Virus record (IMG/VR): IMGVR_UViG_3300037294_000266
Span: 62,001 to 126,000 of that record
Source of the DNA: a virus
DNA length: 64,000 nucleotides
Direction: 5' to 3' (one strand)
Shown: positions 1 through 64,000 of the stretch, piece after piece
Numbering within the stretch: the first letter of the stretch is position 1
Layout: every line of letters begins with the position of its first letter
Translations under genes and position numbers: made by a program
Notes under the pieces: model-generated
Seen by the model: the letters and a program-made list of their open reading frames with translations, nothing else
What the model was told of the DNA's origin: nothing
The model's database searches: none

Positions 1-777
1 GACCGACAGTGTAGATTTCTTCCAGAAAGGAGAACGCCCGTGGTATTTGTCAGGCTGAGGGAATGGAGCATAACCAGCTGGTATTTCCCCGGTACGATAA
101 CGGCCAAGTGATGTCTTTGAAACTTTAAGATAATCGGCTGCGGCTGCCGCTGTTAGCAGATCATCGTAGTCTGTTGCACCCCTAGTGAAATGAGTACTAC
201 ATAAAGAGACATCTTCGCGAATTGCTTCTTGCCATTGACGCATGACCGCTGCTCTTACTTTGTCTGATAGCAATGCAGTGGCGCGTCCAACGCGTTGATA
301 GAGATGCTCCATCAAACGTTCATAAGTGACAATAGTTCCTTCGTCGATAATGCTGCCATTGATTAACACTCCTGCCTGTGGCTTTCCAAGGGCACGGAGC
401 ATTGTTACGCTGTCTATCTTCATGGCAAGTTGGACGGATGTCTTAAACTCCATGATAAGCGTTTGATGTCCAGGAGGTCCAAAGACCTCGTGGTTGTCGC
501 CGTGAACACGCATGACCCCAGTGATTGCTTTGACCACCTTCAAATCGTGTTCCAGTGAACTAAGAATGCGTGACTGATCTTTCAAATCCACCAATCCTTC
601 AGGTGGGTGCTTAAGATCAAAGATAACTATCGTGGATGATGCATTAGTCAGGTAGTCGGAGCGGCTAAACGCGACGCGGTCGCCCAGTGATGATGGCTTG
701 TAGATGCACTCGACTATATCTTTTTCGTTATTGTAATAGTAACCATAGGGACGAGATATTTCTTCATTGATACACAT
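1..777 (-). CDS. Protein with C-terminal helix-turn-helix, cut by window start
   Basis: The reading frame opens with ATG at 777 and is still open at base 1, so at least 259 residues are visible and the C-terminus is missing. Near residues 205-240 there is a helix-turn-helix of the excisionase/AlpA kind (AADYLKVSKTSLGRYRTG followed by a Pro-rich wing). The upstream part matches no family I recognise. It is the last visible gene of a leftward run. A DNA-binding or regulatory role is inferred from the HTH only. Confidence 0.7.
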   Translation of the reverse strand, partial: MCINEEISRPYGYYYNNEKDIVECIYKPSSLGDRVAFSRSDYLTNASSTIVIFDLKHPPEGLVDLKDQSRILSSLEHDLKVVKAITGVMRVHGDNHEVFGPPGHQTLIMEFKTSVQLAMKIDSVTMLRALGKPQAGVLINGSIIDEGTIVTYERLMEHLYQRVGRATALLSDKVRAAVMRQWQEAIREDVSLCSTHFTRGATDYDDLLTAAAAADYLKVSKTSLGRYRTGEIPAGYAPFPQPDKYHGRSPFWKKSTLSV

Positions 778-807
778 GGGTTAATCTCTGATGGTAATAG
801 CACATGA

Positions 808-1056
808 CTATTGCGGGAACAATTCCACCATATCGCCAGCAAATGTTCGACACATCACGGACGTCACCGTGGTTGGATCGAGACCGTAGTCTTTCATGGC
901 AGCTGCAATAACAGTGCCACATGACCAGTCTGGGAATGCGGATACCTTAAATCGAAACCAGTAGTCTGTTTTATAGTGGTAGACGAAGTCTTCACCTCGC
1001 ACCACTATATCAAAACTAGCAGACGCTACCGGCACTACCGGTATCAGTTCTATCAT
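808..1056 (-). CDS. Hypothetical protein, 82 aa
   Basis: A small unrecognised protein. The start at 1056 has a good GGAG ribosome binding site, which supports translation even though the gene overlaps the end of the upstream gene by 41 bases. The sequence is mixed, with aromatic-rich segments (FVYHYKTDYWFRF) and no membrane segment or motif. It belongs to the leftward run that ends with the HTH gene. Confidence 0.65.
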   Translation of the reverse strand: MIELIPVVPVASASFDIVVRGEDFVYHYKTDYWFRFKVSAFPDWSCGTVIAAAMKDYGLDPTTVTSVMCRTFAGDMVELFPQ

Positions 1057-1438
1057 ACTTACTCCACCAAAGGTCAGGATCTTTAGTCATCAATAACCCC
1101 ACCTTCTTCATCCCGAACAGGTCGACTATTCTAACGAATGTACGATAAGTAATCAACGCGTCCAAGAGCAGAGTTTGCGGGATATCTCCCTTTGAGACTA
1201 TGTATTGTAAGTACATCCATACACGGTCTCGTTTGACATGACGACTCGAGTAAACGGCCTTGAAAGCAGCTTCTTCTACCGACATCGAACCTGCATGTTT
1301 GTACATACCATGAAGTGCTTTCCATGTCTCTGTCGTTTGTATATCGACTTCAAAAGCTTCGAATATGGCGTAGAGATCATGTTTAGCTCGATGGAAGAAC
1401 CAGATGTCTTTAAGATATTCACGGATACTTGAAAGCAT
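1016..1438 (-). CDS. Hypothetical protein, 140 aa
   Basis: An unrecognised, probably helical soluble protein, rich in Lys, Arg and aromatic residues. The start at 1438 is preceded by TAGGAGAAACTT, a good ribosome binding site. Its last 14 codons overlap the downstream gene in another frame. No catalytic motif is visible. Confidence 0.7.
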   Translation of the reverse strand: MLSSIREYLKDIWFFHRAKHDLYAIFEAFEVDIQTTETWKALHGMYKHAGSMSVEEAAFKAVYSSRHVKRDRVWMYLQYIVSKGDIPQTLLLDALITYRTFVRIVDLFGMKKVGLLMTKDPDLWWSKYDRTDTGSAGSVC

Positions 1439-1447
1439 AAGTTTCTC

Positions 1448-1768
1448 CTAGAAGTAACATTCCTTACCTAGGTTGGAAAGGTCAGTGGTGTAAGGTTGGA
1501 ACTGGGAACTGCCAGGTCCTTCTGAACGCGGGGTGACACTGGCCAGGAAACCCATTGCCATCGGGAGCGCTGATTGAGGATTGAGGACAATTGCGTTAAT
1601 CAGCATTGCCTGGTCATCATACCCGTTGAGGTAGTATGCCTTGCCGATTTTGAATTTACTGATGTCAAGTTCAGTCAGTGCCTTGGCCTTCTTCAACTGG
1701 GCCTTTAACTGAGAGGTGATGGAGAACATACCACGGACATCAAGTACTTCTTCGTTGTCATCACTCAT
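1448..1768 (-). CDS. Hypothetical protein, 106 aa
   Basis: An unrecognised small acidic protein that starts after GGAAGAAAGAA at 1768. Its start overlaps the stop of the upstream gene by four bases, so the two are probably translationally coupled. A charged N-terminus (MSDDNEEV) is followed by a Lys-rich helix. No function can be assigned. Confidence 0.7.
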   Translation of the reverse strand: MSDDNEEVLDVRGMFSITSQLKAQLKKAKALTELDISKFKIGKAYYLNGYDDQAMLINAIVLNPQSALPMAMGFLASVTPRSEGPGSSQFQPYTTDLSNLGKECYF

Positions 1769-2394
1769 TTCTTTCTTCCTATTGGGAATTGACGTTTATC
1801 ACCGCGAACACGATGAGGGATTCGCTCACGCCGAGGTATCTTGACATTGGCGTCAAGGCCGAACACTTGATGAGTGAGTTCGTTATACATGTCGCCGTGC
1901 ATTCTTAGCAATTCGTCCAGATTATTCTTAGGGGGCTCATATGAATTGACGAGCACGATGTCCGGCAGTCCTTTGAGTAGTTCTATTAACCGCTGATGCA
2001 TCACATTACTTTTACCGCCGCCTGCGACAAGTACGCTTACAGGCGCCCTTACTGGGTTACGTGCAATGTGCTGCTTCAGCATACCGATGTACTCACGTGC
2101 TTGATAGTGAGTTAATTCGGGCACCAATGTGTCTACACAGTCGGAGTAACGAAGCCATGTGGATTCGTCAGTACCTGTGAAATCCCCGAGATTGTCTTCA
2201 ATCATTTCACGCCAAGGCTCGTATAGTCCTACCAACGGCGCAAATTGATTGAACGTGACCTGAGTACAGCCTTCACGGTAGTGGCGCTCTTGACGTTTCT
2301 GTTCAACGCTGGTTACGTCAACCACCCCTGCTGGGATTAGCTTCCATTTCCATTCAAGGAATTCTTCCAACCCCGTTCCTGGAAATGTATTCAT
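1765..2394 (-). CDS. Hypothetical protein, 209 aa
   Basis: An unrecognised protein with a basic C-terminal tail (PRRERIPHRVRGDKRQFP). The segment SVLVAGGGKSN in the middle resembles a nucleotide-binding loop but is not a canonical P-loop. The start overlaps the preceding stop by four bases (ATGA), which implies coupled translation with both neighbours. Confidence 0.7.
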   Translation of the reverse strand: MNTFPGTGLEEFLEWKWKLIPAGVVDVTSVEQKRQERHYREGCTQVTFNQFAPLVGLYEPWREMIEDNLGDFTGTDESTWLRYSDCVDTLVPELTHYQAREYIGMLKQHIARNPVRAPVSVLVAGGGKSNVMHQRLIELLKGLPDIVLVNSYEPPKNNLDELLRMHGDMYNELTHQVFGLDANVKIPRRERIPHRVRGDKRQFPIGRKK

Positions 2395-2897
2395 ACCGCA
2401 TGTACTCGTTTGATAAGGAGCCAGCCTGCTTGCAAGGTCTGATCAAGTTCCGATGCATACAAATCCTTTTCAGACTGGGTGTACGTATGGTACTGGCTGC
2501 AGAACCGTCGATCGAGCATACGCTTGAGAGAATAGTCTCCCTGAGCGATCTCTACCTCAAGTTCTTTAGCATGCGGGCCGACCTGACCTTCGGCATCCTT
2601 GATGTGTTTATATTCGGCAAGGAGTTTAAGTCCCCAATCCAATGACAGTTCTTCCTCGCCACTGATGGTTTCGACCAGCTTGAGATCGATATCAGGAAGG
2701 ATGGTCGACATCAACGACAAATCACGCTCAGTGCTCAACTGATAACGGGATGGATGACCTGTACTGCGAGATTTAATTTCCATCTCATCAAAGACGACAC
2801 TAACTGCATCAAAAATAGCTTGCCTGTGGTCTTTGGTAATGGTAGTGAAATCCAAGCCATTGCCTTTGTAACTGAGGTCGTATATCAAGTAAGCCAT
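2391..2897 (-). CDS. Hypothetical protein, 168 aa
   Basis: An unrecognised, mostly alpha-helical, acidic protein with no Cys-rich, membrane or catalytic motif. It is coupled by ATGA overlap to the next gene and lies ten bases after the acetyltransferase gene. Only its operon membership can be stated. Confidence 0.7.
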   Translation of the reverse strand: MAYLIYDLSYKGNGLDFTTITKDHRQAIFDAVSVVFDEMEIKSRSTGHPSRYQLSTERDLSLMSTILPDIDLKLVETISGEEELSLDWGLKLLAEYKHIKDAEGQVGPHAKELEVEIAQGDYSLKRMLDRRFCSQYHTYTQSEKDLYASELDQTLQAGWLLIKRVHAV

Positions 2898-2907
2898 GCG
2901 TCATTCC

Positions 2908-3414
2908 CTATTCAATACGGTTCTTGGATTTAGACACGCGATCAAGCCATCCCTTACGATAGTCTCTCTGACGCTTCTTAACGAGACGCGAAGCTTCGCG
3001 CGGATCGTTTTGGATAGCCGCCAATTCAGTCCGACTGATGGCAAATTCACCAAGTAGTTCGCAGATTTGATTCTTGTCGAAGAACTCCTGCGAGGAGTCG
3101 TCAGGTCTGGCGTTACACTGGTCTCTCGTCACGCCGGTGAATTCCAAGAGAGCTTCGATCAACGATGATCCAATACCTTGCCTGCGATATTCTTCCGCTA
3201 CAAAAACCTGGACAAGCTTAGTGCGCTTGGTAAATGCAGCACATCCAACATACTTACCATCCACCATAGCGCCTACGATCCGATGTCGCCCGATATTGCC
3301 GCCATCCCAGACATCATCCAACGCTGAATGAAGAGGGCTCATGCGCCCTCTATTCAACTTAGCGTCTAGACAACCTGCGGCGATGGCTACCTGATCATTG
3401 TAAAGGATTTCCAT
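2908..3414 (-). CDS. GNAT-family N-acetyltransferase
   Basis: A protein of 168 residues whose N-terminal half carries the GNAT core. A beta strand with VQVFVAEEYRRQGIGSSLIE (about residues 69-88) provides the acetyl-CoA pyrophosphate-binding R/Q-x-x-G-x-G/A signature, preceded by VGCAAF as the beta-4 strand. The C-terminal third is basic and unrecognised. The ATG at 3414 was preferred over the TTG one codon earlier because it follows AAGGAGCAGTTG. The substrate cannot be read from sequence; modification of a host protein, a small molecule or aminoacyl-tRNA are all possible. Confidence 0.82.
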   Translation of the reverse strand: MEILYNDQVAIAAGCLDAKLNRGRMSPLHSALDDVWDGGNIGRHRIVGAMVDGKYVGCAAFTKRTKLVQVFVAEEYRRQGIGSSLIEALLEFTGVTRDQCNARPDDSSQEFFDKNQICELLGEFAISRTELAAIQNDPREASRLVKKRQRDYRKGWLDRVSKSKNRIE

Positions 3415-3430
3415 CAACTGCTCCTTGCCG

Positions 3431-4612
3431 TTAGGCTTTGGTCACTACGTACGTTTTCATAATCCGACCGCCTTCATCACGATTAACAACCACCTCAGGG
3501 ATCCATACACGCTCACCACTGGCCAATGTTCTCCAGTGTGCAATACGGGTGTGTTCACGAGGCGCGGCGTGTGTATCGCCCTGCCACGGCGTCTTACCTG
3601 CCTTTGGTTTACCGATCACATAACGGACTATGTTGAAACCGTCAGCCAATGCCGCTGGCGGCACAGGTATCGATTCATTACCAGGACCACGATATTGATT
3701 AGTTGTCTCAACCCCTTCACTTTCAAGTGCCTTTATAAGTCCAACCAAAGTCAGTACGTTGGCTCGTATTTGCTCTCTAGAGATGGACTGGTCATCGACC
3801 TTCGATGTGATGTCGAGTGGTTCACCTTCGTGTTTAATGATAAGTCCGGTACCAATGACGTTAACGTCATCGACAGCATCAACGGTAGCAAACTCAATGA
3901 AGACTTCATGATCATTGAGTTTGCTAACCACCATCACCTGCGGCGTTTTATCATCGCCCATCTTTAACATGAACTTAACGTACGGTAGTTTGAGGTCTAT
4001 TGGATCGTTCTCAATAGATAACTCGTGGGTAAATAACTCAGGATCCATGATGAAGATCGTTGGAATTGCTGCTACCTGGTCAGCGAGAGTTTGTTCTTTT
4101 ACAGGCGGAGCTCCATTGACCAGATAGTCTACAATGGATCGCATCGCTCCTCGATACAGATCGTCTTGATCAGACCAGCCGTCGATAGTGGCAATGTAGG
4201 GTTCTGGAATAGAGGGGAACTCAGAACGAACTCCGGTACCGGCGATACGAATTTTCCCGCTGTCTTTCTCAAGGAACTGGAACATCACAGCGCCGCAGGT
4301 ATGTAGTCGCACTACAACCTCTTTCACAATACCGCCGATGTTTACTTTGAAGACAGTAACTTCGGTAAGGTTCACTCGCCCCTTAGGAACAGATTCTTCT
4401 AGGTCTTCACGAGCTGTGAAACTAATGTTCTTGAGACCGTTGAGTGTTTTACGCAAGACTCCGATCTTATCTTTGAGAATCAGACGAGCTTTACGCCGAT
4501 CCCATTTCATGAGAATGGCGTCGTTCTGCTGTTGCCGGCGACTGAATGCTTCTTCACGACTAAGACTAGCGCCGGTGTTAAGATGTACCCGTTCGTGTAA
4601 TTGAATTTCCAC
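3431..4612 (-). CDS. Hypothetical protein, 393 aa
   Basis: A large unrecognised protein. The GTG at 4612 is chosen as start because GGAGG lies four bases before it; an in-frame ATG further upstream has no such site and falls in the promoter region. The early part is rich in Arg and Lys, and the C-terminus contains a short repeat-like beta segment (HWRTLASGERVWIPEVVV). It is the first gene of a leftward operon with a TACATTAT-type motif 38 bases upstream. Confidence 0.72.
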   Translation of the reverse strand: MEIQLHERVHLNTGASLSREEAFSRRQQQNDAILMKWDRRKARLILKDKIGVLRKTLNGLKNISFTAREDLEESVPKGRVNLTEVTVFKVNIGGIVKEVVVRLHTCGAVMFQFLEKDSGKIRIAGTGVRSEFPSIPEPYIATIDGWSDQDDLYRGAMRSIVDYLVNGAPPVKEQTLADQVAAIPTIFIMDPELFTHELSIENDPIDLKLPYVKFMLKMGDDKTPQVMVVSKLNDHEVFIEFATVDAVDDVNVIGTGLIIKHEGEPLDITSKVDDQSISREQIRANVLTLVGLIKALESEGVETTNQYRGPGNESIPVPPAALADGFNIVRYVIGKPKAGKTPWQGDTHAAPREHTRIAHWRTLASGERVWIPEVVVNRDEGGRIMKTYVVTKA

Positions 4613-4650
4613 GATGCCTCCATTATTCGGTTTGGTTATGCTATCATCGA

Positions 4651-4659
4651 TATAATGTA
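4651..4659 (-). promoter_or_regulatory. Candidate phage promoter motif (TACATTATA)
   Basis: The minus strand reads TACATTATA, 38 bases before the start codon of the 3431-4612 gene and just beyond an operon-ending hairpin. The same core recurs at six other operon heads in this window. A promoter role is inferred from recurrence and position. Confidence 0.5.
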
Positions 4660-4688
4660 CGACTAAAATAAAATGCAATCAGGTGATA

Positions 4689-4713
4689 GGAGAGGTGGGT
4701 TCCCCACCTCTCC
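4689..4713 (-). terminator. Intergenic terminator hairpin
   Basis: An 11-bp perfect stem of GGAGAGGTGGG type with a 3-base loop lies directly after the stop of the gene ending at 4722. The T tract on the leftward transcript is weak (TTTTATTTTA starts about 12 bases later). Confidence 0.65.
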
Positions 4714-4721
4714 ATTATGGC

Positions 4722-5099
4722 CTATGCAAGCTTCTCGAGGCTATCAAGAAGCATATTGAATATCGCTTCCCAGCCATCGGGTAGCGTATGACGGTAACGA
4801 GAACTGTAATCGAGGAGATACATTCCAGGACTTTCTACCATGATGACGATATTGTCAGACGGTAGAGGTATTCTCACGTTAGGATCTAAACATGAAAGCG
4901 TCACCACCAATGAGCCCGGCATGCTCGCTTGATAATGTCGCCCGTTATGAATGGACTTACTCCCACTTGCCTTAAATGCATTCAATACGAACCAAATGCC
5001 TTCAGCTCTTTGAGAAAACGTAACTTCATCGGGGATGTTTGTTGGGTCGATGGCTAAGACCCGGAAAGCCATCTTGTCCTTTGGATCATCGATAGTCAT
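4722..5099 (-). CDS. Hypothetical protein, 125 aa
   Basis: An unrecognised beta-rich protein. The ATG at 5099 overlaps the stop of the HD-domain gene (TGATG) and follows GGGAGGC, so the two proteins are probably made together. It ends an operon at a strong hairpin. No motif is seen. A role connected with the HD protein is suggested only by coupling. Confidence 0.7.
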   Translation of the reverse strand: MTIDDPKDKMAFRVLAIDPTNIPDEVTFSQRAEGIWFVLNAFKASGSKSIHNGRHYQASMPGSLVVTLSCLDPNVRIPLPSDNIVIMVESPGMYLLDYSSRYRHTLPDGWEAIFNMLLDSLEKLA

Positions 5100-5743
5100 C
5101 ACGCCTCCCTATCAGTTACGTAGTCCAACATTGCGTCAAAGAACTTCTCAGCTTCAACCGCCCACGTCCGTTTACCGGCTTGGGTGAACAGCTCAGCATT
5201 GGATAGAAACACTCGCTGACCGGTGCACATTTCGTTATAACCGATGTTACGCCCTAAGGCAACTTGCATCTCAGAACGCAACGCTTCCAGCACAATGGCA
5301 GGATCGCCCGACATTGTAGTGTACAGGAGATCGGCATCTCGCAGTATCTTCTCAAGATGGTTCTTGGGAGGATTTACAAACGGGAACTGGGTACAGAAGA
5401 TTGCTGAATCGACTGCTTTGTAAACACAGTCTGGAAATTCAATAACCGACTTATCCATAAACGCCTTAGCATGCTCACGAGCCACTGTGACATTAACGTC
5501 ATCGGTTGTTTTACCAGCACTGTGGCCCCAGTCGTGTAATGATGCTGCGATCACGAGCACTGGTCCGATCCACTCTTCGGGTACAGCGACATCAGTTACG
5601 TGTTGTTTCTCCCTGGTCAATATCCAGCAGGCGATATCGCACACCTTGACCATGTGGACTGTGTTATGGTAGGGAGCTGATTTACTAGGGTTGCTTTTGA
5701 GTTCTTCGAGGAGCTCAGTGCTTAGGGTCTTACCGATATCCAT
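5099..5743 (-). CDS. HD-domain phosphohydrolase, cyclic-nucleotide phosphodiesterase-like
   Basis: A protein of 214 residues with the metal-binding order of HD hydrolases: H26 and H30 in YHNTVHMVKV, the HD pair H70-D71 followed by H74 (AASLHDWGHS), and a late Asp in LRDADLL near 136-138. The YHN...H...HDxxH spacing is that of class I 3',5'-cyclic nucleotide phosphodiesterases rather than of dGTPases or SpoT, although the Asn/Gln of the class signature is replaced by Thr. The start at 5743 was chosen over an in-frame codon 87 bases upstream because AAGGAG precedes it and no overlap with the upstream gene results. The substrate is inferred: a cyclic nucleotide or another phosphoester. Confidence 0.8.
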   Translation of the reverse strand: MDIGKTLSTELLEELKSNPSKSAPYHNTVHMVKVCDIACWILTREKQHVTDVAVPEEWIGPVLVIAASLHDWGHSAGKTTDDVNVTVAREHAKAFMDKSVIEFPDCVYKAVDSAIFCTQFPFVNPPKNHLEKILRDADLLYTTMSGDPAIVLEALRSEMQVALGRNIGYNEMCTGQRVFLSNAELFTQAGKRTWAVEAEKFFDAMLDYVTDREA

Positions 5744-5759
5744 GTCATCTCCTTTATAA

Positions 5760-6113
5760 TCAATGGTATTTGAAAACCAATGGCAGTCGATAAGTGACTC
5801 TGACACCAGCGCCGTTGCAATAGGTGACATCGATACCTACTTCGCCAGCTTCACCGCTACCAGCTGCAAAGGTAATGCATATACCGGCATCATCAAGCAT
5901 GTCTTTAGCAAACGACCAGAAGTTACAGGCTCTCTGAGTGTTCACGTAGGCCATGTTGTCAGCAGGGAATAGCACTCGATGGATGTGTTGCGCAAGTCCA
6001 TCGATGCTGTTGTCGGCAACCAATGAAGCTTTTCCAGATTTATGAAGTCGCAGAAGAAATTCAAATAACGTCCTCTGCTCTCTGGTGAGAAACTCTACGT
6101 CAGACGTCATCAA
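5760..6113 (-). CDS. Hypothetical protein, 117 aa
   Basis: An unrecognised small protein. A helical N-terminus is followed by a Gly/Ala-rich beta region (FAAGSGEAGEVGIDVTY). The start overlaps the stop of the upstream gene by four bases. It lies immediately upstream of the HD-domain gene, whose ribosome binding site starts right after this stop. Confidence 0.68.
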   Translation of the reverse strand: MMTSDVEFLTREQRTLFEFLLRLHKSGKASLVADNSIDGLAQHIHRVLFPADNMAYVNTQRACNFWSFAKDMLDDAGICITFAAGSGEAGEVGIDVTYCNGAGVRVTYRLPLVFKYH

Positions 6114-6304
6114 TAATGCCTCATCTTGCCATTACGGGCACGGTGGTAGAATGGTTGCGAGACCAGTTTGGGATTAGTGCGTTCGCCGTGATCAGCTTTG
6201 CTAGTACTGTTACGACGACGCATCTCTTCTTCAGAGGTGTCGTCAACGGCTTCGGGTTCGTAATAGTACATGTGTGAATAATTGAAGTCTCGTCCGGTAT
6301 TCAT
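6110..6304 (-). CDS. Small basic hypothetical protein, 64 aa
   Basis: A short hydrophilic protein, Tyr-rich at the N-terminus and Arg/Lys/His-rich afterwards, probably partly disordered. The start at 6304 follows AGGAGGTCAGT, one of the better ribosome binding sites here, and the stop overlaps the next start. It lies directly downstream of pnuC. Confidence 0.65.
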   Translation of the reverse strand: MNTGRDFNYSHMYYYEPEAVDDTSEEEMRRRNSTSKADHGERTNPKLVSQPFYHRARNGKMRHY

Positions 6305-6313
6305 ACTGACCTC

Positions 6314-7027
6314 CTACTTACCGTCCTTTACAATGACCCACTTGTAAAAGCCGATGAATGAATTGATAGTGAACACTGTCCACATTACGACAATAGGCAT
6401 CGACCCTTCTCCATCAAGTGCAGGAAGCACCCACATGTAGATACAGAACAGATTGGCGGTTATCCAGAAGAACCACTGCTCAGCGTAATGTTTAACCATC
6501 AGCACAGTCCCAACTAGAGACAGTACGAGCATCGCTGCATCTGCGTAAGGATACGGATTGTCAGTATGGACTGCGAAATAATAGTGGACGATGCTGATGA
6601 AGAATACTGTCAGTCCACTGACTATAATCATCATACGACGAGTAAGAACATTGACTTTGACTTCGACGTCAAGACCATTAGACTCACCCATCGATTTATA
6701 CCACGTCCACCAGCCCCAGAACTGCGCACCAACGAACAATACGTTCAGAGATGCTGTACCGTACAACTTAGCATTGAACGCCACTACAGCCATGCCTACG
6801 ACGCCCACCATCCCCCAGTAGAAGTTGGACAAGCGACCCTTAGCGACTAACAGCACACAAACCACGTTAGCGATGGCCGTAACGATGTCGAGAGTGTTAC
6901 TTTCCATCAAGAGGGTGGACAGAATGATAGCGCCCACGGCTACTGCCAGCCACAGGCGATCCATGACACCCCAGCCTTTGAAGTCGCTCCAGATACTGTT
7001 CAGGCCTACTTGAATTGCTTCTTTCAT
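6314..7027 (-). CDS. pnuC: PnuC-like nicotinamide riboside transporter
   Basis: An integral membrane protein of 237 residues with about seven hydrophobic segments. Family hallmarks are visible: ANVVCVLLVAKGRLSNFYWG (residues about 53-72), the aromatic QFWGWWTW that lines the substrate pathway (about 107-114), and EQWFFWITANL near 183-193. PnuC proteins move nicotinamide riboside across the inner membrane and trap it by coupled phosphorylation. The gene sits two genes from a NadR-like NMN adenylyltransferase/riboside kinase, so together they would convert imported riboside to NMN and NAD+ in the infected cell. The start follows GGCAGGAACGC and overlaps the stop of a small upstream ORF. Confidence 0.92.
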   Translation of the reverse strand: MKEAIQVGLNSIWSDFKGWGVMDRLWLAVAVGAIILSTLLMESNTLDIVTAIANVVCVLLVAKGRLSNFYWGMVGVVGMAVVAFNAKLYGTASLNVLFVGAQFWGWWTWYKSMGESNGLDVEVKVNVLTRRMMIIVSGLTVFFISIVHYYFAVHTDNPYPYADAAMLVLSLVGTVLMVKHYAEQWFFWITANLFCIYMWVLPALDGEGSMPIVVMWTVFTINSFIGFYKWVIVKDGK

Positions 7028-7185
7028 TTAGCGTTCCTGCCTTTAAGTGAAAGTTTCCGAATGCTTTCTCTCCATGCTAATTTCTTAGTTAGAGAGAAGT
7101 TCTGATATTTCCGACGCATCTTAATTTTGAAGCTAGGGTGTATGATTCGGAAAACATATTCTTTCTTCATGGTAAGATTTTTCAC
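7024..7185 (-). CDS. Small very basic protein between nadR and pnuC, 53 aa
   Basis: Too short for usual calling thresholds, but it fills the gap exactly. A GTG at 7185 follows GGAGG by four bases, and its TGA overlaps the pnuC start. The product is strongly basic (RRKYQNFSLTKKLAWRESIRK). An internal in-frame ATG at 7170 is an alternative start. Function unknown; the coupling suggests co-expression with the NAD salvage genes. Confidence 0.55.
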   Translation of the reverse strand: MKNLTMKKEYVFRIIHPSFKIKMRRKYQNFSLTKKLAWRESIRKLSLKGRNAK

Positions 7186-7208
7186 ACGACCTCCACGAAA
7201 TACAATGT

Positions 7209-8321
7209 TTAGATGTTGTAGTCGGACATGTAATCGTCGATGATCGAGACGGCTTCCATGTAACGCTTGTTGAAGTTATCAGACTCGATGGTGTAGGTAT
7301 ACTCCGGAGTCTGGTTAGGATATTCGACCAGCATGTTCTGGAACAGATCCCAGGTCTTGGTGCGGTTCGGATTGCTGCGCATGCCATCGTCTACCCACGG
7401 CACATTGTCTCGCAGAATGATAACCAGGTCGTAGTTTTCAGACCGGGCAATTGCCGAGACCACTGGATTCGAACAACCTTCGTAGAGTCTGTGGTAGAAC
7501 TCGGTGATTAATGCGTTCGTGTCAACCAGGCAAATTCGATTGGCAGACCGCATTGCTTTCTCTTCCAGGTGCTTATGACGATACGCAATCAACGGGTAGT
7601 CAGAACTACGCAACGTAGCCTCACTGCCAGCCAACTCAGTCTCGACATAGACACGACCGTACTCCTCTACCCATGAAGTATTGAAGTATTTGGCCAGTGC
7701 TCTTACCAAGGTGGTCTTGCCTGTGGATTCCGTACCGAGGATCACCACCTTGCGAGTGTAATCGCGGCGTACAATGGACGGCAGATACTCCCAATTGGCG
7801 TAAAGGTTTTCACGTACCTTGGTTGCTGAGATAGGCATGGTAGTACGATGGGCATCAACCACTTCATGGCTGACGTACGGGAGATACTTCTTGTAGTTCT
7901 CATCGTAGTCAACTTCACTGCTGAAGATAGCAGCTGTCCTGGCCGTACGTTGGAAACTCACTTCTACCTTTCGATTCTCGAGACATATTGGTGATTTATC
8001 CGCAGCCAAGTGACCGTTAATCAATTTACCTAACATCCCAGCGTACGCTTCCCAGCCATTGGGATACTGGGGGATTTCAGATTCATCGATTACAGCGACT
8101 TCGATGTGCTTGTCTTGTGCGAAGGTCTGCTGTAACCACCGCAGCCGGTTCTTCAATGCCAGGACTTCACGATCACGAGGCCGCTGGGAATCTACCCAAC
8201 GCTGATCGTGACTGAGTACCACAATGACTTTCTTAGCCTTGGTAGCTGCCTGGTTAATGAGCATGATGTGCCCACGAGTCAGTGGGGCAAACTTACCCAC
8301 CACAAATCCTAAATCGTACAT
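7209..8321 (-). CDS. nadR: NadR-like bifunctional NMN adenylyltransferase / nicotinamide riboside kinase
   Basis: A protein of 370 residues. The N-terminal nucleotidyltransferase domain starts with GFVVGKFAPLTRGH (T-x-G-H version of the adenylyltransferase signature) and ends with the ISATKVRE motif near 170-177. The second domain opens with a P-loop, LGTESTGKTT (about 195-204), as in the riboside kinase part of NadR. The repressor HTH of enterobacterial NadR is absent. The predicted reactions are nicotinamide riboside to NMN to NAD+. The start at 8321 is preceded by AGAGGAATTAGC; the longer in-frame ORF would run through the upstream hairpin. It partners with pnuC. Confidence 0.9.
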   Translation of the reverse strand: MYDLGFVVGKFAPLTRGHIMLINQAATKAKKVIVVLSHDQRWVDSQRPRDREVLALKNRLRWLQQTFAQDKHIEVAVIDESEIPQYPNGWEAYAGMLGKLINGHLAADKSPICLENRKVEVSFQRTARTAAIFSSEVDYDENYKKYLPYVSHEVVDAHRTTMPISATKVRENLYANWEYLPSIVRRDYTRKVVILGTESTGKTTLVRALAKYFNTSWVEEYGRVYVETELAGSEATLRSSDYPLIAYRHKHLEEKAMRSANRICLVDTNALITEFYHRLYEGCSNPVVSAIARSENYDLVIILRDNVPWVDDGMRSNPNRTKTWDLFQNMLVEYPNQTPEYTYTIESDNFNKRYMEAVSIIDDYMSDYNI

Positions 8322-8338
8322 GCTAATTCCTCTGATGA

Positions 8339-8370
8339 CATAGAGCACAGGGACGTCCCTGTGCTCTATG
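8339..8370. terminator. 32-base perfect palindrome upstream of nadR
   Basis: Two 16-base arms (CATAGAGCACAGGGAC and its complement) abut with no loop bases, so the fold must open a few central pairs. It follows the stop at 8374 of the leftward gene and is followed by TATTTATAA on the plus strand. A terminator or RNA-end stabiliser is most likely. Confidence 0.7.
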
Positions 8371-8373
8371 TAT

Positions 8374-8850
8374 TTATAACGTAGTGACAGTGATCTTTCC
8401 AATGTCTAACGTCGCTTCAAAATCACGATGCCAGAGTTTATGGAATTCGGCTTTCTTAGAAATCATGGAGAGTAAGTAACATGCATACGCACGCTCTGCA
8501 CTTCCCATGTCACTTCGCTCAATTCCAAACATGCCGTTATTGCGAGTCACAAGAACCGTTCTAAGGAATGTATTCCGTAACTCAAACGTAAGCTTTATGA
8601 CGTCGTGTTCGAGGAGCAGCGGTGAAATGTCCTGACCGTCCAAGTGCTTCCACATGGAATTCAAGACAGGACCTGCTCGACACACCTTACCTTTATATCC
8701 ACCCAACCAGGTCGATGCAATGTGCAGTTCGCTTAATAACACCTGCTCTGCTAGACGCCCTGGACTGTAGATACACTGACCACTTGGATCAAACCCAATG
8801 CATTTGAACACTCGGTTAAGTCGCTTGAAGAATTCTTCACGATCGTCCAT
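8374..8850 (-). CDS. Hypothetical protein, 158 aa
   Basis: An unrecognised protein with a helical pattern and several Cys residues. The start at 8850 follows GAGGACCTGAC and lies one base beyond the upstream stop. Longer forms would overlap the upstream coding sequence. It ends an operon at the perfect palindrome. Confidence 0.7.
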   Translation of the reverse strand: MDDREEFFKRLNRVFKCIGFDPSGQCIYSPGRLAEQVLLSELHIASTWLGGYKGKVCRAGPVLNSMWKHLDGQDISPLLLEHDVIKLTFELRNTFLRTVLVTRNNGMFGIERSDMGSAERAYACYLLSMISKKAEFHKLWHRDFEATLDIGKITVTTL

Positions 8851-8851
8851 G

Positions 8852-9064
8852 TCAGGTCCTCGGGATCTTGACAACGATAATGACATCGTCGTCAGTGGTC
8901 TCCACGGTGGTAGTTGAACTCATCTCGAGACGCAGCTGAGCCAGGTTCATGGCAATGTTGCAGACGACATCGTGAGCGTCGGTCTGTTCTTCTAGACCAG
9001 CGTCCTCAATGAGAACTTCAACCAGTTCATCTACATTGCCATCGATGCACAGTACCGTACTCAT
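8852..9064 (-). CDS. Small acidic protein, 70 aa
   Basis: A strongly acidic protein ending in a beta segment (DDDVIIVVKIPRT). The ATG at 9064 overlaps the stop of the Tat lipoprotein gene (ATGA) after GGATGGAATTC, so the two are coupled. There is no known family; size and charge would fit an inhibitor or DNA mimic, but nothing shows this. Confidence 0.65.
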   Translation of the reverse strand: MSTVLCIDGNVDELVEVLIEDAGLEEQTDAHDVVCNIAMNLAQLRLEMSSTTTVETTDDDVIIVVKIPRT

Positions 9065-9294
9065 GAATTCCATCCGTTTGGCAAGCATCGAGTAAGAGCC
9101 TGTTGAAATTCTCCATCTATCGCCAACGCATTGGCAATTTCAGTGAGTGTATCAAGAGAGCCAGGCATGTCCAGACCCCCTGCTACCATTTCAGGACCCG
9201 ATGATTTAATTACAGGGACTGTGACGCCGCAGGCTGGGAGGACACTGGCAACGGTTCCAATTCCAACCATTCTAAGAAAGTTTCTACGGTACAT
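9061..9294 (-). CDS. Small lipoprotein with twin-arginine signal
   Basis: A protein of 77 residues. The N-terminus MYRRNFLRMVGIG has the twin-arginine (RRxFLR) motif. A moderately hydrophobic stretch and a lipobox ending at Cys (VLPAC, residue 22) follow. A Tat-exported, lipid-anchored product with about 55 mature residues and one further Cys is predicted. The start at 9294 has AAGGGG upstream. Phage-encoded Tat lipoproteins are unusual. An outer- or inner-membrane role such as superinfection exclusion is inference. Confidence 0.72.
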   Translation of the reverse strand: MYRRNFLRMVGIGTVASVLPACGVTVPVIKSSGPEMVAGGLDMPGSLDTLTEIANALAIDGEFQQALTRCLPNGWNS

Positions 9295-9634
9295 GAATAA
9301 CCCCTTCGTTGTCAATGTTCACTTCATCGCCATACACAGATCCAACGATACCACGACAGAACCATACCAAGATACTGCCGGCGCGACCATCGACTTCATC
9401 ACGCCAGTTAGGCCCTAGTTGTTCGATAAGCCATGAGGTTGTCTCTCGCCAGTGCTTGTCAATCAACACCCCACATTGAGCCCAGTCACGATCGGGTCGG
9501 AAGTATTCTCGATGTCCGGCGACCATCACACGCTTGCCAATGCCATATTCTGGCGGGACAACAGTGAATGTGTAGCCGAGTGCTTTTGCAAGCATGATGC
9601 GCAATGGCAGGTCTTCTAAATCAGTTGTTTTCAT
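9284..9634 (-). CDS. NinX-like (DUF2591-type) protein
   Basis: A protein of 116 residues. The pattern LRIMLAKALG near the N-terminus, then FRPDRDWAQCGVLID in the middle and a closing helix GSILVWFCR resembles small phage proteins of the NinX/DUF2591 kind, whose function is unknown. The similarity is by eye and partial. Eleven bases overlap the lipoprotein gene downstream. Confidence 0.55.
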   Translation of the reverse strand: MKTTDLEDLPLRIMLAKALGYTFTVVPPEYGIGKRVMVAGHREYFRPDRDWAQCGVLIDKHWRETTSWLIEQLGPNWRDEVDGRAGSILVWFCRGIVGSVYGDEVNIDNEGVIHVP

Positions 9635-9939
9635 ATTGACGCCTCGTATCCAGCTGGTAGTTCGTCAATAATCTTGGCCATTGATAGAGCAGACATGGAA
9701 TAATTAGACTTAAAACCAATCAGTCTAACGATTACACGGTCTTCCAATGACAAGGCGATCACATGCATACCTACTTTGCGAACGCTAGGGGGGATGACGT
9801 GACAGACAACTCCATATAGGACAGGCGAATCAACGAAAGGATTGCTGTGTGGAGACAGACATTCAACAATCATCCCTTCGGTTATCGAAGTCTCATCATC
9901 TTTCCAGCTTTTTAATGTAGCTTCAACCAATGGATGCAC
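9631..9939 (-). CDS. Hypothetical protein, 102 aa
   Basis: An unrecognised beta-rich protein with no motif. GTG at 9939 is the start, with GAGGAG eight bases upstream. It is the first gene of a coupled operon (9939 down to 8374), 27 bases after a TACATTATA motif. Confidence 0.68.
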   Translation of the reverse strand: MHPLVEATLKSWKDDETSITEGMIVECLSPHSNPFVDSPVLYGVVCHVIPPSVRKVGMHVIALSLEDRVIVRLIGFKSNYSMSALSMAKIIDELPAGYEASI

Positions 9940-9965
9940 GTTATCACTCCTCGTCTATTCAATCG

Positions 9966-9974
9966 TATAATGTA
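9966..9974 (-). promoter_or_regulatory. Candidate phage promoter motif (TACATTATA)
   Basis: An identical nonamer to the one at 4651. It is placed 27 bases before the GTG start of the operon ending at 8374 and beyond the hairpin at 10004-10027. Confidence 0.5.
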
Positions 9975-10003
9975 TCTTCAAAAGAAAATTCAGCGTAGGT
10001 AGA

Positions 10004-10027
10004 GTCAGAGGGATTTCTCCCTCTGAC
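10004..10027 (-). terminator. Terminator hairpin
   Basis: A perfect 10-bp stem (GTCAGAGGGA) with a 4-base loop lies just after the stop of the leftward membrane-protein gene. The trailing sequence has only a loose T-rich stretch (AATTTTCTTTTGAAG). Confidence 0.6.
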
Positions 10028-10035
10028 ATGGCAGT

Positions 10036-10245
10036 TTACTTTGCTTTCAACTGTCGTTCGGCAAAGTCAAGAAACTTAAACCAACCGACTGCGACCATCG
10101 TAGTTACAAACAGAAATGCTTGAACCGAGATAAAACGCAACCATACCTTCACGTCGGCTGGTTCACTGGCACTTACTTCTACTTTAAAGTAGAGGATGGT
10201 GAACACAACGACCCAGATCAACAACAAAATAAATAGAATCAGCAT
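10036..10245 (-). CDS. Small membrane protein, two transmembrane segments
   Basis: A protein of 69 residues beginning MLILFILLLIW, with one hydrophobic helix at the N-terminus and a second near residues 41-58, and a basic tail. The ATG at 10245 is chosen because the longer form would begin inside the preceding hairpin. It stands as a single-gene unit between two terminators. Function unknown. Confidence 0.65.
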   Translation of the reverse strand: MLILFILLLIWVVVFTILYFKVEVSASEPADVKVWLRFISVQAFLFVTTMVAVGWFKFLDFAERQLKAK

Positions 10246-10263
10246 AACAGCCTCGTTATACAA

Positions 10264-10287
10264 CAGCCCTCCCATCAGGGAGGGCTG
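10264..10287 (-). terminator. Terminator hairpin after the periplasmic protein gene
   Basis: A 10-bp stem (CAGCCCTCCC) with loop ATCA lies 15 bases beyond the frameshifted end of the TAXI-type gene. It therefore marks the end of that transcription unit at 10303 rather than at 10439. Confidence 0.65.
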
Positions 10288-10302
10288 TATTGTGCATGTT
10301 AA

Positions 10303-10438
10303 TTAACGAACTGCTTTGAGCGTACCGTTGATGCCACGGGCGATAGCGCGCTTGACTTCACGTGCTTGTTTCTTCTCGAGGCCGTCGGTGTAGGTTTCGT
10401 TGTAGACAACCGTGGCGTTCATGCAGTAGGTGTCAGGC
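10303..10438 (-). other. Out-of-frame continuation of the TAXI-type protein
   Basis: After the stop at 10439-10441 (TGG GGG TAA) the +1 frame continues without interruption for about 45 codons to TAA at 10303. It reads KPDTYCMNATVVYNETYTDG and then a basic helix. An ATG at 10422 inside it has no ribosome binding site, so an independent gene is unlikely. A +1 frameshift, a real mutation or a sequencing error would join it to the upstream protein, pairing Cys residues on each side of the junction. Confidence 0.6.
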
Positions 10439-11182
10439 TTACCCCCAGGTGCTGGTCTTGATGCCATTGGTCATCTTCTCAGTCAGTTCACATGTGTAGT
10501 ACAACGGATTACCTGCCAGGTCTTTGGTGTCACTGAACGAGGATTCGGCGATCTCACCAACCATCAACTTAGGACCGAAGTCAGTAGTGATGTCTTTGGT
10601 AATAAAACCAGGACGACCAACGTAAAGCATGCCAGCGATGTTAACGCGAACACCGGCCTTCATGGTGTAACCTTGAGCCACGGCTTCTGCCGCCAGGTAC
10701 CAGTCGTCAAATTCAACAGGGAGTACGTCCTTGTAGTCTTTGTCAACAGCGCGGAAGTTGTCAAGCGTTACTTCAGCACCCGAGCCGGAAACAATAGCAA
10801 CCTTCTTGCTGGAGTTTTCTTTAGAGGTCATGTCAGCGAAATCACTAACACCACCAGTACCGAAGATCCAGAAGACAGCTTCAACGTGTGCATTGGTGAC
10901 TGAGATACTGCGCGGCAGACCACGGGAGACAACAGCATCGCCCTGCATGATAGCCATGTAGCAGCTACCATCAGACATCAGCTCTGCGTTCTCGATAGAA
11001 CCGCCAGTGTTGATGACTTCCAGCTCACCACCGATCTTGCGAACAATGTCGCTACCGATTTGAGAACCCAGGGCCTCGTATGCACCACCTTCACCACCCG
11101 TACAGATAGTGAGTGGTTTCAGATCAGCCAATGCGACGTTCGCCATGAACATCGTGAATACAGCAAGCAACATCTTTTTCAT
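10439..11182 (-). CDS. Periplasmic TAXI-type TRAP solute-binding protein
   Basis: A protein of 247 residues with an N-terminal signal peptide (MKKMLLAVFTMFMANVALA, cleavage before D20). The mature part opens with ICTGGEGGAYEALGSQIG and then INTGGSIENAELM and MAIMQGDAV, the ligand-site pattern of TAXI-family TRAP receptors, which are normally bacterial periplasmic binding proteins. No TRAP permease genes are nearby. The start has a strong CGAGGAAGTAAAAC site. The frame ends early at TAA (10439) and continues in +1 to 10303. Ligand unknown; the family includes glutamate and other carboxylate binders. Confidence 0.72.
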   Translation of the reverse strand: MKKMLLAVFTMFMANVALADLKPLTICTGGEGGAYEALGSQIGSDIVRKIGGELEVINTGGSIENAELMSDGSCYMAIMQGDAVVSRGLPRSISVTNAHVEAVFWIFGTGGVSDFADMTSKENSSKKVAIVSGSGAEVTLDNFRAVDKDYKDVLPVEFDDWYLAAEAVAQGYTMKAGVRVNIAGMLYVGRPGFITKDITTDFGPKLMVGEIAESSFSDTKDLAGNPLYYTCELTEKMTNGIKTSTWG

Positions 11183-11242
11183 GTTTTACTTCCTCGATTT
11201 AATGGGGTGTTGCGGTTTAAGTGAATCTAAGGGATTGACGCA

Positions 11243-11539
11243 TCAGACAGCAATTGGAGCAGAGATAGCAGCGTCGTGGACGTAATCAACCAGTTCGAAG
11301 TCATCAATGGTGAAACCGAAAATATCCTTAACATCAGGATTGATCTTCATCGTTGGCAGTGCATGCGGTGTACGGGTCAGTTGCAGATCAACCTGTTCCA
11401 CGTGGTTGCTGTAAATGTGGATGTCGCCACCCGTCCAGATGAACTCGCCAGGAACCATGTTAGTAGCCTGAGCCACCATCATGACCAGTAATGCGTAGCT
11501 GGCGATGTTAAACGGAACTCCCAAGAAGACGTCACAACT
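11243..11539 (-). CDS. thyA: Thymidylate synthase, exon 2
   Basis: The C-terminal 98 residues of thymidylate synthase: [18 protein letters not shown], the [15 protein letters not shown] motif that holds dUMP, and the closing AAISAPIAV that caps the folate site. There is no start codon of its own; an ATG two codons into the open frame is the last base pair of intron sequence. It is joined to exon 1 (12626-13726) by splicing at CGT|AGT, giving the conserved QRSCDV. The total product is about 465 residues. Confidence 0.92.
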
Positions 11540-12625
11540 CATTATATTCAGTTAGGTTCGTTAATCCTAACCCGCCTCTCAGTAGCAGGCAGCTGCATGT
11601 CGCCATGCAGAGTAGACTATATCACACTCCACTTCCATGTGGAGTCCTCCCATTTCGAGTCCACTTGGACCCTACAATACTCGGTTCGCCATTATCATCA
11701 ATGTGGCGCCTTTCTTTAGTCGTTGGGCCTTACCGTAGTCCGTATCCACTGTATTTTGGGTTCTTGCTTTTGATCCTGTAATGGATCGTAGGAACTGGAA
11801 TTCCTAACTGCCGGCCTGCCTCGGCCAGCGAAGGATAGACAACGCCATCTATAACCACACTGAGTGTGTTTGGCGGTATATTTCCTTTACGGGCTTCTGA
11901 CAACTTTGCGCGAGTTTCGAGGGTGTGACTACGGCCAAAGAACGGGTTACTTTCACCAGTCCTTGCAGATGCTATTTCAGAAAGTCGTTTTCGAGTCTCT
12001 TCTGATCTAACACTACCTGTAGCGTAACTGTTTCCTCGTTGAATATCGGATAAACGAGCAATGACTTCAGCAGTATGACTGCGCCCAAACATTCCGTTTG
12101 ATTCGCCTTGCCTTCCGTACACCTGTACTCGTTCTTCTTCCGTCATTCTTTCCAGCCGTAATCTAAGAGAATCACCTATCCGAGAAATTATATCTTCTCG
12201 ATCAGGATGTCTCGTTAGATTATCGCCACCGATAGCCTGCGTACCGATATTGAGGCACTTCTTATTAAAAGTACCGCGACGGATTAAATGATCTTCGCAC
12301 TTGTAAGCTTCTTCCCTAGAATCGTACTCTTGGATAGATGCTCGCATTTCATGGCCAGCGTCAAATAGCTGCTGAAGTAACTGGTTATGATGAGTCCCAT
12401 TATAGAGCTCTCGCTCATGCCGGTCTAATCGCTTGTCCAGTTCACCAGTGCTACCGACGTAGTAACTTCCAGTATTCAAATCAGTGATTACGTATGTGTA
12501 GTACATTGTCGTCTCCTTTGGATAGGAAACGGACTACGGCTTTAGCAACGGATTGTCTCTTAGAGAGTTCCCCGTTTTAGAGAGGTTTTCAAGATAGCTT
12601 ACGCTATCAGGGCGCAGTTTGATTT
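11540..12625 (-). other. Group I intron in thyA, with internal endonuclease gene
   Basis: A 1086-base intron. The 5' exon ends in T (CAGCGT) and the intron ends in G, as group I splicing requires. The 5' part contains AAACGGGGAAC followed by CTCTCTAAGAGACAATCC, which as I remember it is nearly the P4/P5 region of the T4 td intron. The 3' part contains the R element AACGACTAAAG (complement of 11695-11705) and the S element GATATAGTCTA (near 11612-11622), which pair to form P7. The endonuclease ORF lies between the two halves of the core, as in td. Confidence 0.88.
11730..12506 (-). CDS. GIY-YIG homing endonuclease (I-TevI-like)
   Basis: A protein of 258 residues. The GIY-YIG nuclease domain lies at the N-terminus (TYVITDLNTGSYYVGST, then R25/R28/H29 and a distal Glu). 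Two NUMOD3-type repeats follow (ESNGMFGRSHT and ESNPFFGRSHT, about 135-205). The protein ends in a C-terminal helix-turn-helix DNA-binding segment (SLAEAGRQLGIPVPTIHYRI). The start follows AAAGGAGACGACA. It should cut intronless thyA alleles at the insertion site and drive intron homing. Confidence 0.93.
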   Translation of the reverse strand: MYYTYVITDLNTGSYYVGSTGELDKRLDRHERELYNGTHHNQLLQQLFDAGHEMRASIQEYDSREEAYKCEDHLIRRGTFNKKCLNIGTQAIGGDNLTRHPDREDIISRIGDSLRLRLERMTEEERVQVYGRQGESNGMFGRSHTAEVIARLSDIQRGNSYATGSVRSEETRKRLSEIASARTGESNPFFGRSHTLETRAKLSEARKGNIPPNTLSVVIDGVVYPSLAEAGRQLGIPVPTIHYRIKSKNPKYSGYGLR

Positions 12626-13726
12626 ACGCTGGTAGAGCTGACAATAGAGACGCCGTTCTGGAACACCCAGTTCATTCAAGACCAGTGTTGCATTGACAAT
12701 TCCGCCCTGAGGGTCTTCACCTACTACGAAGCCTTTCTTCTTAGCAAGTTCTTGACGTTCTTCAAACGACAACGGAGCCGTGTAGAACTGGAACAGGCAG
12801 TGACATGGCGGTAAAGCCATCTGATCCACTTCAGCAGGGTTCCAGGCACTGACGATCAACCGCCGGCTGTCTGGGTTGTTCTTGAGCTGATTGATCAAGT
12901 TGGCGATCTGATCAATGGCCGGATTGATAACTTTAGCCACCCGCCGTTCTTTTGGAACGCCAAGACGATCGAAGGTTTCCGATAGGTTCTTCAACGCCTC
13001 GTTGCGCTCAGGACCGCTTGGTTTGACATACGCCTTACCAAGGAGTTCGAAGTAATCGTCGTGCTGATTGGCTTCGACACAGCGTTCGTAGATCGACAGG
13101 TTTTCACCCAACTTCACCATCTGAGGGTTTGGCCAAGAGCGCCACTGACTACCGTAGACAGGACCGAGTTCACCAGCGATCAGTTTCTTAGTTTCGATGC
13201 CGTAGAACTCAGCAATGTGCTTGTACGCATATGCCTGAGCCTGGGGTTCAGTCTCGTGATTGTCGAAGGCTTCTTTCTTACAGCGATTGTAGAAGTCCTC
13301 AGTCACAAGGAACAGTACGGCAGGATTGCTCTCAGGCCCTAGCATCTCAAATGAGATGTCGACTGGTTGATCGGCATGTTCGATTCCAGCCAGCCGGTCG
13401 GCTTTGAAGCGCTTTTTGATGCCGGTATGAAGTTCGGAAATGGTCAGATCTTGCCATTCTTCCGTACCTTCTTTGATCCACTCGTCCCAGATGGAGACGC
13501 CGTTTTCCTTCAGGTAACGGATGTTGGTCTCACCTTTAAGGAACCACAGGAGTTCGTGGATGATGGACTTCAGGTGGGTCTTCTTGGTCGTAACCAATGG
13601 AAATCCGTCAGACAGATCAAAACGCATCTGGTGACCGAAGATGGAGTACGTCCCTGTCCCGGTTCGGTCTTGCTTATACCTGCCGGTTTCACGGATGATG
13701 CGGAGGAGATCAAGATACTGTTTCAT
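12626..13726 (-). CDS. thyA: Thymidylate synthase, exon 1
   Basis: The first 367 residues of ThyA; the open frame runs on to 12599 through 9 intron codons. Conserved blocks are present: the DRTGTGTYSIFGHQMRF substrate loop, KSIIHELLWFLKGETNI, GPVYGSQWRSWP, PDSRRLIVSAWNP and the catalytic Cys in LPPCHCLFQFY. Compared with the 264-residue E. coli enzyme there are three extra blocks, roughly 105 residues after WDEW, 75 after SWPNP and 40 after CLFQFY. They are lineage-specific and of unknown role. The gene makes dTMP and pairs with the Tmk gene at 22673. Confidence 0.93.
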
Positions 13727-13735
13727 GCTGTTTCC

Positions 13736-13972
13736 TTATTTGAAGAACACTTGGCATGAACGCCCGGTGAACTTGGCTTCGGTAAGGTAAATTTCATTAC
13801 CATTAACTTGCTTGGTCAAGACACGGCAAGCAGACGTTTCCATTACAACGGTGGGGTTATCAGGCACAGTCGTGACGCGTGTATCTACCACTTGTTTGTG
13901 CTGCATGAACGCGAAGAAAAGAGCCAGTACAACGACGATGACGATTAAGGCTGCCGTGACAACTGTTTTCAT
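13736..13972 (-). CDS. Small membrane-anchored protein, 78 aa
   Basis: An N-terminal hydrophobic helix (TAALIVIVVVLALFFAFM) is followed by a polar domain of about 50 residues with two Cys that could form a disulfide outside the membrane. The start follows GAGGAGACATC. It lies nine bases upstream of thyA exon 1 and is coupled to the gene before it. Function unknown. Confidence 0.68.
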   Translation of the reverse strand: MKTVVTAALIVIVVVLALFFAFMQHKQVVDTRVTTVPDNPTVVMETSACRVLTKQVNGNEIYLTEAKFTGRSCQVFFK

Positions 13973-14316
13973 GATGTCTCCTCAACTGCACTTGGGTTGA
14001 AAGAGATGACGCCGGTAGGGCCAGCAATGTCACGCAGGTTCATGTACGTATCGACACTGAGCTGCACCAGAATGACATCGGTCAAGAACACGTTGCCGGT
14101 ATTCATCAGGGAGGTGACGTTGTCCTCAATCAGTCCATTGACTAAACGAGGTATTTTCTCGCCCAGCAGACCAACATCCTCACGGATAACATCAATCACC
14201 TCAGCTGAGATACGGATGAAATTCCAGAGTGATTTGAGATCACGACCGGTCTGAGTATCGTAATGGGCGATGATCTCATTAGCCTTAATCTTGTTAACTG
14301 CGATGATAACCTGCAT
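13969..14316 (-). CDS. Hypothetical protein, 115 aa
   Basis: An unrecognised helical protein. The ATG at 14316 overlaps the upstream stop (TGATG) after GGAGAACTT; the TTG one codon earlier is less likely. Its own end overlaps the membrane-protein start by four bases, so four genes here form a coupled chain. Confidence 0.66.
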   Translation of the reverse strand: MQVIIAVNKIKANEIIAHYDTQTGRDLKSLWNFIRISAEVIDVIREDVGLLGEKIPRLVNGLIEDNVTSLMNTGNVFLTDVILVQLSVDTYMNLRDIAGPTGVISFNPSAVEETS

Positions 14317-14660
14317 CAAAGTTCTCCAGGTTCAAGATGATCGTCGCCGGTACTTTTCTCAGCACTGCGTCCGCTTGAATTGAGTCTGAAACGCTCGGCT
14401 GCTCCAGAGTCAATGAACTCCTTGTACTCGACCAGTTCTTTATAGCTGTTCTTCAAACCTTCCAGCCCACAGTAAATGATTTCACGGTGGCCTGAACCAA
14501 ATCCGGATTCGGAAGCACACCAGTCATCATCATTGTGTTTAACACCCCGGCCGATATCGGCAAACGAGACAGTCTTCCAGAGACCTCGTCCCGTTTCAAT
14601 AGCCAGGGCTGTAATGGCCGTTTTGAGTTCATCGACTGTTTCAGGGACTTTGCTCTCCAT
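14316..14660 (-). CDS. Hypothetical protein, 114 aa
   Basis: An unrecognised protein with one Trp-Cys-rich segment (DDDWCASESGFGSGHREI). Two adjacent ATG codons (14663, 14660) follow GGAGGG; the second has better spacing. It starts on the stop codon of the TacA-like gene, so the two are translationally coupled. Confidence 0.66.
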   Translation of the reverse strand: MESKVPETVDELKTAITALAIETGRGLWKTVSFADIGRGVKHNDDDWCASESGFGSGHREIIYCGLEGLKNSYKELVEYKEFIDSGAAERFRLNSSGRSAEKSTGDDHLEPGEL

Positions 14661-15088
14661 CATTCCCTCCAACGTGGCTTTCGAGCCAGTAAATCAATGA
14701 GCGCTTGATTCGGCTTGGCATCTGCATTATCAGTAAGAGCGGTAAGTCGATCAAACGCCTCGGGAGACAATTCGATCCGTTCGGCACGGATACTGAACAG
14801 AGTTAATTTATCCTCACGTTCTACTTCACGCTTCAGCAGCCGAGAAGCAATGTCACGCGCTTCCTTAGGAATGCCCACGGTATCTGGACGTTCGCCGGTT
14901 TGCCACGCTTCCTGATCGAGGAGATTTGGAGACTCTTGATGATTGTCGTACAGTACCGCCAGCATTGTATAAATACCGGTCGTAGCACGATCTTTAAGAA
15001 GGTCTTCAGGGAGGATGTACTGATCATCAACACCTTCAGATTTCAACTTGTTCTTGTACAATTGATACAGTTCAGAGAAATCACTCAT
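14660..15088 (-). CDS. Protein ending in a TacA-like (DUF1778) antitoxin segment
   Basis: A protein of 142 residues. The last 40 residues (RIELSPEAFDRLTALTDN, then NQALIDLLARKPRW) closely resemble the toxin-neutralising tail of TacA-type antitoxins, which wraps GNAT toxins such as TacT; the LLARKPxW ending is the most telling part. The N-terminal 100 residues are helical and charged, and I see no clear ribbon-helix-helix domain. There is no toxin gene adjacent. The ATG at 15088 overlaps the upstream stop; longer forms are rejected. A phage inhibitor of host TacT-like toxins is an inference. Confidence 0.6.
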   Translation of the reverse strand: MSDFSELYQLYKNKLKSEGVDDQYILPEDLLKDRATTGIYTMLAVLYDNHQESPNLLDQEAWQTGERPDTVGIPKEARDIASRLLKREVEREDKLTLFSIRAERIELSPEAFDRLTALTDNADAKPNQALIDLLARKPRWRE

Positions 15089-15309
15089 GCTACACCCCAC
15101 ATTTGCATCACACGTTCTACCAGTAAGTACATGGCATACGGCGGCATGATAACGGCAAACAGACACGACCAGAAACCCTTAGCCAGTACAATACCAGCGA
15201 GCCACCAGACGACAAAGATGAACAAGAATAACCCACCACCGCCAGTGACTCGTTCTACCCGGATGATGTTGGTGGTCTTGGCTGGAGCTTTGTTAGTTTC
15301 TTCGGTCAT
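15085..15309 (-). CDS. Small membrane protein, 74 aa
   Basis: A polar Thr/Lys-rich N-terminus, a Gly-rich turn, then two hydrophobic segments (LFLFIFVVWWLAGIVLA and FAVIMPPYAMYLLV). The start is uncertain: ATG 15309 or an in-frame GTG at 15318. Its stop overlaps the TacA-like gene start. Inner-membrane location is predicted; function unknown. Confidence 0.62.
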   Translation of the reverse strand: MTEETNKAPAKTTNIIRVERVTGGGGLFLFIFVVWWLAGIVLAKGFWSCLFAVIMPPYAMYLLVERVMQMWGVA

Positions 15310-15318
15310 GTCACTCAC

Positions 15319-15660
15319 TCAAAAATCTGAAATGAACGTGAAGTTATAGTCGTAAATGCGGAGACTATAACGCTTGTGATCCACTGTGTCCAGATCGAGG
15401 CCATACTTCTCACGCATGTACTGCATGTTACGCTCTCTGACCTCCTCAGACTCGTTCTCAGTAAGTTTCAGACCGTTGCGTATCGTACGGTAGAACGTGA
15501 AGAAGTCACGCGGGATTGGTGGCTCTGGAGGTCTTGCGTAGACTGGCTTATCGCGGCAATGTTCGACATAGGCTTTAATGGAAGGACATTCCTTCCAGTT
15601 TGAAAGGATAGTTGCTTCGTTATCAGGACGGACATTAATATCAAACACAGCAGACCTCAT
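15319..15660 (-). CDS. Hypothetical protein, 113 aa
   Basis: An unrecognised protein rich in Arg, Glu and Tyr, with a Pro stretch (RPPEPPIPRDFF). The ATG at 15660 has no convincing ribosome binding site, so the start is tentative. It is the first gene of the coupled run 15660-12626, preceded by an inverted repeat and a terminator. Confidence 0.62.
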   Translation of the reverse strand: MRSAVFDINVRPDNEATILSNWKECPSIKAYVEHCRDKPVYARPPEPPIPRDFFTFYRTIRNGLKLTENESEEVRERNMQYMREKYGLDLDTVDHKRYSLRIYDYNFTFISDF

Positions 15661-15667
15661 CTAGTGG

Positions 15668-15701
15668 CATGTCATAGTGACAGTTCATTCAAAATGACAT
15701 G
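15668..15701. promoter_or_regulatory. Inverted repeat upstream of 15660 operon
   Basis: CATGTCAT and ATGACATG are separated by 18 bases, ending 8 bases before the start codon of the first gene of the thyA operon. The position suits an operator or translational control element. No bound factor is known. Confidence 0.4.
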
Positions 15702-15710
15702 ACGACGGCA

Positions 15711-15742
15711 TATGGGAGAGCGGCACCTGCCGCTCTCCCATA
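15711..15742 (-). terminator. Strong terminator hairpin
   Basis: A perfect 15-bp stem (TATGGGAGAGCGGCA) with a 2-base loop, 6 bases after the stop of the gene at 15748. It separates that gene from the thyA operon. Confidence 0.72.
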
Positions 15743-15747
15743 TTTAA

Positions 15748-16446
15748 TCAACCTACTTGTTCAAGAGAAGGCTGGTCGCAATGACCGACAGTGCCCACGT
15801 TAACAGGCATGCCCGCAGAAGCATAGGTCTTGCCGAAAACATTGTCCGTGTAGAACGGTTCACAGCGATACATGCGATCAACCGAATTGACACAATGGAT
15901 AGGGCGAACAAAACGAGCGAACTCGAAAGCCGTCAGATCGAATCGCTGTTGGATGGACAGGCGGTTATACGGCACGGGCGCTGGCACCGATGGCATGTTA
16001 CGCATGGCGATGTCCAACGTTTCAACCGCAGCGCAATCGTCTGGTAAATCCAGGGTGTCCAACCAATGCATTTCTCGGCAGCTCAGTTGAGTCACTGCAC
16101 GGTGCCGGTTCAATGCCGAGGAGATGTCATGAGGGGTGTGGAGCGAGATGAACATCAGATCGTTAGCTGACGTGTAAGCGCCTTCGTCCTTGCCACGTTC
16201 GGCGTCAACCGCAGCCATAGCCCGCCATAACGTGTTCCACGAGCCAGAAGGCCGGATGCGGAAGATCTTGACATGTTTGCCAGAGAGACCGACGGTCTTC
16301 TTGTTCAACTCACTCCCAGCAATCAGGAAGAACTCCTTAACGTTAGGGTTCTTCTCGATCACCTGAATAGCTTGTTCGTAGTCATTGACGAACACGATAG
16401 CGTGGCTCAGCAGTGACAGAGGGACTGTGCTATTAACATCTTTCAT
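15748..16446 (-). CDS. Hypothetical protein with faint DHFR-like segment, 232 aa
   Basis: Residues 14-48 (AIVFVNDYEQAIQVI, then VKEFFLIAGSEL) resemble the part of dihydrofolate reductase that carries the I-G-G folate/NADPH turn, but Gly-Gly is replaced by Ala-Gly and the N-terminal active-site strand is missing. The C-terminal half is unrecognised. Proximity to thyA would suit a folate link, but the evidence is weak. The start follows AAGGAAACCTC. Confidence 0.62.
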   Translation of the reverse strand: MKDVNSTVPLSLLSHAIVFVNDYEQAIQVIEKNPNVKEFFLIAGSELNKKTVGLSGKHVKIFRIRPSGSWNTLWRAMAAVDAERGKDEGAYTSANDLMFISLHTPHDISSALNRHRAVTQLSCREMHWLDTLDLPDDCAAVETLDIAMRNMPSVPAPVPYNRLSIQQRFDLTAFEFARFVRPIHCVNSVDRMYRCEPFYTDNVFGKTYASAGMPVNVGTVGHCDQPSLEQVG

Positions 16447-16487
16447 GAGGTTTCCTTACTTCTTTGGTTAGGTCAGGATTATTACAG

Positions 16488-16784
16488 CTAGAGTAATTCT
16501 GGGTCTACAGTACAGGTGCTATAAAATCCAAAGAGTATCTCAATGGATTCTACTAAGGTGTACGTGGTCGGAGTGACGTCTTTGATGTCAAGTCGCTCGA
16601 CCATTGCGTCCAATTTACGGCTGTATTCTTCCGTAATATCGGTCACGTATTTCAGTTGGATGGATTTCATGATCCGCCAAAGGGATTTGAACTCATTGAC
16701 TGCTCGATGCGACTTAGCTCGCTCAAGGTCATTGGTAAAACGTTCGAGATTATCAAACGTCTCCATCCATTTTATATTCAACAT
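16488..16784 (-). CDS. Hypothetical protein, 98 aa
   Basis: A mostly helical protein (FTNDLERAKSHRAVNEFKSLWRI), possibly a coiled coil; no known family. The start at 16784 has AGGAGACAGTGAC upstream and lies two bases beyond the stop of the SspB-like gene, so the two are likely co-expressed. Confidence 0.66.
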   Translation of the reverse strand: MLNIKWMETFDNLERFTNDLERAKSHRAVNEFKSLWRIMKSIQLKYVTDITEEYSRKLDAMVERLDIKDVTPTTYTLVESIEILFGFYSTCTVDPELL

Positions 16785-16785
16785 G

Positions 16786-17271
16786 TCACTGTCTCCTAAC
16801 TAACTGCAATTCGGCTTGAGCAGGCTGTGCTGCGACCTCAGCTAAGACCGGACTGTCTTTATCAAGGATCTGTGCTTCTACATCTGATTTTCTACGACGC
16901 ATCATGCCACCTGAGTAAATGACTGGCGGCACAGAGATCAAGTTCAACTGACCATCTGTCATCGCGCCACCGGCATTAGCAGCGATCACATAGCGAATGG
17001 AGCTGTACGGGATGAACATGACATGATGACAGGCATCGAACCTGACAGCGATTGTAAGTTCTTCTGCGCCGAAATCAAGTTGCGTGGTGAACCCAGGAGC
17101 AACACAGATAATGAAGTCCGTGTCGTCTTCCCGACTGATTGCATTGAGCACCCCGTCTACTAACAGCGCGTTATCAACTACTAGACAGGCACGTGCGTGA
17201 CGTTCTGTAAAGTAATCAATTGCTGCTCGGATGAGGTGTTTGGCCCAAGTAGTGGGCGGGGAATGGTCCAT
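16786..17271 (-). CDS. SspB-like ClpXP adaptor
   Basis: A protein of 161 residues. The first 110 follow the SspB fold: an N-terminal helix (LIRAAIDYFTER), then CLVVD, ICVAPGFTTQLDFG, LTIAVRFDACHHVMFIPYSSIRYVIAANAGGAM, matching the order and key positions of host SspB. SspB delivers ssrA-tagged and other proteins to ClpX. A flexible linker follows, and the end (LQLVRRQ) resembles the short ClpX-docking tail of SspB (hydrophobic-V-x-basic). It is predicted to bind ClpX and redirect or inhibit ClpXP. The start follows AGGT. Confidence 0.75.
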   Translation of the reverse strand: MDHSPPTTWAKHLIRAAIDYFTERHARACLVVDNALLVDGVLNAISREDDTDFIICVAPGFTTQLDFGAEELTIAVRFDACHHVMFIPYSSIRYVIAANAGGAMTDGQLNLISVPPVIYSGGMMRRRKSDVEAQILDKDSPVLAEVAAQPAQAELQLVRRQ

Positions 17272-17318
17272 GGACAGTACCTGTAAGTAGTTACGGATTG
17301 TGCCATAGGATCACTCGA

Positions 17319-18050
17319 TCACTCGTCTTCTAGGCACTCTGTGTCGAAGAACACCACCCCGGTCTCTTCATCTAACAAAAGGTTGAGGTTGGTAAGGTGC
17401 GAATTCCCACTGACTAGTTGAAAGGCCTGAACCAAGATAAAGTCCACGATGCCAGTTTCAACATCGACGACATCAATAGGACCTTGAACAAGTACCGTGT
17501 AGGCTTGACCATTGATACGCAACAGTCGGTTGATCATAGGGGCGGTGTAATCAGCACTGGCCAGACTGACCAGATCAGAACGATACGGTGTGTTGAACAG
17601 CATGGCGTAGATACGGTGGGTCAACGACCCTAGCAAAGCGTTTGTCGGGACCAGCATGTGCATGTCAACGTCCTTAAAGCTAAGGCACTGAACATGTTCA
17701 GCCTGACCAGCGATAGCCTTAAGTTCTGCGGTGAGGGCGGCATCTAACTGGATATCAACCGATGTACTGACGAGCAACAGGTCTTTGTTGAACGTCATGA
17801 CTGTACAAAACTTCCCGCCATTGTAATCAGACAACGGGATACAGCTGACCACAGTCATCATGTCGCCATCTAGCTTGACGTTAGGTACGTCAATGCCATG
17901 TTCCACCAATCGCCAAGCAGCAAGCAGAACTGCGTATGCGTCAGCCACTTCTGGTGCTTCGTGGATATCGATGGTGTATTCGATACGAATATCAATAGCC
18001 AGTTTATTCAATACAGCAGCCAAAGCCATTGTTGTATTTCGATTCGACAT
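17319..18050 (-). CDS. Hypothetical protein, 243 aa
   Basis: An unrecognised, acidic, beta-rich protein that ends in an acidic tail (DTECLEDE). The start has AAGGATCTATC upstream. It is upstream of the SspB-like gene with a 47-base gap and may share its transcript. No motif is seen. Confidence 0.68.
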   Translation of the reverse strand: MSNRNTTMALAAVLNKLAIDIRIEYTIDIHEAPEVADAYAVLLAAWRLVEHGIDVPNVKLDGDMMTVVSCIPLSDYNGGKFCTVMTFNKDLLLVSTSVDIQLDAALTAELKAIAGQAEHVQCLSFKDVDMHMLVPTNALLGSLTHRIYAMLFNTPYRSDLVSLASADYTAPMINRLLRINGQAYTVLVQGPIDVVDVETGIVDFILVQAFQLVSGNSHLTNLNLLLDEETGVVFFDTECLEDE

Positions 18051-18102
18051 GATAGATCCTTGTTTGTCTTCATAAGACTCGGTGAAAGGTTTTTTATTTA
18101 AG

Positions 18103-18351
18103 TCAAGTGACTGACACTTTATCTTTCCACTCTAAGAACAGGAACAGTCCGTAAACGATGTAAATAAAGAGAACTGGATAAAGTAAGCCACAGTCCTTAA
18201 AATGCTTAAAGAGGGGTTTACTCTCTACGTCACAGTCAATCTCTATCCAGTTCTTTGGAGGCGGATAAGCCTGATTGCGGACAACCACCATGATACTTAT
18301 CAGGATGATTAACGATAACAATAGAAGAACAATTACCTGCACGAGGGTCAT
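18103..18351 (-). CDS. Membrane protein with two transmembrane helices, 82 aa
   Basis: N-terminal helix VQVIVLLLLSLIILISIMVVV, a polar loop of about 35 residues with two Cys, and a second helix (LLYPVLFIYIVYGLFLFL). The start overlaps the last base of the upstream gene. Inner-membrane location is predicted. It could be a lysis accessory protein, but no signature supports that. Confidence 0.68.
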   Translation of the reverse strand: MTLVQVIVLLLLSLIILISIMVVVRNQAYPPPKNWIEIDCDVESKPLFKHFKDCGLLYPVLFIYIVYGLFLFLEWKDKVSVT

Positions 18352-18830
18352 TATGGCGCCTTAATGAAAATAGGTTTATCGAAAGCAAACACAGACTGGA
18401 TGTCCCGACGTGTGTTTGGTAAAGGGAGTGTGTACGGCTTGACCGTCTCGAGGAATTTTGGGTCTACTGTCATCACTTCAGGCATTGGTACATTAGTCCC
18501 ATAACCTGCGTTTGGTTCTATGGCCGCAAGTACCCTCTGATGTTCTTCTTCTTTAGCTGCCAGTTCTCGTTGGGCTTGCTCGATAGCTGCATCGACTTCT
18601 ACTTTATACTGACCTGAGAACACTCCTAATTCCAAATAGAAGTTGGCAGCCGACAGACGTTTTTCTGCGGTAGGCACTTCCATTAACTTGTCAATCAATC
18701 GGGTTTGACGATCGAATTGTTTCTGTTCCATCTCAGCACGCCAGCGAAGAGAGTTGTCTGCAATGCTAGTGAGCGCTGTGATGAGGACAGGAATTACAGC
18801 AATGGCGATGTGCTTACCGGTGATTTCCAT
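18351..18830 (-). CDS. Membrane-anchored coiled-coil protein, 159 aa
   Basis: A short N-terminal hydrophobic segment (HIAIAVIPVLITALTSIA) is followed by a long charged helix with heptad character (about residues 28-105) and a Pro-rich end. It is coupled to the two-helix membrane protein downstream, suggesting a membrane complex. Function unknown. Confidence 0.68.
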   Translation of the reverse strand: MEITGKHIAIAVIPVLITALTSIADNSLRWRAEMEQKQFDRQTRLIDKLMEVPTAEKRLSAANFYLELGVFSGQYKVEVDAAIEQAQRELAAKEEEHQRVLAAIEPNAGYGTNVPMPEVMTVDPKFLETVKPYTLPLPNTRRDIQSVFAFDKPIFIKAP

Positions 18831-18885
18831 GACAAATGCCCTATGTGATTATTCACATGATGGGACATAGTTTCACAGGCCTTCT

Positions 18886-19482
18886 TTAGATGACGATGTC
18901 ATCGGCCTCAGCCTTATAGGTCACAATGAGATTGGACAGTGGGTTAACAAGGATGTCGCCGTTAATGACCTGCTCCTTAGCCACCCGTCCCATCACCGTA
19001 CCTAGCTGAGCTACCATCTCATCAACGACTTGGTTGTTATCGCCTTTGACTTCAAAGGCCCATACAAACTCGCCTTTAATTGTGGCAGGGAACTTAAAGT
19101 CCTTAGTGTCCAACTTCATGTCAATGTGAGGTTGGTCAAGTAAGATGACGATCTTGCCCACGATACTTGAACACAGTGACATCATTGGGTCGGTGGGGTT
19201 GTGACTGATGAAGTCATCCTGTTTGATAAGGAAGCTCACGTAAATCGACGGAAGGCCTTCTTTCGCAAAGGCGTAATAAATGATCTCTTCATCTACCACG
19301 GTATACGGGACGACATGTACTGCAAGTGGACGATAGCCAACTGGACATTCAGGTGCGATGTCCAGGAAGTCCATGATGACCGTGTCCAACATGTATTCGT
19401 TGGTGTCGTCTTTCTTGAAAGCCAGACGATCGATCTTTGCACTTACATCAGGAGAGTCGAGGACAAACAGAGGTAGATTCAT
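18886..19482 (-). CDS. Hypothetical protein, 198 aa
   Basis: An unrecognised beta-rich protein starting MNLPLFVLDSPDV. The start follows CGGAGCAACTA and shares one base with the upstream stop. No membrane segment or motif is visible. Confidence 0.7.
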   Translation of the reverse strand: MNLPLFVLDSPDVSAKIDRLAFKKDDTNEYMLDTVIMDFLDIAPECPVGYRPLAVHVVPYTVVDEEIIYYAFAKEGLPSIYVSFLIKQDDFISHNPTDPMMSLCSSIVGKIVILLDQPHIDMKLDTKDFKFPATIKGEFVWAFEVKGDNNQVVDEMVAQLGTVMGRVAKEQVINGDILVNPLSNLIVTYKAEADDIVI

Positions 19483-20162
19483 TAGTTGCTCCGTGGTTTC
19501 TTGTTGACTCGCATGCCCACGATACGCCGCATTCTAGCAGCAAACTCTGGGGATGCGCCATCAGCATCTAGGTTATCAAGATCAGCAAACACATTCATCG
19601 TAACGCCTTTGCGGACGTAGTAGTTAGTGCCTGGATATTTGGTCATGCCTTCAGTGTCACCACACGCCATCTCGATGATACGCGGTTCTCCTGAGAAACC
19701 GAACTGGGGGAACAGTACTACTTTCCCGTAGAAAGAACCCTTATCGTGTTCCTGCATCCAGTTATTGCACGCATCATGCTGGATAATCATTTCCTGTTCT
19801 GGATCCCATTTGGTACCTTCAGTCAACCAATTGTCACGGGTATCAAGTTTCACCGGATAGACTTCCAAACCATCCTTGCCGGTGAACAACATTCCGTGAT
19901 TACCGTCTTCGATAAACTGTTCAACAAGAATAGCACAGTCACGGATCTTGTTGATACACGACCACATGTACTTCACAGGATCGTCTGCACGGAAGATATC
20001 GCGACACAGGCGCTTTTGGATATCGCTGGTGACTTCACCGTAAAGCCGCGATGCCAGCTTCTTAACCTTTTTAGGGTTTGGGTTCTTGATGCCTTCGAAG
20101 ATGTCTAGGATAGCGGACTCTTCTTTAAGGTTATCGTATTCTGCTGGCTGGATAGGATCCAT
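19482..20162 (-). CDS. Hypothetical protein, 226 aa
   Basis: An unrecognised protein with a helical, Lys-rich N-terminal half and a Trp/Cys-containing centre (IQHDACNNWMQEHDKG). The C-terminus is basic. The start has AGGAGTTTATA. It is the first gene after a terminator and continues into the 18886 gene. Confidence 0.7.
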   Translation of the reverse strand: MDPIQPAEYDNLKEESAILDIFEGIKNPNPKKVKKLASRLYGEVTSDIQKRLCRDIFRADDPVKYMWSCINKIRDCAILVEQFIEDGNHGMLFTGKDGLEVYPVKLDTRDNWLTEGTKWDPEQEMIIQHDACNNWMQEHDKGSFYGKVVLFPQFGFSGEPRIIEMACGDTEGMTKYPGTNYYVRKGVTMNVFADLDNLDADGASPEFAARMRRIVGMRVNKKPRSN

Positions 20163-20193
20163 TATAAACTCCTGGGTATGAACTTGTTAAACG

Positions 20194-20216
20194 ATGAGGG
20201 AGCGTTGCTCCCTCAT
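20194..20216 (-). terminator. Terminator hairpin
   Basis: A perfect 10-bp stem (ATGAGGGAGC) with a 3-base loop, ten bases after the stop of the leftward gene at 20226. Confidence 0.65.
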
Positions 20217-20225
20217 TATGCCGAC

Positions 20226-20897
20226 TTAGTTAAACCAACGACGGAACGCTGCGCTGACAGATTCCTTCAACAAATCTGAATGAATGGAATCCATTGTCGG
20301 TGCAATGAAATTCTTGATGAAATAATCACCCATTACATCAGGCGCATGCGCCATCGAGGTTCTGATGATGGTCTCGGCTTGTTCTGGCACAATGCGGCAA
20401 GGCGAACAGAAGTACTTGGTGGTGATCTGACTTCCACCAGCGTGTGCACCGAACTGATTCTTGTTGCTGTGCATGGCCCACTGTGTGAAGATGCCGTCGA
20501 CAACGAAGTATGTACCGCCCAAGACACTGAGGAGATCGAACAGTTCATCACAGTCAAGATCGGTGTCGTTGACGCCTGATGCATAGCGCTCTACGTCGAA
20601 CAAACGACTGATCGGAACAATCCCTTCTTCAACAGCCAAGACACGGAACGCTGTAACGAGTTCGTCAAAGACCATGTCGTAAGCATCCTGACAACCCACC
20701 GGCAGAAGCCGCTCGGGGAACGTATCGGACAGAGCATCGCAGAGGATGGTGGCTTCGCCTTCACTTTGAACGAGATCCCAGACATTAGGATCTTCCGTCT
20801 TTTCCATACCGAGCACTTCCGTCAACTCTTCGAGGAGTTCGCGGTTGGTAACGTTGGAGAAGTAGACGCGATGGTGAGTGGTTTGGCTTGTGTGCAT
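20226..20897 (-). CDS. Hypothetical protein, 223 aa
   Basis: An unrecognised acidic protein. It has three Cys in a C-terminal region that includes KYFCSPCRIVP, possibly half of a metal site. The start follows AAGGGGATTTACA. It ends an operon at the hairpin. Confidence 0.7.
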   Translation of the reverse strand: MHTSQTTHHRVYFSNVTNRELLEELTEVLGMEKTEDPNVWDLVQSEGEATILCDALSDTFPERLLPVGCQDAYDMVFDELVTAFRVLAVEEGIVPISRLFDVERYASGVNDTDLDCDELFDLLSVLGGTYFVVDGIFTQWAMHSNKNQFGAHAGGSQITTKYFCSPCRIVPEQAETIIRTSMAHAPDVMGDYFIKNFIAPTMDSIHSDLLKESVSAAFRRWFN

Positions 20898-20916
20898 TGT
20901 AAATCCCCTTAAATAA

Positions 20917-21363
20917 TCAATGACGGGTTGGTTTCATGTACTTGGCGTAATACTCGGAAATAGAATCCCAGTCTGTCGAATGGAAGATAAGATTAACGCT
21001 TTTCTTACCGATCAGGATAAACGACAACTCGTTAACCTTTTTATAGGCTGTCGAGGTGGTGTCGAAAATGATATCTGACTGCGGATGTGCCAGGAGGCTT
21101 ACTGCTGCCAGATACCCTAGGTCAGATACGATGTGCTTTATCTCGCTATAACTGACTTCGACATAGTCAGACCCTATCATTACGTCACGACCGACCGAGT
21201 TCCAAAGCTCAACCTTATCACTCTCCATGGAGAATGCAAATTCCAAATATCCGTCTTCTGGAGTACCGGCTTCTTTGACCAAATGAAGGGTGGCAGTCTG
21301 GTTAGCTGCAAGGCTTTTAATACAGAACTCAACCGCCACGTCGATGTCTTTAAACTCACTCAT
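20917..21363 (-). CDS. Hypothetical protein, 148 aa
   Basis: An unrecognised protein. The ATG at 21363 follows AAGGTGATTCG; a longer form starting 39 bases upstream lacks a site and would overlap the upstream gene. No motif. Confidence 0.68.
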   Translation of the reverse strand: MSEFKDIDVAVEFCIKSLAANQTATLHLVKEAGTPEDGYLEFAFSMESDKVELWNSVGRDVMIGSDYVEVSYSEIKHIVSDLGYLAAVSLLAHPQSDIIFDTTSTAYKKVNELSFILIGKKSVNLIFHSTDWDSISEYYAKYMKPTRH

Positions 21364-21373
21364 CGAATCACCT

Positions 21374-21769
21374 TTAGAACTTGTGAATGAGATATTGTTC
21401 AACGACGTCTTTTGCTTCGTGGATCGTCAATAACTCAATCGACTCACGTAGTTCTCGAACAGCACTGACCACTCGGCCGGCTTCAGCATGCGTTCGCCAG
21501 TTAGGGATGGGCTTAGCTGACTCAAACTCACGGACGTACAGGACGCTGGCAAGGGACTGGAGTTTCTTAACAGCTTTACCAGCCTTCACGTTTAAAAGCC
21601 CACCGGCCTCAAGAATGCTGACGTTGGCGTGGGTTTTGAAATCGACCACTAGATCGAAATCATTGATGGTCATGAGAGAAGCTACCAGTTCTTCAATCTC
21701 ATTGAGTTTCTCGTCCACCACTTTCAATTTAGTGGAGAGTAATTTAGCTTTATCAATTAGAGCAGCCAT
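21374..21769 (-). CDS. Coiled-coil hypothetical protein, 131 aa
   Basis: A highly helical protein with heptad-like Leu/Lys/Glu pattern in the first 40 residues (LIDKAKLLSTKLKVVDEKLNE). It is likely oligomeric. The start has CCAAGGGGATTCATC upstream, 29 bases after a TACATTA-type motif, so it heads an operon running to 20226. Confidence 0.68.
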   Translation of the reverse strand: MAALIDKAKLLSTKLKVVDEKLNEIEELVASLMTINDFDLVVDFKTHANVSILEAGGLLNVKAGKAVKKLQSLASVLYVREFESAKPIPNWRTHAEAGRVVSAVRELRESIELLTIHEAKDVVEQYLIHKF

Positions 21770-21797
21770 GATGAATCCCCTTGGATGTATACTTAGG

Positions 21798-21804
21798 TAA
21801 TGTA
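21798..21804 (-). promoter_or_regulatory. Candidate phage promoter motif (TACATTA)
   Basis: The minus strand reads TACATTA followed by CC, 29 bases before the start of the 21374-21769 gene. It matches the first seven positions of the recurrent motif. Confidence 0.42.
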
Positions 21805-21811
21805 CTGTTAT

Positions 21812-22129
21812 TCAGAATTTCAGATCGAATTGCACGGTTAGCTGATGAGCCAGCCAATCGGCCCTGTCACACGCCCGGCGATCTACGTACGACAGGTCGC
21901 CATAGCCCGACACACTGTAACCAATAAGCTGTGCGAACTGCTGGTGCTCTTCTTGAGTATAACGATTAAGTGCTATCTCATTAAGGCCATAGCCGTTAAG
22001 TTTACTGACCTCTAACACATCCCTGACGATTCGGTTGTCGAGGAAACGAATATGGCCATTAGAATCAAGATAGACGGGCTGGATAGGGGGTTCGTCACCC
22101 TCGTAAAGGATTACCATTTCACCGGACAT
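21812..22129 (-). CDS. Hypothetical protein, 105 aa
   Basis: An unrecognised soluble protein with a possible beta-rich N-terminus (MVILYEGDEPPIQPVYLD). The start follows AGAGGTGATTA and overlaps the upstream gene by 11 bases. Confidence 0.66.
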   Translation of the reverse strand: MSGEMVILYEGDEPPIQPVYLDSNGHIRFLDNRIVRDVLEVSKLNGYGLNEIALNRYTQEEHQQFAQLIGYSVSGYGDLSYVDRRACDRADWLAHQLTVQFDLKF

Positions 22130-22622
22130 AATTAATCACCTCTGTGGCATAACGACCACCTGTCTCTTTCATTACCTTACGGTGTTCTTCCAACCAGTCA
22201 GTGGCTGAAGCTGCCTCTGATTTACGTCGTTTAGGGCAGGTGTAGTTAGTAGTGACGTAGGTTATCTGCCACGAACCACCAAGGTCGATTTCTTCACCCG
22301 TACTTTCAAACACAGACTTGAGTGATGAATAAACGACTCCCGTGGCGAAATCAATACTGATCTCCAAGGTATGGATATACCCAGGAGTTCTAATCGTTCG
22401 ACTTACCGGCCCTTCTTTAAGGATCATTGCAGGAGTGAGTTCGATGGCCTGTCCTGCTATCGTTATAAACTTAACCATCGGACTTTGTTCAACACGTTCA
22501 CGTATCTTTAAACGTCCATCATCCGCATCCTGAAGCGCCGCTATATCGGCCGCAGATGTGGATTGTGATGCTTTATTGGCATATTGAGAAGATATAACAA
22601 GTGAAAGCATATTGAGCTTCAT
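22119..22622 (-). CDS. Hypothetical protein, 167 aa
   Basis: An unrecognised protein. The ATG at 22622 was preferred to the GTG two codons upstream because GAGG lies before it at fitting distance. The start is close to the hairpin that ends the Tmk unit. No motif. Confidence 0.66.
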   Translation of the reverse strand: MKLNMLSLVISSQYANKASQSTSAADIAALQDADDGRLKIRERVEQSPMVKFITIAGQAIELTPAMILKEGPVSRTIRTPGYIHTLEISIDFATGVVYSSLKSVFESTGEEIDLGGSWQITYVTTNYTCPKRRKSEAASATDWLEEHRKVMKETGGRYATEVINYVR

Positions 22623-22643
22623 GTACACCTCACATCGGGCAAA

Positions 22644-22668
22644 AGAGTGGTGGGATTCCCACCACTCT
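22644..22668 (-). terminator. Rho-independent terminator after tmk
   Basis: An 11-bp perfect stem (AGAGTGGTGGG) with a 3-base loop is followed on the leftward strand by TTTT. It lies just after the tmk stop and is a textbook terminator. Confidence 0.78.
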
Positions 22669-22672
22669 ATCT

Positions 22673-23356
22673 TTAGACAACAGGTCTTGCACGCATGACA
22701 GCATCGATATTCATCAGATGAGGTATTAGCTGAGCCTTTACCTGTTCTTCATTGACTTCCGCATTGATCAGTACGTAGCGTTCTTTGTTAGCCCACGCAA
22801 AGTCACGATACAGGTTACGGGTCTTATAATGGAAGTCAGAACCCATTTTGTCGAAATGATTCAACTTACTGGATTCACCACGCAACGCCAAGCGCTTACG
22901 AAAAACCTCAGGATCGCCATCGAGAACAATGGTCAGGTCTGGTACGATTCCGTCGAATGCCAGGTTGTGCATCTCACGCAGCTTAATGATGTCAAGTCCA
23001 CGACCAGCACCCTGGTAACAGAACGTACTGTCACAGAATCGATCAGTGATAACCAGACTACCTTCGGCAAGACGCGGCTTCACCATGTTGTCAAGATGCA
23101 GTGCACGAGCCACCATGAACAACAGTGTTTCTGCCATCGGGGAGATTGGCTCAGAAAGACTTTCACGATCGGCAAGAATGTACTTCTCACGAATCTGTTC
23201 AGCCAAAGGAGTACCGCCTGGTTCACGGGTCATGACAGGAACGATTCCCACAGAAGAAAAATACTCCTGCATGAAGTCTCGCATGGTGGTCTTACCAGAA
23301 CCGTCGGCACCTTCCAGACACAAGAAGAAACCTTTGTTTTTAGGTGTTGAAGACAT
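22673..23356 (-). CDS. tmk: Thymidylate kinase
   Basis: A protein of 227 residues. P-loop EGADGSGKTT (15-24), TREPGGTPLAEQIR with the catalytic-site Arg-Glu-Pro (about 41-54), ITDRFCDSTFCYQGAGRGL (DR-F motif and the QGAGR lid region) and the C-terminal INAEVNEEQV complete the family pattern. It phosphorylates dTMP to dTDP and follows ThyA in the pathway. The ATG at 23356 has AAGGG upstream; an in-frame extension of 30 residues has neither conservation nor a site. Confidence 0.93.
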   Translation of the reverse strand: MSSTPKNKGFFLCLEGADGSGKTTMRDFMQEYFSSVGIVPVMTREPGGTPLAEQIREKYILADRESLSEPISPMAETLLFMVARALHLDNMVKPRLAEGSLVITDRFCDSTFCYQGAGRGLDIIKLREMHNLAFDGIVPDLTIVLDGDPEVFRKRLALRGESSKLNHFDKMGSDFHYKTRNLYRDFAWANKERYVLINAEVNEEQVKAQLIPHLMNIDAVMRARPVV

Positions 23357-23449
23357 GCATGTCCCTTTTATAAATGGCGAGTCGTCTTTGGTAACGTTCG
23401 TAGGGCCAAAGCCACGCGCCAGGGCAGTTGCTCGATTCATTCGCATGAG

Positions 23450-23668
23450 TTAGCCTTTCTGAGGTTCGTTATCCTGAGACGTATCTTCAGGACTGAGATT
23501 GAATAATTGAGTCAGCGACATACCGCCTGGCCGCTTGACCTCCTTGACTTCGCAAACGACGCCTTGATCACCGTAACGATCGGTGGTCTTAAAACCAGGA
23601 GTCCGACACATCGAGGTCATGCTACTATGGCCAGATTTTAAAACGACTCCAGCATTTTCATTCAGCAT
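23450..23668 (-). CDS. Small hypothetical protein, 72 aa
   Basis: An unrecognised protein with a beta-rich first half and a Pro/Asp-rich tail (NLSPEDTSQDNEPQKG). The ATG at 23668 follows AGAGGTCGATC and overlaps the upstream stop by 11 bases. The longer frame upstream is the shadow of the preceding gene. Confidence 0.64.
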   Translation of the reverse strand: MLNENAGVVLKSGHSSMTSMCRTPGFKTTDRYGDQGVVCEVKEVKRPGGMSLTQLFNLSPEDTSQDNEPQKG

Positions 23669-24176
23669 GATCGACCTCTTTGAATTCCAACGACAGTACG
23701 TTATCCACAATCTCTTGCAACTGCGGATTCGATTTGACACGGTATGTGAACTGACCGCTCTGGATACCGTCCGTCTTACAGACCCATTCAATAATTCGCT
23801 GCCCAGGCTTAGGGTCTTGGACGATTTCAACAATCGGTTCCCAGATCGAGTACTTCTGGTACTTGAAATTGCGATAGCGGGCCCACTGTACGAACGCTCT
23901 GCTTTTATAGCAGTCGTCTTCACCATCACCGTGGATCAGATCCACGATATTCACGATGCCAGCCGAGACTTTCATCATTCGGAAGAAGTTATCATCGAAC
24001 GACATCTGACTGATATGAAAGTTAGGTTCTTCCTTTGGACTGTGGCCCCAGGCTTTCCACCAGATACCTCGGAAGAAATCCTTCACCGGCAGCCAAGTGT
24101 TGACAAACTTGATTACCAGATAACATTGAAAGAAATGTCTGATGGCGTGCTGAACTTCTTGACTGATAGTGCTCAT
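23658..24176 (-). CDS. Hypothetical protein, 172 aa
   Basis: An unrecognised protein with an aromatic-rich N-terminal half (FFRGIWWKAWGHS). The start has CTGGAGTAGCC upstream, two bases beyond the SLOG gene stop. Its operon partners, the SLOG and macro-domain genes, hint at nucleotide metabolism, but nothing in the sequence shows it. Confidence 0.68.
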   Translation of the reverse strand: MSTISQEVQHAIRHFFQCYLVIKFVNTWLPVKDFFRGIWWKAWGHSPKEEPNFHISQMSFDDNFFRMMKVSAGIVNIVDLIHGDGEDDCYKSRAFVQWARYRNFKYQKYSIWEPIVEIVQDPKPGQRIIEWVCKTDGIQSGQFTYRVKSNPQLQEIVDNVLSLEFKEVDHAE

Positions 24177-24178
24177 GG

Positions 24179-24808
24179 CTACTCCAGTGTTGGAATGGGT
24201 ATGTTTCGCTTGGTTAGTTGGACCTCGACCCAGGATTTGAACTTGTCACGTTCTTCTTCCAGATACAGGTTTACTCTTTTGACATTGTTCATGATGGCAA
24301 TTTGCACGGCAGTGTTTGTACCGCCTTTAACCAGACCTTTCTTGCCCACCGGTTTAGCGTAGAACAACACTACCCACACCGGATGAATTAAAGTCTCGCT
24401 CAGCACCTGCATTGGATTGCGGCTATGTAGACCGATGCCCGATGCAAACAACCCTTCAAATGAACCACGAGCCCTGAAAGCCATAGCTTTTGATTCTTCA
24501 TGGGTTTCGTAACGTTCTGCTTCATGACAACCAATGACGGGATCGTGAGGAAGACCCCGCTGGTTCTTGAGACCGGTGTAGTAGATCTGTGCAGGAGGCA
24601 TGTCTACCGCTTTACCAGTTAAGTAGCCACTGAGAAAGAAGAAGTCGGCACCTTCGGCATCTCCAGTACTAAGTACCCCACCTAAGAGGGCCATGCATCG
24701 ACCGGCCCAGATAAGAAAGGGGACGTGCTCAACAGGAACTTCTCGAGAACCTACGCCACACCAACGGAAATGCCACTTGAAGCCCATGCTCTTCCACAAA
24801 TCAGTCAT
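24179..24808 (-). CDS. SLOG-domain (DprA/YpsA-like) nucleotide-binding protein
   Basis: A protein of 209 residues with the SLOG Rossmann signature: CGVGSREVP (17-25) followed by LGGVLSTGDAEGADFFF (42-58), and a later GGTNTAVQIA (about 171-180) typical of the nucleotide-ligand loop. SLOG proteins bind or cleave nucleotide derivatives, including NAD-related ligands, and some act as sensors in defence systems. The 3' end of the adjacent macro-domain gene overlaps this start by eight bases, so the two are produced together. The precise ligand is unknown. Confidence 0.78.
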   Translation of the reverse strand: MTDLWKSMGFKWHFRWCGVGSREVPVEHVPFLIWAGRCMALLGGVLSTGDAEGADFFFLSGYLTGKAVDMPPAQIYYTGLKNQRGLPHDPVIGCHEAERYETHEESKAMAFRARGSFEGLFASGIGLHSRNPMQVLSETLIHPVWVVLFYAKPVGKKGLVKGGTNTAVQIAIMNNVKRVNLYLEEERDKFKSWVEVQLTKRNIPIPTLE

Positions 24809-25421
24809 GCCAACTCACTTTAGCCAGGTTCATGTAGCGTTTCATGCCGTCCTTAAATAGATCGGCACAGCCATTATTCGCACCAACAAGCGCCATCTTG
24901 AATTCAAGTAAAGCCTGTCGCTGCTGCCGCAATGCTACTTCGGCGACTGCACCGCCAGTTCCAACGCAGTACAGTGGACATAGTGCTTTCTTAAACACCA
25001 TTCCATTCTTTCTTTCATATTCGTGAACAGCTACAAGCGAACTGTACATGGACATGTAAGGAAGAAGAACGTCTGTAAACTGAGTGGGTACAAACATGGT
25101 TGGCGTGTAGACAAATCCACGTCCGTTGACCACGACCACTTCAGCGCGTCCTACAGGCATCATGCCGAAGTATTTGGTAGCGATCATCTGACGTATAGTA
25201 GTTTCAACCTCACTACCATAGACATCAACCACGCCCTGATCGAACCCTCCAGTCATGTGACCAAAACTATTGCCAGGGCAGAACACCAGATCAAAACGGT
25301 TCAGACTTTCACGGACCTCATCGTCGTCCTTTAAGAACACTGAAATGAAGTCCACCGAATCGTCCACTATGGCAAACTTAATTTGAGAGCGATCGTGGAC
25401 AACGAAAGACATGCGTTCCAT
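24801..25421 (-). CDS. Macro-domain protein (ADP-ribose/NAD-derivative binding)
   Basis: A protein of 206 residues. The core FDLVFCPGNSFGHMTGGFDQGVVDVYG (about 43-69) has the Asn and Gly-rich loop of macro domains, and CPLYCVGTGGAV (about 148-159) is the second ligand loop. Macro domains bind ADP-ribose and often remove it from proteins or nucleic acids. The start is ATG 25421 (or an in-frame ATG at 25412). It overlaps the SLOG gene, so the pair probably handles the same class of NAD-derived ligand. Confidence 0.78.
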   Translation of the reverse strand: MERMSFVVHDRSQIKFAIVDDSVDFISVFLKDDDEVRESLNRFDLVFCPGNSFGHMTGGFDQGVVDVYGSEVETTIRQMIATKYFGMMPVGRAEVVVVNGRGFVYTPTMFVPTQFTDVLLPYMSMYSSLVAVHEYERKNGMVFKKALCPLYCVGTGGAVAEVALRQQRQALLEFKMALVGANNGCADLFKDGMKRYMNLAKVSWHD

Positions 25422-25984
25422 TAAACGTCACCGTCTAACATAGCGCGCATGGCGCACAGATCAGGCATGGCCAGATCCATGGTAGTGATGATGCCGGCGT
25501 AATGTTTGATCTTGTCGTAATGGGCCATCTCAAATGGAATGCCTACGAACTTGTCGTAAAGTACCGATTTTAACGACTGGCTGTCAATCACGTCATCCAC
25601 GTGATCAGGGTCGACAATATTGCGCAGGGTCATAGGGACGATCAGATGACCGTCGAAGACTGTGCCGCGAGAGATGCTGTTAAAAGCCATTCGCAGATGA
25701 CCGGGAATAGGTGGGATGTTCATCTGACCGGTATCGCCCTGTTCCGACTGGTAATGTGCAGCCATCACATGGTAACTATCTAACCACCAGATAAATAGGT
25801 TACGGTTCTCGACCGAGTTTGGATCGGCCATCTCAACGAAACCCTTGCCACCATGATCAAGACGATAACGAGTCTCTGTTGAGATCACGTAGTAGATATT
25901 GTCATGGGTGATCTGGCCAGCTTGAAAAGCTTCTTCCAAGGCAGCCCGATCTTCGTAATTGATTTCTGGTTTGTAGTTGAGCAT
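25421..25984 (-). CDS. Hypothetical protein, paralogue of its upstream neighbour, 187 aa
   Basis: The first 55 residues (ALEEAFQAGQIT, YYVISTETRYRL, GKGFVEM) repeat the pattern of the small protein encoded at 25988. The rest is unrecognised. The start has AGGGGATAAGTA. Its stop overlaps the macro-domain gene start by one base, placing it in the same operon. Confidence 0.7.
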   Translation of the reverse strand: MLNYKPEINYEDRAALEEAFQAGQITHDNIYYVISTETRYRLDHGGKGFVEMADPNSVENRNLFIWWLDSYHVMAAHYQSEQGDTGQMNIPPIPGHLRMAFNSISRGTVFDGHLIVPMTLRNIVDPDHVDDVIDSQSLKSVLYDKFVGIPFEMAHYDKIKHYAGIITTMDLAMPDLCAMRAMLDGDV

Positions 25985-25987
25985 TAC

Positions 25988-26152
25988 TTATCCCCTGTGC
26001 ATGATTTCAGCGAGGCCTTTACGGGCGACACTGAGTCGGTAATGAGCCGGTTGTCCAGCCACTTGGTAATGGACGCCTTTCTTTAGTTGCCCGGCATCAT
26101 GGGCGCGTTCTAGAGCAATCTTACTCTGGAACAGAATGGGTTGAGTCTTCAT
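25988..26152 (-). CDS. Small protein related to N-terminus of 25421 gene, 54 aa
   Basis: The protein reads ALERAHDAGQLKKGVHYQV then PAHYRLSVARKGLAEI, alignable over most of its length with the N-terminal 50 residues of the next gene. It is a partial tandem duplication or a free-standing copy of the domain. The ATG at 26152 is chosen, with only a weak AAAGAAA site; an in-frame GTG 27 bases upstream is the alternative. Confidence 0.62.
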   Translation of the reverse strand: MKTQPILFQSKIALERAHDAGQLKKGVHYQVAGQPAHYRLSVARKGLAEIMHRG

Positions 26153-26223
26153 ATTTTCTTTGGATTCGTTAATACACACTATCTTGCCGATAGGTTTGTT
26201 TTTACAGATTGTAGGACTGACAG

Positions 26224-26254
26224 CATACAGGGAGGGCAGAACCCTCCCTGTATG
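26224..26254 (-). terminator. Terminator hairpin, near-copy of the one at 43499
   Basis: A 13-bp perfect stem (CATACAGGGAGGG) with a 5-base loop, after the stop of the 26261 gene. The flanking TGACAG and the arm are the same as at 43493-43511. Confidence 0.72.
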
Positions 26255-26260
26255 TGCCGA

Positions 26261-26599
26261 CTAGACCGCTTTGTAAAACTTCAAGAACTTGGCCAGTGAG
26301 ATACTCTGGCTGTGCTTGTCGCTGGGCTGGTCTTTGTACAACGCTACATCCTTACGGATCTCGATCAGGTAGACCTGAGTTGTCTGGCCATTACGGACCG
26401 TCTTGTACCAGCTGTTGAGCTCACCGGTGAAGGCAAGAGGTTCAGGCTGGACTTGAGGAGGACGACGGGTGATCTCAGGCGCAGCAATTTCAACCAGCCG
26501 ACCAAGCGACTGGAAACTATCGGCACGTTGACCACGACCTTTAGATTGAAACTCGTCATTACGACTGGAGCATGGCGTTGTCATGGATTGTTGGCTCAT
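26261..26599 (-). CDS. Hypothetical protein, 112 aa
   Basis: An unrecognised protein with a disordered Ser/Gln/Arg-rich first half and a structured C-terminal half (WYKTVRNGQTTQVYLIEIRKD). The start follows AAAGGAACTGTAA and overlaps the upstream gene end by 41 bases. Confidence 0.64.
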   Translation of the reverse strand: MSQQSMTTPCSSRNDEFQSKGRGQRADSFQSLGRLVEIAAPEITRRPPQVQPEPLAFTGELNSWYKTVRNGQTTQVYLIEIRKDVALYKDQPSDKHSQSISLAKFLKFYKAV

Positions 26600-27329
26600 T
26601 TACAGTTCCTTTACTCTTTGAGTTTTGGTTTTCTGTTGAAGGTGGTTTAAGTTCTGGAAGGTGTCGCATGAAGGAATTAGAACCGAAGATAGGGTTGGAT
26701 GTCAGGTCGACTCGTTCCACCATTACTGCGATCTCACTCATGTGTAAGGCGATATCAGACTGAAGTGCCAGTCGAAGACGCTCTATATCCTCATCACTGA
26801 TCAGCGTGTGCTGTCCATCGGGTATAACACAGAGTCTTAAGACCCCTAGGTAATCCCCTTTTAAATCAATAAGGTTGGCTGAAATGTAGAAGGGTGCTTC
26901 TATCCCGAACATAACAGTCAACATTTGCTGTTGATGATTAAGTATCGCAAACGACTTATGCGTGTAGCGGTGCGTAAGTTTCTCTTCCCAGAAGAACTCT
27001 GGGTTGATATCAAAGCGATACTCGTTAAGTAAACGTGCGGCAGGCCTCCTAGCAGCTCCGAAGTGCACCGATACCTCAGCACCGACATGAAGCAATCGCT
27101 TCCCTGCCAAATACTCTATAAACGCCGGTAGGGCGTTCTCAGTATAGATGTCTTTACCAGACCTGTTAGTCTTTTCACAGAACGTAGCCATCTCCTTACT
27201 TAAATCAATATCTGAGATAGCTACGACTGTGATTCTCCTCGGACGATCAGGGACGTTGTCGTCGAAGGTGAAAGTTATCAATTCTCCTGCTTTAACGAGT
27301 ACCAGTCCCAGTGTGTGTTTACCGGGCAT
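26559..27329 (-). CDS. Hypothetical protein, 256 aa
   Basis: An unrecognised beta-rich protein with a polar, disordered end. The start follows CGAGGTTCGCC, 38 bases after a TACATTAT motif. It lies next to the structural block but shows no propeptide or virion feature. Confidence 0.68.
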   Translation of the reverse strand: MPGKHTLGLVLVKAGELITFTFDDNVPDRPRRITVVAISDIDLSKEMATFCEKTNRSGKDIYTENALPAFIEYLAGKRLLHVGAEVSVHFGAARRPAARLLNEYRFDINPEFFWEEKLTHRYTHKSFAILNHQQQMLTVMFGIEAPFYISANLIDLKGDYLGVLRLCVIPDGQHTLISDEDIERLRLALQSDIALHMSEIAVMVERVDLTSNPIFGSNSFMRHLPELKPPSTENQNSKSKGTVNEPTIHDNAMLQS

Positions 27330-27367
27330 AAAGGCGAACCTCGGGTTGAGGGATGGGTATTCAAGTG

Positions 27368-27375
27368 ATAATGTA
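27368..27375 (-). promoter_or_regulatory. Candidate phage promoter motif (TACATTAT)
   Basis: The minus strand reads TACATTAT, 38 bases before the start of the 26559-27329 gene, in the gap after the 27385 stop. Confidence 0.48.
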
Positions 27376-27384
27376 CTGTTGAAA

Positions 27385-28752
27385 TTATTTCTGTTCGTTA
27401 ACGAACGATGAATATTCAGGCGCTGTACGGTCTACCATCACCACCACTTCTGTAGTGACTTGGTGAATGCGCTGATGCATGCCTGTACCTGACAGTGCTG
27501 ATAAACCGTGCGTGTGCACAACAACACCATAAAGGAACTTGACTTCGTTGTTAACAAGGAATCCTACTTCACACTGCATTCCTGGAATAATGAGATCAGG
27601 GTCACTGTTCTCCCAGTGCATGGTAACGTAAGCTCCGTTACGTGCCGAGATCTTAGAGGCTTCTTGGAAAGCATTGGATGACGACACATCTTGGCTGACA
27701 CGCGTCATGGTAGGACCACGTCGAGCGACTGCGTCATACTCGTTTGCGTTGTTAGTTCTTTTTGCCACGGCTTTGTTATTACTGATTTCGAGGAATCCTT
27801 CCATCGCATTATCAGTGTTAGCAAACCGCGCTCCGTTACCGAGGTTAAGTAACATAGCCTCAGAGGGATCAGAACGACTCATGCCGCCCGTGATGAGGAT
27901 ATTGACAGTCTTGTCTACCTTACGCCACGTGCGTTCGATACCACGCGTTCTGGAACTGGGGGCGATGATGAACATCAATGTCCGTTCTGAGACATCGAAC
28001 AACTTGTAGTTATATAGAGGCCATACATACCAGAAGCCCTTCTGGAAATAACAACCAATGTCTGCTGTGTAGATCCCACCAAACTGGGTCTGCAACATCC
28101 CTGCCAGCGCAACCAGTGGAGTGCCATGTGGAATTACCAAATGGGCTCGTTTAGTTTTATTGTTCGGCGGGATAGCGTTGACTCCCAAGACAGCGTTTTC
28201 AATATCTGTCTTATAGTCAAGTGCCGTTTTATGCAGCAGCGATATAAGTACCTCAAACGGAACCGAATCTCTGAATACACCGCCCACTAACGTAGATCGA
28301 ATGAGTGCAAAGACTTCATCTTGCAATTGGACCGTGACAGTCTTGAGTCCCATGAGGTCAGCGGTATATTCACTCGCCACCTCTGGCCCGGAACTCATCA
28401 TAGCGCCTTCAGATTCCATGGGAAGGAACGCATCGAAGGTTTGCTCTAAGATGACATGTCCCGAATCCATTCCAGCCGAGTTGAGTTTTGTTCTCACCAC
28501 GGTGATCTTGAGATTCTCTTTAAACGGGGCGACCTGATGAAGATACTTGCCCCAAGGTACGACCAACTTTATCTGGATCTCGTCACCAGCCGCATTGCGA
28601 TAGTCACGAATCCAATCAACACTCACCACCGACATGGCTTCCAACGTACCCTTTTCAGTAACGAAGGTTGCAGTGTACTTGTAATAAGCCTCGGTACCTA
28701 ACTGGGTGATCAATGCTGCTTCAGCACCCAGTGGTGTGTTTTGGAATTCCAT
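27385..28752 (-). CDS. Probable virion structural protein, 455 aa
   Basis: A beta-rich protein of the size and position of a tail or baseplate component, at the end of a leftward run of large genes (32388 to 27385). No named family is recognised. Segments such as LVVPWGKYLHQVAPFKENLKITVVRTKL suit a phage hub or baseplate domain. It starts 17 bases beyond the next gene. The structural assignment is inferred from size, order and composition. Confidence 0.62.
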   Translation of the reverse strand: MEFQNTPLGAEAALITQLGTEAYYKYTATFVTEKGTLEAMSVVSVDWIRDYRNAAGDEIQIKLVVPWGKYLHQVAPFKENLKITVVRTKLNSAGMDSGHVILEQTFDAFLPMESEGAMMSSGPEVASEYTADLMGLKTVTVQLQDEVFALIRSTLVGGVFRDSVPFEVLISLLHKTALDYKTDIENAVLGVNAIPPNNKTKRAHLVIPHGTPLVALAGMLQTQFGGIYTADIGCYFQKGFWYVWPLYNYKLFDVSERTLMFIIAPSSRTRGIERTWRKVDKTVNILITGGMSRSDPSEAMLLNLGNGARFANTDNAMEGFLEISNNKAVAKRTNNANEYDAVARRGPTMTRVSQDVSSSNAFQEASKISARNGAYVTMHWENSDPDLIIPGMQCEVGFLVNNEVKFLYGVVVHTHGLSALSGTGMHQRIHQVTTEVVVMVDRTAPEYSSFVNEQK

Positions 28753-28769
28753 AGGACACTCTCATGTAG

Positions 28770-29360
28770 TTAACGGCCTTTCTTACGTTCCGCTAACATT
28801 TGCTCAATTGAGTTCATGGCAGCGCCAGTGTCTTCGACAATAGCCCCGACACCCGTCGGATTGAACAGCTCAGCAATCCCTTCACCCATACCGAACAAAG
28901 CAGACACTCGTTTCAGATGAGGGACGTCCTGTACTTTTGGCTTGAACCCTTTAACCTGATTTTGGATCGTCTGACAATAATCCGACATCAGGTAGAGTGA
29001 TTCGAGAGGAGCGTTCTTTACGTTCGGATCGTTATTGACATGGCGCGCCCAGAAATGAAGGTGTGCAGTAAGGACTTCGTAGATTGTCACGAGATCCTTA
29101 CCATCGCGCATCTTAATGTCCGCCCCTTTTTCATAGAGGCGTAAGATGTCTTCAATTGTCCCGCCGATGTCAACGTATTCATTCATCACGGCTTGGTTCA
29201 ATGCTTTAGAACCTGTATCGAGATGACCGACTGTTTTGTTGTACTCTTTCGAATACCGATAATAGCCGGGTATAGCGTACAAATACGTCTTGTTGAAGAT
29301 ATGCTTACGCACAGCTTCTGGACTGCTTAGATCAACAGTCGAGGCGGGAACTTGGCTCAC
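28770..29360 (-). CDS. Probable virion-associated protein, 196 aa
   Basis: An unrecognised helical protein. The GTG at 29360 follows GGAGGAGAATCAA and overlaps the upstream stop by four bases. It is part of the structural run. The second half is rich in short hydrophobic helices (ALFGMGEGIAELFNPTG). Confidence 0.6.
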   Translation of the reverse strand: MSQVPASTVDLSSPEAVRKHIFNKTYLYAIPGYYRYSKEYNKTVGHLDTGSKALNQAVMNEYVDIGGTIEDILRLYEKGADIKMRDGKDLVTIYEVLTAHLHFWARHVNNDPNVKNAPLESLYLMSDYCQTIQNQVKGFKPKVQDVPHLKRVSALFGMGEGIAELFNPTGVGAIVEDTGAAMNSIEQMLAERKKGR

Positions 29361-30754
29361 TTGATTCTCCTCCGGTACACGCGCAGCAGGGTGAACAGAA
29401 TCGGGAAGTAATAGAACCTCTCGACGTTATCCCAGCGCGGGGCACCTTTACATAGGTCGTCCAACATCTTGATGTCAATCGCTTGGCCCTTAAGAGCAGC
29501 CATCGTCAATGTTTCAAGCTTGGACAGTTTGGTTTCGGGCGTGTGTAAGTAGAAGTCTTCACTAAGAACATAGAAGTCGTCTACCGTCACCTGCTTAATC
29601 TGAGGGGCACGATCGGGCGATACAGCCTGATAAATCTCAAGCGTTGGATCCATTACCAGATCAGTGCGGCACAGTCGATTCAATTCACGGAACCGAGCAT
29701 GACCACGCACTAACTTGTTAAGACTTGGATCTAACGGAGGACAATACCCTGAATCTACATAGGTAGGGGACATGTCAGGATAAATAACTGCCCTCACGCC
29801 CGTGTAGTAAATGCTGTTCAATGTAGGACGTCCATTGAAGAAACACCCTACCCCAACAATACCTGCATGATGGATACTCATGCTCAGCATAGCGTGGTCC
29901 ATCGATTCCAGACAGTTCCAGAACGTGAACTCGTACATCGCCTGATCGCCCTGGACGTTGAACTCTGTCAGGTGGCGCATCATTGGATGATCGTCGGTGG
30001 TCAGGATGGTCTTGATATACCGAATCAGGAATGGATCGTACGTTGTCATTGGCTGATTCGGAATCAACAGTGTCTTCAGGTCACGGGAATAGAAGTCGTG
30101 GAAGTAAAGAGTAATCAAACGCCCGTAATGTTCCTTCAGGTTATTGATACTCTCGGTCTGATCTTCCGACAGCATTGGATCACTGCCAGACTCTAAGAAG
30201 TCTTTATGGAACACTGACGTCTGTTGAGTCTTTGCTTCTAGCTCTGCACGTAACTCAGCAGAACTCAGTCGGGTTACGATGTATTCAATCTCGTAGACCG
30301 CTGAATTGTAGTGAGAAAGCTTACGCGTGCTGGTGACAGTCAATAATCCTTCACGTCCATCACCGATATCAGCCAAGAACACTTCACCTTCAGTCGGAAC
30401 CACTACGCCATAGACGTTAGCCGTGCCTGTGATAGAGAAGTCCTTGGTATCTCCATCCTGAGATGACGACAGCGGAGACGTGACCTTCAGTTCAAGTCCT
30501 TTGATCTGATGATACTGTTGATACACGGGATGTAGTGCTGATTCGAATGGACGGGAGTCGTCGTCCTTGCCACGAATACGTGAGAAGTAGTCGACGTCCC
30601 ATGCCTGACCAGCCACGTAGGTAGTCAGGATGTCCAAGCGTACGGCTGACGTATCGACAACAGCACTGGAATACGACTTAGGTTGTACCGTTACAGGTTT
30701 GACAACAGGTTCTTTTACCGTGGTGTCTATGTTACCGTGTTGTGGGACTGGCAT
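29357..30754 (-). CDS. Probable virion structural protein, 465 aa
   Basis: A large mixed alpha/beta protein with no recognised family. A disordered, Val/Thr-rich N-terminal segment of about 35 residues precedes the folded part. The start has AAGGTGTAGCC, and the gene lies two bases after the next structural gene. Tail or baseplate role inferred from context. Confidence 0.6.
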   Translation of the reverse strand: MPVPQHGNIDTTVKEPVVKPVTVQPKSYSSAVVDTSAVRLDILTTYVAGQAWDVDYFSRIRGKDDDSRPFESALHPVYQQYHQIKGLELKVTSPLSSSQDGDTKDFSITGTANVYGVVVPTEGEVFLADIGDGREGLLTVTSTRKLSHYNSAVYEIEYIVTRLSSAELRAELEAKTQQTSVFHKDFLESGSDPMLSEDQTESINNLKEHYGRLITLYFHDFYSRDLKTLLIPNQPMTTYDPFLIRYIKTILTTDDHPMMRHLTEFNVQGDQAMYEFTFWNCLESMDHAMLSMSIHHAGIVGVGCFFNGRPTLNSIYYTGVRAVIYPDMSPTYVDSGYCPPLDPSLNKLVRGHARFRELNRLCRTDLVMDPTLEIYQAVSPDRAPQIKQVTVDDFYVLSEDFYLHTPETKLSKLETLTMAALKGQAIDIKMLDDLCKGAPRWDNVERFYYFPILFTLLRVYRRRIK

Positions 30755-30756
30755 GG

Positions 30757-32388
30757 CTACACCTTATTTCGTTTGAGTGCGACAATGGTAAGGATCTCGA
30801 CGTATGGCACGTCCATACGGAAACCAAAGTTGTCGTCATTATCAAGCCAAGTATCGCTAGGGTAGCGATTGTTGTTGTTAGTTCCGGTGGGTGTATCGAC
30901 TCCACCATATTGCTGATGGCGCATCCAACCGAAGAACCGCTTGATGTACGAGATACTCAACTTACCGTCTTCAGTCATGTGATTCTGATACGCATCCTCC
31001 ACATCAAGGCGGTTGACCACAGATTGGAAGAGCTTCAGTGCCACGATACCATTCTCATGAAGATCCATGAGTGCCTGTTCGGTATACTTCTCGATCTCTG
31101 TACAGAAACTGAGACGCATGTGGTACGACTGGCGAAGATCAACTGGTTCGGTTGTCTCGACTGTAAAGGCGGTAGGTGTCAACTTGATAGACAGTACACC
31201 ATCAGCGACAGGTTCTTTCCCACGGTAGATACCGAAGTGGAACGGAGACTGTCCTAACGTTACCATCTTAGATCCCTGAGCTCGCATGAACGCCATGACA
31301 TCTTCAGAGAAGTTGGCTCCTTGAATATCGGCTTCATCCAACGCTAAGACCATGTTCTTCTGACTGAACACCACCATCCAGTTAATGAGAGATGTGGTGT
31401 AAGGCCGTACCGAGTCAGGAATCCATTCGTCGTATTCAGGAATGCACTGACCACCTAGCGCTTTACGTGGTATTCGAGCAAGAAGGTCAAAGTGATCCAG
31501 CGCAAACCGGTAATCACTCTTATACGTCGGGAGTGCCAATGGGTCTTCTGTACGCTCACGCAATACAATGAAGTCTGGTGCGATGAGTTGGTTGTGTACA
31601 ATCTGAGGATAAACCACATTCAAGCTAACAGGCTTGTGATAACTGAACTTGTAATTGAATTGAACAAGGTAGCTAGGGCCGCTCTCGTTCTTCTCTTCCT
31701 CTATTGGCAACTCGAAATCAAACCACCCTTGAATACCGACTTGTTTCTCGCCGATTACAAGGAGTGTATTCCGGTCGTCTCCACCCTGAGTGGTCAAGAC
31801 TTTTGCACGTTTGGTGTAATGTAGCTGAAGATAATCGCCTAGCTTGTCACCATACCCTGCCTGAGCCTCTCTAAGCTCGTACACGTGCTTTAAGAGCATT
31901 GAGCAGAAGTCTGGTACCGGGAAGTGGTAATCGGCCTCGTGGAGGTGTGCCTGGCGGTTGTCAGCCATTCGTACTTTTACGTCGTCACGCCATACAGCAG
32001 CTTCTTGTTTCGACTTAGCGCGGTAGGTAAAGTTAAGCTCCATCTCTGTAGCACTGTAGATCGGCTTGATGTGAATGCCGATGTTAGGGTCTGCAAAGAT
32101 AGGTTGGGCATATGGGTGTCTGACTTCAGCGTTGATTACTTCGGAGTCGACATACGTTTCACGGAACGAGACAATGACACGTCCATCATGAATCAGGCGC
32201 AGATCGGGAGTGTTGAGGTCGCCGATCTCTGTACCAGGTTGTGCGGCTTTCTGTTGTTCACCACGGATCTCAACTCGAGTTGTCTTATCGAGACTAGTGA
32301 TGTGGATTATTTTGTCAATTACCGATTTGGCAACTGGGCGAGATACCGAATCCAAGGTATTCTCGATAGGGATCAGAAGGTTGGGCAT
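30757..32388 (-). CDS. Probable virion structural protein, 543 aa
   Basis: The largest gene of the 27-32 kb run. Beta-rich, with repeated antiparallel-looking strands. The C-terminal 60 residues contain an Asn-rich turn (TPTGTNNNNRYPSDTW). No family is recognised. It heads the run after a hairpin at 32435. Assigned to the virion by size and position. Confidence 0.6.
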   Translation of the reverse strand: MPNLLIPIENTLDSVSRPVAKSVIDKIIHITSLDKTTRVEIRGEQQKAAQPGTEIGDLNTPDLRLIHDGRVIVSFRETYVDSEVINAEVRHPYAQPIFADPNIGIHIKPIYSATEMELNFTYRAKSKQEAAVWRDDVKVRMADNRQAHLHEADYHFPVPDFCSMLLKHVYELREAQAGYGDKLGDYLQLHYTKRAKVLTTQGGDDRNTLLVIGEKQVGIQGWFDFELPIEEEKNESGPSYLVQFNYKFSYHKPVSLNVVYPQIVHNQLIAPDFIVLRERTEDPLALPTYKSDYRFALDHFDLLARIPRKALGGQCIPEYDEWIPDSVRPYTTSLINWMVVFSQKNMVLALDEADIQGANFSEDVMAFMRAQGSKMVTLGQSPFHFGIYRGKEPVADGVLSIKLTPTAFTVETTEPVDLRQSYHMRLSFCTEIEKYTEQALMDLHENGIVALKLFQSVVNRLDVEDAYQNHMTEDGKLSISYIKRFFGWMRHQQYGGVDTPTGTNNNNRYPSDTWLDNDDNFGFRMDVPYVEILTIVALKRNKV

Positions 32389-32434
32389 TGGGGTGCTCCC
32401 CGGTTGATGAACTTCGTCATAAAATCGGCATAAA

Positions 32435-32454
32435 GAGGAGGCCGAGACCTCCTC
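32435..32454 (-). terminator. Terminator hairpin
   Basis: A 7-bp stem (GAGGAGG) with a 6-base loop, just after the stop at 32461 and followed by TTTATGCCGATTTTATG on the leftward strand. Confidence 0.6.
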
Positions 32455-32460
32455 CGTATG

Positions 32461-33876
32461 TTAACGGTTGACTGCCACGTAACCTTTCAACTGTTCTTCG
32501 AGATTGTACAAGGTACCGTCGATGAAACGGAAGTAAGGCGCACGCAGGCTCTCGACACTGTAGTAGGCTTTGTCGAGGAAGGTGAACATTGCAGTTACAC
32601 CCACATCAAACCCACGCCACAGTTCGTTGCTCATGTGACTGAACTCAACGTTACTAACCATCGCCCACAACCGCTCATAAACTTCAGACGCTTCGTACCA
32701 CGCCTGACACAGTTCATTGTAGTAATCGAAATCACTCGCTGCGGCGTCACCAAGAATATCGGCCAATTCATTAGTGACTTCACTAAGAGCTGCCACATTT
32801 GCGTAACGGGTGTCGCACATGCCGTTCAGTCGAGGCTTACTTGGAGTAGCTGGCATTTCAACCAAGGTAACCAGTTCCATGATCCACTCGACATCACGGT
32901 AGCGGCTACGGTAGCCAACCGCTCCATCAAAGAATGTCAAGCCAGCGATTTCCTTAAGGCCATTTGCGATCTTAGCCGCCGGAAGAGGAGCGCCCACCTC
33001 TTTAAACAACTTGTGAAGTGCATCAGACGCTGAGATCTCATCACGCATGGTGAGGATGTTGGCAATCGAATCTGCAAGGGCATCCGAACGCTTGACAGCG
33101 TCTGGGTGGATCTCGGTGATAGCCTTCTTGAGAAGCCCAATCACTTTCTGGCCTGATGATTTAACAGCAGCGCTAGAGATTTCAACCGCCTTGCCATCAA
33201 AGTACATCTGCCCGACCATCCGACCGTCAAGACGCATTCCTTTAGCAGGAACACCGTAGTCAGCAGGGAGATTGGTGATGCGAGCTGTGATTGCAGCCAG
33301 GCGCTTATCGAACATGGCACGGGAATGAATGCCACGACGCATGGCAATTGTCATGTTCTGGAATTTCTCCTTGATCCACGTCTTCAATCGGCTCAGAAGA
33401 GTCTTCAGGAAGTCACCCAGACCTTCCATAGAAGCACTGGTCAACTGACCGTCTTCAGCTACCAGTACTGGTGGGGTGCAGTCACCCGCTTGCTGAGCAA
33501 TGTTGGCAAGAGCTGTGTTAGCCATGGCCACATCGCCCGCGTCCAGACTTTCCATGGAGGTGATTACACCTGCCATTTCCATACCGGCCGAGATGTTCTG
33601 GATGGTACCTGAGATCTCACTGAGATCACGACGCATGGCAGCGTGTTCTTCTTCGTTCTTGACGATGTAGTCTGTGCAGACTTCACGACAGGCTTCTTCG
33701 CTATTATAGCGTTCGGCTGTGACGTGTTCAAGGACCTCAGCAGAAATGGTATCTGCAGTGATTACCGTCAGGCCTTCGACAGGACCTGGGGTTTCTTCAG
33801 CCACACCGACTTCACTGGAAAGTGCGCGGAGATCCTGCAATGATTCTTGCAGAATGGATTCGAGACTCGATTTCAT
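32461..33876 (-). CDS. Inner-head/ejection-type virion protein with propeptide, 471 aa
   Basis: The acidic N-terminal 150 residues carry repeated S-[LM]-E motifs (KSSLES, VITSMES, LTSASMEG near 148), the kind of site cut by phiKZ-type prohead proteases (S/A-x-E). After the last motif comes a strongly basic amphipathic helix (LKTLLSRLKTWIKEKFQN) and a helical domain. The same architecture is seen in the genes at 33889, 35279 and 43534. It is predicted to be packaged inside the head, processed at ASME, and possibly ejected with DNA. Confidence 0.7.
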   Translation of the reverse strand: MKSSLESILQESLQDLRALSSEVGVAEETPGPVEGLTVITADTISAEVLEHVTAERYNSEEACREVCTDYIVKNEEEHAAMRRDLSEISGTIQNISAGMEMAGVITSMESLDAGDVAMANTALANIAQQAGDCTPPVLVAEDGQLTSASMEGLGDFLKTLLSRLKTWIKEKFQNMTIAMRRGIHSRAMFDKRLAAITARITNLPADYGVPAKGMRLDGRMVGQMYFDGKAVEISSAAVKSSGQKVIGLLKKAITEIHPDAVKRSDALADSIANILTMRDEISASDALHKLFKEVGAPLPAAKIANGLKEIAGLTFFDGAVGYRSRYRDVEWIMELVTLVEMPATPSKPRLNGMCDTRYANVAALSEVTNELADILGDAAASDFDYYNELCQAWYEASEVYERLWAMVSNVEFSHMSNELWRGFDVGVTAMFTFLDKAYYSVESLRAPYFRFIDGTLYNLEEQLKGYVAVNR

Positions 33877-33888
33877 GCCAGCACCTAT

Positions 33889-35148
33889 TTATTGATTATG
33901 AAGTGACTTACGAGCGTAAGTCAACAGATTGCGAGAAACGGTTAGCAGGTTGGTAGTCATCTGATCTACCGGACCAATAGCCATGTTTGCGTACGACCGT
34001 ACAAAACGAATGGTGCTCTGATCAAACGTATCACCGCCATCCAGAATGTTCTGATATCGTTCGCCAGCACGCAGGACGTTCTTGATCTGACTTTCAATGC
34101 GGTTGAATGCCATGACACGTTCCTGGGCATCAATCATGTCGAGAATTTCTACGACACGCTTACCAATGAGTTCTACCTGCTGACCGGAAGCTGTCTTCAC
34201 AATGCCACTCAGCGTGTTGCTGACGTTGACATTGGACATGGAGAACTTAACGCCCGTGGTGCGGAGCGCTTGTGCAAAAGCAATCGGATCAGACTCTAGC
34301 CCATCGCGTGCATCTGACTCGATTGTCAGGAAGAACATCGTCCAGCCACCAATGATCGGCGGAGCAGCCAGAACAAGACGGTTACCAAAGCGAGAGTCGC
34401 GATACGCCATGGCACGCATCTTAGATGCGATAGTGGTCACTGGAGAATCGTTGAACACACCGCAGACTTCTGAAAGGAGTTCTCGACTCACTTTACCACT
34501 GCCAAGCGCCCGTTCAAACTTCTTACCCATCTCAAGCATTGCAGGACCGTAACTTGAGGTCATTGCTTTGTATTGCTCAAGGGCTGCACTGACAGCACGA
34601 ATGATACTGTCAGGATCGCCTAAGGTATTAGAACCAACGATGAATGATTTGATCTCAATGCCAAGCTGCACATCTTGGTTCTTAATACTTGTGTTACGTC
34701 GAACTGCCCCATGCTTCTGGATATGTTCGGCTGAGAGGCGTAACTGTCCCCGATAGGTCGATACACTTGCCCAGAAGTTCTTTACGAACTGTACGATGGA
34801 AAGCACCATCGAGACAATGCGCTTCCACAGTTCACGGGTGAGGTCTTTGAGCGACTCTGTAGAAACAATACCTTGCTCGTGAGACTCAAGCGATGGGATG
34901 ATGTCATTTACAGTGATGCCAGTGCCCGAGACAAGGTTCTCGAAGCTGACCTTAATGGCTTGTTTGTGACCTGGAGAGACGACTTCATTACTGTCCAGGT
35001 GTGCGATCAGAGATTCCAAAGAATCTGCTGCATCTAAAAGGGACTCCATCTGAACCTTGGCATCGGTCAAATCACGATGAGCTTCCAGTACGTTGAATAG
35101 TCCCTCGTTCTCGAGGCCTGTAAGTTCAGGCAGTTGTTCATCAGACAT
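33889..35148 (-). CDS. Inner-head/ejection-type virion protein with propeptide, 419 aa
   Basis: The acidic N-terminus has QMESLLDAADSLESLIAHLDS and later PSLESHE and IVSTES (near 98). A hydrophobic-basic helix (LWKRIVSMVLSIVQFVKNFW) then leads into the helical mature domain. It resembles the 35279 gene product in the spacing of motifs. Its start overlaps nothing and has only a weak GAGC site. Confidence 0.7.
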   Translation of the reverse strand: MSDEQLPELTGLENEGLFNVLEAHRDLTDAKVQMESLLDAADSLESLIAHLDSNEVVSPGHKQAIKVSFENLVSGTGITVNDIIPSLESHEQGIVSTESLKDLTRELWKRIVSMVLSIVQFVKNFWASVSTYRGQLRLSAEHIQKHGAVRRNTSIKNQDVQLGIEIKSFIVGSNTLGDPDSIIRAVSAALEQYKAMTSSYGPAMLEMGKKFERALGSGKVSRELLSEVCGVFNDSPVTTIASKMRAMAYRDSRFGNRLVLAAPPIIGGWTMFFLTIESDARDGLESDPIAFAQALRTTGVKFSMSNVNVSNTLSGIVKTASGQQVELIGKRVVEILDMIDAQERVMAFNRIESQIKNVLRAGERYQNILDGGDTFDQSTIRFVRSYANMAIGPVDQMTTNLLTVSRNLLTYARKSLHNQ

Positions 35149-35216
35149 GGCAGATGCTCGTGTTAGAGATTGAGTTTATAATTCACCATAGAATTCGGTG
35201 AAACGAATAAAATAAA

Positions 35217-35244
35217 CATCAGCCCGGAATGAACCGGGCTGATG
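35217..35244 (-). terminator. Rho-independent terminator of the 35279 gene
   Basis: An 11-bp stem (CATCAGCCCGG) with a 6-base loop is followed on the leftward strand by TTTATTTTATT. Good hairpin plus T-rich tail. Confidence 0.8.
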
Positions 35245-35278
35245 TATTCATTACAACAACTATCCGACCGGGGGTCGA

Positions 35279-36511
35279 TTAGTTGTAAGCAGCCATCGCT
35301 TTCTTAGCGAAGCCGAACGATGCTTTAGCAGCGTTAGCTGCGTAGGACATGTAGGCTGGGCCCAGGCCGCTGGACATGCGGTAGATCGATTTGAACTGCT
35401 TCAAGCTGTCGCGATAAGAAGCAGCTTCTTCTTTATCGTAATCGGCAGTCTTGACCAGCTTGTCTTGAGCAGCGATAAACGCGTCGAGTTCTTTCTGAAG
35501 CGCTTTGAAGTGCTTCTTATCGAACTCAGCGATCATGCGGCCGACGGCGATGATTTCGTTGGCGATAGCTTTAATTTCGTTCTTATTAGGAACGGCAACT
35601 TCGCTTTCTTTGCCATCGAATTCAGCAGCAGTATTCAACTTGAACACGTTTGCAGTGGTGTCGAATGCGATCATGCGGCCGCCAGGGAGTTTTACGTCCA
35701 TTGGAATGCCTGGGAATACTTTCTTGCCGTATTCAACGCCTTCTTCGAAACCGGCAGTCGCCGAACCCGACATGAAGCGACCGGCCAAGGCTTTGACTTC
35801 GCTTGCAGCATGGCTGGTGGCAGCCGATACTTTTACGCCGTTGGTCAGGATGTCTTTCAGCTTGCCGGCTACAGAGCCTTCAACCTTGCCATCAATGTGC
35901 AGGTACTTACCAGCACCGCCCATCGATACTTTCTTGTCGCCAGGCTCGCCAGACAGGCTGTTAGCCGAAGACTTCAGCTGGTTGCCAGCAACCATCAGGG
36001 CTTCGCCAGATTTGCCGATGGTCTGGATGAACTTAACCACGGCCTGGTAGGCAGACGTGATTGCATTCTTGACAGCATTCCAGATCTTGGCCAGAAGGTC
36101 TTTGGCGCCTTGCATGGCTTCCAAAGAAGCTTGCAGTTTGTCGCCAGTGCCGCCGAAGGATTCAACGGAAACGCTGTACTGGCTGCCATCGATAGGCAGA
36201 CGGCGAACGGCGTTAACCATGGCGCGGCCATGAACGTCAGCAGCCTGAGGATTCATGCCGCCGTCAGCGATGGCAGATTCCAGAGAAGCGATCAGAGATT
36301 CCAGGCTTTCAGCAGCGCCTTCCAGATCTTCAACAGCGTCATCGTGTTCTTCAACACTGTCAGCGCCGTCACGAACTTCTTCGAGGATCTCGTCGATCGC
36401 TACGGTGGTTTCTTCGGTGACCGGGTTCAGTTCAGCAGTTTCGCCTTCACCGTCCAAGGACTCCAAGGACGAGATGGCCAGTGCAGAGGCGAGAATAGAG
36501 TTACGCATCAT
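35279..36511 (-). CDS. Inner-head/ejection-type virion protein with propeptide, probably abundant, 410 aa
   Basis: The N-terminal propeptide is very acidic (ISSLESLDGEGE, LESLIASLESAIAD) with candidate cleavage at VSVES (about 119) or LQASLEA (about 132). An amphipathic helix (LLAKIWNAVKNAITSAYQAVVKF) starts the mature part. Codons look more G/C-rich and regular than in neighbours, and the gene has its own terminator on each side, which suits high expression. The start is at 36511 (or the next ATG) after GGAG; the longer ORF would start in the preceding hairpin. Confidence 0.72.
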   Translation of the reverse strand: MMRNSILASALAISSLESLDGEGETAELNPVTEETTVAIDEILEEVRDGADSVEEHDDAVEDLEGAAESLESLIASLESAIADGGMNPQAADVHGRAMVNAVRRLPIDGSQYSVSVESFGGTGDKLQASLEAMQGAKDLLAKIWNAVKNAITSAYQAVVKFIQTIGKSGEALMVAGNQLKSSANSLSGEPGDKKVSMGGAGKYLHIDGKVEGSVAGKLKDILTNGVKVSAATSHAASEVKALAGRFMSGSATAGFEEGVEYGKKVFPGIPMDVKLPGGRMIAFDTTANVFKLNTAAEFDGKESEVAVPNKNEIKAIANEIIAVGRMIAEFDKKHFKALQKELDAFIAAQDKLVKTADYDKEEAASYRDSLKQFKSIYRMSSGLGPAYMSYAANAAKASFGFAKKAMAAYN

Positions 36512-36544
36512 TATCTTGTTGCTCCGTGTTTGCAAACAAAGGAA

Positions 36545-36580
36545 GAGATAAGGGTTCACCTAGGACGGAGCCCTTATCTC
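36545..36580 (-). terminator. Terminator or leader hairpin
   Basis: A 10-bp perfect stem (GAGATAAGGG) with a 16-base loop lies between the stop at 36611 and the start at 36511. It is followed by a Thr/Cys-rich stretch without a long T tract. Confidence 0.55.
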
Positions 36581-36610
36581 GCACACCATAGGTGTAATTT
36601 TACAGAGCAC

Positions 36611-37138
36611 CTAAGCGGCGTCTGAACGCTCGTGCCAGCCGTCTGGCAATGACCCTGCAATCAAGTGCAGACACACTACCAGATCAGTCAGACCGTCTTC
36701 ACGACCTAGCCAGGCTGAGATAATCTCGCCCTTGGATGCAGTGAACATCCAGCCGTAATCGTTCTCGCGGACCAACTTGCCAGCATCAACCGAAATCCGA
36801 TCTTTAGGATGGAACACCATCAGATCACGGTAGTTTTCAAGCGCCAGGGCTCGAGTCTTACCGTTGATAAAGTTGAGCGTGGAAATGGAGAAGTTCAATA
36901 CCCAGTTCGACTGAAGTTCTTTCAACTGATTAAGCAGAATGAACTGACCGGAACGGGTGAACAGTACTTGCTTCGCAGCTACGACAACATCTTCGAGATA
37001 ATCGAAATCATGCTCGAACCCATTGATGCTCTCCATGCGATGGTAGAGCTTGTCAATGAGGGGAAGGTCGATGAAACCTTCTGGATGTTGGGACGTGGTG
37101 TCCAAGATGAAGCCGCGATGAGTTTTAATCACGCTCAT
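36611..37138 (-). CDS. Probable virion-associated protein, 175 aa
   Basis: An unrecognised protein placed between inner-head genes. The start overlaps the upstream stop by four bases. No propeptide motifs. The central part has basic and aromatic stretches (LQSNWVLNFSISTLNFINGKTR). Confidence 0.6.
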   Translation of the reverse strand: MSVIKTHRGFILDTTSQHPEGFIDLPLIDKLYHRMESINGFEHDFDYLEDVVVAAKQVLFTRSGQFILLNQLKELQSNWVLNFSISTLNFINGKTRALALENYRDLMVFHPKDRISVDAGKLVRENDYGWMFTASKGEIISAWLGREDGLTDLVVCLHLIAGSLPDGWHERSDAA

Positions 37139-38022
37139 CCGTACTTAGCCTCCATCTTAGCGATCTTCTCGGCTGTCTGGTTCAAGAACCGCTCGTACTT
37201 GCCGATGGTACTTTCCAACTGGGCATCGCTCTTGCCTTCTGCTTGAAGACGGAGTTGTTCGATACGCAACTGGATAGAACGAGCATCTTCTTTCAGACGA
37301 TCGTATTTAGCGACTTGCATCTGAGCACGCCAAATACCAATAGCCATGGCCACATCGCTGACGATAGGTACAAAGTTATTCTTCAGAGGGTCGAGTTTAG
37401 CCAGACCCACCTGAGGAGCAATGACCTTGTCGTCGTCTTCACCGATACTGATCTCAGGTATCGATTCGATGAGGGAGGCAATTTCACGAGAAGGGCGCGA
37501 GAAGGTTTGCAGCAAGGTAATGAACGCACGGCGGTTATCTTTAAGCCATGCCAGCTCAGGCCGAGGACGTTCTTGGCCTTCTGGATGTTCTTTAGATACC
37601 AGTGACGCTTCTGCCACAAGGATATAATGGAGCAACTGCATCGAGTAGTTGACCACGAAGTCCATGTAACCTAACGTACGTAGGAGTTCTGCACGACGGT
37701 AGGTAATGCCTTCTATCACGATGTCCTTACCGTAACTCTTCTCGACGATAGCGCCTAAGAGTTCTGCGGTAATGGACATGTTCGCCAGCACCTGACGAAT
37801 GTAGCCAAAAGCTGTCATGCGCGGTGGAAGACGGACGCCCTTGCTAAGGTCGGATTCGAAGTCCTTGCCTGCTTTCGACTTGAGGGTCGGAAGACCTGTC
37901 TCAGCATTCATGAACGTTTCGATTGCCTTCTGCAGACCTTGTGTAAAGATACGCATACGTTCTTTCAGTTCGTCCTTGGTGAAGGACGCCGCCAGCTGAC
38001 GGACGTAGTCGAGGATTCGCAT
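37135..38022 (-). CDS. Probable virion-associated helical protein, 295 aa
   Basis: A predominantly helical protein, ending in a coiled coil (YDRLKEDARSIQLRIEQLRLQAEGK to the end). It lacks S-x-E repeats. The start follows AAGGAACTAGGAAC and the gene is coupled to its neighbour. Its place in the virion is inferred from the cluster. Confidence 0.6.
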   Translation of the reverse strand: MRILDYVRQLAASFTKDELKERMRIFTQGLQKAIETFMNAETGLPTLKSKAGKDFESDLSKGVRLPPRMTAFGYIRQVLANMSITAELLGAIVEKSYGKDIVIEGITYRRAELLRTLGYMDFVVNYSMQLLHYILVAEASLVSKEHPEGQERPRPELAWLKDNRRAFITLLQTFSRPSREIASLIESIPEISIGEDDDKVIAPQVGLAKLDPLKNNFVPIVSDVAMAIGIWRAQMQVAKYDRLKEDARSIQLRIEQLRLQAEGKSDAQLESTIGKYERFLNQTAEKIAKMEAKYG

Positions 38023-38049
38023 GTTCCTAGTTCCTTAATTGGGGAGTGA

Positions 38050-39408
38050 TCAGATACGGCCTGGGGCGCGCCCGAGCTGATAAGACTTGAGGATTTCCAT
38101 CATCTCTTTACTGTCAGACTTGCCAGCAGTACGGATGTCCTTTGCAGTCAGCTTGGTCGGCATTTCGATACCGCGCGTATAGATGACCAGAGATTCCCAA
38201 TCAGGATCTACAACAGCCAGCAACATCGAGTAGGTGTGACCGAAGATGCCTTGACGTACCTTGAAGTTCTCCAGCTTGCCGCCAATGCGCCGCTCAAGCT
38301 CTTGAGCAGTCAGTGTGTCGATTACAATCAACGCACTGGCAGTGGCCAGTGACGGGCCTTGAGTCAAGATCTCAGCAGTGGCGTTACGACGAGCACGAGA
38401 ATAGACAGCCTTGTAATAACCAGACTCGTCTTTCATCATTGCCGCACGGTGTGCGTCGACACGGTCCATCTGGAGAACGAAGTCAGACCAGAAACCGATC
38501 TCACCAGCACGCCATGCACGATAACGACTACCAAAGGTAGCATCTGAACCACCAACGGCCAAAGTCTGAATCATGGAGTCAGATGGCATCGTGGCCACCC
38601 GCAGACGAATGGTCACTGGGACAACGGCTTCTTTGCCATCTTCGCTGATCGTTACATCGATGACGTTACCGACAGCCAGGTTCACAGCCTTCTCGACATA
38701 CTTGGCAGCAGAAGTTACACCGGTGCCGTTGTTACTGTAATTCGCTTTCTTGAACTCGGCATCAAGTTCCTTAGCCAGCTTGGCGGCTTCGGCGCCTGTG
38801 CTCTTCTTGATGTTCTCGTAATCACGGGTCAGCTTTTCCTTAAGCTTCTCATCGGTGATCTTGGCCAAGGCTTCTTCAGGCGTTAGCGCTTCCATGGAAG
38901 CAGTGCGCTCAAGCAGTTCTTGTTCAGCAACGATCTCGTCAATGAAAGGAAGGCCGAATGATTCCATGGATGTGATCAGCTTCTCAGAAGCAGTCAGTGC
39001 ATCCATGGTGGCGTTGCCCAGATCGCGATCTGTGGCGAACTTATCAAGACGCCGACCGACCGAAATGCCGTTGATTTTGGTGTCAAGAGAAACAGCCAGC
39101 AACCAATAACCAGTGAACATGTTGTACATGCTGTAAACGACGTCTTGGATGAACGGAGTGTTCAAAGAACGCTTGTCCATTAAAAGAATCGGTTCAACAC
39201 GGGCAGATTGTGTGAAGCGTACAAGGTCGCCTTGATTACTGGCCGCCAAAACTTCCTTGGTCTTTTGGATTACTTCACCTGCTGCTTGCTTGCCAATTTT
39301 CTCGGCAATGGCAGAGATGACCTGCGGAGCGTATTTGGCAAGAAGACTGCCACCGGCGATAATTAACGAGCCGGTGATAAGACCTTCTTGCGAGACTTGT
39401 TTGTTCAT
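38050..39408 (-). CDS. Virion protein with prohead-protease motifs, 452 aa
   Basis: Starts with a hydrophobic Gly/Ala segment (ITGSLIIAGGSLLAKYAPQVI). It contains two S-M-E sites, ITSMES and RTASMEA (about 156-183), before a charged linker and a beta-rich C-terminal domain. The site resembles those of the inner-head proteins. It is divergently arranged with the rightward gene at 39438, separated by only 29 bases. Confidence 0.66.
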   Translation of the reverse strand: MNKQVSQEGLITGSLIIAGGSLLAKYAPQVISAIAEKIGKQAAGEVIQKTKEVLAASNQGDLVRFTQSARVEPILLMDKRSLNTPFIQDVVYSMYNMFTGYWLLAVSLDTKINGISVGRRLDKFATDRDLGNATMDALTASEKLITSMESFGLPFIDEIVAEQELLERTASMEALTPEEALAKITDEKLKEKLTRDYENIKKSTGAEAAKLAKELDAEFKKANYSNNGTGVTSAAKYVEKAVNLAVGNVIDVTISEDGKEAVVPVTIRLRVATMPSDSMIQTLAVGGSDATFGSRYRAWRAGEIGFWSDFVLQMDRVDAHRAAMMKDESGYYKAVYSRARRNATAEILTQGPSLATASALIVIDTLTAQELERRIGGKLENFKVRQGIFGHTYSMLLAVVDPDWESLVIYTRGIEMPTKLTAKDIRTAGKSDSKEMMEILKSYQLGRAPGRI

Positions 39409-39437
39409 GTAAAATTCCCTTCAGAGGCGTGTAAGGA

Positions 39438-40559
39438 ATGGCTGATTATAAACTGATGAAAGAGGTGCTAGACACCATTGCCAAAGGCGGGGGCTTCGAC
39501 AGCGATGACGCATTGATGCGTCGTTTGACCCGTGAACAAGGCATGGGTGCCCTAGGGGCTCGGTTTCACGACTTGCTCGGCGGATACAACCGTACACAAC
39601 AAGGTTCTGCGGTACCAGCTAACACAGACATGCAGGGTTTGACGTTTTTCTCACGCCCAAATTTGAACCTGTCATACGATAACATCATGGCCATGCGTCA
39701 GTTGTCTGTAATGGCTAGTAATAAGCCCACTTCATACAACCGAATCATCCGTCGGATGCTCTGGCCTGACAGTATAGATAGTGACATTTCAGGCGATAAT
39801 AACATCTTCGACAACCGTCAAGCGTTTATGCCGTTACTCAGTAACTGCTTAACTAACATGTCGGGTTGGCCAGACCTTACGCTCCATGCATACAGCACAA
39901 ACGAGGGGATGGCCAAAGAAGTCTGGATGATGAACGACTCCATTGCAGAGATCAATGGTAGATTTACGCTGGACTGCACATTCGAAAACACCTTAGGCGA
40001 TCCTATATCATTCACGCTTTTTGCGTGGCTTCTATATATCGGCGGTGTCTACATGGGCACTAAGATCCAGCCAGCCGGGTACTCTATTGTCCAACGTGAA
40101 GTCGATTACATGACACGGATCTACCGGTTTGTTACAGACTGGTCAGGTCGCTATATTCAGAAGTGGGCTTCGTGTGGTGCTGCGTTCCCTGTCGGCCTTT
40201 CTATCGGTACGTCGTTTAACTATTCCCGTGAGACGCCGTACAACGAAAACAACAAACAAGTGCAAGCTTCGTTTGAATGTGTAGTAGCAGAATACAATGA
40301 CCCCATTACGTTATGGGAGTTCAACAAATTAGTGGTGATCTTTAACCCTGACATGGGTGACGGTAAGCGTGAGAAGACGATGGTGCATGTCTCCCCAGAA
40401 GAACGTAAGCTGTTTAACTATAAAGGTTTCCCGTGGATCAATCTTCAAGGTGATCCTGAACTGCAATGGTGGGTAGACAAGTCTGAATATGACGCTGTCA
40501 GTAAAGGGAAGTTGATTCTTCCAACCACCCTCAGTTCCACTCAGGTATCGCAACTATAA
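39438..40559 (+). CDS. Probable virion structural protein, 373 aa
   Basis: A mixed alpha/beta protein without recognised family. The central part is rich in aromatic residues (FTLFAWLLYIGGVYMGTKIQ) but is not a clean membrane helix. It begins a two-gene rightward unit with the 973-residue protein. The site GTGTAAGGA precedes the ATG. No clear promoter fits in the 29-base divergent gap, so its promoter may lie within the 38050 gene. Confidence 0.62.
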   Translation: MADYKLMKEVLDTIAKGGGFDSDDALMRRLTREQGMGALGARFHDLLGGYNRTQQGSAVPANTDMQGLTFFSRPNLNLSYDNIMAMRQLSVMASNKPTSYNRIIRRMLWPDSIDSDISGDNNIFDNRQAFMPLLSNCLTNMSGWPDLTLHAYSTNEGMAKEVWMMNDSIAEINGRFTLDCTFENTLGDPISFTLFAWLLYIGGVYMGTKIQPAGYSIVQREVDYMTRIYRFVTDWSGRYIQKWASCGAAFPVGLSIGTSFNYSRETPYNENNKQVQASFECVVAEYNDPITLWEFNKLVVIFNPDMGDGKREKTMVHVSPEERKLFNYKGFPWINLQGDPELQWWVDKSEYDAVSKGKLILPTTLSSTQVSQL

Positions 40560-40573
40560 CACTGGAGTCTGTA

Positions 40574-43495
40574 ATGGCAAGAGCAGAACTTGATGCCTTG
40601 ATTGAGGCAGCAAAACTCAACCCGATGGCAGTGCAGCGGGCGGGTATCGAATACCTACAGCGCGTCACCAACGGTGAAGTCGAAGTCGTTGACCCAAGTA
40701 ACGCTTTCGTCTATCTGATGGAGTTTGCATCTACCCTGTTCAGTAACGGCCGGCGTAAAGCTGAGTTCTTGAACCGGGTTCAATATCCAGAACAAGCAAT
40801 GACTCGCAGTGATCTGTATCGCCACATGAGCGATGTGGATTATATCAACGTCTTCGGTTCTCCATCTGTGACCAAACTACTCATCTGTCCGAGTAAGAGT
40901 GAGGTCATGGATAAGGCGGTCGATACAGGTGTGGGCGGTATTCGTAAACTGGTCATCCCTCGTCACACCGAGATTCGTGCAGGCGATGTGCCGTTTACTT
41001 TACAATATCCGATTGAAATTCGAGTACTGGCGCACGGTGGTCTTCAGATCGTTTACGATAACGATCGTCCTTCGCCACTGATGGCTCTTGAAACCAACCA
41101 AGTCGATTGGTCTCTCGAGAACTACAACATCGGTAATGAAGAGTTCATCCAGATGGAAGTACCTGTACAGCAGGTCGCCATCAAAAGTTACACAGCAGCC
41201 CTCACTGCGGCTAAGGTATTCAGTAAGACGTACGCTATAAGCGACCAATTCCATTACTGTCGTGTCTATACCTCGTTGGGCAATGGTCAGTGGGAAGAGA
41301 TCAGAACCACTCATAGTGAACAGATCTTTGATCCAGCCACTCCTACAGCGGTTCTTAAGCTGACCGATGCTGGATTGAATGTATCGATCCCTCAGATCTA
41401 CTACAGCACAAACCTTGTCAACAAGTCAATCCGTGTCGATGTATATACCACTCGTGGTGTATTAGAACTGGCATTGAACGGTTACAGCGCTGATATGTTC
41501 ACTGCGACGTTCGCTGACTTCGACAACGATGACAACGGCAAGTACACGTCACCAGCCTCACGCATCACGTCAATCTACATGATGGCATCCAAGCCAGCTA
41601 CGGGTGGCAGTAATGCTATCAGCTTTGATAAGTTGAAAGAACGTGCGGTGAATAACGCCCTTGGTCCAATCGAGGTCCCAATCACCAACGTCCAGATCCA
41701 GACACAGTTAGATCAATTGACTGATTCGGGGTTCAGCTGCGTTCTGGTGATCGACAATACAACCCGGCGTCTTTACTCTGCCAGTCGTGAGCTACCCGCA
41801 CCGTTTGTGAAAGAAGTCTCCACAGGTGCCGGTGCTAACGTAGTGACTCTGAGTAAGTCAATTGCTCAGATCTTGGCTGAAGCCGATGTCATGGACAATG
41901 GTCAACGTATCACGGTAATGCCAACCACTCTGTATCGTGATAACGGCGGCTACCTGTCGATCGTCGATGCAGAGACTCGAGACGCGATGTTGCGTATGCC
42001 GAGCGATCTGCTGGTTGATCAGGTTACTAATGGCAACTACTTCTACACGCCTTTCCATTATGTCTACGATACTAACGACGGTGTGTTCACTGTGCGTCCG
42101 TATTACTTCGGAGACCCGACTGTAAGTAATCGGTTCTTCGTAACAGACAACGGCACCATGGGTGTGGGCGTGACGTCGAACAGTCATGTGTTTGAACGGA
42201 CTCCGACAGGCTGGGTAGTTCGGGTCATGACGAACAGCACTGATGCCATGAAAGATCTGGACGACGACGCGCTTGTTGCACAGCTAGCGTACATTCCTCC
42301 AGGCGAGATCAGTCGAGTTTACCTTAATGGTTCGCTCTATGGCCGTGACCCTAAGTCTAAGGAATGGATCTTTGAGTTCCGTTTCGATTCGACATGGGAT
42401 GTGGACAGCACTCATCACGTTTATCTGGATGGTTTTGAAGGCGAGGGGATTTCTCCTCACCCTTATCCAGCGTCGATGAACACTGTGTTCGACATCTTCT
42501 ACGGCGTAGAGACTGCTCAGGTCGAAGCGGGTGAGCGTACCAGCATTGATGACAACATGGGCATGTTCATGTACCCGAATAGCCTTGCTGGTCTGTATCA
42601 TGAACAGGTGACACTCAAGTTAGGTGAATCTCTTGAAGGTCTCTGGGCACGGGCTCGTTCAACTGCTGGTGAAGAACAGTACATGCGGTATGAGGAAGAC
42701 ATTCCTAGCCGTTATACCGCTAACGTTCCAGAGTTGAATGACGAGACGGGTGCGGTGGTTGTGGATTACGATGGCGATGGTAAGCCGTACGTTGTTTACA
42801 AGCATCGGGTCGGTGACATCATGACAGATCCTGAAACTGAGCATGAAATCATCCTGCATCGTGCAGGTACCATCATGTATCAGAATGGCGAACCTATCGT
42901 CAAGACGCCTCGTGCGGTTCTGCGACAGGTTGAACTCTGTCTTCTTGACGGTGCTTACTACTTTGTAACCAACGATACTGATGTTGCCTACCGGGAAACC
43001 GTCCCGCAACAGATTGTAGAGTGGGTTAACATCACTCTTGCTCCGATCCGTAAGAAGCTCTTGGAGAACACCACTCTGTGGTTCCATCCTAAGGCCACTG
43101 TGGGTCTGATCAAAGCAATCGTTGATGGTAGCTTAGCAATGACGATGCAAGCTGCTCAGCACCTTGAGGTGGAGTATTTCGTCGATGCTAACGTCTACCG
43201 TAACGAAGCCCTTAAAGAAGAAATTCGTAAAAGCACCCGCAAGACAATCACCGCTGCATTTAAAGCACTTCAAGTAAGCCGCGATGGATTACAAAGCGAA
43301 CTGAAAGATGTGATGGGTGATGATGTAATGTCTGTCTCTGTGAGTAATCTCGGAGGCGTGAGTAATTACAGCGTCATTACCATGGCAGATGAGTCTTCTC
43401 GTCTGTGTATCGGTAAGAAGCTTGTAGCACTGCCGAACGCAACGTTCGGTGTTGAAGACAGTATAGACATCGTCTTCTCGAAACATTCATCGTGA
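40574..43495 (+). CDS. Large virion structural protein, 973 aa
   Basis: The largest protein of the window, beta-rich, with a helical N-terminal 60 residues and a helical C-terminal section (residues 860-930). No family is recognised, and there is no propeptide motif or transmembrane segment. The site GGAG precedes its ATG by 8 bases. It ends at a bidirectional palindromic terminator. A tail or baseplate wedge role would suit size and position but is not shown by any motif. Confidence 0.64.
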   Translation: MARAELDALIEAAKLNPMAVQRAGIEYLQRVTNGEVEVVDPSNAFVYLMEFASTLFSNGRRKAEFLNRVQYPEQAMTRSDLYRHMSDVDYINVFGSPSVTKLLICPSKSEVMDKAVDTGVGGIRKLVIPRHTEIRAGDVPFTLQYPIEIRVLAHGGLQIVYDNDRPSPLMALETNQVDWSLENYNIGNEEFIQMEVPVQQVAIKSYTAALTAAKVFSKTYAISDQFHYCRVYTSLGNGQWEEIRTTHSEQIFDPATPTAVLKLTDAGLNVSIPQIYYSTNLVNKSIRVDVYTTRGVLELALNGYSADMFTATFADFDNDDNGKYTSPASRITSIYMMASKPATGGSNAISFDKLKERAVNNALGPIEVPITNVQIQTQLDQLTDSGFSCVLVIDNTTRRLYSASRELPAPFVKEVSTGAGANVVTLSKSIAQILAEADVMDNGQRITVMPTTLYRDNGGYLSIVDAETRDAMLRMPSDLLVDQVTNGNYFYTPFHYVYDTNDGVFTVRPYYFGDPTVSNRFFVTDNGTMGVGVTSNSHVFERTPTGWVVRVMTNSTDAMKDLDDDALVAQLAYIPPGEISRVYLNGSLYGRDPKSKEWIFEFRFDSTWDVDSTHHVYLDGFEGEGISPHPYPASMNTVFDIFYGVETAQVEAGERTSIDDNMGMFMYPNSLAGLYHEQVTLKLGESLEGLWARARSTAGEEQYMRYEEDIPSRYTANVPELNDETGAVVVDYDGDGKPYVVYKHRVGDIMTDPETEHEIILHRAGTIMYQNGEPIVKTPRAVLRQVELCLLDGAYYFVTNDTDVAYRETVPQQIVEWVNITLAPIRKKLLENTTLWFHPKATVGLIKAIVDGSLAMTMQAAQHLEVEYFVDANVYRNEALKEEIRKSTRKTITAAFKALQVSRDGLQSELKDVMGDDVMSVSVSNLGGVSNYSVITMADESSRLCIGKKLVALPNATFGVEDSIDIVFSKHSS

Positions 43496-43498
43496 CAG

Positions 43499-43530
43499 CA
43501 TACAGGGAGGGCCTAGGCCCTCCCTGTATG
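43499..43530. terminator. Bidirectional terminator, perfect 32-base palindrome
   Basis: Arms of 16 bases (CATACAGGGAGGGCCT and its complement) lie between two converging genes (stops at 43495 and 43534). It shares its outer 13 bases with the terminator at 26224. Confidence 0.75.
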
Positions 43531-43533
43531 TCG

Positions 43534-44736
43534 TTATGCTTTAACAACCCCTGCTTCAATAAGGGTCTTTGACATTTTGGTAGTTGTCGTTATGAAGACA
43601 CTGACCAGCACTTGGAGATTGTACAACACGTTAACTACTTCACGCTGAACTGTTAGATCGCCCGTTACTTTGTCAAGTACTTCTTTTGTGGCAGCTTTGT
43701 CTGTCGCTTTCTTTTCAAGACTGTCCACTGACTTATTGGCCATGACAAGCGCACTGTTAACCTTAGAGGTCATCTTGCCAGCTATGCCTTTAGGGATCGT
43801 TGCCAATGTAGCCTGATAACGTCCAATGGTGCTGACCGCTTCGAATTCTTTATGGCTTACTGGGAGGTTGATCAGTGCACGCGCATCGAATGCAATGTCG
43901 GTACTGCCAATGCCAATCGAAGTGATCGTGCGGGCCGAGTTAGATTCGTTCGGAATCACTTCGGCGATTTCTTTCACGATCGGTAACAGTTGCTCTAACG
44001 TAACCGCCTCACCTGCATCAAGATACACGTCGCAGAACTTCACTACGTTATATGTCAACCCTCGGATCATAGAGCCTCTGATCATGTGGTAGATAAACAT
44101 ATTGGATTTAACGTAAACCAAACTTTCTTTTCGTTCGAACGAAGGGAATGGTTCTGGTGTGAAGTGTTCAGCATTTGAAAGCTCTGGTTTGATGAGATCC
44201 AAGTTGGTTTTCGATACCACCTTTTGGTTGAACTCATCTGCAGCTTTGGCTTTTGGCAGGTTTGCACGGAAGGTAGCAGAGAAAGATTTGATCTTACTCC
44301 TTATCCACGCAATGATTTTTCGAATGGTCGCCACGACAGAAGTCAACGCTCTTGAGAAAATACTTTCCATGGAAACGTCAAAGTTGACTTTGGAAGGCAT
44401 CTCGGTAAAGCTGTTGATTGGAGTGCTGGCGAACATGTCGTCGAAGCCTTCCATTGACGCTGTCATTGCATGGAGAGACTGGGCATCCACACGAGAAATA
44501 GAACCAGACTCTCGGATATTTCCCAACACTGCCAGTAGGGATTCAAGACTAGGAGAAATCCCCAATTCTTCTAATGTATCTGGGGGTAGGAGAGACAGTT
44601 CACCATCAACGCGGTCGATCTCTTCAACCAGTTCTTCAAACGACGCTGACTCAATACGTGTAACTTCTTCAGGTGATAAGCATGCAGCAATCTCGTTGAT
44701 ATCTAGGATTGCTCCTGACTCAGAAATCATGGTCAT
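43534..44736 (-). CDS. Inner-head/ejection-type virion protein with propeptide, 400 aa
   Basis: The acidic N-terminal region has PSLESLLAVL, MTASMEGFDD (about 92-101) and VSMESIF (about 117), then a hydrophobic-basic helix (ALTSVVATIRKIIAWIRSKIKSF) and a helical mature domain. The design matches the 32461, 33889 and 35279 proteins. Cleavage at TASME|G or SME|S is predicted. It starts after GAGGAATTAAA. Confidence 0.7.
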   Translation of the reverse strand: MTMISESGAILDINEIAACLSPEEVTRIESASFEELVEEIDRVDGELSLLPPDTLEELGISPSLESLLAVLGNIRESGSISRVDAQSLHAMTASMEGFDDMFASTPINSFTEMPSKVNFDVSMESIFSRALTSVVATIRKIIAWIRSKIKSFSATFRANLPKAKAADEFNQKVVSKTNLDLIKPELSNAEHFTPEPFPSFERKESLVYVKSNMFIYHMIRGSMIRGLTYNVVKFCDVYLDAGEAVTLEQLLPIVKEIAEVIPNESNSARTITSIGIGSTDIAFDARALINLPVSHKEFEAVSTIGRYQATLATIPKGIAGKMTSKVNSALVMANKSVDSLEKKATDKAATKEVLDKVTGDLTVQREVVNVLYNLQVLVSVFITTTTKMSKTLIEAGVVKA

Positions 44737-44752
44737 TTTAATTCCTCATAAC

Positions 44753-44774
44753 GCGAGGGAGCGGACTCCCTCGC
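44753..44774 (-). terminator. Terminator hairpin
   Basis: A 9-bp stem (GCGAGGGAG) with a 4-base loop between the stop at 44784 and the start at 44736. It is followed on the leftward strand by TTATGAGGAATTAAAAT. Confidence 0.65.
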
Positions 44775-44783
44775 TGTATAGAT

Positions 44784-45215
44784 TTAGACAATGAAACGAC
44801 GGACGAATTCGGTCAGTTCACTACGAAGAAGACCACCCATGCCTGTCTGTAGGACGTTGGCATGCACTGCACTTACCGAAGCCTGGAATGCTGGCCGGCT
44901 CAACTGCGCGCAGATGTCTTCAACAGACAGTAGACGCGGCTCGTAAGCGACGGTGTAACGATTCTTGTAGACATCGACCACCATGGTGTACACGACGTTT
45001 ACTGCGAATGGATACATCTCGTTCAGTTCGCCAATGACGCGCTTGGCATTATCAGAATGGAACTGTTCAAAATGAGCGACAATGCTTTCCACTTTGCCGC
45101 TTGGCAGATCAAACGCGTAACCGAGTTCGATGGCGATGGCAACTTCCAGTGCAGGTTTACGCGACTGTGCTTCTGGAATCGTGTCCAGCAGTTGGATCAA
45201 GCGAGAGATGTTCAT
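44784..45215 (-). CDS. Probable virion-associated protein, 143 aa
   Basis: An unrecognised helical protein without S-x-E motifs. The start has GGTGT and lies two bases after the metalloprotease stop, so it may be a partner of that protein. Function unknown. Confidence 0.6.
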   Translation of the reverse strand: MNISRLIQLLDTIPEAQSRKPALEVAIAIELGYAFDLPSGKVESIVAHFEQFHSDNAKRVIGELNEMYPFAVNVVYTMVVDVYKNRYTVAYEPRLLSVEDICAQLSRPAFQASVSAVHANVLQTGMGGLLRSELTEFVRRFIV

Positions 45216-45217
45216 GG

Positions 45218-46549
45218 TTACACCGTTTGGGTCTGGAGTTTGTTGGAGAGTTCGAAAAGCCGGTTGTTGACCAAGCTCTCTAATTGACGTTGGAACTTCT
45301 GCTGAGCAGGATGTCCGGTCATGATCCCAAGAAGGAAATCGCCGATCAGTGACGGACCAAAGAAACTACTGGTAGTCAATGACTTCAGCACTTCGTCGAT
45401 GGCTTCGATCTGAGCAATAATTTCAGTACGCTGCCGGACTGACAGATTCTGATCTTTAGACGACGAGATCAATTCACGACGCATCGCTTCATACCGCTTA
45501 GGAATCGGATCGTAGATGCCATTGTCGTAATCGGCAAGCAGTGACGTAAGAACAAACAGACTACCTGCTAGGATAAGTGGAATGCCGCCGCCTATAGCAG
45601 ACAGTCCGATGGTGACCGCTCCGATGTAGATGCCACCTGCCCCTAAGAACAATTTAAGATAACCGTAAAGGGAGGCCATCGTGTTGGCAAACCGGCCACG
45701 ATACTCTTTGAAGTAGACTGGATAAGCGCGATACATGAAGTCGAGAGCTTCGACAATATACTGGCCGCCGCCATGTCGAGCAACGAATTGGTCTGCCGAG
45801 AACTCAAATGCACGGCGATCGTAAAACTTGGTGCCGAGTTCAGAACGAATGCTCTCAACCATACCTGCCATGACGATCTGCTGAATCAACAACGGATCAG
45901 TCGAGCGGTTGATTTCGCCAAGGTCGCGCAGGCGCCAACCTGTTTTCTGTTCAGCAACCTTAACGATCTCCTGGATGATCTTGTCATCCCCTCCTTCATG
46001 CTGACGACGAGTGATTTCAGCCACCACGACGTTAGACAGCACAAAGTTACCCAGGTAGCGAAGGTAGGTAAAGCCGTGACCGATTTCATGCAGTGCCACG
46101 GCTGCGATGTGTTTACCAGTGATTTCACGCATGTCAGGATCGGTGAAGAACTCAGTTGCTACAAACACATCCACTGGGATTTCACTGTAGATGCCAGATA
46201 CCTTACCTTTCTTAACATCGACGATGCCTTTGAAAAGCTCCTGTTCTGACACAGGACGGCCGAAACGCTGTACCTTGGTAGCCAGTTCGTCTGGACGCAT
46301 TGGTGAAGCGATATCAGCCTGTGGTGGGATCACGTAAGCGTTCGGTCCGCCACAACGGACGAAGTGGAAGTTGAAGTGCATCCCAGTGTGTTTCTTGGCG
46401 ATCTTGTGGAGGGCAGCTGAGGCTTTGTTGAAGACGTCCTTAGTAGGAGTCTGGATACAAGCATCGTACTGTGCAGCCATTTCACTGAGGAGCGTAGAGT
46501 CCCGTTGGAAGTCAATGGCTTCCATCGATGCTGTAAGGGCTTTATTCAT
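45218..46549 (-). CDS. Virion zinc metalloprotease with prohead-protease site, 443 aa
   Basis: The N-terminus MNKALTASMEAID carries the TASME|A site shared with inner-head proteins. The central domain has HEIGH (154-158) in a zincin helix (HIAAVALHEIGHGFTYL) and a downstream FEFSADQF (Glu near 249), the third-ligand pattern of gluzincins such as M48. Two or three hydrophobic segments follow at about 295-330. The start at 46549 follows AAGAGACTTTGTC. A peptidase packaged in the head is the simplest reading. Substrate unknown: head proteins, the cell wall or a host factor. Confidence 0.75.
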   Translation of the reverse strand: MNKALTASMEAIDFQRDSTLLSEMAAQYDACIQTPTKDVFNKASAALHKIAKKHTGMHFNFHFVRCGGPNAYVIPPQADIASPMRPDELATKVQRFGRPVSEQELFKGIVDVKKGKVSGIYSEIPVDVFVATEFFTDPDMREITGKHIAAVALHEIGHGFTYLRYLGNFVLSNVVVAEITRRQHEGGDDKIIQEIVKVAEQKTGWRLRDLGEINRSTDPLLIQQIVMAGMVESIRSELGTKFYDRRAFEFSADQFVARHGGGQYIVEALDFMYRAYPVYFKEYRGRFANTMASLYGYLKLFLGAGGIYIGAVTIGLSAIGGGIPLILAGSLFVLTSLLADYDNGIYDPIPKRYEAMRRELISSSKDQNLSVRQRTEIIAQIEAIDEVLKSLTTSSFFGPSLIGDFLLGIMTGHPAQQKFQRQLESLVNNRLFELSNKLQTQTV

Positions 46550-46678
46550 GACAAAGTCTCTTAAATTAATTACTGTCGGACAAATCCAATCATAGTGATT
46601 AGCGTAAATTCTTACCAAGTTTAGGTATTACTTTGTATAAGGACTGCGGTCAGCCAGAATCAATAGTGAGACATACCA

Positions 46679-48403
46679 ATGACTACTGTTAAGAAAACGC
46701 CTCTATTTGATAAAGAGGATGTACTCGGCCTTGAGTGTAAACATGCCGTTTATACCGAAAGTACTCGTAATGATACAGACGATCTCCTGACCGTAAAGGA
46801 GCTCGTCCACCTTAAAGATGGACGGAAGGTTCCACGCCTCCGGTTCTACAAGAACCGTCCACGTCCATTCTGGATCACGAAAGAAAAGTACAAGAACCAC
46901 ACTGACAAAAAAGAAGTAGAGTACGAAGACAAGTTAGTGAAGGTCGAGTGTCAGCAACGTGAACTTAACAGACAGATTGTTAAGCGCCTTGGTTATGGCA
47001 ACCCTAAGCAGCAGTTACGTACTCTGTGTCGCGACCCATTCATCTACGGTGCTGACATCAGTCCAGCTACTCTCCTCAAGAACCAGTATCAGGAGAAATG
47101 GCCTGGTCTCTTCCATTCCAATAGCGTAGCGGTACTCGATACCGAGACTGACATGTGGAATGAGAATGGTGGTAAGGACATCATCATTTCTACAGTCACT
47201 CTGAAGAACAAGGCCATCGTTACAATCCTCGACACCTGGATTGCCGGCATTCCTGATGCTGAGAATCAGATCCTTGAGGCGCTTGATAAGAACCTAGGTC
47301 ATATCACTAAGCCACGTGGTATCGAGTTCGAGATCAAGATCATGAAGTCTCCTGGGGCTATGGTCAAGGAATGTATCGACAAGTGTCACGAATGGATGCC
47401 TGACTTTGTGACGTTCTGGAACATGGACTTCGACATGACGGTGATGCTCAGAGCGCTAGAAGCAGAAGGCTATAACTTAGCTGATGTCTTCAGTGCACCT
47501 GAAGTACCACCTGAATATCGTTACATGCGTTATAAGCGCGGTCCTGACCAGAAGATCAAAGCAGACGGCAAGGCTGAGAACCTGGCATGGTACGACAAAT
47601 GGCACGTGGTAGAGACACCATCCAGTCATTTCTGGATTGATGCGGCTGCTGTCTACCGGAACATCCGTCGAGCTAAGGGTAAGGAGCCCAGTTACTCTCT
47701 TGACAACATTTTAAAGAAGAACCTGGGCGAAGAGTGGGGTAAACTCTACTTCCCCACAGGCGACTCCACAGCGCCTTCTGGCAGTGTCGAGTGGCACCAA
47801 CAAATGCAGAAGTACTTTAAAGTCAATTACGTCGTATACAACGTCTACGACTGCATTGGTGTTGAGTTGCTTGATGAAAAGGTAACTGACCTGAATACTC
47901 AAATCGGGATCCTGTCAGGCAGTTCTGAGTACAATGTGTTTAACTCTAACCCTAAGCGTAACGTCAGTGCGTTTTACTTTGACATGCTTAAGGAAGGGCT
48001 GATTGCAGGAACGTTGTCGGATCAGATGGAGACTGAGCTTGATAAGTCTCTACTCGGGAAGGAAGATTGGATCGTAACACTCTCTACGCACAACGTAGTG
48101 CCTAACGGCGTGTTCATGGTTCGTGATCTACCATCGGTTCGTTCATTTGTACGACGGTACACATCAGACGCTGACATCGGTTCGACTTACCCTAACGGTG
48201 AGATCATCATGAACCTGTCTAAGATGACGACCATGTACGAAGTATGTCGTATAGAAGGCGTGACGTCCAGTAAGCAACGACTCATCGGCGTTAACCTTAC
48301 GGGCGGGCCTGTGAACGCCATTGAGATCCTCATGGATACCATGAAGGCTCCTGATCCATTCGTACTGTTAGAAGATTATCGTAAAGAACTTGCAGCTGCT
48401 TAA
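46679..48403 (+). CDS. Family-B DNA polymerase, N-terminal/3'-5' exonuclease part
   Basis: A protein of 574 residues. Exo I is VAVLDTETD (D154, E156), Exo II is FWNMDFDMTVM (N248, D252) and Exo III is VVYNVYDCIG (Y387, D391). An N-terminal basic domain precedes them. The polymerase motifs A and C (DxxSLYP and DTD) are absent, and the protein stops at residue 574, so the palm domain must be encoded elsewhere. Rightward gene with its own hairpin terminator. Site TGAGACATACCA before the ATG is weak. A stand-alone proofreading exonuclease is the alternative. Confidence 0.8.
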   Translation: MTTVKKTPLFDKEDVLGLECKHAVYTESTRNDTDDLLTVKELVHLKDGRKVPRLRFYKNRPRPFWITKEKYKNHTDKKEVEYEDKLVKVECQQRELNRQIVKRLGYGNPKQQLRTLCRDPFIYGADISPATLLKNQYQEKWPGLFHSNSVAVLDTETDMWNENGGKDIIISTVTLKNKAIVTILDTWIAGIPDAENQILEALDKNLGHITKPRGIEFEIKIMKSPGAMVKECIDKCHEWMPDFVTFWNMDFDMTVMLRALEAEGYNLADVFSAPEVPPEYRYMRYKRGPDQKIKADGKAENLAWYDKWHVVETPSSHFWIDAAAVYRNIRRAKGKEPSYSLDNILKKNLGEEWGKLYFPTGDSTAPSGSVEWHQQMQKYFKVNYVVYNVYDCIGVELLDEKVTDLNTQIGILSGSSEYNVFNSNPKRNVSAFYFDMLKEGLIAGTLSDQMETELDKSLLGKEDWIVTLSTHNVVPNGVFMVRDLPSVRSFVRRYTSDADIGSTYPNGEIIMNLSKMTTMYEVCRIEGVTSSKQRLIGVNLTGGPVNAIEILMDTMKAPDPFVLLEDYRKELAAA

Positions 48404-48428
48404 ACAAATAAAAAATGTTTGACAAAGA

Positions 48429-48465
48429 AGACCACTATACCGACATGTAGCCGGTATAGTGGTCT
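48429..48465. terminator. Bidirectional terminator hairpin
   Basis: A 14-bp stem (AGACCACTATACCG) with a 9-base loop between converging genes (stops at 48403 and 48480). The rightward strand continues with CTATGTTGGTTT. Confidence 0.68.
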
Positions 48466-48479
48466 CTATGTTGGTTTCA

Positions 48480-48701
48480 TTAGAACATTGTTCTTAACAC
48501 GTCGAACAGCCAGGATGCTTTCTGCGAATAAACGTCCCATCTCATCAGTACCTTAAATAGCCCGAATGACACTCGCCATTTGTTATCGACAAGTAGTTTA
48601 ACCATTCTCTTTACTAACGGTGTTTTCTGCTTCTTTCTTACCTCCCTTTTCTTTTTGTTATGTCTGTTGTTTCTATTGTGTAGCTTGTTTTTATTTTTCA
48701 T
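48480..48701 (-). CDS. Small very basic protein, 73 aa
   Basis: The first 34 residues are almost entirely Lys, Arg, Asn and His (KKKREVRKKQK), followed by a hydrophobic Trp-containing end. The start follows CAGGGACTTAACT. A nucleic-acid-binding role would suit the charge. About 100 bases of leader separate it from a sigma70-like promoter. Confidence 0.6.
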   Translation of the reverse strand: MKNKNKLHNRNNRHNKKKREVRKKQKTPLVKRMVKLLVDNKWRVSFGLFKVLMRWDVYSQKASWLFDVLRTMF

Positions 48702-48798
48702 AGTTAAGTCCCTGTTAAGGCGAGGACAATCGTCCCCAACCCGGTTAATTAGTCATTGAATCTCGCAATGAGATCGGGGTTGACTTAGACCCTCTCTT

Positions 48799-48826
48799 AA
48801 TTTAACATACTAGAGGAGTATGTCAA
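48799..48826 (-). promoter_or_regulatory. Sigma70-like promoter with embedded inverted repeat
   Basis: On the leftward strand TTGACA (48821-48826) and TAAATT (48799-48804) are 16 bases apart. The spacer contains CATACT and AGTATG as an inverted repeat (48806-48822), which would place an operator inside the promoter. It would drive the 48480-48701 gene. Confidence 0.5.
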
Positions 48827-49197
48827 CGACCATTCGTCGAATGAAGCTTATTCATGAGCAGCATACGGTCTTCTCGTGAGATGAGTACGACCTGCATCCC
48901 AAGTTCAGGATAGCGGTATGTGGCTACTTGCGTTTCAATCTGTCGAGTGCCATCGGTCAATATAACATCACATTTAAATGAAGTCGTATAGAAGAAAGCC
49001 CCTGTTGTGATGACGGTTACAATCGCTGCTGTAACACTTACAGTGGTTATAACCGATTCACGGCGGTTTGGATAGATATACAATGCAATCAGCATAGAAA
49101 CAATGATGATGATCACTGCAATGATAAACAGTCCCACTGCCCTACCGTCAAGCATTGGAATACAGGAGAAATCCAGTAATGTGAAATACTTACTCAT
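48823..49197 (-). CDS. Membrane protein with two transmembrane helices, 124 aa
   Basis: Two helices (LFIIAVIIIIVSMLIALYIY and ITTVSVTAAIVTVITTGAFFY) with a basic turn between, then a small domain of about 45 residues. The start after GGAGATATCAA overlaps the upstream stop. Function unknown. Confidence 0.68.
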   Translation of the reverse strand: MSKYFTLLDFSCIPMLDGRAVGLFIIAVIIIIVSMLIALYIYPNRRESVITTVSVTAAIVTVITTGAFFYTTSFKCDVILTDGTRQIETQVATYRYPELGMQVVLISREDRMLLMNKLHSTNGR

Positions 49198-49490
49198 TTG
49201 ATATCTCCCTCAAAGCTATCAAGTTTACGCTGCCGGCGACAAATCGCCGTCTTAGTCTTACGTGACGCGTTGTTGTAACGACGACGGTTGTTGACAGGAT
49301 CTTCGTTGTACTTCAATGCCGACTTAATGATCGCCAGACCTCGGCGAACATATTCGATGTCATTGAGAGGACGGTGTTTGAAAAGAAATGATTTGGTGGC
49401 AGACCGCGACACCACTTCAGGTTCTTGATGTGCAGTGATGTCATACGCATGCTCAATTGGTTTTGCAAACATTTCGCTATCGATGTCCAT
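49194..49490 (-). CDS. Hypothetical protein, 98 aa
   Basis: A basic protein with Arg/Lys/Asn-rich second half (VNNRRRYNNASRKTKTAICRRQRKL). The start at 49490 has AAGGAACTGCC. Possibly nucleic-acid-binding from charge alone; no family recognised. Confidence 0.66.
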   Translation of the reverse strand: MDIDSEMFAKPIEHAYDITAHQEPEVVSRSATKSFLFKHRPLNDIEYVRRGLAIIKSALKYNEDPVNNRRRYNNASRKTKTAICRRQRKLDSFEGDIK

Positions 49491-49520
49491 GGCAGTTCCT
49501 TAACTCTAAACAAAATAAGA

Positions 49521-49540
49521 AGAGGGGCCGGAGCCCCTCT
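49521..49540 (-). terminator. Rho-independent terminator
   Basis: An 8-bp stem (AGAGGGGC) with a 4-base loop; on the leftward strand TCTTATTTTGTTT follows. Ends the 49543 gene. Confidence 0.75.
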
Positions 49541-49542
49541 CA

Positions 49543-49866
49543 TTAAGCAACCATCAAACGTTCCATTGTGGTGTCTAAGACATCACAGGCAGCCTCAATA
49601 AGGTCTTCAAACCCTATCTCCAGCTCCTTCCAGGTATCCAACTGCAGAATGCACAGTTCAGTAACCCGCTCCCCAATAACACGCGCTTCCACCAAACCCA
49701 CACCGAACATACTGTAACGCACGATCCCTTCATCGCGCATTACTTCGATATGGAAGCAATGTCCTGTAGCTGAGAATGCCGTGTCATCAATGACATTAGA
49801 CATTACCAGCTTGTTAAGACATGCTGCTAGGATTTGGTTGAGCTTTCGCTTGTTATCTACTTTCAT
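49543..49866 (-). CDS. Hypothetical protein, 107 aa
   Basis: An unrecognised protein with alternating helix and strand pattern and one conserved-looking GVGLVEARVIGERV segment. The start has GGGGTAGTAC upstream. Ends at the terminator at 49521. Confidence 0.66.
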   Translation of the reverse strand: MKVDNKRKLNQILAACLNKLVMSNVIDDTAFSATGHCFHIEVMRDEGIVRYSMFGVGLVEARVIGERVTELCILQLDTWKELEIGFEDLIEAACDVLDTTMERLMVA

Positions 49867-49938
49867 GTACTACCCCTGGTTATCAATTCGTTATTGTTGG
49901 ACTTTGTCCGTATTATTAGTGTGAAACGTATTGCTTGA

Positions 49939-50346
49939 TTAGAACTCGGTGCGAGACTTAAGCGATGTTGGTACGTCTTCAAAGAAAGACTCGATGTATT
50001 TCCTCGAGATACATTCACCGTCTTTGAATCTCGCAAGGATGGCGATGCTGTGGGTAACTGTAACCTCACCGATCTTAGACAACTCTTGAGCGATCTGATA
50101 AACGTGATCTTGGAACTCCGCCCAGAACGTGATATCATAATGCCCGCCATCTGGACGAGGGACTTCTAAATTGATGCTCAGTTGGTGGTAGAACGGTCTT
50201 ACAGCAGAGTATGGAATGATCTCGACGCCCTTGTCCATGAGACTGTTAAGTCTATCGATAGTGCCAGCAAGACCATATAAACCCTTGACGCGAGTCATTA
50301 CAAGACTGCCGTAATTTACGTCGTCAATAACTGTATTCGTTTCCAT
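49939..50346 (-). CDS. Hypothetical protein, 135 aa
   Basis: An unrecognised protein. The ATG at 50346 follows TTGGAGATCTTTGC; a TTG start 60 bases upstream lies in the promoter region and is rejected. No motif seen. Confidence 0.66.
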   Translation of the reverse strand: METNTVIDDVNYGSLVMTRVKGLYGLAGTIDRLNSLMDKGVEIIPYSAVRPFYHQLSINLEVPRPDGGHYDITFWAEFQDHVYQIAQELSKIGEVTVTHSIAILARFKDGECISRKYIESFFEDVPTSLKSRTEF

Positions 50347-50390
50347 GCAAAGATCTCCAATGATCAGGGTTATGGTTGTTTGATCACCCT

Positions 50391-50399
50391 TATCATGTA
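50391..50399 (-). promoter_or_regulatory. Variant of the promoter motif (TACATGATA)
   Basis: It differs from TACATTATA at one base and lies 45 bases before the start at 50346, beyond the hairpin at 50426. Confidence 0.35.
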
Positions 50400-50425
50400 C
50401 TGTCAAAATAAATTCGAATCAGTAT

Positions 50426-50454
50426 ACAGGAGGAGGGCACTGCCCTCCTCCTGT
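50426..50454 (-). terminator. Terminator hairpin
   Basis: A perfect 14-bp stem (ACAGGAGGAGGGCA) with a 1-base centre, just after the stop at 50466. Confidence 0.7.
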
Positions 50455-50465
50455 GATATGTACCA

Positions 50466-51020
50466 CTACCACCTGAACGATGCAGGAAGGCTCTCTGTGG
50501 AGACCTCAGGTACTTTAGTGCCTGTATCCCTGATCATCTTAGAGAGATTCTTCTCTCGTTGTTTATCATCAAACAATGTCGACGAATCCCAACCCCATTG
50601 TAAAAGACCTTGACGCTGTTTAGCATGGCAATTGTCATCACTGAGTCGGCATGAACTTTTCACCTGACCCATGTGCCTAGCAACGAAACTCTTCCAACGT
50701 GCCACCTGCTTGTCATCTTCTTTCCCAAGTCTACGACCGAGATAGTAGAGACAGTACCAGTGGAACCAGCCTCCCTTGTCAGTCATGATCCATCCGTTCT
50801 CTTTCCATACTGACAAGGGCTGACGTGACTTGACTTTATAATGGTTGAGTTCTACATCAGGAGGATCGTTTGGCCCCACTACCTTTGGAAGTTTCTTCCA
50901 AGATGCAGGAATGCCTTTGATGATATTGATGTACTTGCCTTCAAACACTCCAAGCTTAAGCATCTCTTCTGGAGTATATGATGGTGTGAATTCTGGATGC
51001 CATTGCTTTGCTGAAGGCAT
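50466..51020 (-). CDS. Conserved-type hypothetical protein with W/H-rich core, 184 aa
   Basis: A hydrophilic protein with a distinctive core: GGWFHWYCLYYLGRRL, then RWKSFVARHMGQVK, CRLSDDNCHAKQRQGLLQWGW. It recalls a family of unknown function seen in several large DNA viruses, where W, C, H and D positions recur. The pattern would suit a metal-bound nuclease-like fold, but the function is not established. Confidence 0.66.
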   Translation of the reverse strand: MPSAKQWHPEFTPSYTPEEMLKLGVFEGKYINIIKGIPASWKKLPKVVGPNDPPDVELNHYKVKSRQPLSVWKENGWIMTDKGGWFHWYCLYYLGRRLGKEDDKQVARWKSFVARHMGQVKSSCRLSDDNCHAKQRQGLLQWGWDSSTLFDDKQREKNLSKMIRDTGTKVPEVSTESLPASFRW

Positions 51021-51059
51021 GTTATGCCGTCCTATGGGTAGGAGTGCGTATATTGGTGA

Positions 51060-51977
51060 TTACGGCGTGTACTCAGATAGGCCATTGTTGACGCCAACTT
51101 CCGTGACTCCACCGAAAACATACATTTTGTTACCGTAAACCACAGCTGCCATTGAATGGTGGGTATTTGGACCGGCTGGTTTATCTACTATATCCCATGC
51201 ATTCGTAACGGGATCGTATACGTAGATAATAGTGGCAGTTACAGAGCCGCCTCCATAAACATATAACTTACCGTTTATCGAAAAGGCGGTGTGGTACTGT
51301 AGGGCGTTTGGCATGCCTGCTAAATCGGTCCATTTATTCGTGAGTGGATCATACATGGACAATCCGTACACGACGCTTCCCGTACTATTTCGACCACCGG
51401 TCACGTACATCTTATCACCGACTACCGCAGCGGCATGGTAACGACGTGGAGTACTTGAGGCGAGAGCCTTCCAAGTGTCGGTAGCGGGGGTGTATTCGTA
51501 CAGCGATCCTAATGCGTTGCCGGCATTACCAGCACCGCCGTAAACATATAACTTACCGTTGATAGCCACTGCGGAATGAGATTGTACTCCTACCGGGTAC
51601 GGGTTCTTAGTAGTCCAGGTATCCGATGATGGGTCGTAGACATCAAGACCGTTGGAAGTGCCGTATCCGTTATAACCGCCGAGAACATAAATCTTGTTAT
51701 TGATTGTACAGGCGGTGTGACGTATTCTTTTTAAAGCTGACTTTCTTCCACGCCACGTACCGTTAAGAAAATTGTATTCATAATGTAAATCTAGGACGGG
51801 TCCATTCACTGTACTCGACCCTCCGTAAACGTAGATACAATCTTCGGAAACGGCTGCTGAATACCAATGACTTTTAAATGACGTTGGAGCACTGCTTTTA
51901 GATATCCATGTACTAATCGCAACCGATAACTTACTTCGTTCAAAAGCGTGAGCTGCAGGTAATAGACTGGCTAACAT
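51060..51977 (-). CDS. Kelch-repeat beta-propeller protein, 305 aa
   Basis: About six kelch repeats of 45-48 residues. Each has the double-Gly turn (YVYGG, YVLGG, YVTGG, YVFGG) and a following Tyr/Trp pair (DTWTTK, DTWKAL, NKWTDL, NAWDIV). The repeats would make a whole beta-propeller. No signal peptide, although residues 1-12 are hydrophobic. The start follows CGAGGATTCT. Sequence is noticeably A/T-richer than the structural block. A tail-fibre or host-interaction role is inferred. Confidence 0.85.
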   Translation of the reverse strand: MLASLLPAAHAFERSKLSVAISTWISKSSAPTSFKSHWYSAAVSEDCIYVYGGSSTVNGPVLDLHYEYNFLNGTWRGRKSALKRIRHTACTINNKIYVLGGYNGYGTSNGLDVYDPSSDTWTTKNPYPVGVQSHSAVAINGKLYVYGGAGNAGNALGSLYEYTPATDTWKALASSTPRRYHAAAVVGDKMYVTGGRNSTGSVVYGLSMYDPLTNKWTDLAGMPNALQYHTAFSINGKLYVYGGGSVTATIIYVYDPVTNAWDIVDKPAGPNTHHSMAAVVYGNKMYVFGGVTEVGVNNGLSEYTP

Positions 51978-52053
51978 AGAATCCTCGACATTTAACTAAA
52001 TGGGGTTGGTTGAATGTAGTTATTCAAAGAATACCGATAAAACGTTTAGACAA

Positions 52054-52077
52054 AAGAAAGGGATATCTCCCTTTCTT
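52054..52077. terminator. Hairpin between divergent genes
   Basis: A 10-bp stem (AAGAAAGGGA) with a 4-base loop, rich in T on both sides. It lies between the kelch and holin genes and may stop leftward read-through into the kelch gene. Confidence 0.55.
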
Positions 52078-52191
52078 AAACTAGGTATATTTTTCAATGA
52101 CGCCGGGTCGATGTGCGGAGCGCTCGATTGAATTTGTTTCCATTCGGAACAATACCGAATTCTATGACAGCCTCTTGGGAGGGTAAGTTAA

Positions 52192-52545
52192 ATGAATCGG
52201 ATTGCAGATATGATTAAGTGGATGATGGATAATTGGAAGCCAGCGTGCGCTCTGATCTATACGATCATTTGCGTGTTTGACTTTGTTGTGTTTCCATGTT
52301 GGGTGGGCTGGCATCGCATGCCTGTCAGTGAATTCCTTGTAACCACTCAGGGGATTGACGTGACCTTAAAGACAAACATCTTCGAATACCTCTACCGAGC
52401 GTACAGTCCGTACACTTTGTCAGGGGGCGGGCTGTTCCATCTTAGTTTCGGTGCTTTGCTGACAGGTGTGGCCATTACAGCCAAAGCCAAAGTTATCTCA
52501 GACAGACGGGCTCCAGAGACTGACAACGAACAAGAAAAGAAATAG
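52192..52545 (+). CDS. Putative holin
   Basis: A protein of 117 residues. A first helix (WKPACALIYTIICVFDFVVFP), a short amphipathic centre, the motif TLSGGGLFHLSFGALLTGVAI as the last helix, and a charged C-terminal tail. The CVFDFVVFP and GGGLFHL.FGA segments match my memory of a family of small phage holins. Such proteins open the inner membrane at lysis. GGGAGGG precedes the start. A single rightward gene between leftward ones, as lysis genes often are; no endolysin is in this window. Confidence 0.68.
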   Translation: MNRIADMIKWMMDNWKPACALIYTIICVFDFVVFPCWVGWHRMPVSEFLVTTQGIDVTLKTNIFEYLYRAYSPYTLSGGGLFHLSFGALLTGVAITAKAKVISDRRAPETDNEQEKK

Positions 52546-52552
52546 CCAACAT

Positions 52553-52586
52553 ACATAGAGAGGAGGCGTTGGCCTCCTCTCTATGT
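52553..52586. terminator. Bidirectional terminator hairpin
   Basis: A 15-bp perfect stem (ACATAGAGAGGAGGC) with loop GTTG between converging stops at 52545 and 52600. Confidence 0.75.
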
Positions 52587-52599
52587 TGCATGCAAGAGG

Positions 52600-53061
52600 T
52601 CACGAAGAATGAGATGTCAATTCAAACTCACGATAATCCTGGAACATTAAGTCCACATCACTTGCGTTATATAGTCTTCCACATGCCACGGTGGTTTTGA
52701 TGAGTAGATAGTCAACCGCGAATGTGTGGGTGTGTTTAATACCCTTCTCGCGAACAAACTGACAATTGAATTCGTTCAGCCCGATGTTACTGATTTCAAC
52801 ATGACCCCAGAAGGATTGTTTTGCATACAGTGCTTTGTTACTCACTATCATGCGCTTAGAAGGTTCGACACGCACTGCAGATACTTCAGTGTAGAGAGAC
52901 ACCTCTACATCACCACCATATCCCAACTTTGCAATGTACATACAACGACCTACAAGTCGATGCAAACCGGGTGTGATAGTGACCAGCTCATTGATGCGAG
53001 TGTTTATCTTAGTCAGTAAACGACTGCGAAGCTTTTGACGATGAGGGCGGGTTGTTTTCAC
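52600..53061 (-). CDS. Hypothetical protein, 153 aa
   Basis: An unrecognised protein with a basic N-terminal 25 residues and a beta-rich remainder. GTG at 53061 follows AAAGGATATCGTC. No family or motif. Confidence 0.66.
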   Translation of the reverse strand: MKTTRPHRQKLRSRLLTKINTRINELVTITPGLHRLVGRCMYIAKLGYGGDVEVSLYTEVSAVRVEPSKRMIVSNKALYAKQSFWGHVEISNIGLNEFNCQFVREKGIKHTHTFAVDYLLIKTTVACGRLYNASDVDLMFQDYREFELTSHSS

Positions 53062-53111
53062 GACGATATCCTTTATATTGCGACAATGAAATCATTGTCG
53101 AGGCGGCATAA

Positions 53112-53139
53112 CACCCTACTGGATTTCTCCAGTAGGGTG
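53112..53139 (-). terminator. Terminator hairpin
   Basis: A 12-bp stem (CACCCTACTGGA) with loop TTTC. It follows the Lar-like gene by about 155 bases of sequence in which I see no gene. Confidence 0.65.
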
Positions 53140-53296
53140 ACAGAGGCTTATTTCGGTTACTGCTTCAACCGTGTCACGTGCTGCGGCGGGTATTGCAACC
53201 AGATCGTACAACAGTCCATCAGGATATTACACATCGAACCATTCCCAGGATGAACCTCCAGGACGGCTAGCCTCTCCATGGTGCGGTGAGGGCGTG

Positions 53297-53512
53297 TCAG
53301 GTTTCGGAACGAGGGGCGAAGGCCATGTCAAGTCCTTCCCAAGCACCGACTGCATTGGAGGTGTCAATATAACCAGAAGGACCTCGTGCACCACAGTTGG
53401 TACATTCAACCTGATGTCCAGGCATTAAGCCTTCTACCTCAGGAGTGAGTCCTTTACTAAGAACACGAATAATACTTTCTTTGCACCAAGGGCACGGGGT
53501 CTTTGACTTCAT
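53297..53512 (-). CDS. Lar-like zinc-ribbon protein, 71 aa
   Basis: CPWC near the N-terminus and CTNC near residue 38 form a four-Cys zinc site. The following GARGPSGYIDTSNAVGAWEG is the hallmark of the Lar restriction-alleviation family (C-x2-C ... C-x2-C-G-A-x-G-P ... A-x-x-x-W). Lar proteins modulate type I restriction-modification. The start follows CTGGAGTATACCC. Confidence 0.75.
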   Translation of the reverse strand: MKSKTPCPWCKESIIRVLSKGLTPEVEGLMPGHQVECTNCGARGPSGYIDTSNAVGAWEGLDMAFAPRSET

Positions 53513-53812
53513 GGGTATACTCCAGTTGATAAATCATCCACACAAGCGGAACCTAAGCTCACACCAAGCCCGAAGGCTATTACAGACAGTGCAATGCGTT
53601 CATATACCGCTTCCTACCTTTGATCCCAGCACGTTAGGGAGGCAGCACTAAAATAGTCTTTTGGTTCGTGTCGCGATGATATTAGATTCCATAGGCCGGT
53701 CGTAATGAGAGAGACTCTCGTTACTCCTTACTAAGCAGACAGACAGTTTCTCAGGCTGTTCCGTCTACGTTTCTCATCTTGAGCCTCGCCGTTGAGTACG
53801 GCTCTCGGAAAT
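53513..53812. other. Non-coding stretch before tRNA region
   Basis: No ORF with a ribosome binding site on either strand. Several short hairpins (for example GAGAGACTCTC near 53708-53718) and blocks resembling tRNA halves are visible, but no complete cloverleaf could be drawn. Probably leader or processed RNA of the tRNA region. Confidence 0.4.
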
Positions 53813-53905
53813 TGGCGGGAAATTGAGGATTTGAACCCCCTTCTCCAGACGTCTTTTCTTACCGTTCGGATTCCTGATTAACCCACTGGTCAGGTGGGAT
53901 TTCGC
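53813..53905 (-). tRNA. tRNA-like element with encoded CCA, class II size
   Basis: 93 bases. 5' GCGAAAT pairs with 3' ATTTCCC except one C-C mismatch, then G and an encoded CCA. The T arm is GGGGG TTCAAAT CCTCA (one mismatched pair), and a long variable region suits Ser/Leu/Tyr. A CCAC/GTGG pairing can serve as D stem. No canonical 5-bp anticodon stem with a 7-base loop could be found, so identity is left open. Confidence 0.45.
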
Positions 53906-54005
53906 TTGGCCTCAGAACCACCTGAGACGAGCTACTGCCCTATGCACCGATAAGAGTACCGCCTGTCGCATTAAACATGTCTATGCTAAGATCCCATAAC
54001 TGTTA

Positions 54006-54194
54006 TCAAAGACTGCTCAAGTAATTATCTCGTCTTTCGACGAACGCCTGATGGGTCTTTGATGTCTTAACCATTTCGTTGATAACAAAGGTAATGTCGT
54101 CAACTGCATCCTTACCCTGCTCTTTGAACACGCGATCGAGAATAGCATCGCGCTGAGCTAAGGTAAGTCGTTTGTGTGTTTCAATGGGTATCAT
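54006..54194 (-). CDS. Small hypothetical protein, 62 aa
   Basis: A hydrophilic helical protein (KRLTLAQRDAILDRVFKEQGKDAVDD). AGAGGTTAGC precedes the start. It lies 12 bases downstream of the nuclease gene, probably in the same transcript. No family. Confidence 0.6.
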   Translation of the reverse strand: MIPIETHKRLTLAQRDAILDRVFKEQGKDAVDDITFVINEMVKTSKTHQAFVERRDNYLSSL

Positions 54195-54206
54195 GCTAAC
54201 CTCTAG

Positions 54207-54653
54207 TTAAAGGCCGCACCAACCAACTTTAGTGCCGCCAGAATAAGGGACTGCGAGTCCTCGAGCAATAAGCTCATCTCCAACGACTCTGCCGTCTACG
54301 ACCACAGTGGCCAGTAAGCGAAAGTACTTATCACGATCGAGGTTGGTCAGTGTCACTCGTTTACCATTGGCAATCATTTCACCGACAGCGTCACGAGCTT
54401 TTATGGCCAGTATTTTCTCTGCATCACGTTCAGCCTTTGTGGCACAGTCACTCCGCATCTCTGGTGTATCGATGCCATTTACTCTGACTGACAACCGATC
54501 TCCAAAGACATCAGGCAGGTACGGAATCTGGACAGTGAGTGTGTCACCATCGTAGATACTGACAACGTCCTCAGGAATGAGTTTTATCTCTTCAAGAGGA
54601 TACGCTTGAACGGTGCCACATGCCAGCAGAAAACTAAGAAGTAAAATACGCAT
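54207..54653 (-). CDS. Exported thermonuclease (SNase family)
   Basis: A protein of 148 residues. A signal sequence (MRILLLSFLLACGTVQA) is followed by a staphylococcal-nuclease fold: VSIYDGDTLTV (D35, D37), VRVNGIDTPEM (R57, D62, E65) and RDKYFRLLATV with the distal Arg (112). The sequence LLAC could also be a lipobox, giving a lipoprotein. It is predicted to degrade nucleic acid in the periplasm or at the cell surface. Candidate targets are host or competitor DNA. The start follows CTGGAGTCATC. Confidence 0.88.
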   Translation of the reverse strand: MRILLLSFLLACGTVQAYPLEEIKLIPEDVVSIYDGDTLTVQIPYLPDVFGDRLSVRVNGIDTPEMRSDCATKAERDAEKILAIKARDAVGEMIANGKRVTLTNLDRDKYFRLLATVVVDGRVVGDELIARGLAVPYSGGTKVGWCGL

Positions 54654-54661
54654 GATGACTC

Positions 54662-54697
54662 CAGGTCAATGACAGTTAATTCATAGTCATTGACCTG
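54662..54697 (-). promoter_or_regulatory. 12-bp inverted repeat upstream of nuclease gene
   Basis: CAGGTCAATGAC and its complement are separated by 12 A/T-rich bases. It ends 8 bases before the nuclease start codon. It can act as the terminator of the tRNA-Ser transcript or as a leader that covers the ribosome binding site. Confidence 0.5.
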
Positions 54698-54797
54698 TAA
54701 AGGGGTGAGTGATGAGTTTACCAAACTAGGTGGTCACCCGCGCAACGGAGACCTCATCAACTCGATCAACACTGTCCATGGCAGGACAGAGTTAAAA

Positions 54798-54885
54798 TGG
54801 CGGAAGCGGTGAGATTCGAACTCACGGACCCCGAAGAGTCGACAGTTTTCAAGACTGTAGGATTCAACCGCTCTCCCACGCTTCC
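54798..54885 (-). tRNA. tRNA-Ser(UGA)
   Basis: 88 bases including encoded CCA. Acceptor GGAAGCG/CGCTTCC, discriminator G, anticodon stem ACAGT/ACTGT with loop CTTGAAA (anticodon TGA), a Ser-type long variable arm (CTCTTCGGGG) and T arm GTGAG TTCGAAT CTCAC. All canonical. It decodes UCA. Confidence 0.96.
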
Positions 54886-54893
54886 AATACAGG

Positions 54894-54963
54894 TGCTGAT
54901 ACCGGGAATCGAACCCGAGTCCTCCGTCACCAACAGGTGCGCCTTCTCTGCGCCACTATCTAC
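54894..54963 (-). tRNA. tRNA-Thr-like element (GGU anticodon possible)
   Basis: 70 bases. Acceptor GTAGATA/TATCAGC (one A-A mismatch), A discriminator plus CC, and a 3' end identical to tRNA-Thr acceptor strands. D stem GCGC/GCGC and T arm TCGGG TTCGATT CCCGG are good. TTGGTGA has U33 and anticodon GGT, but the anticodon stem pairs in only three positions, and the variable region is short. Divergent or decayed. Confidence 0.5.
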
Positions 54964-54966
54964 CAA

Positions 54967-55039
54967 GTAGATAGACAGGACTTTAACCTGCGACCTCCTG
55001 TCTCGTTTACCGGGACACTACCAGCTGAGCTATAACGGC
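54967..55039 (-). tRNA. tRNA-like element, degenerate
   Basis: 5' GCCGTTATAGCTCAGCTGG is a perfect tRNA start with D loop. The T arm GCAGG TTAAAGT CCTGT is plausible. The centre folds as GTCCC/GAGAC with loop GGTAAAC (TAA at 34-36 but G at 33). The 3' acceptor strand does not pair with the 5' one. It overlaps an 8-bp hairpin CTATCTAC-TTG-GTAGATAG. Pseudogene or special RNA. Confidence 0.35.
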
Positions 55040-55046
55040 GAAATAG

Positions 55047-55133
55047 GCGGAGAGCCACCTTAGACTTCCTGATGTGCCCGACGGGAGAGCACGGAAGTAA
55101 CGGGTTAGATTAGCACCCTCCAAGGGGCTCTCC
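55047..55133 (-). ncRNA. tRNA-sized RNA with Ser-like acceptor but no cloverleaf
   Basis: 5' GGAGAGCC and 3' GGCTCTCC (8 bp), followed by G-CC, are exactly the acceptor and end of a serine tRNA. Between them lies TTGGA/TCTAA with loop GGGTGCTAA (GCT in the middle) and then one long hairpin (ACTTCC...GGAAGT). There is no D arm or T arm. A tRNA mimic or remnant. Confidence 0.4.
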
Positions 55134-55440
55134 TGTTTGGTCCAAGTATCCGGGTTCGAACCGGTGGAGTATAACATCCGATCGACGTGCGACCATAGTC
55201 GCGTTCGTCATCAGACATCACTCCCAGAGCCACCTCCCAAACCCGATCATAATCTTGGGACTAAGGCCGAATTACACGGCGAGCACGGATCTCTGTACTT
55301 GTACACTAGGCGCGAGCGTTTACGACCATCGAGTTCTTTTGCTTCCGAACGCTAAAGGTAAGGGGCCTCGACGTCATCTACTCGCATTAATCGGTTCTCT
55401 CACTGCGGATCTCTACATATATCAGCAGTGTTAATATTTT
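55134..55440. other. Non-coding stretch before the LRR gene
   Basis: About 300 bases without a supportable gene. It contains a T-arm-like palindrome (CCGGGTTCGAACCGG) with trailing ACTTGGACCA on the minus strand, suggesting another tRNA remnant, and TAACATCCGATC, which reappears in the 56722 palindrome. One copy of the direct repeat lies at 55373. Confidence 0.4.
55373..55388. repeat. Left copy of 16-base direct repeat flanking LRR gene
   Basis: GTCATCTACTCGCATT, matching 56792-56807 at 15 of 16 positions in the same orientation. The two copies bracket the LRR gene, its terminator palindrome and nothing else. Confidence 0.55.
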
Positions 55441-56712
55441 TTAATTGGTTATTACAGTACACCCACGGCTTATTAAAGTGTTTTTAGACGCTATACCGTT
55501 TGCAGAAGGTGCAGCGCTGGTTCCAGTTATTGTAATGTTTTCATTAGTAAATAACGTGGTCCCATTAGTTCCGTCTAATGAAGCAAATTGTGCAAGAAGA
55601 GCATCGACAGAAACAGCTGATAGTGGACAGTTGATATAAACCGATCCATTGACTTCTTTTAAACTATTGCTTAATTTAAATATAGTGAGTCCAGTCAGCG
55701 TAGGCCCGAGACTTATAGCATTGCCGTCAGTTAGGTTACAGCCTATTTTCTCTAACGAACTAAAGGTTAAATTTGTTATAGCTGGTGCTGTTGAAATACT
55801 TAGCCTTCCTTTAATTTGAGTTAAATTAGGAAGACTGACGGTTGTACATGCAGCCAATTCGTTTATACTGAAATTACCTTCTACAGTGGTCAAGCCGGCA
55901 AAGTTAACCGTGGTGCACCCAGCTAAGGTGTTTAACGAAAAGTTACCGTATACCGTAATCAATGAAGGGACGGAGATTATTGCAAAGGCTACATTACTTG
56001 CTATGTTAAAATTACCAACCACCACAGTCAATAGCGGACAAGATAAACTTGTTAGACCAGCCAGGTTAGAGGTAGAGAAACCACCCATTACAACCTTTAA
56101 CTCTGGAAAATTAAGAAAGGATAATGCAACCAATCCACTAATCGACAAGGTCCCTGTAAGGCCTTGTAAATTACTGAACGTTAAAGTCGTTATATCCACG
56201 TTAGCACTTGGAACGACTAACGTGGAAGCCCAAATGCCTGAATAGTCCGGAGTCACAACACTATTTATAGCGGTCGGGGGAGGTGTCAGGATAGCTGTAA
56301 TTGGTTCAGCCACCACTCCTACTGTTGAATAATCTAAAATAAATAAAGTACCGATTGGTGTACCGCCTAAACTAAACCAATCATCCCCATTAAATCCTTC
56401 GAACCATGTGAAATCGGTATTAAACCTAAAATGTCCGCCCTCGGTTACAATGGGGCGGTTTAGTGTAGAACCTACTGAAAACCATTTAACTAAAAAGTCT
56501 AATTTAATTTTATCATCAGACGACATAAAACCGTTTTCTAAAAGGTTTACAATGGCGTGAGCGAGACTTCCAGATTCAAGATGACTTAATAGTGCTGGAG
56601 GTATCAGATCTTGCTTTTTATCAACCCTGGCTATGAGACGTGTCATCAATTTGTTAAATTCTTTTACCATTGTTTCGATGACAGTTGTCATATATAAATT
56701 TCCTGTGCTCAT
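55441..56712 (-). CDS. Leucine-rich-repeat protein, possible tail-fibre or adhesin, 423 aa
   Basis: The N-terminal 60 residues are helical, then a GGTPIGTLF-type beta region with a Pro-rich hinge (ITAILTPPPTAI). From about 185 to 370 run eight or more irregular LRR units of about 23 residues (LTTVEGNFSINELAACTTVSL style, with V-x-G-N-F-S repeated). Such bacterial/phage LRRs resemble receptor-L and BspA-type domains. The gene is markedly A/T-richer than its surroundings, is bounded by direct repeats, and sits inside the tRNA cluster: signs of recent transfer. Site TTTCCTGTGCTC upstream is unclear. Confidence 0.74.
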   Translation of the reverse strand: MSTGNLYMTTVIETMVKEFNKLMTRLIARVDKKQDLIPPALLSHLESGSLAHAIVNLLENGFMSSDDKIKLDFLVKWFSVGSTLNRPIVTEGGHFRFNTDFTWFEGFNGDDWFSLGGTPIGTLFILDYSTVGVVAEPITAILTPPPTAINSVVTPDYSGIWASTLVVPSANVDITTLTFSNLQGLTGTLSISGLVALSFLNFPELKVVMGGFSTSNLAGLTSLSCPLLTVVVGNFNIASNVAFAIISVPSLITVYGNFSLNTLAGCTTVNFAGLTTVEGNFSINELAACTTVSLPNLTQIKGRLSISTAPAITNLTFSSLEKIGCNLTDGNAISLGPTLTGLTIFKLSNSLKEVNGSVYINCPLSAVSVDALLAQFASLDGTNGTTLFTNENITITGTSAAPSANGIASKNTLISRGCTVITN

Positions 56713-56721
56713 TTTGTGGAT

Positions 56722-56763
56722 GTAACATCCGATCAGAGTAATGGTACTCTGATCGGATGTTAC
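56722..56763. terminator. Perfect 19-bp inverted repeat upstream of LRR gene
   Basis: GTAACATCCGATCAGAGTA and its complement with loop ATGG. It follows the leftward gene at 56821 and precedes the LRR start by 10 bases. The 12-base core TAACATCCGATC also occurs at 55183. It may be a terminator or a recombination relic. Confidence 0.65.
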
Positions 56764-56791
56764 GTCGAGCGCGGATCTTTATACGAGTCAT

Positions 56792-56807
56792 GTCATCTAC
56801 TCACATT
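56792..56807. repeat. Right copy of 16-base direct repeat flanking LRR gene
   Basis: GTCATCTACTCACATT, one mismatch to the left copy at 55373. The distance between copies is about 1.42 kb. Confidence 0.55.
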
Positions 56808-56820
56808 GACTTTATAGCCT

Positions 56821-57090
56821 TTAACAGCCTAATGAGCAGATCTCTTCGTTACCTACAACTATCTTGACCAAAGGTCGCTCTCCAGACGCATCGAGCTTTA
56901 CGTCGATGTCGTATTCATGGAAACCAGCCTTCTGGTCTTCGAGGGCTTCGTTCATTGCATGACGAGTGCGTTCATCAATAAGGACATCGCCAGTCTCCGA
57001 TAATGCATGGAGGGTGGCTCTTACTCTTAGAACTACCGCATCTACAATGGACTTGTCTGCGGGACGGTAGATATCAAGCTTCTTACTCAT
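56821..57090 (-). CDS. Hypothetical protein, 89 aa
   Basis: An unrecognised helical-then-beta protein with a start after GAGGAAGTGGT. It ends in EEICSLGC. No family. It lies alone in the tRNA region. Confidence 0.62.
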   Translation of the reverse strand: MSKKLDIYRPADKSIVDAVVLRVRATLHALSETGDVLIDERTRHAMNEALEDQKAGFHEYDIDVKLDASGERPLVKIVVGNEEICSLGC

Positions 57091-57250
57091 ACCACTTCCT
57101 CAGACATAAATAACTACACGTTAGCTTCCATTGACCCACAGGCTTTTTCCGTCATCCAGGATCTCTCCTACACTGACGCCTATCCACAGGATTCACCTTA
57201 CGAGGGTTACTTTGGTTTGTGCTGTCATCGCTCGCGTGTATCGCAGTGCA

Positions 57251-57397
57251 CTACGATTCTTTACCGAATATCCTATCCATTGCCAGACGAAGTCTTTCTT
57301 CATCTTCTGGGGTAGGAGTAGGAAGGGGCTTTCCAGGGCAGGCGTGAATGCCACAGATATTACATATCGGACAACACTGCCTTTCGTCTTCTAACAT
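57251..57397 (-). CDS. Small Cys-rich, probably zinc-binding protein, 48 aa
   Basis: QCCPICNICGIHACPG gives five clustered Cys and one His, enough for a zinc site, followed by a Pro linker and an acidic helix. The ATG at 57397 follows AGGGGGTATC, which is the 3' acceptor of the adjacent tRNA-like element, so processing of the tRNA would remove the ribosome binding site. A longer frame exists but has no site. Confidence 0.58.
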   Translation of the reverse strand: MLEDERQCCPICNICGIHACPGKPLPTPTPEDEERLRLAMDRIFGKES

Positions 57398-57399
57398 GA

Positions 57400-57491
57400 T
57401 ACCCCCTACAGGATTCGAACCCATGCTCGCGCAGTATCCGAATGCGAATTTGGACACTACCCAGCTCTAACCAACTGAGACTTAAAGAGGC
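57400..57491 (-). tRNA. tRNA-like element with 9-bp anticodon stem
   Basis: 5' CCTCTTT pairs loosely with TAGGGGG (many G-U). The D arm TCTCAGTTGGTTAGAGC and the T arm ATGGG TTCGAAT CCTGT are typical. The central arm is a 9-bp stem GTAGTGTCC/GGATACTGC with a 12-base loop (AAATTCGCATTC), four base pairs longer than normal. Identity undetermined. Confidence 0.45.
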
Positions 57492-57828
57492 TTAACAGAA
57501 ATCGTGGGTTGATGACCTGAAGCGGTCTTAGATGTTTTCACATCACCCGTCAACCTACTGGGCTTGCCGTTACCATTTCGCCCGAATGGTCAAGGGGATC
57601 TGTCATACGCTTCTAGATCTTGGGCAGGGCGGTGACTAAACAGTTCTATTGTTCAGACACATCCTTCTCGGGGTGCGGCTTTGGACTTCCCTGATCGCAC
57701 GTCTCCAATAGACTAGAGGATGCGGTCGTAGGGTTTCAGATAAGAGATCAGACTGTGCAGTCCGGTGCCTAGGTGAGTAGGGCACTGTCTTGATCAATCA
57801 TTCCCCAGCTGGTTGAGGGGGAATTAAA
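57492..57828. other. Non-coding stretch, structured, ending in a terminator
   Basis: No supportable gene. Several local complementarities are visible, and a 7-bp hairpin ATTCCCC/GGGGAAT at 57800-57824 directly follows the tRNA-like element at 57829, so it probably ends that leftward transcript. Confidence 0.4.
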
Positions 57829-57910
57829 CACCTCTAGCGAGTCTCGAAGTCGCACACCGTCGATTAGAATGGCTACCAATCGACTGTCCTACCAATTGGA
57901 CGATAGAGGT
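57829..57910 (-). tRNA. tRNA-like element with long anticodon arm
   Basis: 82 bases. Acceptor ACCTCTA/TAGAGGT (7 of 7), D arm GTCC AATTGGTA GGAC, T arm GCGAC TTCGAGA CTCGC: all perfect. The anticodon arm pairs for 9 bp (GTCGATTGG/CTAATCGAC with one G-U and an 8-base loop TAGCCATT) instead of 5 bp with 7 bases. Discriminator G, no encoded CCA. Anticodon cannot be read with confidence. Confidence 0.6.
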
Positions 57911-57924
57911 ATAAACGCTGTATG

Positions 57925-58027
57925 TAAGTATGATGGGATTCAAACCCACGTACGCTTTGGTATAGCCAATGGACTGGCACCTCGGCGTTCTAGTCCAACC
58001 GTCCGCGTTACCGGACATTTCACCCTT
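57925..58027 (-). tRNA. tRNA-like element, long, class II type
   Basis: 103 bases, 14 bases upstream of the preceding tRNA-like gene. Acceptor AAGGGTG/CATACTT (6 of 7), D arm GTCC GGTAACGC GGAC, T arm GTGGG TTTGAAT CCCAT. The anticodon arm TGGACT/AGTCCA has a 16-base loop, and TTGG-CTATA-CCAA can be a variable arm. A tRNA with an expanded centre. Confidence 0.42.
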
Positions 58028-58157
58028 AAGCCAGGCTCAGGAACATACTCACACACAAACAGGTGGCAGCCGACCGAGTTCCCCCGATCCGATCCAGTAT
58101 GGGTTCGAAAACGCACTAAGGCAATCGACGTACTGAACTTAAGCTACCATTGTAACG

Positions 58158-58270
58158 TCGAGAACGCGGGCCGGCGCCGCGTATGGCTGCCTCATTGGGC
58201 TGCCGATCATAGTGCGCGCTGCCACTAGGGCTGCCGCTGATCCGGTGCGGAGACGAACCCGCGTTCTCGA
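58158..58270. ncRNA. Structured RNA candidate with 13-bp terminal stem
   Basis: TCGAGAACGCGGG (58158-58170) and its exact complement (58258-58270) enclose 87 bases that contain four GCTGCC repeats spaced about 15-20 bases. No ORF. Either strand could be transcribed; the leftward strand shares the tRNA region transcript. Confidence 0.45.
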
Positions 58271-58321
58271 ACTCTTACACGATTGTTAATCGTGATTAAA
58301 ATGGCGATTTGGCGTAATTAT

Positions 58322-58858
58322 TTAAGCTGTCGTATAGCGTTTACCGGAGTGTATGTTCTCTACAACACCCCTACTAATTCCAAACATTCTGGCTATTTCA
58401 CGCTGAGAATGTTTACCCTTTAATGAGAGAACTCTATTCGCCTCTTCTTGAGTAAGAACAGCATTATGACTATCGGCTCCGCGACGTTGTTTCAATAAAC
58501 CATTTTCTTTTGCATGGTCCATATTACCTTGCCGAGTAGTCCACTCTAATTGAGTGTAACCATTTTTGGCTTTATCGCAGAAAACATGATTGACTTCAAG
58601 ATCATCACTTTCTCTTCCAACAAAGGCTTTGGCAACCTGTACATGGATTTTTATACAGATGTTCTTACCCTTCCTACCACCTATTTTACTAGCATGGGTC
58701 AGGTAGCCATTATGATTCAATGTCTGAGACAGTATTTTACCTGTCCTGCGACTTCTCAAGGTGCCTTTCGAACCAATATCAAAGTGTTCTGGATAATCCG
58801 GACACGGAACAAATATTTCATCTTCGTCGTCAAGTGTCCAGCCAACTAATTTACTCAT
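58322..58858 (-). CDS. HNH homing endonuclease with NUMOD4-like and HTH domains
   Basis: A protein of 178 residues. Start region (FVPCPDYPEHFDIGSKGTLRS) is a NUMOD4-type DNA-binding motif, LEVNHVFCDKAKNGYTQLEW...NMDHA is the HNH_3 nuclease core, and the C-terminus (SQREIARMFGISRGVVENI) is a helix-turn-helix. The ATG at 58858 follows GGAGG. A/T-rich compared with its surroundings. It abuts the 5' half of a tRNA-Asn, a typical niche for mobile endonucleases. Confidence 0.9.
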   Translation of the reverse strand: MSKLVGWTLDDEDEIFVPCPDYPEHFDIGSKGTLRSRRTGKILSQTLNHNGYLTHASKIGGRKGKNICIKIHVQVAKAFVGRESDDLEVNHVFCDKAKNGYTQLEWTTRQGNMDHAKENGLLKQRRGADSHNAVLTQEEANRVLSLKGKHSQREIARMFGISRGVVENIHSGKRYTTA

Positions 58859-58887
58859 GTTGACCTCCATCTGTTTATTGTCAGATG

Positions 58888-58896
58888 GATAATGTA
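58888..58896 (-). promoter_or_regulatory. Candidate phage promoter motif (TACATTATC)
   Basis: It lies between the tRNA-Asn half and the HNH gene, 30 bases before the HNH start. Same core as at 4651 and 9966. Confidence 0.45.
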
Positions 58897-58910
58897 TGAT
58901 CTAAAGAAAA

Positions 58911-58949
58911 GGAACAGCCAGCTACTCTACCTGTCTGAGCTATCATGGA
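58911..58949 (-). pseudogene. 5' half of tRNA-Asn (GUU), truncated at the anticodon
   Basis: TCCATGA TA GCTC AGACAGGTA GAGT A GCTGG CTGTT reads from acceptor through D arm to the anticodon loop with GTT at 34-36. The next bases (CCTTTTC...) belong to the HNH gene leader. No TCATGGA acceptor strand follows. Interruption immediately after the anticodon is where tRNA introns insert. Confidence 0.5.
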
Positions 58950-58958
58950 ATTAAATTG

Positions 58959-59027
58959 TGTAGCGCTGAGGACTTTCACCTCTCCTTTTCATGTCAGAGT
59001 TTAGTCGGACACGGAACACAACGCCAC
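58959..59027 (-). tRNA. tRNA-like element, shortened D region
   Basis: 69 bases, ten bases upstream of the tRNA-Asn half. Acceptor GTGGCGT/GCGCTAC pairs fully (two G-U), discriminator A. T arm GAGG TGAAAGT CCTC. The D-to-anticodon part is about four bases shorter than normal and no standard arms could be drawn. Confidence 0.4.
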
Positions 59028-59046
59028 CTATGTTCAGAGTAATCGC

Positions 59047-59099
59047 CTGTCAGGACGGAATCCACCTTCATGGTGCGCGATGCGCACCATTGCTGACAG
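59047..59099. ncRNA. Three-way hairpin structure in non-coding DNA
   Basis: Outer stem CTGTCAG/CTGACAG, an inner GGA-CGGAA-TCC hairpin and a 9-bp ATGGTGCGC/GCGCACCAT hairpin with loop GAT. No gene on either strand here is supported. Possibly a processed leader or a small RNA. Confidence 0.4.
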
Positions 59100-59223
59100 A
59101 CTATTGCTACAACGGAACGGAGACCAGTCCTATTCAGAACCGATAAGACAGCCGTGAAGAAGTCTCGTCCGTTCTGCCTTTGCAGCAAATTCTTCTAGGC
59201 ATACAATACAGAGAATCAGTTAT

Positions 59224-59382
59224 TTAACACACCATCTCTGGAACTGGGATATCTTGTTCTTTACAGAATCGCTCAAGGTTAGCCTGAGCCAGTTGAAACT
59301 TCAAGACAGCTTTTAGAGTCTTCTGTCGGTTATCTTCAGAAGGACATCCTCTTAGTACAGCAACCTTAATCGTCTTGATCAT
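59224..59382 (-). CDS. Small hypothetical protein, 52 aa
   Basis: ATG at 59382 follows GTGAGGTATCGGTC. The product (MIKTIKVAVLRGCPSED then a helix with KAVLKFQLAQANLERF) looks like a real protein with mixed charge and two Cys. Too short for standard tracks. No family. Confidence 0.5.
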   Translation of the reverse strand: MIKTIKVAVLRGCPSEDNRQKTLKAVLKFQLAQANLERFCKEQDIPVPEMVC

Positions 59383-59410
59383 GACCGATACCTCACGATG
59401 GGTACATTCT

Positions 59411-59465
59411 CCTCATCTGCACCTAGGACACGTGCCATTCTGGACGGGCTAGGATACAGATGAGG
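59411..59465. ncRNA. Imperfect inverted repeat, 14 bp
   Basis: CCTCATCTG-CA-CCTAG pairs with CTAGG-ATA-CAGATGAGG across a 22-base loop, upstream of the 59382 ORF. May be a leader structure or the terminator of the 59538 operon. Confidence 0.4.
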
Positions 59466-59537
59466 GGCTATCATCGCATCCAACATGGGACGCAAGTGTT
59501 TCACATATTGTACGCTAACAATGTTATTTTTTACAAG

Positions 59538-59969
59538 TCATTGTTCTTGGTTCAACACGTCGACAACCGAACCGAGCATATGAGCTGTCTTCAGATCAAT
59601 GATACCGCGCTGGAAGGATGAGTTGGCATGGTCGTGCCGATAACCCTCAATGGAGCTCAACACGGTACATAGCGTGTAAGAACGAATACGTCCTTCTCCA
59701 CACTGAATGTAGATCGCTTCCGCACCTGCCTTACGCTGTTCTTCACAGAACGCAACGAGCTGTTCACCTTTATCCTTAGTGAACAGTCGCTCTGCAGCTA
59801 CGTCGTTATGGAAGTGATCGCCTGGAAAGAAGCTAAGGCGAAGGACAGGACGGTTGGCTTCGTTAGGTATTTCGATATGGCTGGAGTAGACATCACCAAT
59901 ACTTACGATAGGGACATCCTTAGGAATGTCCTTTATGCGGTCTTTGCCGACATTGAGTAAACGGGTCAT
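59538..59969 (-). CDS. Dual-specificity/tyrosine-phosphatase-like protein, 143 aa
   Basis: The segment AIYIQCGEGRIRSYTLCTVL holds a C-x5-R active-site loop (C90, R96) followed by Ser and a helix, the signature of cysteine-dependent phosphatases. An upstream Asp needed for general acid could be in PGDHFHND. The ATG at 59969 follows AAGGAAGAAAACGA and overlaps the upstream stop. The substrate may be a phosphoprotein or a nucleic-acid end. Confidence 0.68.
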   Translation of the reverse strand: MTRLLNVGKDRIKDIPKDVPIVSIGDVYSSHIEIPNEANRPVLRLSFFPGDHFHNDVAAERLFTKDKGEQLVAFCEEQRKAGAEAIYIQCGEGRIRSYTLCTVLSSIEGYRHDHANSSFQRGIIDLKTAHMLGSVVDVLNQEQ

Positions 59970-61090
59970 TCGTTTTCTTCCTTTACAGGGATGGGGATGT
60001 ACCATTCCGCATCGGGGAATAGTCCGTTCATGTACACTTCAACAGCATCTTTGACAGTGTTGAGGATGGATATTGGGAGTTGTCGTTCGCTTACATTCAC
60101 TCCATGAAGTTCGATGGTCTCAAACGTCAAGGGTGTTTTGTCACGCGCCCAGGAGTTCTTCATCTTCAATTCATTCATACGCTCCCAACTATTCCAGTCG
60201 GTATCGTTCGTAGAAATGGAGACGTGACCACCATCGAATTTAATCTGTCTGCCGTAGCCAGAACGAGAACGGTCGTTGAAATGATACATGCCTTTATTAA
60301 GGGCCGCAATCACTCGATCAGAATGGACTTTGCCAGCAGCGATCTCGAGCAGTGCGGATGGAGAGAACGAGCGACGTGATTGGTTATGCGCCGAGCTTAG
60401 TATGGTATCGACAGTTTCATCAACCATCAATTCTTCAGCCAGTACATCGAGGACGCTTTGGGCGAGGTACTTGTTAGTAAGGGACACGAACGCGTCTTCG
60501 ACATGATGGCAGAGATGTGCTGAATGGTATTGGAAATTGTTGTTATAAAGCGCATGACTGCGTTCGATCGATCCGGTAAGATCCCACCAACACTCTGGAG
60601 TATAGATGCGGTAACTGACCTTATCGATATATGACATACCTTCACTGGAAGAGGATTTAGGAGTCAATTCAATGTCGATGATCAACGACCCAGAATGAAT
60701 GACCTTTATCATCTTGCCATCAGTATCAAAGTCACCCGTCGGCCATAGCTTCATTAACATCTGACTCCATCGGCACATGGCGTAGATCAGATGTTCTTCA
60801 TCGATGACAGGGAGGACTTTAACAGCTAGGTTGTCAAGATTACCTTCGACGGTTTGGCCGAGGTATTTACACGCATTACGCAAAGCCGTTGACTGGATGC
60901 CACGACCGCTCAAAATAGTACCTTCATGACTAGTGGTAATCATGCCGATGTTCGCCATGGCGTTGTCAGCGATCTGGCGGAATTCATTTCTCACCATCTC
61001 CGGCAACGCGGCGTTGTTAGACAACTGACTGAGACCAGATGCAATCATATCCAAAGTCTGTCTGATGTGAAGCATGTTCATAGTGTCCAT
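59966..61090 (-). CDS. Hypothetical protein, 374 aa
   Basis: An unrecognised, mainly helical protein with His-rich segments (YHSAHLCHHVEDAF). ATG at 61090 has AAGAGA upstream and comes five bases after the macro-domain stop. Longer forms run antisense into that gene's frame and are rejected. Member of the macro-domain operon. Confidence 0.66.
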   Translation of the reverse strand: MDTMNMLHIRQTLDMIASGLSQLSNNAALPEMVRNEFRQIADNAMANIGMITTSHEGTILSGRGIQSTALRNACKYLGQTVEGNLDNLAVKVLPVIDEEHLIYAMCRWSQMLMKLWPTGDFDTDGKMIKVIHSGSLIIDIELTPKSSSSEGMSYIDKVSYRIYTPECWWDLTGSIERSHALYNNNFQYHSAHLCHHVEDAFVSLTNKYLAQSVLDVLAEELMVDETVDTILSSAHNQSRRSFSPSALLEIAAGKVHSDRVIAALNKGMYHFNDRSRSGYGRQIKFDGGHVSISTNDTDWNSWERMNELKMKNSWARDKTPLTFETIELHGVNVSERQLPISILNTVKDAVEVYMNGLFPDAEWYIPIPVKEENE

Positions 61091-61095
61091 ACGAA

Positions 61096-61539
61096 CTATC
61101 TCTTCTGTAAGACGGTGATAAACCGTCGATCGTGGTAAGGGAAGATGGCTTTGTAAACCAGACTGATGTCTTTGTCCCAACTAAGACCGCCATTGCCACA
61201 ACCCATAGGGGGTAGGGCGATTGTTCCCATCTGAGGATGACGATTGGCAAGTACGGCCAATCGATTGATGTTGTGGATAACTAAGCCCCGTGGAGACTTT
61301 TGCTTCCAGTCTAATTTGGTAGGTATGAGGAGATAAAGTACTCCATCATGCTTGTACGTGATAAACTGTCCCGGTTCGATCGTCGAGTACATCTTCTTGT
61401 AATGTTTGTAGAGCCCTGGAATGTTATCACGGGCTGATTTTGCCACGCCGGCGCCCATTGCCCCTACAAGGTTAATTGTGATGACTTTAGTATCTGCTTT
61501 GACGGACAGGATGTCGTTGTATTCGAACTCTAGAGACAT
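61096..61539 (-). CDS. DarG-like macro-domain protein (ADP-ribose eraser type)
   Basis: A protein of 147 residues that is one macro domain: TINLVGAMGAGVAKSARDNIPGLYKHYKKM (20-49) and IALPPMGCGNGGLSWD (about 105-120), which is the DarG/Poa1-like subgroup. DarG removes ADP-ribose that DarT attaches to thymidines in DNA; Poa1p acts on ADP-ribose-1''-phosphate. The start follows CCTGGAGTTATAC. It is different in subtype from the 24801 macro protein. Confidence 0.82.
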   Translation of the reverse strand: MSLEFEYNDILSVKADTKVITINLVGAMGAGVAKSARDNIPGLYKHYKKMYSTIEPGQFITYKHDGVLYLLIPTKLDWKQKSPRGLVIHNINRLAVLANRHPQMGTIALPPMGCGNGGLSWDKDISLVYKAIFPYHDRRFITVLQKR

Positions 61540-61558
61540 GTATAACTCCAGGATGAAA

Positions 61559-62167
61559 CTAATCCATGAGGTCGAGACCTACCAGCGCCATTGGTAAGTC
61601 GGCATTCTTGGTTACGACCACCTTTGCCGTCTTGTTAACGTATTTGATAGATTCTACGTCACCGCCGGACAGGGGGTCTAGCTGCAAGACAGTTGACATT
61701 ACCTGTGTCAGACTGATCTTAGGGAATATAGTCATGACCGCTTTAGCAAACTTACTGCCAGTGCCTGTCATGAAAGGGAACTCTTCAATCTTACTGACAC
61801 GGGTGTTGTGCTCAGAGAGATTGATCGAATAGCTACCTGCCTCTGTGATAACAATCACATTCACTGTCTTATCGAATGACAGCGGCATTAGTTTCTGTGC
61901 ATCTGTCATGATTTCAACAGGACACTTCCCAGATTCGATCATGGCGTATACGCGACGCGATTGAGCTTTGTTGCCAGCAGCAGTCATGGCAATGATCTTA
62001 CTGCCTTTGTAGCTGCATGGTTTTTCAGGAACGTGGATCTTCGATGACGCTGTTACCTCTCGCACGTTCGTGCCAGAACAATCCGCGCATTTGTGAGAAG
62101 CCTTCAAATCCAACGAAGCCTGACCGTCTGTGATCAACATGTCTTTTGTTAGAATAACTGTGGTCAT
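61559..62167 (-). CDS. Proteasome/HslV-like Ntn hydrolase, phage type
   Basis: The N-terminus M-TTVILTKDMLITDGQAS would expose Thr2 as nucleophile after Met removal. It is followed by KIHV, a Gly-rich TAAGN turn and a late GTGSKFAKAVM and QLDPLSGGDVESI, all matching the order in proteasome-beta-like proteins of phages. An inserted CADC segment with two Cys near 27-30 may bind metal. Function in phages is unknown; a peptidase or amidase is likely. Confidence 0.68.
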   Translation of the reverse strand: MTTVILTKDMLITDGQASLDLKASHKCADCSGTNVREVTASSKIHVPEKPCSYKGSKIIAMTAAGNKAQSRRVYAMIESGKCPVEIMTDAQKLMPLSFDKTVNVIVITEAGSYSINLSEHNTRVSKIEEFPFMTGTGSKFAKAVMTIFPKISLTQVMSTVLQLDPLSGGDVESIKYVNKTAKVVVTKNADLPMALVGLDLMD

Positions 62168-62169
62168 TA

Positions 62170-62211
62170 CAATGTAGTCCGTTTGGATTGTTTAATGTAC
62201 CTTATAATGTA
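62170..62211 (-). promoter_or_regulatory. Triple promoter-like motif (TACATT repeated)
   Basis: The minus strand carries TACATTATA (62203-62211), TACATTA (62193-62199) and TACATTG (62170-62176) in 42 bases before the Ntn hydrolase start at 62167. Confidence 0.45.
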
Positions 62212-62233
62212 GTTCCATGCAAAAGTGGAATAA

Positions 62234-62255
62234 AGAGGGGGCCGAAGCCCCCTTT
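62234..62255 (-). terminator. Rho-independent terminator with TTCG loop
   Basis: A stem of about 9 bp (AAAGGGGGC) closed by a TTCG-type loop, then CTCTTTATTCCACTTTT on the leftward strand. Ends the 62256 gene. Confidence 0.78.
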
Positions 62256-62678
62256 CTATTTCTTACCGCCAGTGGCCCCATCCATTAAGTTCTGAACAGC
62301 GGTGTCTTCCTTGGTCGATACAGTATCGCATCGTTTAAGGACGGCATCTGCTCGATCTCGCGGCAACTTGAGGAACTCGCTAAACGACATGCCTGTGAAT
62401 TTAAGTACGTTGGCAACCAAGTACCGTTCAAGGTAGACGTCATACGCGTCGACAGCTACAACATCTTCAGGGTCATGCATGGCAACAGAAGCAAAGTTAG
62501 ATTCACCAAACTTACTGTTGCTATAGATCCCGAAGTAATCGTCGTAACATTCTATCGCAACGATCTGGGCAGGAATACTGGTCAGTAATGCATCAGACTC
62601 GGCCAGTACAGTGTCAAGGATCGAAGGTTCATCAGACTCAAGTTGTCTGGTGCCGAAAGGGCGGTCACTGACATGCAT
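62256..62678 (-). CDS. Hypothetical protein, 140 aa
   Basis: An unrecognised acidic protein with a D/Y-rich central part (VAVDAYDVYLERYLV). ATG at 62678 is used; its ribosome binding site is weak, and longer forms overlap the coding sequence upstream. It follows the large partial gene by 14 bases. Confidence 0.62.
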   Translation of the reverse strand: MHVSDRPFGTRQLESDEPSILDTVLAESDALLTSIPAQIVAIECYDDYFGIYSNSKFGESNFASVAMHDPEDVVAVDAYDVYLERYLVANVLKFTGMSFSEFLKLPRDRADAVLKRCDTVSTKEDTAVQNLMDGATGGKK

Positions 62679-62692
62679 GCCAATCGGCAAGT

Positions 62693-64000
62693 TTACACGG
62701 CCGCGCCTTCGACTAGGCTGATCTTCAGCACGGCTAGGGTGAAAAAAACGTAGCCTATGTCGATCGGGATGAGGTGAGGATGCGACTGGTCTTCCGGCTC
62801 CTGCTGGCATGACGGACAGGCAGACTTTGGCAGACCAACGTAGCTTACCGTTGTCTTACGCACCCATTCAATGATACGCTTCGTCAACGCCAGAGAGATC
62901 TCTGGGTCTTCAGTCAACATATCGAGCATCCGATCTTTGTTCTGAAGGTCTTCGATGATACGCGGCTGACTGTCAGGATCGGTGGTGTGTTCAAACTGCT
63001 TGATCCAGTGACTATGTTGCCGCAGACCGCTGATAGCACCAGAACGCATGATGTGACGGACACGTTCCATGTCGGACAGGCGGGCGCCGAAGGCATTGCT
63101 GGTAGCCTTAGAGATACCGTCTACCCACATGTGACCTGCATCGATCTGATCTGCCAATGATGGAACGGCCAATACAGCTACCAGTCCACGCCCAAGATCA
63201 ACACGTTCTTCAAAGAACGTAAAGTCAGCTTGATATTCTGCCAGTTGCAGCGCTGTCTTCTTGTCCTTACGGTTCGCCATCATGCGCGCTTGTTTCTCAG
63301 TGATCTTGTCCCGGTCGGTGAAGCCCATCCGAGCAAAGTTGAGAAGCAATTCGTCCATGTGCTCGCACTTGTCCGTGTTGGCAACGCATGGCTGACGGAA
63401 GGGGTAACCGTCAGGATACATCGCAGTAACCAGACCCAGGCACATCTGTTGGTAATCACGGTTACGGATCACGCCAAGCAGTTCTTCAACAGCATCGCTG
63501 GTCTCGAGCTTATACGTAGTCGAGATAACGTGTTCCAATACGAACCGCATGTAGAGTTCGACCGTGTACACTTCGACGTTCGAGAAGACCATGCCATTAG
63601 TCGAGCGACCAAGATTCATCTTCTCAAGGCGAGCGCGTTGATCGAAGTCCAGGAGTTCTTGTACCGTCGGTGCTTTGACCGAGATCCAGATGCCTGTGTT
63701 CCAGAGAGGGACTTGGATAACAGTGCCTTGACCAAACGTGGCGCGGATGGCCATGATTGGGTCGGACATCGTTTCTACTTTAAAACGCCCGATGCCGAGG
63801 CGGCTGGTATCATGCTGAACTGCCTGATGCCAGTTGCCTGTTTTATCGATGTCGTCGAAATAGACGTCTTGCCAGATCTGAGTCAGGCTGCGGGACAGTG
63901 AGACCAAACGTCTGTCGCTGTTGGACAGTTTCTCGATAGCGGAGTCGTCGAGATCGACCAGGCCGCGTGCTTGCAGAATGGATTCGAGTTCGTCGATGTC
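62693..64000 (-). CDS. Large phage protein with zinc knuckle, 5' end outside window
   Basis: At least 436 residues; the frame remains open to base 64000, so the start is outside. Mixed helical domain; near the C-terminus ACPSCQQEPEDQSHPH has C-x2-C and His pair, a possible zinc site, followed by a hydrophobic end. It resembles baseplate or tail-assembly proteins in size and helix content, but no family is certain. Confidence 0.68.
   Translation of the reverse strand, partial: DIDELESILQARGLVDLDDSAIEKLSNSDRRLVSLSRSLTQIWQDVYFDDIDKTGNWHQAVQHDTSRLGIGRFKVETMSDPIMAIRATFGQGTVIQVPLWNTGIWISVKAPTVQELLDFDQRARLEKMNLGRSTNGMVFSNVEVYTVELYMRFVLEHVISTTYKLETSDAVEELLGVIRNRDYQQMCLGLVTAMYPDGYPFRQPCVANTDKCEHMDELLLNFARMGFTDRDKITEKQARMMANRKDKKTALQLAEYQADFTFFEERVDLGRGLVAVLAVPSLADQIDAGHMWVDGISKATSNAFGARLSDMERVRHIMRSGAISGLRQHSHWIKQFEHTTDPDSQPRIIEDLQNKDRMLDMLTEDPEISLALTKRIIEWVRKTTVSYVGLPKSACPSCQQEPEDQSHPHLIPIDIGYVFFTLAVLKISLVEGAAV

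What the first reader, a model, noticed from the sequence alone, without database searches (positions are those of the whole stretch)
14660..15088. Phage protein ending in a TacA-type antitoxin neutralising segment without the toxin
The last 40 residues align by eye with the toxin-binding tail of DUF1778/TacA antitoxins, down to the LLARKPxW ending. The DNA-binding ribbon-helix-helix half is not apparent, and no TacT-like toxin is adjacent. A free-standing antitoxin tail would let the phage block GNAT toxins that acetylate aminoacyl-tRNA without autoregulation. This would be a phage anti-toxin mimic.
Basis: partly seen in the sequence, partly recalled or inferred. Interest (0 to 1): 0.8.

Follow-up and report, generated by a model that had tools for sequence, protein, structure and literature searches.

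The report
Phage protein with detached TacA-antitoxin tail
A giant bacterial virus makes a small protein whose last 40 residues copy the toxin-binding end of bacterial TacA antitoxins but lack the DNA-binding half, and the same tail turns up on unrelated proteins of other phages and plasmids, which suggests a portable antidote against the acetyltransferase toxins of bacterial hosts.

Summary
ORF 14660-15088(-), 142 aa, ends in a TacA/DUF1778-type tail (residues about 103-141). In Pfam its only match is TacA1, restricted to the tail part of the model (positions 43-77 of 80; E=0.013; below the curated cut-off). A tail profile built without this protein gives it 35.5 bits, against 4.3 for the next window ORF and at most 10.2 for 50,000 shuffles. 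There is no ribbon-helix-helix and no adjacent GNAT.

It is not a one-off. Tails of this kind, without an RHH, sit on roughly ten otherwise unrelated proteins: T4-like RB16/RB43/KP15 phages, cyanophages S-PM2/S-SZBM1, Yersinia GN1 (62 aa, mostly tail), Bradyrhizobium BDU-MI-1, Shewanella SXP01, and conjugative plasmids; weaker cases in Serratia and Erwinia jumbo phages and ST22. A profile of such tails retrieves nine DUF1778/TacA/AtaR/KacA chains as its nine best PDB matches, including isolated peptides from toxin complexes.

Most likely it is a portable, non-autoregulating inhibitor of host GNAT toxins. Tail identity is well supported; toxin neutralisation is inferred and the target unknown. 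The single-instance idea is not wholly new: the RB16-type protein was already labelled 'DUF1778', and a TacA was predicted in cyanophage S-CREM1.

The parts
14660..15088 (-). Whole gene, 142 aa, ATG start overlapping the upstream stop (ATGA)
   Evidence: ORF listing and translation; only match in its own genome; no full-length relative in phages, IMG/VR or 84,980 genomes
14663..14782 (-). TacA/DUF1778-type tail, residues 103-142: ERIELSPEAFDRLTALTDNADAKPNQALIDLLARKPRWRE
   Evidence: Pfam TacA1 43-77/80; tail profiles 13.1 and 35.5 bits against shuffles and all other window ORFs
14729..14764 (-). Predicted first helix of the tail, residues 109-120
   Evidence: AlphaFold2 single-sequence model, low confidence (mean pLDDT 45); aligns with SxxxFxxxLxxxLD of antitoxins
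14669..14692 (-). LLARKPRW terminal motif, residues 133-140
   Evidence: Cf. LLARKPQWD in the 7zg6 DUF1778 chain and LLARKPSWEE in RHH-bearing antitoxins L062-L064
14783..15088 (-). N-terminal part, residues 1-102, predicted helical, not RHH, no detectable homologue
   Evidence: RHH profile -4.6 bits; no non-tail Pfam, PHROG or NCBIfam match; AF2 helices 3-17, 28-33, 35-48, 59-63, 75-90 at low confidence
13736..15318 (-). Tightly packed run of five small genes containing the tail gene, just upstream of thymidylate synthase; a variable interval not shared with Pseudomonas phage pPa_SNUABM_DT01
   Evidence: ORF overlaps; synteny comparison
2908..3417 (-). Phage's own GNAT-fold protein (169 aa), distant from the tail gene; considered and not favoured as partner
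   Evidence: PF00583/PF13508 E about 1e-9; no TacT match in PDB

Best explanation
The protein is a phage accessory protein that carries a detached TacA/DUF1778 neutralising segment on an unrelated N-terminal body. During infection the tail would fold as two short helices joined by a Pro-containing linker along a host TacT/AtaT/KacT-type GNAT toxin, as the tail of the cognate antitoxin does, and keep the toxin from acetylating aminoacyl-tRNA. Lacking an RHH it cannot bind the TA operator, so it would neutralise without repressing. Shown here: the tail is a TacA-type tail, the RHH is absent, no GNAT is adjacent, and the same kind of tail is grafted onto many unrelated phage and plasmid proteins. 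Inferred: that it binds and inhibits a host toxin. Unknown: which toxin, and what the N-terminal part does.
For: Pfam TacA1 match confined to the tail. Window-free profile of phage/plasmid tails gives the window protein 35.5 bits, next ORF 4.3, best of 50,000 shuffles 10.2. A profile of 11 phage/plasmid tails, containing neither the window nor any RHH-bearing antitoxin, finds as its nine best PDB matches only DUF1778/AtaR/KacA/TacA-group chains (E 1.5e-5 to 0.37), including isolated peptides 6gtq_C, 7ak9_C and 7ak8_G 'TacA1 antitoxin peptide', so the tail alone is known to bind in crystals. The same profile scores RHH-bearing antitoxins at their tails (up to 33 bits) and nothing on RHH halves. 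A degenerate DNA pattern for the tail core, run over 84,980 genomes, gave 29 hits: those with a full tail context are RHH antitoxins (7 DUF1778, 2 with another RHH, one of which, L042, was read in context and has a GNAT gene next to it) plus one RHH-less Sphingomonas ORF; the rest look like chance. Modularity: with tails masked the N-terminal parts do not match each other (one weak 20-residue hit), while a cyanophage protein occurs with the tail (L028) and without it (S-SZBM1 gp103, 44% identity) and the plasmid protein keeps its C-terminal tail across a 62-residue deletion. Between the RB16 and Klebsiella forms the tail has saturated dS with dN 0.21, so it is under purifying selection. Six of ten complete tail-carrying phage records hold no PF13508 GNAT at all, so the partner is not generally phage-borne. 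Precedent for phage antitoxin mimics: AdfB against DarT (PMC11481870), Dmd of T4 (cited in PMC10100988).
Against: Pfam score is below the curated cut-off. With the broad antitoxin-tail profile alone the score is modest (13.1 bits; 2 of 50,000 shuffles exceed it), though an RHH-bearing Pantoea antitoxin scores the same (12.6) on it. The linker has one extra residue and lacks the NPP motif (DNADAKPN). No binding test, no complex model, host unknown. Known GNAT antitoxins mostly neutralise only their cognate toxin (PMC9431474), so a distant tail need not be active against a given toxin. The window protein itself has no homologue, so selection on its own tail cannot be measured. Serratia, Erwinia and ST22 cases carry the segment mid-protein and score weakly.
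Confidence: 0.6

Rival explanations
1. The tail binds a GNAT enzyme made by the phage itself (window 2908-3417) and controls it, i.e. a split phage-internal pair rather than counter-defence.
For: The phage encodes one GNAT, and other tail-carrying jumbo phages (Haymo, Totoro, SXP01, Mortimer) also encode GNATs.
Against: Six of ten complete tail-carrying phages (RB16, VAC66, GN1, BDU-MI-1, ST22, S-SZBM1) have no PF13508 GNAT. The window GNAT has no TacT-type match in PDB and its best named relatives are generic RimI-like. The genes are 11 kb apart.
Confidence: 0.1
2. The tail is a general protein-protein interaction motif that TacA antitoxins and phage proteins share, used by the phage for something other than toxin neutralisation (for example recruiting a host acetyltransferase or stabilising a complex).
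For: In Serratia and Erwinia jumbo phages and ST22 the segment lies inside larger proteins (P-loop or DUF6378 contexts), not at a free end.
Against: In cellular genomes full-context matches to the tail pattern fall almost only in RHH antitoxins, and where the RHH is of another kind the one example read in context (L042) still lies next to a GNAT gene.
Confidence: 0.15
3. The tail is a remnant: a fragment of a captured antitoxin gene fused by chance, with no present function.
For: Solitary tail-only ORFs also occur on bacterial chromosomes (Sphingomonas L079/L082, L114, L115) without a neighbouring GNAT, one near an integrase. The window gene has no relatives by which to measure constraint.
Against: The same module recurs on many unrelated backbones with the terminal motif intact; the RB16-type tail is kept while dS is saturated; the gene sits in a tightly packed, overlapping run of genes.
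Confidence: 0.1
4. Chance resemblance of a 40-residue amphipathic, Pro/Arg-rich end.
For: The Pfam match alone is sub-threshold and the window carries about a hundred genes.
Against: Shuffles and all other ORFs fall far below it with window-free profiles, and several independent phage proteins show the same order of elements.
Confidence: 0.05

Closest known systems
TacA / AtaR / KacA antitoxins (DUF1778, Pfam PF08681) of GNAT toxin-antitoxin modules
   Same: C-terminal neutralising segment: helix, Pro-containing linker, second helix, LLARKPxW-type end as in the 7zg6 chain
   Different: No RHH half, no GNAT gene next door, tail carried by an unrelated 102-residue body, linker one residue longer
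RB16/RB43/KP15-type phage protein (e.g. RB16p091, VAC66 QYC51228.1, labelled 'DUF1778 domain-containing protein' in PMC10100988)
   Same: Free-standing TacA-type tail at the C-terminus of a small phage protein without toxin or RHH
   Different: Unrelated N-terminal part (Cys-rich, zinc-ribbon-like); lies near DNA ligase gp30; conserved across many Pseudotevenvirus and Slopekvirus genomes
Cyanophage S-PM2/S-SZBM1 'DUF1778' protein; TacA predicted in S-CREM1 (PMC9964418)
   Same: Tail-only TacA-like protein in a lytic phage (S-PM2, S-SZBM1); for S-CREM1 its paper suggests a role in countering host TA
   Different: Different N-terminal domain; whether S-CREM1 ORF106 itself lacks the RHH was not checked
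Phage antitoxin mimics Dmd (T4) and AdfB (ICP1, PMC11481870)
   Same: Phage protein replacing a host antitoxin (demonstrated for those two)
   Different: They act on RnlA/LsoA and DarT toxins; here the predicted target is a GNAT and the element is a short tail rather than a whole antitoxin

Membership tests
DUF1778/TacA antitoxin family (PF08681) | Match above the curated Pfam cut-off over the model | tested here: not met
   15.9 bits (18.5 for the tail alone) against 21; only positions 43-77 of 80
DUF1778/TacA antitoxin family (PF08681) | C-terminal toxin-neutralising segment (by sequence) | tested here: met
   Profiles of independent tails: 13.1 bits (antitoxin set), 35.5 bits (phage/plasmid set without window)
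DUF1778/TacA antitoxin family (PF08681) | N-terminal ribbon-helix-helix DNA-binding domain | tested here: not met
   RHH-half profile -4.6 bits, versus 36-60 bits for RHH-bearing controls
Type II GNAT toxin-antitoxin module | Adjacent, co-transcribed GNAT toxin gene | tested here: not met
   Neighbouring genes have no Pfam match; the only GNAT found in the 266-kb record lies 11.2 kb away
Type II GNAT toxin-antitoxin module | Operator binding and autoregulation | not testable with these tools
   Absence of an RHH makes it unlikely
Phage antitoxin mimic | Antitoxin-like element in a phage without its own cognate toxin | tested here: met
   Tail present, no adjacent toxin, no TacT-like GNAT recognised
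Phage antitoxin mimic | Neutralises a host toxin and helps phage growth | not testable with these tools
   Needs co-expression, binding and infection assays

The most novel reading that the evidence does not exclude
Phages and conjugative plasmids share a portable anti-GNAT-toxin module: the TacA neutralising tail, freed from its DNA-binding half, is repeatedly grafted onto unrelated accessory proteins, giving non-autoregulating inhibitors of host GNAT toxins.
Probability: 0.5. Interest if true: 0.8.

Novelty: new variant of a known kind. Interest (0 to 1): 0.62.

Why it matters
GNAT toxins are a large TA class, but I found no demonstrated link between them and phage defence in the literature held here. 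A recurring phage-borne, toxin-free TacA tail would be evidence that phages meet these toxins often enough to counter them, and gives ready candidates (RB16, S-PM2, GN1) in laboratory-tractable phages. The scan also shows a domain boundary that whole-protein annotation misses: NCBIfam gives no match to any of the tail proteins tested.

Tried and rejected
Full-length homologues of the window protein: none in annotated phages, IMG/VR or 84,980 genomes. PDB single-sequence search with the protein or its tail: nothing relevant. Alignment-driven locus search with eight mixed tails: too divergent for the tool. Tail-only tblastn of the window against plasmids: none. Pattern LLARKPxW in IMG/VR: three copies of one RHH-bearing antitoxin, i.e. 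no second tail-only case with exactly that ending. A first profile that gave the window 36 bits was set aside because one member had been fetched with the window's own motif; later tests exclude it. Residual selection effect: RB16 was first reached through a weak hit with the window protein (E=4), so the 35.5-bit figure is not fully blind; the 13.1-bit and Pfam figures are. AlphaFold2 of the single sequence: mean pLDDT 45, useful only for helix positions. Idea that the tail serves the phage's own GNAT: not favoured. An early note in the notebook gives '7 of 11' phages without a GNAT; the correct count is 6 of 10.

Full report
What is there. The window is part of a 266,646-bp IMG/VR virus record (window = 62,001-126,000), related over this region to Pseudomonas phage pPa_SNUABM_DT01 (265,520 bp). 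The gene at 14660-15088 on the minus strand encodes 142 residues; its ATG overlaps the stop of the gene before it, and it lies in a packed run of small genes leading into thymidylate synthase. In DT01 the genes upstream of this interval are syntenic (29-69% identity) but the interval holding the tail gene is replaced by other small genes, so the gene is accessory.

Is the resemblance real? Pfam gives one family for the protein, TacA1, aligned only to the tail part of the model (43-77 of 80), E=0.013, below the curated cut-off; in the whole phage record it is the only match (E=0.0026). I then built tail-only profiles. From 39 antitoxins obtained without use of the window (Pfam-found genome copies plus PDB chains and a plasmid antitoxin) the window protein gets 13.1 bits, 10 bits above any other of 755 window ORFs; 2 of 50,000 shuffles exceed it; an RHH-bearing Pantoea antitoxin scores 12.6 on the same profile. 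From eight phage/plasmid tails without the window it gets 35.5 bits, next ORF 4.3, best shuffle 10.2. The profile of the RHH half gives nothing (-4.6 bits against 36-60 for controls). So: a TacA-type tail, no RHH.

Not alone. The phage search with the window protein gave only a marginal hit (E=4) to RB16p091, but that 98-residue protein of T4-like RB16/RB43/KP15-type phages proved to end in a clean TacA tail (TacA1 48-77, E=7.8e-4). From it, a synthetic consensus and a degenerate DNA pattern I collected further tail-bearing, RHH-less proteins: Providencia and Moellerella plasmid proteins, Yersinia phage GN1 (62 residues, mostly tail), Bradyrhizobium phage BDU-MI-1 and Shewanella jumbo phage SXP01 (tail at the N-terminus), cyanophages S-SZBM1/S-PM2 and IMG/VR L024, L025, L028, and more weakly Serratia Moabite-type phages, Erwinia Mortimer and Enterobacter ST22 with the segment inside the protein. 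With tails masked these proteins do not match each other beyond one weak 20-residue hit.

The tail is a separable module. L028 is 44% identical to S-SZBM1 gp103 over its N-terminal part; gp103 ends without the tail. The Providencia and Moellerella proteins share the first ~95 residues and the tail although 62 residues between them are missing in one. RB16 versus Klebsiella-phage forms: tail dN about 0.21 with saturated dS, hence purifying selection.

The module is the antitoxin's toxin-binding end. A profile of 11 phage/plasmid tails, with no RHH-bearing antitoxin and without the window, searched against all PDB chains, returns as its nine best matches chains of the DUF1778/AtaR/KacA/TacA group (E 1.5e-5 to 0.37), three of them isolated peptides (6gtq_C 46 aa; 7ak9_C 36 aa, which carries the name 'ABC transporter' but is also found with the AtaR query; 7ak8_G 'TacA1 antitoxin peptide'), then unrelated chains above E=1. 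It recognises RHH-bearing antitoxins at the tail and never at the RHH half. In 84,980 genomes a DNA pattern for the tail core hits, in full context, 7 DUF1778 antitoxins, 2 antitoxins with a different RHH (one read in context has a GNAT next to it), and one solitary Sphingomonas ORF. In 369 class-mates of Escherichia albertii, 98 genomes have a PF08681 match and tail-only matches are rare; the solitary chromosomal tails I opened (two in Sphingomonas, L114, L115) show no neighbouring GNAT, so orphan tails are not confined to phages.

How it most likely works. In type II GNAT modules the antitoxin tail binds and inactivates the toxin while the RHH represses the operon (review PMC10135005; PMC9177977). 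PDB entries of toxin with isolated tail peptides (from the chain names and lengths, and general knowledge of those entries) show that the tail suffices for binding. A phage protein bearing only the tail could therefore inactivate a host toxin without joining the autoregulatory circuit. That last step is inference. Specificity is a real caveat: Salmonella TacA antitoxins neutralise only their own toxins, while Klebsiella KacA3 also alleviates KacT2 (PMC9431474). The phage's own GNAT (2908-3417) is a possible alternative partner, but six of ten complete tail-carrying phage records have no PF13508 GNAT.

What is known already. Antitoxin mimics are known in phages (Dmd, AdfB; PMC10100988, PMC11481870). 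The RB16-type protein was already listed as 'DUF1778 domain-containing protein' in Klebsiella phages VAC13 and VAC66 (PMC10100988, E=3.1e-5) and S-SZBM1's is so annotated in GenBank; a TacA was predicted in S-CREM1 and suggested to counter host TA (PMC9964418). In the open-access papers searched I found no statement that only the tail is present, that it recurs on unrelated backbones, or any test of it; subscription papers and preprints were not searchable.

Verdict. Filed as a new variant of a known kind (phage antitoxin mimic): it would work like a TacA neutralising domain, but is not a member of the DUF1778 family in the strict sense because the RHH and the cut-off fail.

Noticed in passing
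window 11243-13726 (-): Thymidylate synthase is split: PF00303 positions 1-169 in ORF 12599-13726 and 169-266 in ORF 11243-11542, with a GIY-YIG/NUMOD3 endonuclease carrying an I-TevI DNA-binding domain (11730-12506) between them, as in the td intron of T4. No Rfam intron family reaches its threshold.
   Followed up: partly
window 2908-3417 (-): Phage-encoded GNAT-fold protein of 169 aa with a short GNAT core match and an unusual C-terminal half.
   Followed up: partly
window 7209-8402 (-): Protein with cytidylyltransferase-like and AAA_28 domains, a NadR-like arrangement.
   Followed up: no
L042 / L081 and L045: Bacterial antitoxins with an RHH unlike DUF1778 but a TacA-type tail; in L042/L081 a GNAT gene follows: apparent RHH swap under a kept tail.
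   Followed up: partly
L079, L082, L114, L115: Solitary tail-only ORFs on bacterial chromosomes without a neighbouring GNAT; L082 lies beside an integrase. Possible anti-addiction genes or remnants.
   Followed up: partly
L007:2006-3592: On a Providencia plasmid the tail-bearing RHH-less protein lies immediately upstream of a complete DUF1778-GNAT pair, which is absent from the otherwise similar Moellerella plasmid stretch.
   Followed up: no
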